Shown here one piece after another: positions 1 through 14,458 of a DNA stretch of 14,458 nucleotides; the first letter of the stretch is position 1, and the number at the start of each line of letters is the position of its first letter. The DNA comes from Litoreibacter sp. GTDB lineage: Bacteria; Pseudomonadota; Alphaproteobacteria; Rhodobacterales; Rhodobacteraceae. The translations under genes were made by a program, and so were the position numbers. Location: NCBI GenBank assembly GCA_013042765.1, contig JABDPP010000340.1:1-14458 (forward strand), read 5' to 3'. The notes under the pieces are model-generated. The model did no database searches. It saw nothing but the letters and a program-made list of their open reading frames with translations, and was not told the DNA's origin.

Positions 1-2
1 GT

Positions 3-491
3 GCAGCCATCTTCTACCAAAAGCACATGTGCCAGCACATGATCGAAGGTTTCCCTACAGACTGGGCCCGGAATTGCACCAATGTGTTCCTGATCCGCCA
101 TCCCGCACGGGTCATCGCCAGTTACAGCGCCAAGCGCGAAGAGCCAACGCTGGAGGATCTTGGCTTCGTTCAGCAGGCACAGCTGTTCGAGAGCCTCGGC
201 GGCGGCATCGTTATCGACAGTACCGACATTCGCGCGGACCCAGAAGCCAAGCTACGCAACCTGTGCAAGGCTCTCTCGATTTCCTTTCAGCCAGAAATGC
301 TCCGCTGGCCCGCCGGCGGCCATCCTCAGGACGGAATCTGGGCTGCTCATTGGTATGATGCGATCCATCGCAGCACCGGGTTTGCGGGCGCAGAAGGGCC
401 GCGACCTGATCTATCGGGAGCAGCAGCAGAGCTCGAAAAACGAGCCCTGCCCTACTACGAGGCTCTGAAAGCCCATAGCTTGAGCGGCTAG
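3..491 (+). CDS. Sulfotransferase-like protein, 3' part (5' end outside window)
   Basis: The frame is already open at the window edge, reading AAIFYQKHMCQHM before the first internal Met at 27, so the true start lies upstream. About 162 codons are visible, ending in TAG at 489-491. The stretch FLIRHPARVIASY (about codons 29-41) fits the RxP..xS signature that binds the 3'-phosphate of PAPS in sulfotransferases, and the FYQKHM segment and the WY near the C-terminus fit that superfamily. The N-terminal P-loop that binds the 5'-phosphosulfate would lie outside the window, so activity cannot be judged. The substrate is unknown. The gene converges on argG with a 40-bp gap holding a GC-rich hairpin. 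Assignment to the P-loop sulfotransferase superfamily is fairly good; anything finer would be a guess. Confidence 0.7.
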   Translation, partial: AAIFYQKHMCQHMIEGFPTDWARNCTNVFLIRHPARVIASYSAKREEPTLEDLGFVQQAQLFESLGGGIVIDSTDIRADPEAKLRNLCKALSISFQPEMLRWPAGGHPQDGIWAAHWYDAIHRSTGFAGAEGPRPDLSGAAAELEKRALPYYEALKAHSLSG

Positions 492-501
492 GTCTTCATT
501 T

Positions 502-524
502 CTCCGGAAGTATCCCCGCCGGAG
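502..524. terminator. Possible bidirectional terminator hairpin between sulfotransferase-like gene and argG
   Basis: Perfect 6-bp inverted repeat CTCCGG (502-507) and CCGGAG (519-524) with an 11-base loop, placed in the 40-bp gap between two convergent stop codons. Position supports a terminator for both genes. There is no clear T-run after it on the plus strand and only a weak one on the minus strand, so it is not a canonical Rho-independent site. Confidence 0.35.
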
Positions 525-531
525 GCACCCG

Positions 532-1755
532 TCACTTCAGACGGCGATCCCGCAGGGCGAGAAGGCGCAAGCGCAATGCATTGAGCTTGATGAACCCGGC
601 TGCATCCTTCTGGTCATAGGCACCCGCATCATCCTCGAAGGTCACGTGTTCCTCGGAATATAGCGAATGCTCCGACCAACGTCCGACTGTACGCGCCAAG
701 CCCTTGTAGAGCTTCAGGCGCACGGTGCCCGTCACGTGTTCCTGGCTCTTGTCGATCAAGGCTTGCAGCATCTCGCGCTCCGGCGAGAACCAGAACCCGT
801 TATAGATCAACTCCGCGTATTGCGGCATGATCTGATCCTTCAGATGCGCCGCGCCGCGATCCAGCGTGATCTGCTCAATACCGCGATGTGCCTCAAGAAG
901 GATGGTACCACCCGGTGTTTCGTAAATGCCGCGCGACTTCATTCCGACAAACCGGCCCTCGACCAGATCGAGCCGACCGATCCCGTGTTTGCCGCCGAGC
1001 TCGTTCAGACGGGTCAACACAGTCGCCGGAGACATTGCCTCGCCGTTGATCGACACGGCGTCGCCTTTCTCAAACCCGATTTCGATAAACTCTGGCTTAT
1101 CAGGGGCATCTTCGGGATGCACCGTTCGCTGGTAGACATAATCGGGCGCGTCATCGGCGGGATCCTCGAGGACCTTCCCCTCGGAGGACGTGTGAAGCAG
1201 GTTCGCATCCACGGAGAACGGCGCCTCGCCGCGTTTGTCCTTGGCAATCGGAATCTGGTTTTGCTCGGCAAACTCGAGCAGCTTGGTGCGGCTGGACAGG
1301 TCCCATTCCCGCCACGGCGCGATCACTTGGATATCGGGGTCGAGCGCATAGGCAGACAACTCAAAGCGAACCTGATCGTTGCCCTTGCCCGTCGCGCCGT
1401 GCGCGACCGCATCTGCGCCAGTGGCTTCTGCAATCTCGATCAGACGTTTGGAGATCAGGGGCCGTGCAATGGACGTGCCCAGCAGGTAAAGCCCTTCATA
1501 GACCGCGTTGGCCCGGAACATCGGGAACACGAAATCTCGAACGAACTCTTCCCGCAGATCCTCGATAAAAATCGAATCCGGCGCAATCCCCAGCATCTCG
1601 GCCTTTGCACGCGCGGGCTCCAATTCTTCGCCTTGCCCAAGATCGGCCGTGAAGGTCACAACCTCGCAGCCATACTCGGTTTGCAGCCATTTCAGGATGA
1701 TCGAGGTATCAAGGCCGCCGGAATAGGCCAGGACGACTTTTTTGGGGGCAGACAT
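532..1755 (-). CDS. argG: Argininosuccinate synthase
   Basis: Joins citrulline and aspartate with ATP to give argininosuccinate, the penultimate step of arginine synthesis, in the cytoplasm. The 407-aa product begins [18 protein letters not shown], with the N-type ATP pyrophosphatase loop SGGLDTS at residues 12-18. Further family motifs are [26 protein letters not shown] and [10 protein letters not shown]. Length matches the usual 400-410 aa. The frame is open 18 codons further upstream, but the ATG at 1755 is preceded by GGAG with an 8-base gap and places the ATP loop at the usual distance from the N-terminus. The gene is transcribed alone, divergently from ilvA, and a hairpin follows its stop. 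Nothing in the protein looks damaged. Confidence 0.97.
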
Positions 1756-1839
1756 GTGTGCGGCTCCGAATTTGGCTTGGGTTTCGCGCGGCGATACCGT
1801 CTCTGCCACGATTGCGCAAGACCGGGCAGCACTCCGCGA

Positions 1840-1869
1840 TTGACCCGTACCGGGTTTTGAGCCCTTAAT
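1840..1869 (+). promoter_or_regulatory. Candidate ilvA promoter with overlapping inverted repeat
   Basis: TTGACC (1840-1845) is a 5/6 match to a sigma70 -35 box, followed after 18 bases by CTTAAT (1864-1869) as a weaker -10. A perfect inverted repeat ACCCG-TAC-CGGGT (1843-1855) overlaps the -35 end and spacer, where an operator could sit. If correct, transcription would begin only 0-3 bases before the ilvA ATG, which fits the lack of a Shine-Dalgarno sequence. This is pattern reading only; the -10 is poor. Confidence 0.33.
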
Positions 1870-1877
1870 CCGGCGCT

Positions 1878-3125
1878 ATGAGCAGCTTTGAAAATTCCGC
1901 CCGCATGGCGACTGAGAAGATGCGTGCGCTGTTCCCGCCGACGCCATTGCAACGCAATGATTATCTCTCGGAGCTCTACGAGGCAGAAATCTATCTCAAG
2001 CGCGAAGACCTCTCGCCAGTGCGCTCCTACAAGATCCGCGGAGCGTTCAATGCGATGCGCAAGATCCGCGAGACAAAGCCCAACCAGCGCAACTTTGTTT
2101 GCGCGAGCGCCGGCAACCACGCCCAGGGTTTTGCCTATGCATGCCGGCATTTTGACGTACAGGGCGAGATCTTCATGCCAGTTACGACCCCGAAACAGAA
2201 GATCGACAAAACCCGGACATTCGGCGGCGAGAACATCAAGATCCGCCTGACAGGGGACTATTTCGACCAGACGCTGGCCTCAGCCCAAAGCCATTGTCTG
2301 GAAATCGGTGCGCATTTTCTGGCGCCGTTCGATGACCCTGATGTCATCGAGGGGCAGGCATCCGTGGCGGTCGAAATCCTCGATGAACTGCAGACCCCAC
2401 CCGACATAATCGTGCTGCCTGTGGGCGGCGGCGGCCTGTCAGCAGGCGTCACCCGCTATTTCTCGGAGGCCGCTCCGGACACCTCATTCCGGTATATTGA
2501 GCCCGAAGGGGGAGCGAGCCTTACTGCGGCCCTCAAAGCAGGGGAGCCCGTGACGCTGAACCACGTGGATTCCTTCGTCGATGGTGCGGCGGTCGCGCGT
2601 ATAGGCGATCACACCTTCGCTTCTTTGAAAAACATCAATCCCGGCCATGTTCTGACCGCGCCTGAGAACCGTATTTGTGCGACGATGACCAGCTTGCTGA
2701 ACCATGAAGGGATCGTGCTGGAACCGGCGGGGGCACTGGTTCTCGACTCTCTTGATGATCTTGCAGACGAGATCAGGGGGCAGACGGTCGTCTGCGTGAC
2801 CTCCGGCGGCAATTTCGATTTCGAACGCCTGCCCGAGGTCAAGGAGCGCGCGCTGCGCTATTCCGGTGTGAAAAAATACTTCATTCTGCGCATGCCGCAA
2901 CGGCCCGGTGCCTTGAAGGACTTTCTGTCCCTGCTTGGACCGGATGATGATATCGCGCGTTTCGAGTATCTGAAGAAATCCGCGCGCAATTTCGGATCGG
3001 TGCTTATCGGGATCGAAACCAAGAAAGCTGAGTCTTTCGAGACATTATTCAAACGAATGACCGAGGCCGGTTTCGAATTTCGCGATATCACCGATGATGC
3101 CGTTCTGGCCGAATTCCTGATCTAG
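1878..3125 (+). CDS. ilvA: Threonine dehydratase (threonine ammonia-lyase), PLP-dependent
   Basis: Deaminates threonine to 2-oxobutanoate, the entry step of isoleucine synthesis. The 415-aa protein has the PLP-lysine motif SYKIRGAFN (Lys52), the SAGNHAQGFA segment that helps hold substrate and cofactor, and the glycine-rich phosphate-binding loop GGGGLSAG (residues 183-190). The last 80 or so residues (from KKYFILRMPQRPG) form one ACT-like regulatory domain, so isoleucine feedback is plausible. This is the shorter one-domain form rather than the two-domain form of about 514 aa in E. coli. The start at 1878 gives the usual family N-terminus (MRALFPPTPLQ follows closely) but has no clear ribosome-binding site, and the transcript may be leaderless. 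The TAG stop interlocks with the stop of the convergent HPt gene in the four bases CTAG. A catabolic threonine dehydratase is the main alternative but fits the C-terminal domain less well. Confidence 0.94.
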   Translation: MSSFENSARMATEKMRALFPPTPLQRNDYLSELYEAEIYLKREDLSPVRSYKIRGAFNAMRKIRETKPNQRNFVCASAGNHAQGFAYACRHFDVQGEIFMPVTTPKQKIDKTRTFGGENIKIRLTGDYFDQTLASAQSHCLEIGAHFLAPFDDPDVIEGQASVAVEILDELQTPPDIIVLPVGGGGLSAGVTRYFSEAAPDTSFRYIEPEGGASLTAALKAGEPVTLNHVDSFVDGAAVARIGDHTFASLKNINPGHVLTAPENRICATMTSLLNHEGIVLEPAGALVLDSLDDLADEIRGQTVVCVTSGGNFDFERLPEVKERALRYSGVKKYFILRMPQRPGALKDFLSLLGPDDDIARFEYLKKSARNFGSVLIGIETKKAESFETLFKRMTEAGFEFRDITDDAVLAEFLI

Positions 3126-3439
3126 ATCCCCGGCCCCTTCTGTGCGCAGCAGGCTAGAAACTCCGACTTCGAGGATTCATACACACGCCTCAGATCCACC
3201 AGATCCACCGCGCTCGGATCACTTTCCAGCCTGCTGCAAGTTGCCTTGAACGTGTCGAAACCAAGATTCGCCGCGCTGCCTTTCAGGAAATGAAGATCTT
3301 CCTTGAGTTTCGCGACATCATCCCGGTGCAGAGAGCTCAGCCGCTCTTCGACTTCACTCAGAAATAACGAGATGATTTCGTTGAAATCGTCGTCACCAAA
3401 GTCGGATCTGAGTTCCCCAATCCGCACCCAATTCACCAT
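3122..3439 (-). CDS. HPt (histidine phosphotransfer) domain protein
   Basis: A 105-aa protein that is essentially one HPt domain. His50 in HFLKGSAANLGF is the expected phospho-accepting histidine, matching the HxLKGxAxxxG signature, and helical segments lie on either side. Such proteins carry phosphate between a hybrid kinase and a response regulator, but no kinase is present in the window. The ATG at 3439 has GGAG six bases upstream. The gene diverges from the receiver-phosphatase gene at 3577, which is the obvious candidate partner and probably shares the 137-bp control region. Its TAG stop lies inside the same CTAG as the ilvA stop, a 4-bp convergent overlap. Domain assignment is firm from the motif; partnership is inferred from position. 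Confidence 0.85.
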   Translation of the reverse strand: MVNWVRIGELRSDFGDDDFNEIISLFLSEVEERLSSLHRDDVAKLKEDLHFLKGSAANLGFDTFKATCSRLESDPSAVDLVDLRRVYESSKSEFLACCAQKGPGI

Positions 3440-3576
3440 TTGAAACTCCGAGGGAGCAAAAGACCTGCCCCCTCAGTAATCGGGTCTCAATTAACAGAAT
3501 CTTGTCTGACAAAGCCGAAATCCGTCGCATTTTATCGTTTACACCATCTTAAATCGGGTCAGCGACACCCGGGTTC

Positions 3577-4737
3577 ATGGAGGACTTCGGATCAGACCAT
3601 GACGCGACAACTGACTCCCAGATCGGGTGCGTCTCTGAAACCAGATCTCCGACAATCCTGATCGCGGATGACAGTCGTCTCCAGCGCAAGCTTCTGACCA
3701 CATCCCTTAAGAAATGGGGATACAAGGTGATGGAAGCCGGATCAGGTCGCGAAGCGCTCGCGCTGGCAAAGGAGAATGACATCTCGCTAGTCATCAGCGA
3801 CTGGATGATGCCAGGCATGAGCGGCCCGGAGTTTTGCCGGGCTTTTCGTAACCTTGATCGCAGGGGCTACGGCTACTTCGTACTTCTAACAAGCAAGGGA
3901 GAAAGTCAGGAAATCGCGGAGGGGCTGAACTCCGGGGCAGATGATTTTCTGACCAAACCCGTCAATCTCGGGGAGTTGAAGGCCCGGCTGCGCGCTGGCG
4001 AGCGGATTGTGAAAATGCAGGCCCAGCTCGTGGACCAAAACCGGACCGTGAACGAGGCTTTGGACAAGATCCAGATGCTGTATGCAAGCCTCGATCGAGA
4101 TCTAGAGGAGGCAAAAAAGCTTCAGCAGTCACTCCTGCGCGAAACCCATGTCGAGTTTGATCAGGCGTCTGCGTCCTTTCTCCTGCAGCCCAGCGGCCAC
4201 GTCGGAGGGGATCTGGTCGGATACTTCAGACCGAACTCCAGTTCGATCGGCCTTTATTCGCTGGATGTGTCCGGACATGGGGTGACCTCCGCTCTGATGA
4301 CAGCACGCCTTGCGGGACACCTGAGCGGTCGCACGCCAAACCAAAATCTCGCCATTCGAGCCAGTGCAAAGGGCGACCCTGTTGCCCGCGATCCCGCAGA
4401 GACCGCCGCGCTTCTGAACAATCTCCTGCTCGACGAATTTCAGACAGACCATTACTTCACGCTCGCCTTGTGCATTCTGGATTTGCACACAGGGAAAGGT
4501 CGTTTCGTGCAAGCCGGCCATCCGCATCCCCTCCTGAAAAGACCCGGCGCTTTTCCCCGACCCCTCGGCTCCGGCGGGCTGCCCATCGGGCTGGTCGACG
4601 ATCCCGCCCATGAAAGCGTCGAAATACAGATGGAACCGGGCGACCGCCTCCTACTTCATTCGGACGGGATTACCGAGTGCGAAACGGAAGCGGGCACCTT
4701 TTTCGAGGAGGACGGGCTCGCGACTTACCTTGAATAG
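3577..4737 (+). CDS. Receiver-PP2C (SpoIIE/RsbU-type) phosphatase, cut short by an in-frame TAG
   Basis: Residues 25-130 form a response-regulator receiver: acidic pair Asp31/Asp32, phospho-acceptor Asp75 in SDWMMPG, Thr105 and Lys127. Residues about 131-185 are a charged helical linker, likely coiled coil. From about 190 comes a PP2C/SpoIIE phosphatase domain with metal-site motifs GGDLVGYF (Asp212), DVSGHG (Asp230) and HSDGITE (Asp363). The product stops at 386 aa with TAG at 4735-4737, yet the same frame continues 45 codons to TAA at 4873 and encodes the missing end, including FEDDVSALVFDY. Proteins of this kind usually dephosphorylate an anti-anti-sigma factor in a partner switch; the domain order resembles Rhodobacter RbaY as I recall it. 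ATG 3577 is the only start in frame after a TAA at 3550-3552, and its ribosome-binding site is weak. As read, the enzyme lacks its last metal-binding aspartates and may be inactive unless the TAG is an error or is read through. Confidence 0.88.
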   Translation: MEDFGSDHDATTDSQIGCVSETRSPTILIADDSRLQRKLLTTSLKKWGYKVMEAGSGREALALAKENDISLVISDWMMPGMSGPEFCRAFRNLDRRGYGYFVLLTSKGESQEIAEGLNSGADDFLTKPVNLGELKARLRAGERIVKMQAQLVDQNRTVNEALDKIQMLYASLDRDLEEAKKLQQSLLRETHVEFDQASASFLLQPSGHVGGDLVGYFRPNSSSIGLYSLDVSGHGVTSALMTARLAGHLSGRTPNQNLAIRASAKGDPVARDPAETAALLNNLLLDEFQTDHYFTLALCILDLHTGKGRFVQAGHPHPLLKRPGAFPRPLGSGGLPIGLVDDPAHESVEIQMEPGDRLLLHSDGITECETEAGTFFEEDGLATYLE

Positions 4738-4875
4738 AGTTGCTGTCAAAACGGCCCGGACACTCTGACCGGCCTCGTCGAACACCTCCAGAACTTCAGC
4801 GGAAAGCCCGGCTTCGAGGATGACGTCTCCGCGCTTGTATTCGACTATCACGGCCCTCCAACCAATCAGAAATAA
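4738..4875 (+). pseudogene. Detached C-terminal end of the PP2C phosphatase, same frame after the TAG
   Basis: Directly after the TAG at 4735-4737 the same reading frame runs 45 more codons to TAA (4873-4875). It reads SCCQNGPDTLTGLVEHLQNF, then a stretch with FEDDVSALVFDY. This is the expected last helix and last beta-strand of a SpoIIE-type phosphatase; the Asp pair (residues 415-416 if the TAG counts as residue 387) is the family's final conserved metal-ligand motif. No frameshift is needed to join the parts; one base change in the TAG would restore a 432-aa protein. The last 10 bases overlap the end of the convergent Nudix gene. There is no start codon or ribosome-binding site of its own. 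Confidence 0.85.
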
Positions 4876-5312
4876 TGCCGCGACCAACTCCCGAGAAAAT
4901 CGCGATCACCGGTATTCGCCAACAGCTCCATCGCCTCATCCAATGACAGCCAGACCGCAGTGTGCCCGTCCTCCGGCGGTGGCCCGCGTCGCAGCACCGG
5001 ACGCGCGACATATATCTGGCAAAGCTTCTCCGCCCAGAGATCGTATTCCGGCATGTAGGTGAACCGCCTGTAGGCCCCAAGGCGACGCGGGCTGGAAATG
5101 GCCCAGCCGGTTTCTTCGTAAACCTCACGATGCAATGCATTCACCGGGTTTTCCCCCGGATCGATTCCACCGCCGGGCAACTGAAACTCGGGATTGGGCT
5201 TTTCCTGAAACGTGGTGAGTACGCCCGCGCCATCAGACAGGATCGCGTAGCATCCCGGTCGCAGCCGATAGGTTTTCCCGTGCCGAACCGCTTCCCCGTA
5301 ACGTCTGATCAT
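4866..5312 (-). CDS. Nudix hydrolase
   Basis: A 148-aa single-domain Nudix protein. The Nudix box is complete: Gly48, Glu54, then REVYEETGW at residues 62-70, matching GX5EX7REUXEEXGU, so the metal-binding and catalytic residues are present. These enzymes cleave a nucleoside diphosphate joined to another group; the substrate (damaged NTP, ADP-sugar, dinucleoside polyphosphate or other) cannot be read from the sequence. The frame is open 74 codons further upstream, but ATG 5312 is chosen because GGAG lies seven bases before it and the protein then has normal length; the longer form would run into hslO. It diverges from hslO, and a heat-shock-like promoter in the gap faces this gene too. Its 3' end overlaps the original end of the phosphatase gene by 10 bp. 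Confidence 0.88.
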   Translation of the reverse strand: MIRRYGEAVRHGKTYRLRPGCYAILSDGAGVLTTFQEKPNPEFQLPGGGIDPGENPVNALHREVYEETGWAISSPRRLGAYRRFTYMPEYDLWAEKLCQIYVARPVLRRGPPPEDGHTAVWLSLDEAMELLANTGDRDFLGSWSRHYF

Positions 5313-5345
5313 TCTGCATCTCCGCTTTGCATACGGTCCATACCT

Positions 5346-5376
5346 CTTGGTGAACTGATTGCCCCTCCTATATAGA
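5346..5376 (+). promoter_or_regulatory. RpoH (sigma32)-type promoter for hslO
   Basis: CTTG (5346-5349), 17-base spacer, then CCTATATAGA (5367-5376). This closely matches the alphaproteobacterial heat-shock promoter consensus CTTG-N16-17-CYTATNTNNG (only the last G differs). Transcription would begin near 5382, giving a leader of about 30 bases that contains the hslO ribosome-binding site (AAGGA). A heat-shock promoter is expected for Hsp33. The -10 is shared with a mirror promoter on the other strand. Confidence 0.62.
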
Positions 5377-5396
5377 CGCGGTATGTCCAGCCCAAG
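5367..5396 (-). promoter_or_regulatory. Mirror RpoH-type promoter facing the Nudix gene
   Basis: Read on the minus strand: CTTG (5396-5393), 16-base spacer, then TCTATATAGG (5376-5367), nine of ten positions fitting CYTATNTNNG. It uses the same CTATATAG palindrome as the hslO promoter. The start point would be near 5361, about 50 bases before the Nudix ATG at 5312. Sequence match only; the symmetry of the -10 makes part of the match automatic, but the second CTTG at the right distance is not. Confidence 0.5.
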
Positions 5397-5411
5397 GCTT
5401 AAGGAACTCTC

Positions 5412-6416
5412 ATGACACTCGGACAAAAAATAGCGTGGGACGACACGGTCCTGCCTTTTCAGCTTGATCTTGCCGATATCCGCGGGCGCATTGCGCGGCT
5501 CGACGGGGTGCTGGATCAGGTGCTGGCACAGCACAACTATCCGGCCGTTGTAGAGGCGATGGTGGCCGAGGCAGCCCTGCTGACCGCGCTGATCGGACAG
5601 ACTATTAAGCTTAGGTGGAAACTGTCATTGCAGATCCGCGGCGATGGACCATTGCGCCTGATCGCTACCGACTATTACGGCCCCACCGATGATGGAGAGC
5701 CGGCACGCTTGCGGGCCTATGCCAGCTTCGATGAAGAAAAACTGGATCCGTCCGGCATTCCCTTTACCCAAATCGGCAAGGGTTTCTTCGCGATCCTGAT
5801 TGATCAGGGTAATGACATGACCCCGTATCAGGGGATTACACCACTTGCTGGCGGCAGCCTGTCTCACTGCGCCGAAACCTATTTCGCGCAATCCGAACAG
5901 CTACCGACCCGCTTTGCGCTGACCTATGGCCAGAACCAGGAGCCCGGTGCCCCGATCAGTTGGCGCGCCGGTGGCGTCATGCTGCAGCATATGCCGAAGG
6001 CGTCGCCTCTGATGGGCGGTGAAGGCGGCAGTGGCGAGGACGGTTTGCTGAACGCGGCGGACATTCTGGACGGCGATGCTTCTGAGAACTGGAACCGCGC
6101 AAATGTTCTGCTGAATACGGTTGAGGAGCTTGAGCTGATCGGCCCGAGCGTTGCGCCGACCGATCTTCTGGTGCGGCTGTTTCATGAGGAACGCCCGGTT
6201 GTCTTTGATGCGCAGCCGGTGAAATTCGGCTGCACCTGCTCGGAAGACAAGGTCCGCCAAAGCATGTCGATTTATTCGGCACGCGATATCGGGCACATGA
6301 CCAAGGATGACGGAACCCTTACGGCGGACTGCCAGTTCTGCGGAGCGCATTATGTGATGGATCCCACGACACTCGGGTTCGAAGCCGAGGGCACCGATGG
6401 CGATGTCGCGATATAG
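5412..6416 (+). CDS. hslO: Hsp33 redox-regulated molecular chaperone
   Basis: A 334-aa Hsp33. Under oxidative plus heat stress the zinc-binding cysteines form disulfides and the protein becomes an ATP-independent holdase that protects unfolding proteins in the cytoplasm. The C-terminal redox switch is intact: Cys274-x-Cys276, 30 residues, then Cys307-xx-Cys310. The N-terminal part carries Hsp33 features such as RGDGPLRLIATDYYG and the PYQGITPL segment. Length is somewhat above the 290-300 aa of enteric homologues, mainly at the N-terminus. ATG 5412 has AGGA six bases upstream. A heat-shock-type promoter lies at 5346-5376. The stop overlaps the next gene by 20 bp, so the two are probably translated together. 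Confidence 0.95.
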   Translation: MTLGQKIAWDDTVLPFQLDLADIRGRIARLDGVLDQVLAQHNYPAVVEAMVAEAALLTALIGQTIKLRWKLSLQIRGDGPLRLIATDYYGPTDDGEPARLRAYASFDEEKLDPSGIPFTQIGKGFFAILIDQGNDMTPYQGITPLAGGSLSHCAETYFAQSEQLPTRFALTYGQNQEPGAPISWRAGGVMLQHMPKASPLMGGEGGSGEDGLLNAADILDGDASENWNRANVLLNTVEELELIGPSVAPTDLLVRLFHEERPVVFDAQPVKFGCTCSEDKVRQSMSIYSARDIGHMTKDDGTLTADCQFCGAHYVMDPTTLGFEAEGTDGDVAI

Positions 6417-7002
6417 TCTAGAAAAAATCGAAGCGGCGCTCGGGCAACCGGCCGCCCCTTCGTCCGACTTTGACCTGAACCCGAACGTGAACCTGCCAGA
6501 AGGGCGGGTCCTGCGGGACGCAGCCGTCCTCATCCCGATTTACGAGAAGCGGGGGGAACTGCGCCTGATCCTGACCAAGCGCTCCTCCGCCTTGAAGCAT
6601 CATCCCGGGCAGATTGCCTTTCCCGGCGGCAAGCGCGACGAGGCCGATGCATCGCTCTCAGATGCCGCCCTGCGAGAAGCCCATGAGGAAATCGGGCTGC
6701 CGAAACACTCCGCCACACTGTTGGGCAACTTGGCCAGCCATGAAACCGTCACCGGATTTCAGGTCACGCCCTTCATCGCGCATATCTCTCAGCCCTTCAC
6801 CCCGACCCCGGAGCAGGGCGAAGTGGCCGAGGTGTTTTCCGTCCCCTTTGATCACGTCTTGGAACCCTCGAATTTTGCCATTCAAGGACGGCGCTGGCGG
6901 GGCGAGACACGGTATTATTACACCGTTCCTTACGGGCCCTATTTTATCTGGGGTGCGACGGCCCGCATGTTGCGCTCGCTTGCTGATCAGGTTGCATTAT
7001 GA
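6397..7002 (+). CDS. Nudix hydrolase, CoA pyrophosphatase type
   Basis: A 201-aa protein with the signature of CoA diphosphatases (NudL/PCD1 group): LTKRSSALKHHPGQIAFPGG at residues 59-78, followed by the Nudix helix REAHEEIGL (93-101). As in other members of this group, the usual Glu of the GX5E part is replaced by a D/A-rich stretch, so this is not a defect. The expected reaction is splitting CoA, oxidised CoA or acyl-CoA into 3',5'-ADP and (acyl)phosphopantetheine. The gene starts inside hslO (20-bp overlap) with GAGG just upstream of ATG 6397; a second in-frame ATG at 6403 is also possible. Its end overlaps the cca start in the four bases ATGA, so hslO, this gene and cca look like one coupled operon. 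Family is firm, true substrate inferred. Confidence 0.9.
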   Translation: MAMSRYSLEKIEAALGQPAAPSSDFDLNPNVNLPEGRVLRDAAVLIPIYEKRGELRLILTKRSSALKHHPGQIAFPGGKRDEADASLSDAALREAHEEIGLPKHSATLLGNLASHETVTGFQVTPFIAHISQPFTPTPEQGEVAEVFSVPFDHVLEPSNFAIQGRRWRGETRYYYTVPYGPYFIWGATARMLRSLADQVAL

Positions 7003-8144
7003 CCCGCCTGCTGGCTCCATGGATCACGCAACCGGCGAGCCGCGCGGTAACCGACGCTTTTGAGAAATCCGGTCACCAGATTTTTTTCGTCGGAGGCTGT
7101 GTTCGCAACACGCTGATGGAGCGCGCGGTTTCCGATATCGATCTGGCGACGGATGCCACCCCTGAAGAAATGATCGCACTGGGTCAGCAGGCTGGTTTGC
7201 GTACGGTTCCCACTGGTATTGACCACGGCACCATTACGTTTGTCGTCGACAAGATCCCATTCGAGGTGACGACCTTTCGCACAGATGTCTCAACCGATGG
7301 CAGGCGCGCGACGGTGGCCTTCTCGAAATCTCTCGCAGAGGATGCCAGGCGTCGCGACTTCACGATGAACGCGCTTTACGTTACGCCGAATGGTGAAATC
7401 CATGATCCGGTTGGGGGTCTCGAGGACCTCGCGCGCCGACATGTCAGGTTCATCGAGCACCCGCGCCGCCGCATTACGGAGGATTACCTGCGAATCCTTC
7501 GGTTCTTCCGGTTTCACGCGTGGTATGGCGATCCGCACGAAGGTCTGGATCCGGAGGGGCTGGCCGCCTGCGCCGAGCTTGCCCAAGGGCTCGATGCACT
7601 CTCCCGGGAGCGTATCGGCAGCGAGATGCGCAAGCTCCTGGCTGCCGATGATCCGGCACCAAGTGTCGCCTCCATGGACATATCCGGCGTTCTTTCCCAC
7701 GTCTTGCCCGGGGCGGATCCAAGGGTTCTGACGCGGCTGGTACATCTCGAAGCGTCGACGCCACCTAGCTGGCAAAGGCGCGCCGCGGCGCTTGGCGGGG
7801 AGGATCCCTGTGATCGATGGCGGCTGTCGCGCGCCGATGCTCGGATGCTCACAACCTTGCGGGCGCTGACAGGCTCCCCCGATGGTATCGCGGCAACAGC
7901 CTACCGCCACGGCGCACAGATCGCCCGCGACACGGCCCTTGTCCGCGCGGCCACATTCGAGCAACCTTTACCCGAAGATCTGCACGCTATGATCAAGATG
8001 GGGGCCAAAGCAGTCTTCCCGGTCGTGGCAGCCGATCTCATGCCTGATCTTCAGGGCGCAGAGCTTGGCAGCCGGCTCAAGGATCTGGAGACCCGCTGGA
8101 TCGCGTCCGGGTTCGCCTTGTCCAAGGAAGAGCTGCTGCGCTAG
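6999..8144 (+). CDS. cca: CCA tRNA nucleotidyltransferase
   Basis: Adds or repairs the 3'-terminal CCA of tRNAs without a template, using CTP and ATP. The 381-aa protein has the class II nucleotidyltransferase head: GGCVRNTL (residues 32-39), the metal-binding pair Asp46/Asp48 in SDIDLAT, RRDFTMNALY, and EDYLRILRFFRFHAWYG, which matches the family's flexible and B/A motifs. No HD phosphohydrolase domain is visible at the C-terminus. A related poly(A) polymerase is the main alternative; length and alphaproteobacterial context favour CCA addition. The ATG overlaps the TGA of the CoA pyrophosphatase gene (ATGA). The 121-bp gap that follows has no convincing terminator. Confidence 0.92.
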   Translation: MTRLLAPWITQPASRAVTDAFEKSGHQIFFVGGCVRNTLMERAVSDIDLATDATPEEMIALGQQAGLRTVPTGIDHGTITFVVDKIPFEVTTFRTDVSTDGRRATVAFSKSLAEDARRRDFTMNALYVTPNGEIHDPVGGLEDLARRHVRFIEHPRRRITEDYLRILRFFRFHAWYGDPHEGLDPEGLAACAELAQGLDALSRERIGSEMRKLLAADDPAPSVASMDISGVLSHVLPGADPRVLTRLVHLEASTPPSWQRRAAALGGEDPCDRWRLSRADARMLTTLRALTGSPDGIAATAYRHGAQIARDTALVRAATFEQPLPEDLHAMIKMGAKAVFPVVAADLMPDLQGAELGSRLKDLETRWIASGFALSKEELLR

Positions 8145-8265
8145 CTGTGCTCTGAAATCACTCGATCCGCAACGACCTCCGTTCCTAGATCACAAGCCTA
8201 TTTGCCGTCATGGAATTTTTGAAACTCAAGCGCTATACCTGCGCAGATAGTTCAAAGGCACATAG

Positions 8266-10110
8266 ATGTTCCGGTTTCTCGAAAATCTGGTCGACCCTTA
8301 CGAGGAATACCCACAGGTAGATGCGCCACCGACGCAGCTCTGGCCGTTTCTGCGCGACTATAGTCGGCCGTTCCATAAGATGTTCGTATTCACCGGGATC
8401 ATGTCGCTCGTGGTGGCGTTCGTGGAAGTGGGCCTGATCTACTATCTTGGCCGCGTGGTGGATTTTCTCGGGCGCGGTGAGCCTGCTGAGATCATCACGG
8501 AATACGGAACAGAGCTTATCCTGATCGCGGGTTTCGTGCTGATCATCCGTCCCATCCTTCAGGGGATTGATGTCGCACTCCTCAACAACGCGATCCTGCC
8601 CAATTTCGGGACGCTGTTTCGCTGGCGCGCCCACCGCCATGTGCTGCGCCAATCCGTCGGCTGGTTCGAGAATGACTTCGCCGGCCGAATTGCAAACCGG
8701 ATCATGCAAGCCCCGCCTGCCGCCGGTGAGGCGGTTTTTCAGGTCTTTGACGCCATCACCTTTTCAATAGCCTACTTCATCGGAGCCGCCATCCTGCTCA
8801 GCGAGGCCGACCCACGCCTCGCCTTGCCGCTCATGATCTGGCTGGCGCTCTATGCGTTGCTCGTGATTTGGACGATGAAGCGGGTCGGCCCCGCCTCCAA
8901 AGCCTCCTCCGATGCACGGTCCATGACGACCGGCCGCGTGGTCGACAGCTATACCAATATCCATTCCGTCAAGTTGTTTGCCCACCATGATCACGAAATC
9001 AACTTCGCAAAGGAAGCGATCGAGACGACCCGGCAGACCTTCGCGCGGGAGATGCGAATATTCACGCTGATGGATGTCATGCTCGTGACGCTCAATGGAT
9101 TCCTGATCGTCGCAGTCGTCGGATGGGCGATCTGGCTATGGGCGCAAGGCACGGCCTCGGTTGGTGTAATCGCGGCGGCCGCTGCCCTGACCCTGCGTTT
9201 GAACGCGATGACCGGCTGGATCATGTGGGCCGTATCGAGCTTTTTCCGTTCTCTCGGTGTCGTGGCAGAGGGAATGGAGACGATTGCCCAGCCAATCACC
9301 CTCCTCGACCAACCCGATGCAAAGCCCTTGAGGTTGGATGAAGGAAGGATCCAGATCGAAGGCCTCAGCCACCATTACGGCCGCGATGCTGGCGGCCTCG
9401 TCGATATCAACCTGACCATCAATCCCGGAGAGAAGATTGGCTTGGTTGGCCGCTCGGGCGCCGGCAAATCGACCTTGGTGAAGCTGCTGCTGCGCTTTTA
9501 CGATGCAGATGCCGGACGTATCCTCATTGACGGTCAGGATATCGCACATGTCTCTCAGGACAGCTTGCGCGCGCATATCGGGATGGTTTCGCAGGACAGC
9601 GCGCTCATGCACCGCTCGGTGCGGGACAATATCCTGTACGGCCGCCCCGACGCGAGCGAGGCCGAGATGATTGAGGCGGCCAAGCGCGCCGAGGCCCACG
9701 AGTTCATCCTTGATCTGGAAGATCCAACCGGCCGCACGGGGTACGATGCCCACGTCGGCGAACGCGGGGTCAAACTGAGTGGCGGGCAGCGCCAGCGCAT
9801 CTCTCTTGCGCGGGTCATTCTGAAAGACGCCCCAATCCTGGTATTGGACGAAGCGACAAGCGCCTTGGACAGCGAAGTTGAAGCCGCGATCCAGGAAACG
9901 CTCTACGGCGTGATGGAGGGAAAAACCGTTATCGCGATTGCTCATCGGCTCAGCACGATTGCTCATCTCGATCGAATTATCGTTTTGGACGACGGCATCA
10001 TCACCGAGGACGGATCCCACGACGAGCTTTTGGCGAAAAATAGTCTATATGCTGGGTTCTGGGGTCGCCAGTCGGGCGGTTTCCTCAACACCACACGAGC
10101 CGCCGAGTGA
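8266..10110 (+). CDS. ABC exporter half-transporter (membrane domain plus ATPase), first of a tandem pair
   Basis: A 614-aa type IV-fold ABC exporter half. Residues about 35-330 form the six-helix membrane domain; about 350-614 are the ATPase with Walker A GRSGAGKST (395-403), signature LSGGQ (504-508), Walker B with Asp528 and catalytic Glu529, and switch His560. All catalytic residues are present. Substrate is unknown; lipid-, drug- or peptide-type export is possible. The next gene encodes a paralogue of exactly the same length, four bases downstream, so a heterodimer is likely. AAAGG lies eight bases before ATG 8266. The 121-bp gap upstream is AT-rich near 8210-8240 and holds TTGAAA at 8219-8224, but no convincing -10 goes with it. 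It starts a run of four same-strand genes. Confidence 0.93.
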   Translation: MFRFLENLVDPYEEYPQVDAPPTQLWPFLRDYSRPFHKMFVFTGIMSLVVAFVEVGLIYYLGRVVDFLGRGEPAEIITEYGTELILIAGFVLIIRPILQGIDVALLNNAILPNFGTLFRWRAHRHVLRQSVGWFENDFAGRIANRIMQAPPAAGEAVFQVFDAITFSIAYFIGAAILLSEADPRLALPLMIWLALYALLVIWTMKRVGPASKASSDARSMTTGRVVDSYTNIHSVKLFAHHDHEINFAKEAIETTRQTFAREMRIFTLMDVMLVTLNGFLIVAVVGWAIWLWAQGTASVGVIAAAAALTLRLNAMTGWIMWAVSSFFRSLGVVAEGMETIAQPITLLDQPDAKPLRLDEGRIQIEGLSHHYGRDAGGLVDINLTINPGEKIGLVGRSGAGKSTLVKLLLRFYDADAGRILIDGQDIAHVSQDSLRAHIGMVSQDSALMHRSVRDNILYGRPDASEAEMIEAAKRAEAHEFILDLEDPTGRTGYDAHVGERGVKLSGGQRQRISLARVILKDAPILVLDEATSALDSEVEAAIQETLYGVMEGKTVIAIAHRLSTIAHLDRIIVLDDGIITEDGSHDELLAKNSLYAGFWGRQSGGFLNTTRAAE

Positions 10111-10114
10111 GATC

Positions 10115-11959
10115 ATGAGCCGGGTTAGCAAAATCGGAAACCTGATCGATGCCTTCCGGCCCGCGGAAGGCCCGCCGCCGCGCACGCTCGCGGCGTTCTT
10201 CCGCTGGGCCTTGTCAGGCGCCTGGCCGGTTCTGTTCGGCGCCTCTCTCGTCTCTGCGGCCGCAGGCTCGCTCGAAGTGTTCACCGCGCTCCTGCTTGGC
10301 GTTGTCGTTGACACGGCTCTGCAATCCGGGCCCGTTGGTTTTTTCCGTGAGCACTGGCTTCTGCTTCTGGCGTTCGCAGCGTTCTTCCTCCTGCTGCGTC
10401 CCGCTGTCTTCGGGATGTCATCGGCTGCGAACTCGGTCGTGGTCGGGCCAAACGTGAACCCTTTGGTGCTGTCGCGCCTGCATCGCTGGACCATGGGGCA
10501 GGCGGTTACCTTCTTCGATGACGACTTCGCGGGCCGGATTGCCCAGAAACAGATGCAAACCGCGCGGGCCGTTACCGATGTCGCGGTTGAGACAATCAAC
10601 GTGGTGGCCTTCGCTCTTGCCTCCCTTGTGGGCTCAGTTCTCTTGCTAACAGCGATCGACTACCGGGTTGCGCTGGTACTCGCGGTCTGGTTGGCGGGCT
10701 ACCTTGCGCTCATACGCTGGTTCATGCCCCGCATCAGGGTTCATTCCGCCGGGAGGGCCGGTGCGCGGGCCATGGTCTCCGGCCAAGTTGTGGACACGAT
10801 TACGAATATCAAGACCGTGAAACTTTTTGCCCATGCCAAGCATGAGGACCAGGAAGCCCTGTCAGCCATGCAGGTTTTTCGCGACAAGTCGCTTGGGTTC
10901 GGGGAGGTCTCGGCCTGGTTCCGCTTCACCCTGATGACGCTTTCCGGCCTGCTCCCGGTTGCCCTCGTTGGCGGAACGCTTGTGCTTTGGTCTTACGGGG
11001 TCGCCTCCCCCGGTGACATCGTCGCAACCGGCGCGGTTTCGATCCGCATCGCCCAGATGACGGGCTGGGTCAGTTTCACACTGATGACGATCTATTCTAA
11101 CATCGGCGAGGTCGAAGACGGGATCCGGACGCTCACCCCGCCGCACACATTGGTCGACGCGCCGGGCGCATCCAGCCTGTCGGTACCTCAGGGAGAAATC
11201 GCGCTGGATCATGTGAGCTTTTCCTATGGCCGGAAGACCGGCGGAGTTTCCGACGTCTCTCTGGAAGTAAAGCCCGGTGAGAAGCTCGGAGTTGTCGGCG
11301 CATCCGGTGCGGGCAAGTCGACGCTGGTGGCGCTGTTGCTCAGGCTCTACGATCCGGAACAGGGGCGCGTGCTGATCGACGGTCAGGATATCGCGAAAGT
11401 GACGCAGGAAAGCCTGCGCCGGCAGATCGGGATGGTCACGCAGGAAACGGCCATGTTCAACCGGCCGGCGCGCGACAATATTCTCTACGGCAATCCGAAC
11501 GCCACCGAGGAAGACATCCGGGAAGCTGCGCGAAAGGCTGAAGCGGATGCGTTCATCGGAGATTTGGAGGATTTCGCGGGACGGACGGGATACGATGCCC
11601 ACCTGGGCGAACGCGGTGTCAAACTGTCAGGCGGTCAACGCCAACGGATCGCAATCGCGCGTGCGATGCTGAAAGACGCACCAATCCTGATCCTCGACGA
11701 GGCGACAAGCGCGCTCGACAGCGAGGTTGAAGCCTCCATTCAACTCGCGCTGGAGCATGCAATGAAAGACAAGACGGTGATTGCCATCGCGCATCGGTTG
11801 TCCACGATCGCGCGGATGGACCGGATCGTGGTCCTCGACCAAGGCCGGATTGTCGAGGAAGGCACCCATGCCGACTTGCTCGCTGCGGGTGGGCTCTATG
11901 CCGGCTACTGGCACCGCCAATCGGGTGGGTTTATCGGCATCGCGGAAGCAGCGGAATAG
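10115..11959 (+). CDS. ABC exporter half-transporter, second of a tandem pair
   Basis: A 614-aa paralogue of the preceding protein with the same plan: N-terminal six-helix membrane domain, then an ATPase with Walker A GASGAGKST (395-403), LSGGQ (504-508), Asp528/Glu529 and His560. These residue numbers are identical to those of the neighbour, so the ATPase domains align without gaps. Shared stretches in the membrane domain, such as DFAGRIA and TNI..VKLFAH, support a tandem duplication. Both ATP sites of a heterodimer would be catalytic, unlike exporters with one degenerate site. The frame is open back to 9938, but that would overlap the first gene by 170 bp; ATG 10115 sits four bases after its stop with GAG-rich sequence upstream. 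Substrate unknown. Confidence 0.93.
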   Translation: MSRVSKIGNLIDAFRPAEGPPPRTLAAFFRWALSGAWPVLFGASLVSAAAGSLEVFTALLLGVVVDTALQSGPVGFFREHWLLLLAFAAFFLLLRPAVFGMSSAANSVVVGPNVNPLVLSRLHRWTMGQAVTFFDDDFAGRIAQKQMQTARAVTDVAVETINVVAFALASLVGSVLLLTAIDYRVALVLAVWLAGYLALIRWFMPRIRVHSAGRAGARAMVSGQVVDTITNIKTVKLFAHAKHEDQEALSAMQVFRDKSLGFGEVSAWFRFTLMTLSGLLPVALVGGTLVLWSYGVASPGDIVATGAVSIRIAQMTGWVSFTLMTIYSNIGEVEDGIRTLTPPHTLVDAPGASSLSVPQGEIALDHVSFSYGRKTGGVSDVSLEVKPGEKLGVVGASGAGKSTLVALLLRLYDPEQGRVLIDGQDIAKVTQESLRRQIGMVTQETAMFNRPARDNILYGNPNATEEDIREAARKAEADAFIGDLEDFAGRTGYDAHLGERGVKLSGGQRQRIAIARAMLKDAPILILDEATSALDSEVEASIQLALEHAMKDKTVIAIAHRLSTIARMDRIVVLDQGRIVEEGTHADLLAAGGLYAGYWHRQSGGFIGIAEAAE

Positions 11960-11965
11960 GACCCC

Positions 11966-13186
11966 ATGCCAGTCACGGAAATTGAACGGATCAACCTGAA
12001 GGGTGAGGGGGTTAGCGCGGATGGGATGACCATTCCCCGGACCCTCCCGGGCGAAGGAATTGACGTGGCCGAGGATGGCAGCGTCCGGATCATAACGCCC
12101 GCCCCTGATCGCGTGGCACCCCCATGCCGCCATTTCAGGTCCTGCGGTGGCTGCGCGATGCAGCATGCCAGCGACCCGTTTGTGGCAGCGTGGAAGACCC
12201 AGATGATCCGCACGGGTCTTGCCGCACGCGGGATCGACACAGAGATTCGTGAAATTCACACATCACCACCGCACTCGCGCAGGCGGGCCACACTGCACGG
12301 GCGGCGCACCAAAAAGGGTGTTTTGGTCGGGTTTCACTCCCGGGCGTCTGAGACCCTGATCGAAGTGCCAGACTGCCAGTTGCTACACCCGGAAATCATG
12401 ACTGGTATGCCGGCGCTCAAAGCCCTCACGCTGTTTGGGGCTTCGCGAAAAGGGGAGATTTCGCTGGCAGTCACCTGTTCGGAGGCCGGCCTCGATATCG
12501 ATATCCGAGACGCTAAACCGCTTGAACCGCAGCAACTGGTCGAGCTTTCCGTTCTGGCCGAGAAATTCAATCTCGCCCGCCTGTGCTGGGACGGGGAGGT
12601 AATCGCCACGCGCAATCCACCAATCCAGACGTTCGGAACCGCCGTAGTCGTGCCCCCACCTAGTGCGTTCCTTCAGGCGACGGAACATGGCCAGGTAACT
12701 CTTCAAGCGGCCGTCGCTGAAGTACTTGGCACGGCGAGGTCAGTGACCGACTTGTTTGCTGGCTGCGGGACGTTCTCTCTGCCTGCTGCAAACACGGCCG
12801 AGGTCTGGGCGCTCGAGGGTGATGAAAGCCTGATCCACGTTCTGGATCAGGCCTGGCGCAAATCAACCGGCCTGAAAAAAGTGAATGCCGAGTTTCGGGA
12901 CCTGTTCCGTCGCCCGGTTCTGCCACAGGAATTTTCCGGTCAGGACGCAGTCATCATTGATCCGCCGCGCGCAGGCGCGCAGGCGCAAAGCATCGAACTG
13001 GCACAATCCGAGGTTCCCATGATCGCCGCCGTCTCCTGCAACCCCGTGACCTTCGCAAGAGACGCGGAAATACTCATCAAGGGGGGCTACCGCCTAGATT
13101 GGGTGCAGCCGGTAGACCAATTCCGCTGGTCGACACATGTAGAGCTTGCAGCGCAATTCACAAAAGCCCATATCGCCAGAAATTGA
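11966..13186 (+). CDS. TrmA/RlmD-family RNA (uracil-5-)methyltransferase
   Basis: A 406-aa class I SAM-dependent methyltransferase that should make 5-methyluridine in RNA, most likely 23S rRNA. A [4Fe-4S] cluster site is visible: Cys54, Cys60 and Cys63 in CRHFRSCGGC, with Cys137 as likely fourth ligand. The SAM-binding motif is DLFAGCGTFSLPAA, followed by IIDPPRAGAQ, and Cys358 in SCNPVTFARD is the expected nucleophile. The first 50 residues resemble a short TRAM-like RNA-binding segment. RlmC, RlmD and TrmA share these motifs and I cannot separate them by eye; the N-terminal Fe-S cysteines argue against TrmA. ATG 11966 follows the ABC gene by six bases, with AGGA five bases upstream, so it is co-transcribed with the transporter genes. 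Confidence 0.88.
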   Translation: MPVTEIERINLKGEGVSADGMTIPRTLPGEGIDVAEDGSVRIITPAPDRVAPPCRHFRSCGGCAMQHASDPFVAAWKTQMIRTGLAARGIDTEIREIHTSPPHSRRRATLHGRRTKKGVLVGFHSRASETLIEVPDCQLLHPEIMTGMPALKALTLFGASRKGEISLAVTCSEAGLDIDIRDAKPLEPQQLVELSVLAEKFNLARLCWDGEVIATRNPPIQTFGTAVVVPPPSAFLQATEHGQVTLQAAVAEVLGTARSVTDLFAGCGTFSLPAANTAEVWALEGDESLIHVLDQAWRKSTGLKKVNAEFRDLFRRPVLPQEFSGQDAVIIDPPRAGAQAQSIELAQSEVPMIAAVSCNPVTFARDAEILIKGGYRLDWVQPVDQFRWSTHVELAAQFTKAHIARN

Positions 13187-13197
13187 ACAGAGGCGAC

Positions 13198-13974
13198 ATG
13201 TCACTACAAGATAGAATTCAATCCCTTCTGGAACGCACCTCGGTGCGCAATTTCATCCTTGGCGTGATCGTGTTCAATGCCATCGTGCTGGGCCTTGAGA
13301 CCTCAAAGACGGTTATGGCTCAGGCCGGGCCACTGATCATATTGCTCGATCAGATATGTCTTGCGATTTTCGTGGCCGAGCTGTCGGCCAAACTGTTTGC
13401 CTACCGTGGCACATTCTTTCGCAGCGGCTGGAACCTGTTCGACTTCCTGATCGTGGGAATTTCGCTGGTCCCGGCGGCACAGGGCCTGTCCGTATTGCGG
13501 GCCTTGCGGATACTCCGGCTGCTCCGGGTGATTTCAGTCGCGCCATCTCTACGCCGCGTGGTGGAAGGTTTCGTCACCGCCTTGCCCGGCATGGGATCTG
13601 TCTTTCTGCTTATGAGCCTGATCTTCTACATCGGCGCGGTGATGGCTACGAAGCTCTTCGGGTCGAGTTTCCCCGATTGGTTCGGCACCCTGCCGAGATC
13701 TGCGTATTCGCTGTTTCAGATCATGACGCTGGAAAGCTGGTCGATGGGGATCGTGCGCCCTGTGATGGAGGTTTACGCCTACGCTTGGGCGTTCTTCGTA
13801 CCCTTTATCATGGCAACAACTTTCGTCGTGGTGAATCTCTTGGTGGGTCTCATCGTGAACTCGATGCAGGACGCCCATCATGAAGAGGACATCGCGGCCA
13901 CTGATAAGTACCGCGACGATGTATTGGAACGCCTGATCGCGATCGAACAGAAGCTTGATCGCAACAGAGACTGA
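13198..13974 (+). CDS. Voltage-gated sodium channel, BacNav (NaChBac/NavMs) type
   Basis: A 258-aa single-domain, six-helix ion channel that should assemble as a tetramer in the inner membrane. The S4 sensor is clear: Arg101, 104, 107 and 110 at every third position in LRALRILRLLRVI. The selectivity filter TLESWSM (177-183) is the same as in characterised bacterial channels such as NavMs and NavAb, with Glu179 forming the high-field-strength site; this points to Na+ rather than K+. S6 ends in LVGLIVNSMQDA, followed by an acidic neck and a C-terminal helix (about 237-256) with heptad-like leucines, the usual tetramerisation coiled coil. ATG 13198 has AGAGG five bases upstream and is 11 bases after the methyltransferase stop; a longer frame from 13099 lies inside that gene and is unlikely. 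Possible roles are flagellar motility, chemotaxis or pH homeostasis. Confidence 0.93.
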   Translation: MSLQDRIQSLLERTSVRNFILGVIVFNAIVLGLETSKTVMAQAGPLIILLDQICLAIFVAELSAKLFAYRGTFFRSGWNLFDFLIVGISLVPAAQGLSVLRALRILRLLRVISVAPSLRRVVEGFVTALPGMGSVFLLMSLIFYIGAVMATKLFGSSFPDWFGTLPRSAYSLFQIMTLESWSMGIVRPVMEVYAYAWAFFVPFIMATTFVVVNLLVGLIVNSMQDAHHEEDIAATDKYRDDVLERLIAIEQKLDRNRD

Positions 13975-13981
13975 CCGGTCA

Positions 13982-13997
13982 GGCGGCCATTGCCGCC
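13982..13997. terminator. Possible bidirectional terminator hairpin after the sodium channel gene
   Basis: GGCGGC (13982-13987), four-base loop, GCCGCC (13992-13997), in the 24-bp gap between convergent stops, next to a perfect 10-bp palindrome TGACCGGTCA (13972-13981) that includes the channel's TGA stop. Compact and GC-rich as in terminators, but no T-run follows on either strand. Confidence 0.4.
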
Positions 13998-13998
13998 A

Positions 13999-14458
13999 CT
14001 AGTTCCGATTGCGCAGCAGCCATGCCAGAAACCAAGCGGCCGCAGTGAGTGCCAGCATCGTACCGATCGTGGTGACGTAGAATTCGCCGCGCCCACCGAG
14101 ATCCATATTGTTGAGGAAACGATAGGGCAGACCCGTCGTCACCGAGCCCTCCGGCTTGATATTCATCGGTTGCACGAGCGCCTCGATCCAGAAGATGTAG
14201 ACAACCGGCACAAACACGATGCCGCTCAGGACCCGCTTGATTGGCCGGAACACCCCCAGAATGAAAAACGCGTCTATCATCTGAAGCAACGGCCCGAGCC
14301 CGTGGATGAAATATTCCTGATGCCACGCCCCCGGCGATCCGTCCGTACCGTAAAACAGGGCTGGGTCCTTGAGGTAGATCTTCCAATACATCAGGACTAC
14401 CGTTGCGTTCAGAACAACCGTGATCGAGGCAAAGGACTCCGCTCGCCACGTGCTCCAA
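13999..14458 (-). CDS. Multi-pass membrane protein, 3' part; possibly FAR-17a/AIG1-like
   Basis: The minus-strand frame ending in TAG at 14001-13999 stays open to the window edge. It has a Met at 14391, but codons upstream of it continue a hydrophobic helix (SITVVLNATVVLMYW), so the true start lies outside the window. About 152 codons are visible, with roughly four membrane helices: that first one, then LGPLLQMIDAFFILGVF, VLSGIVFVPVVYIFW and a C-terminal one before LLRNRN. The pattern IHGLGPLLQMID followed by a YRFLNN segment resembles the FAR-17a/AIG1 membrane hydrolase family, where a Thr on an early helix and a His are the active pair. This is a resemblance by eye, not a proven match. The frame at 13979 on the same strand is polar and irregular and looks like a shadow. 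Confidence 0.65.
   Translation of the reverse strand, partial: WSTWRAESFASITVVLNATVVLMYWKIYLKDPALFYGTDGSPGAWHQEYFIHGLGPLLQMIDAFFILGVFRPIKRVLSGIVFVPVVYIFWIEALVQPMNIKPEGSVTTGLPYRFLNNMDLGGRGEFYVTTIGTMLALTAAAWFLAWLLRNRN

Follow-up and report, generated by a model that had tools for sequence, protein, structure and literature searches.

An in-frame TAG cuts the last helix and strand off an RbaY-type phosphatase gene in a Litoreibacter draft genome, as a recent lesion or an assembly error

The stretch of DNA analysed here (the window, 14,458 nucleotides) is one entire contig of a draft genome of Litoreibacter sp. (449 contigs with a total of 2.60 Mb; completeness 79.85%), a bacterium that is probably marine. 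It carries a gene for a phosphatase with a receiver domain and a SpoIIE/PP2C domain, which is flanked by a divergent Hpt-domain gene and a convergent NUDIX gene (Table 1). The gene order ilvA(+) hpt(-) phosphatase(+) nudix(-) hsp33(+) is found unchanged in 62 of the 80 named loci and is matched by the window, which is also collinear with three genus genomes. The Hpt gene is a candidate phosphodonor for the receiver of the phosphatase. Elsewhere in the window (8266-11959, plus strand), two adjacent genes of ~614 aa each contain an ABC ATPase domain; as judged from proteins of the three genus genomes, in which their order is conserved, they are 46-47% alike across the pair. Among the matches listed, another genus genome has an ABC ATPase match that contains a TAG and lies near a contig end (G005:C147:73-519, minus strand).

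Table 1. Features of the phosphatase locus and of the putative partner genes elsewhere in the source genome
Feature	Position	Strand	Remarks
Hpt-domain gene, divergent	3122..3439	-	PF01627; adjoins the phosphatase in 80/80 named loci
Receiver-PP2C (RbaY-like) phosphatase ORF	3577..4737	+	386 aa, ends in TAG; Pfam Response_reg and SpoIIE
Receiver domain, residues 27-138	3655..3990	+	PF00072, E 3.5e-26
SpoIIE/PP2C domain, front part, residues 223-385	4243..4731	+	PF07228, E 1.4e-33; profile positions 4-153 of 192
In-frame TAG, codon 387 of the phosphatase	4735..4737	+	absent from 20 other genus genomes and 100 relative loci (overlapping sets)
AGT-TGC-TGT (Ser-Cys-Cys), three codons after TAG	4738..4746	+	least likely triple by codon usage; possibly part of the lesion
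Phosphatase remainder, 45 codons (last helix and last strand)	4738..4872	+	natural TAA at 4873-4875
Asp415 codon, missing from the 386-aa form	4819..4821	+	putative positional counterpart of SpoIIE Asp795
NUDIX gene, convergent	4866..5312	-	its end overlaps the end of the phosphatase tail by 10 bases
STAS gene (RbaV-like), contig C90	L136:1937-2299	-	unbroken; overlaps the HATPase gene
HATPase gene (RbaW-like), contig C90	L136:1465-1971	-	unbroken

The initial annotation of the window had described a partner-switch phosphatase with receiver and PP2C domains whose frame stops at a TAG and resumes at once, with 45 further residues before a TAA. Its coordinates and its peptide are correct, and Pfam recognizes both domains. 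The remainder behind the stop contains FEDDVSALVFDY, and the gene would comprise 432 codons if it were read through the TAG to the natural TAA. Within the ORF the PP2C domain is incomplete and lacks its last predicted metal-binding Asp; the remainder of the domain follows behind the TAG. In a search of the genome the SpoIIE profile match spans the stop and reaches from position 4 to 191 of 192, compared with 4-153 for the ORF alone. The distance from the SDG motif to the DDVS motif is 57 codons in the window gene and the same in 45 of the 48 relative loci that could be parsed (52 of 100 misfit the search motif and were left out). DDVS thus lies behind the TAG at the spacing of the family, and the stop does take away the last conserved motif, as had been proposed. 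Ten columns of the tail reach a conservation of 70% or more among 119 relatives, and in all of them the window gene has the commonest residue. Judged from these sequence comparisons, the match of the post-stop frame to the family end is more than chance.

What would the cut remove from the protein? Of 7999 candidates scored, the closest protein, P0001, has 432 aa and is 82% identical; a same-species protein was not among these candidates, and the set of named loci may omit the closest records. In the structure model of P0001 (pLDDT 91.0, pTM 0.74), the part missing from the 386-aa form corresponds to a helix (393-408) and a strand (417-424). Both lie within the fold that is common to Pseudomonas aeruginosa RssB, SiaA, SpoIIE and RsbX, and folds beyond these four may also match. 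Asp415, Asp416 and Ser418 are invariant in an alignment of 41 sequences (A2). For SpoIIE, the structural report names Asp628, Asp746 and Asp795 as manganese ligands and gives QIEDD, ending at residue 796, as the final motif (PMC3517971). Because QIEDD ends at 796 and the ligand is Asp795, it is the first Asp of the pair that binds the metal. By mapping through the EDD and QIEDD motifs and the fold match, we infer that residue 415 is a metal ligand. The proposed loss of a final metal-binding Asp pair therefore holds for its first member alone, the putative counterpart of the ligand. The 386-aa form would be expected to have lost its activity.

By its architecture and its partners, we assign the window gene as an RbaY-type phosphatase of the Rba partner switch. 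Genes resembling rbaV and rbaW are present and unbroken on another contig of the source genome (Table 1). This genome, 79.85% complete, yields one SpoIIE-type match. A second, weaker match occurs in 7 of the 20 other genus genomes, so that the missing fifth of the source genome could hold another phosphatase. The initial annotation had further placed the enzyme in control of a sigma-factor partner switch; the partner-switch kind stands, and the link to a sigma factor is at most presumptive, since the study of Rhodobacter capsulatus was unable to identify a sigma factor cognate to the Rba switch (PMC3999984). The same report describes rbaY mutants of R. capsulatus with less gene transfer agent and fewer viable stationary-phase cells (PMC3999984).

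Is the stop shared by relatives? The phosphatase gene is present in all 21 genus genomes, the source genome included. A profile search found a stop inside the SpoIIE domain in none of the other 20. Among 100 relative loci (80 named and 20 genus loci, two collections that overlap and come partly from the same genomes), none has a stop at the position of the window TAG, and the alignments reach the DDxS motif in every one. Of the stops that were flagged in these 100 loci, that of L113 is a natural gene end and those of L110 and L132, which are the same genome, reflect a broken receiver; the TGA codons flagged in G006 and G011 are natural gene ends, as judged by gene lengths. A comparison of this codon in relatives hence gives no indication of a short form that is normal for the 20 genus genomes and the 100 loci, and the usual mark of a pseudogene, a lesion missing from intact relatives, is what we found in both sets. 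We conclude with high confidence that the TAG is a non-programmed interruption of the gene, real or artefactual.

The tail behind the stop bears on the age of such an interruption. Its residues 391-424 have a mean identity to 119 relatives of 0.386 in the window compared with 0.360 in P0001, and the conserved columns of the head show 20 departures in the window and 21 in P0001. Between the window and P0001, 22 of 34 tail residues (391-424) and 305 of 361 head residues are identical. The corresponding values between P0002 and P0003 are 18 of 34 and 266 of 361, and the end of the phosphatase is thus less conserved in general. Relaxed selection beyond the lesion was not seen in this comparison, neither the tail (391-424) nor the head being more diverged than that of P0001. 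Since the tail has not decayed more than expected, the lesion, if real, would be of recent date. The initial annotation had taken the coding quality of the tail to indicate a very recent event, a sequencing error or occasional readthrough. The ten conserved columns are in line with the first two, and the third is unsupported.

We hold with even confidence that the stop is truly in the cell and marks a real, recent loss of function. An ordinary RbaY-type phosphatase gene would then have been hit in this one genome by a recent lesion, namely a stop at codon 387, possibly followed by a few disturbed codons, which would leave a protein of 386 aa. This protein would lack the last helix and the last strand of the PP2C fold and, with them, the last metal-binding Asp. 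Phosphorylated RbaV would presumably no longer be dephosphorylated, RbaW would consequently stay unopposed and the output of the Rba switch would be lowered, which in terms of R. capsulatus would concern gene transfer agent production and stationary-phase viability. In this chain we infer that the cell really carries the stop, that the enzyme is inactive and that this phenotype follows.

The codons directly behind the stop may belong to the same event. Judged by codon usage, AGT-TGC-TGT is more improbable than every one of the 4261 triples in 12 window ORFs, a Cys-Cys pair occurs in none of 120 relatives, and only one of 419 triples fits the family worse than residues 388-390. When read in a shifted frame, residues 387-392 outscore the gene frame by 6.4 (with the stop uncounted), a gain reached by none of 355 windows in the head. 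At matched columns, the window exceeds all 87 scored relative loci in misfit, in rare codon usage and in the gain from a frame shift, although the margin is not wide (for the frame-shift gain, 6.4 compared with 5.5 in the next locus); this comparison omits 13 of the 100 loci for misfit of motif or spacing, and duplicates of the same genomes remain in it. The test was run after the oddity had been noticed, with assumed background amino-acid frequencies and a codon table from the 12 window ORFs, the front of the phosphatase included. The atypical codons after the TAG suggest that the change may exceed a single-base amber mutation, and the disturbed stretch may comprise 4 to 6 codons rather than one base. 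In the 20 genus loci, the codons at and after the place of the stop vary freely. Compensating frame shifts were set aside, as no shifted reading is clearly family-like and the gain is a hint at most. A template switch was likewise rejected, since a scan of the window that allowed up to 3 mismatches gave no second copy of the 15 bases at 4734-4748. Between 4600 and 4900 there is no inverted repeat and a single direct repeat of 13 bases (4702-4714 and 4813-4825), which flanks the stop in the gene frame without bordering it.

Alternatively, the TAG could have arisen from an error of assembly or consensus at about 4735-4746 in a contig of low coverage that may mix strains, while the phosphatase of the cell is intact. 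We consider this a serious possibility, though it falls a little short of even confidence, and recent loss and assembly error are nearly tied. Many internal stops in genome assemblies are reported to be spurious, and their occurrence is linked to assembly quality (PMC11017572). The draft genome studied here is fragmented into 449 contigs. The odd codons described above, extreme on three measures against 87 relative loci and combined with a kept length and an intact tail, are unlike one base change in a healthy gene. In addition, the breaks of the phosphatase within the genus are confined to fragmented genomes, as errors would be: two of the four genomes with at least 160 contigs carry a broken copy, compared with none of the 17 others. 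The second case is that of G005 (Litoreibacter sp. isolate CAR1_bin_18; loci L110 and L132), in which the receiver is frame-shifted at a run of five G; the break lies at about 6084-6200 of L110 (plus strand), on a contig whose name states cov_15.808. Against this reading, an internal stop was found in none of 64, none of 28 and none of 22 domain matches in the source genome (0/114). Nor does one occur in the 11 other window genes, which the proteins of three genus genomes match to within ~20 codons of their ends. The anomaly of the odd codons, moreover, is close to the range of relatives and was put to the test only once it had been seen.

If the loss is real, could it be a recurrent one? The two breaks among the 21 genus genomes are different, a stop at the PP2C end in the window and a frame shift in the receiver in G005, and it is conceivable that RbaY-type phosphatases are lost repeatedly in wild populations of the genus while RbaV and RbaW are kept. 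We consider this improbable. If it were true, selection would at times favour an Rba switch that is locked off, with lowered gene transfer agent production and lowered stationary-phase programmes, like the loss of rsbU for SigB in Staphylococcus.

Programmed or partial readthrough, in which the TAG is sometimes decoded and two forms of the phosphatase are made, would account for a frame that resumes directly with an undecayed, family-like tail. We regard it as very improbable and do not retain this part of the initial annotation. The stop is shared by no relative examined (20 genus genomes, 100 loci), and a CTA anticodon is missing from all 26 tRNAs that the incomplete genome yielded. TAG serves here as a normal terminator, closing 7 of the 13 further window ORFs that were counted as genes. 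RNA folding at the stop is no stronger than in shuffled sequences (z -0.11), and the free variation of the codons at and after this place likewise speaks against a programmed signal. A restart behind the stop was discarded as well, because 4738-4872, read by eye, holds no ATG, GTG or TTG codon. That the 386-aa form is itself functional, e.g. as an RbaV-binding or receiver-only regulator, is scarcely credible: its receiver is near-complete (Pfam positions 1-110 of 111) and its head is close to that of P0001 (305/361 residues), but it lacks the final strand together with a metal ligand that is invariant, no relative examined ends at this point, and the undecayed tail would leave little time for a new role.

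Taking the recent lesion as real, the window would offer a natural null of an Rba-feeding phosphatase in a relative of Rhodobacter and would predict a low Rba output; an erroneous stop would only add to those of other draft genomes and should not be taken as biology. In either case, the understanding of the phosphatase family is unchanged. A limited literature search found no mention of Litoreibacter, and we make no wider claim on the gene. Among characterized proteins with the same fold, RssB of P. aeruginosa (PDB 3eq2, 3f7a) was considered and rejected, for the window protein scores 121 with the NCBIfam model compared with a cut-off of 700 and is thus not RssB. The phosphatase domain of Bacillus subtilis SpoIIE (PDB 5ucg) is joined to another regulatory region and has other partners. 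Closer is RbaY of R. capsulatus (rcc00181), which is reported to have the same receiver and PP2C architecture (PMC3999984). In R. capsulatus, rbaV and rbaW form an overlapping pair apart from rbaY, as in the source genome (PMC3999984). The likeness is one of architecture and gene arrangement; RbaY of R. capsulatus is whole, whereas the window gene breaks off at codon 387. A natural loss of a partner-switch phosphatase is itself already known from rsbU of Staphylococcus aureus, for which a deletion in 8325-4 and a stop codon in KS26 are described (PMC6748969), which lends some weight to a real lesion; the window case, if real, would be a further example. The S. aureus lesions likewise remove such a phosphatase in nature (PMC6748969), but they belong to another phylum, affect the sigB locus and were found in cultured strains, whereas the lesion in the window lies in an assembled draft genome.
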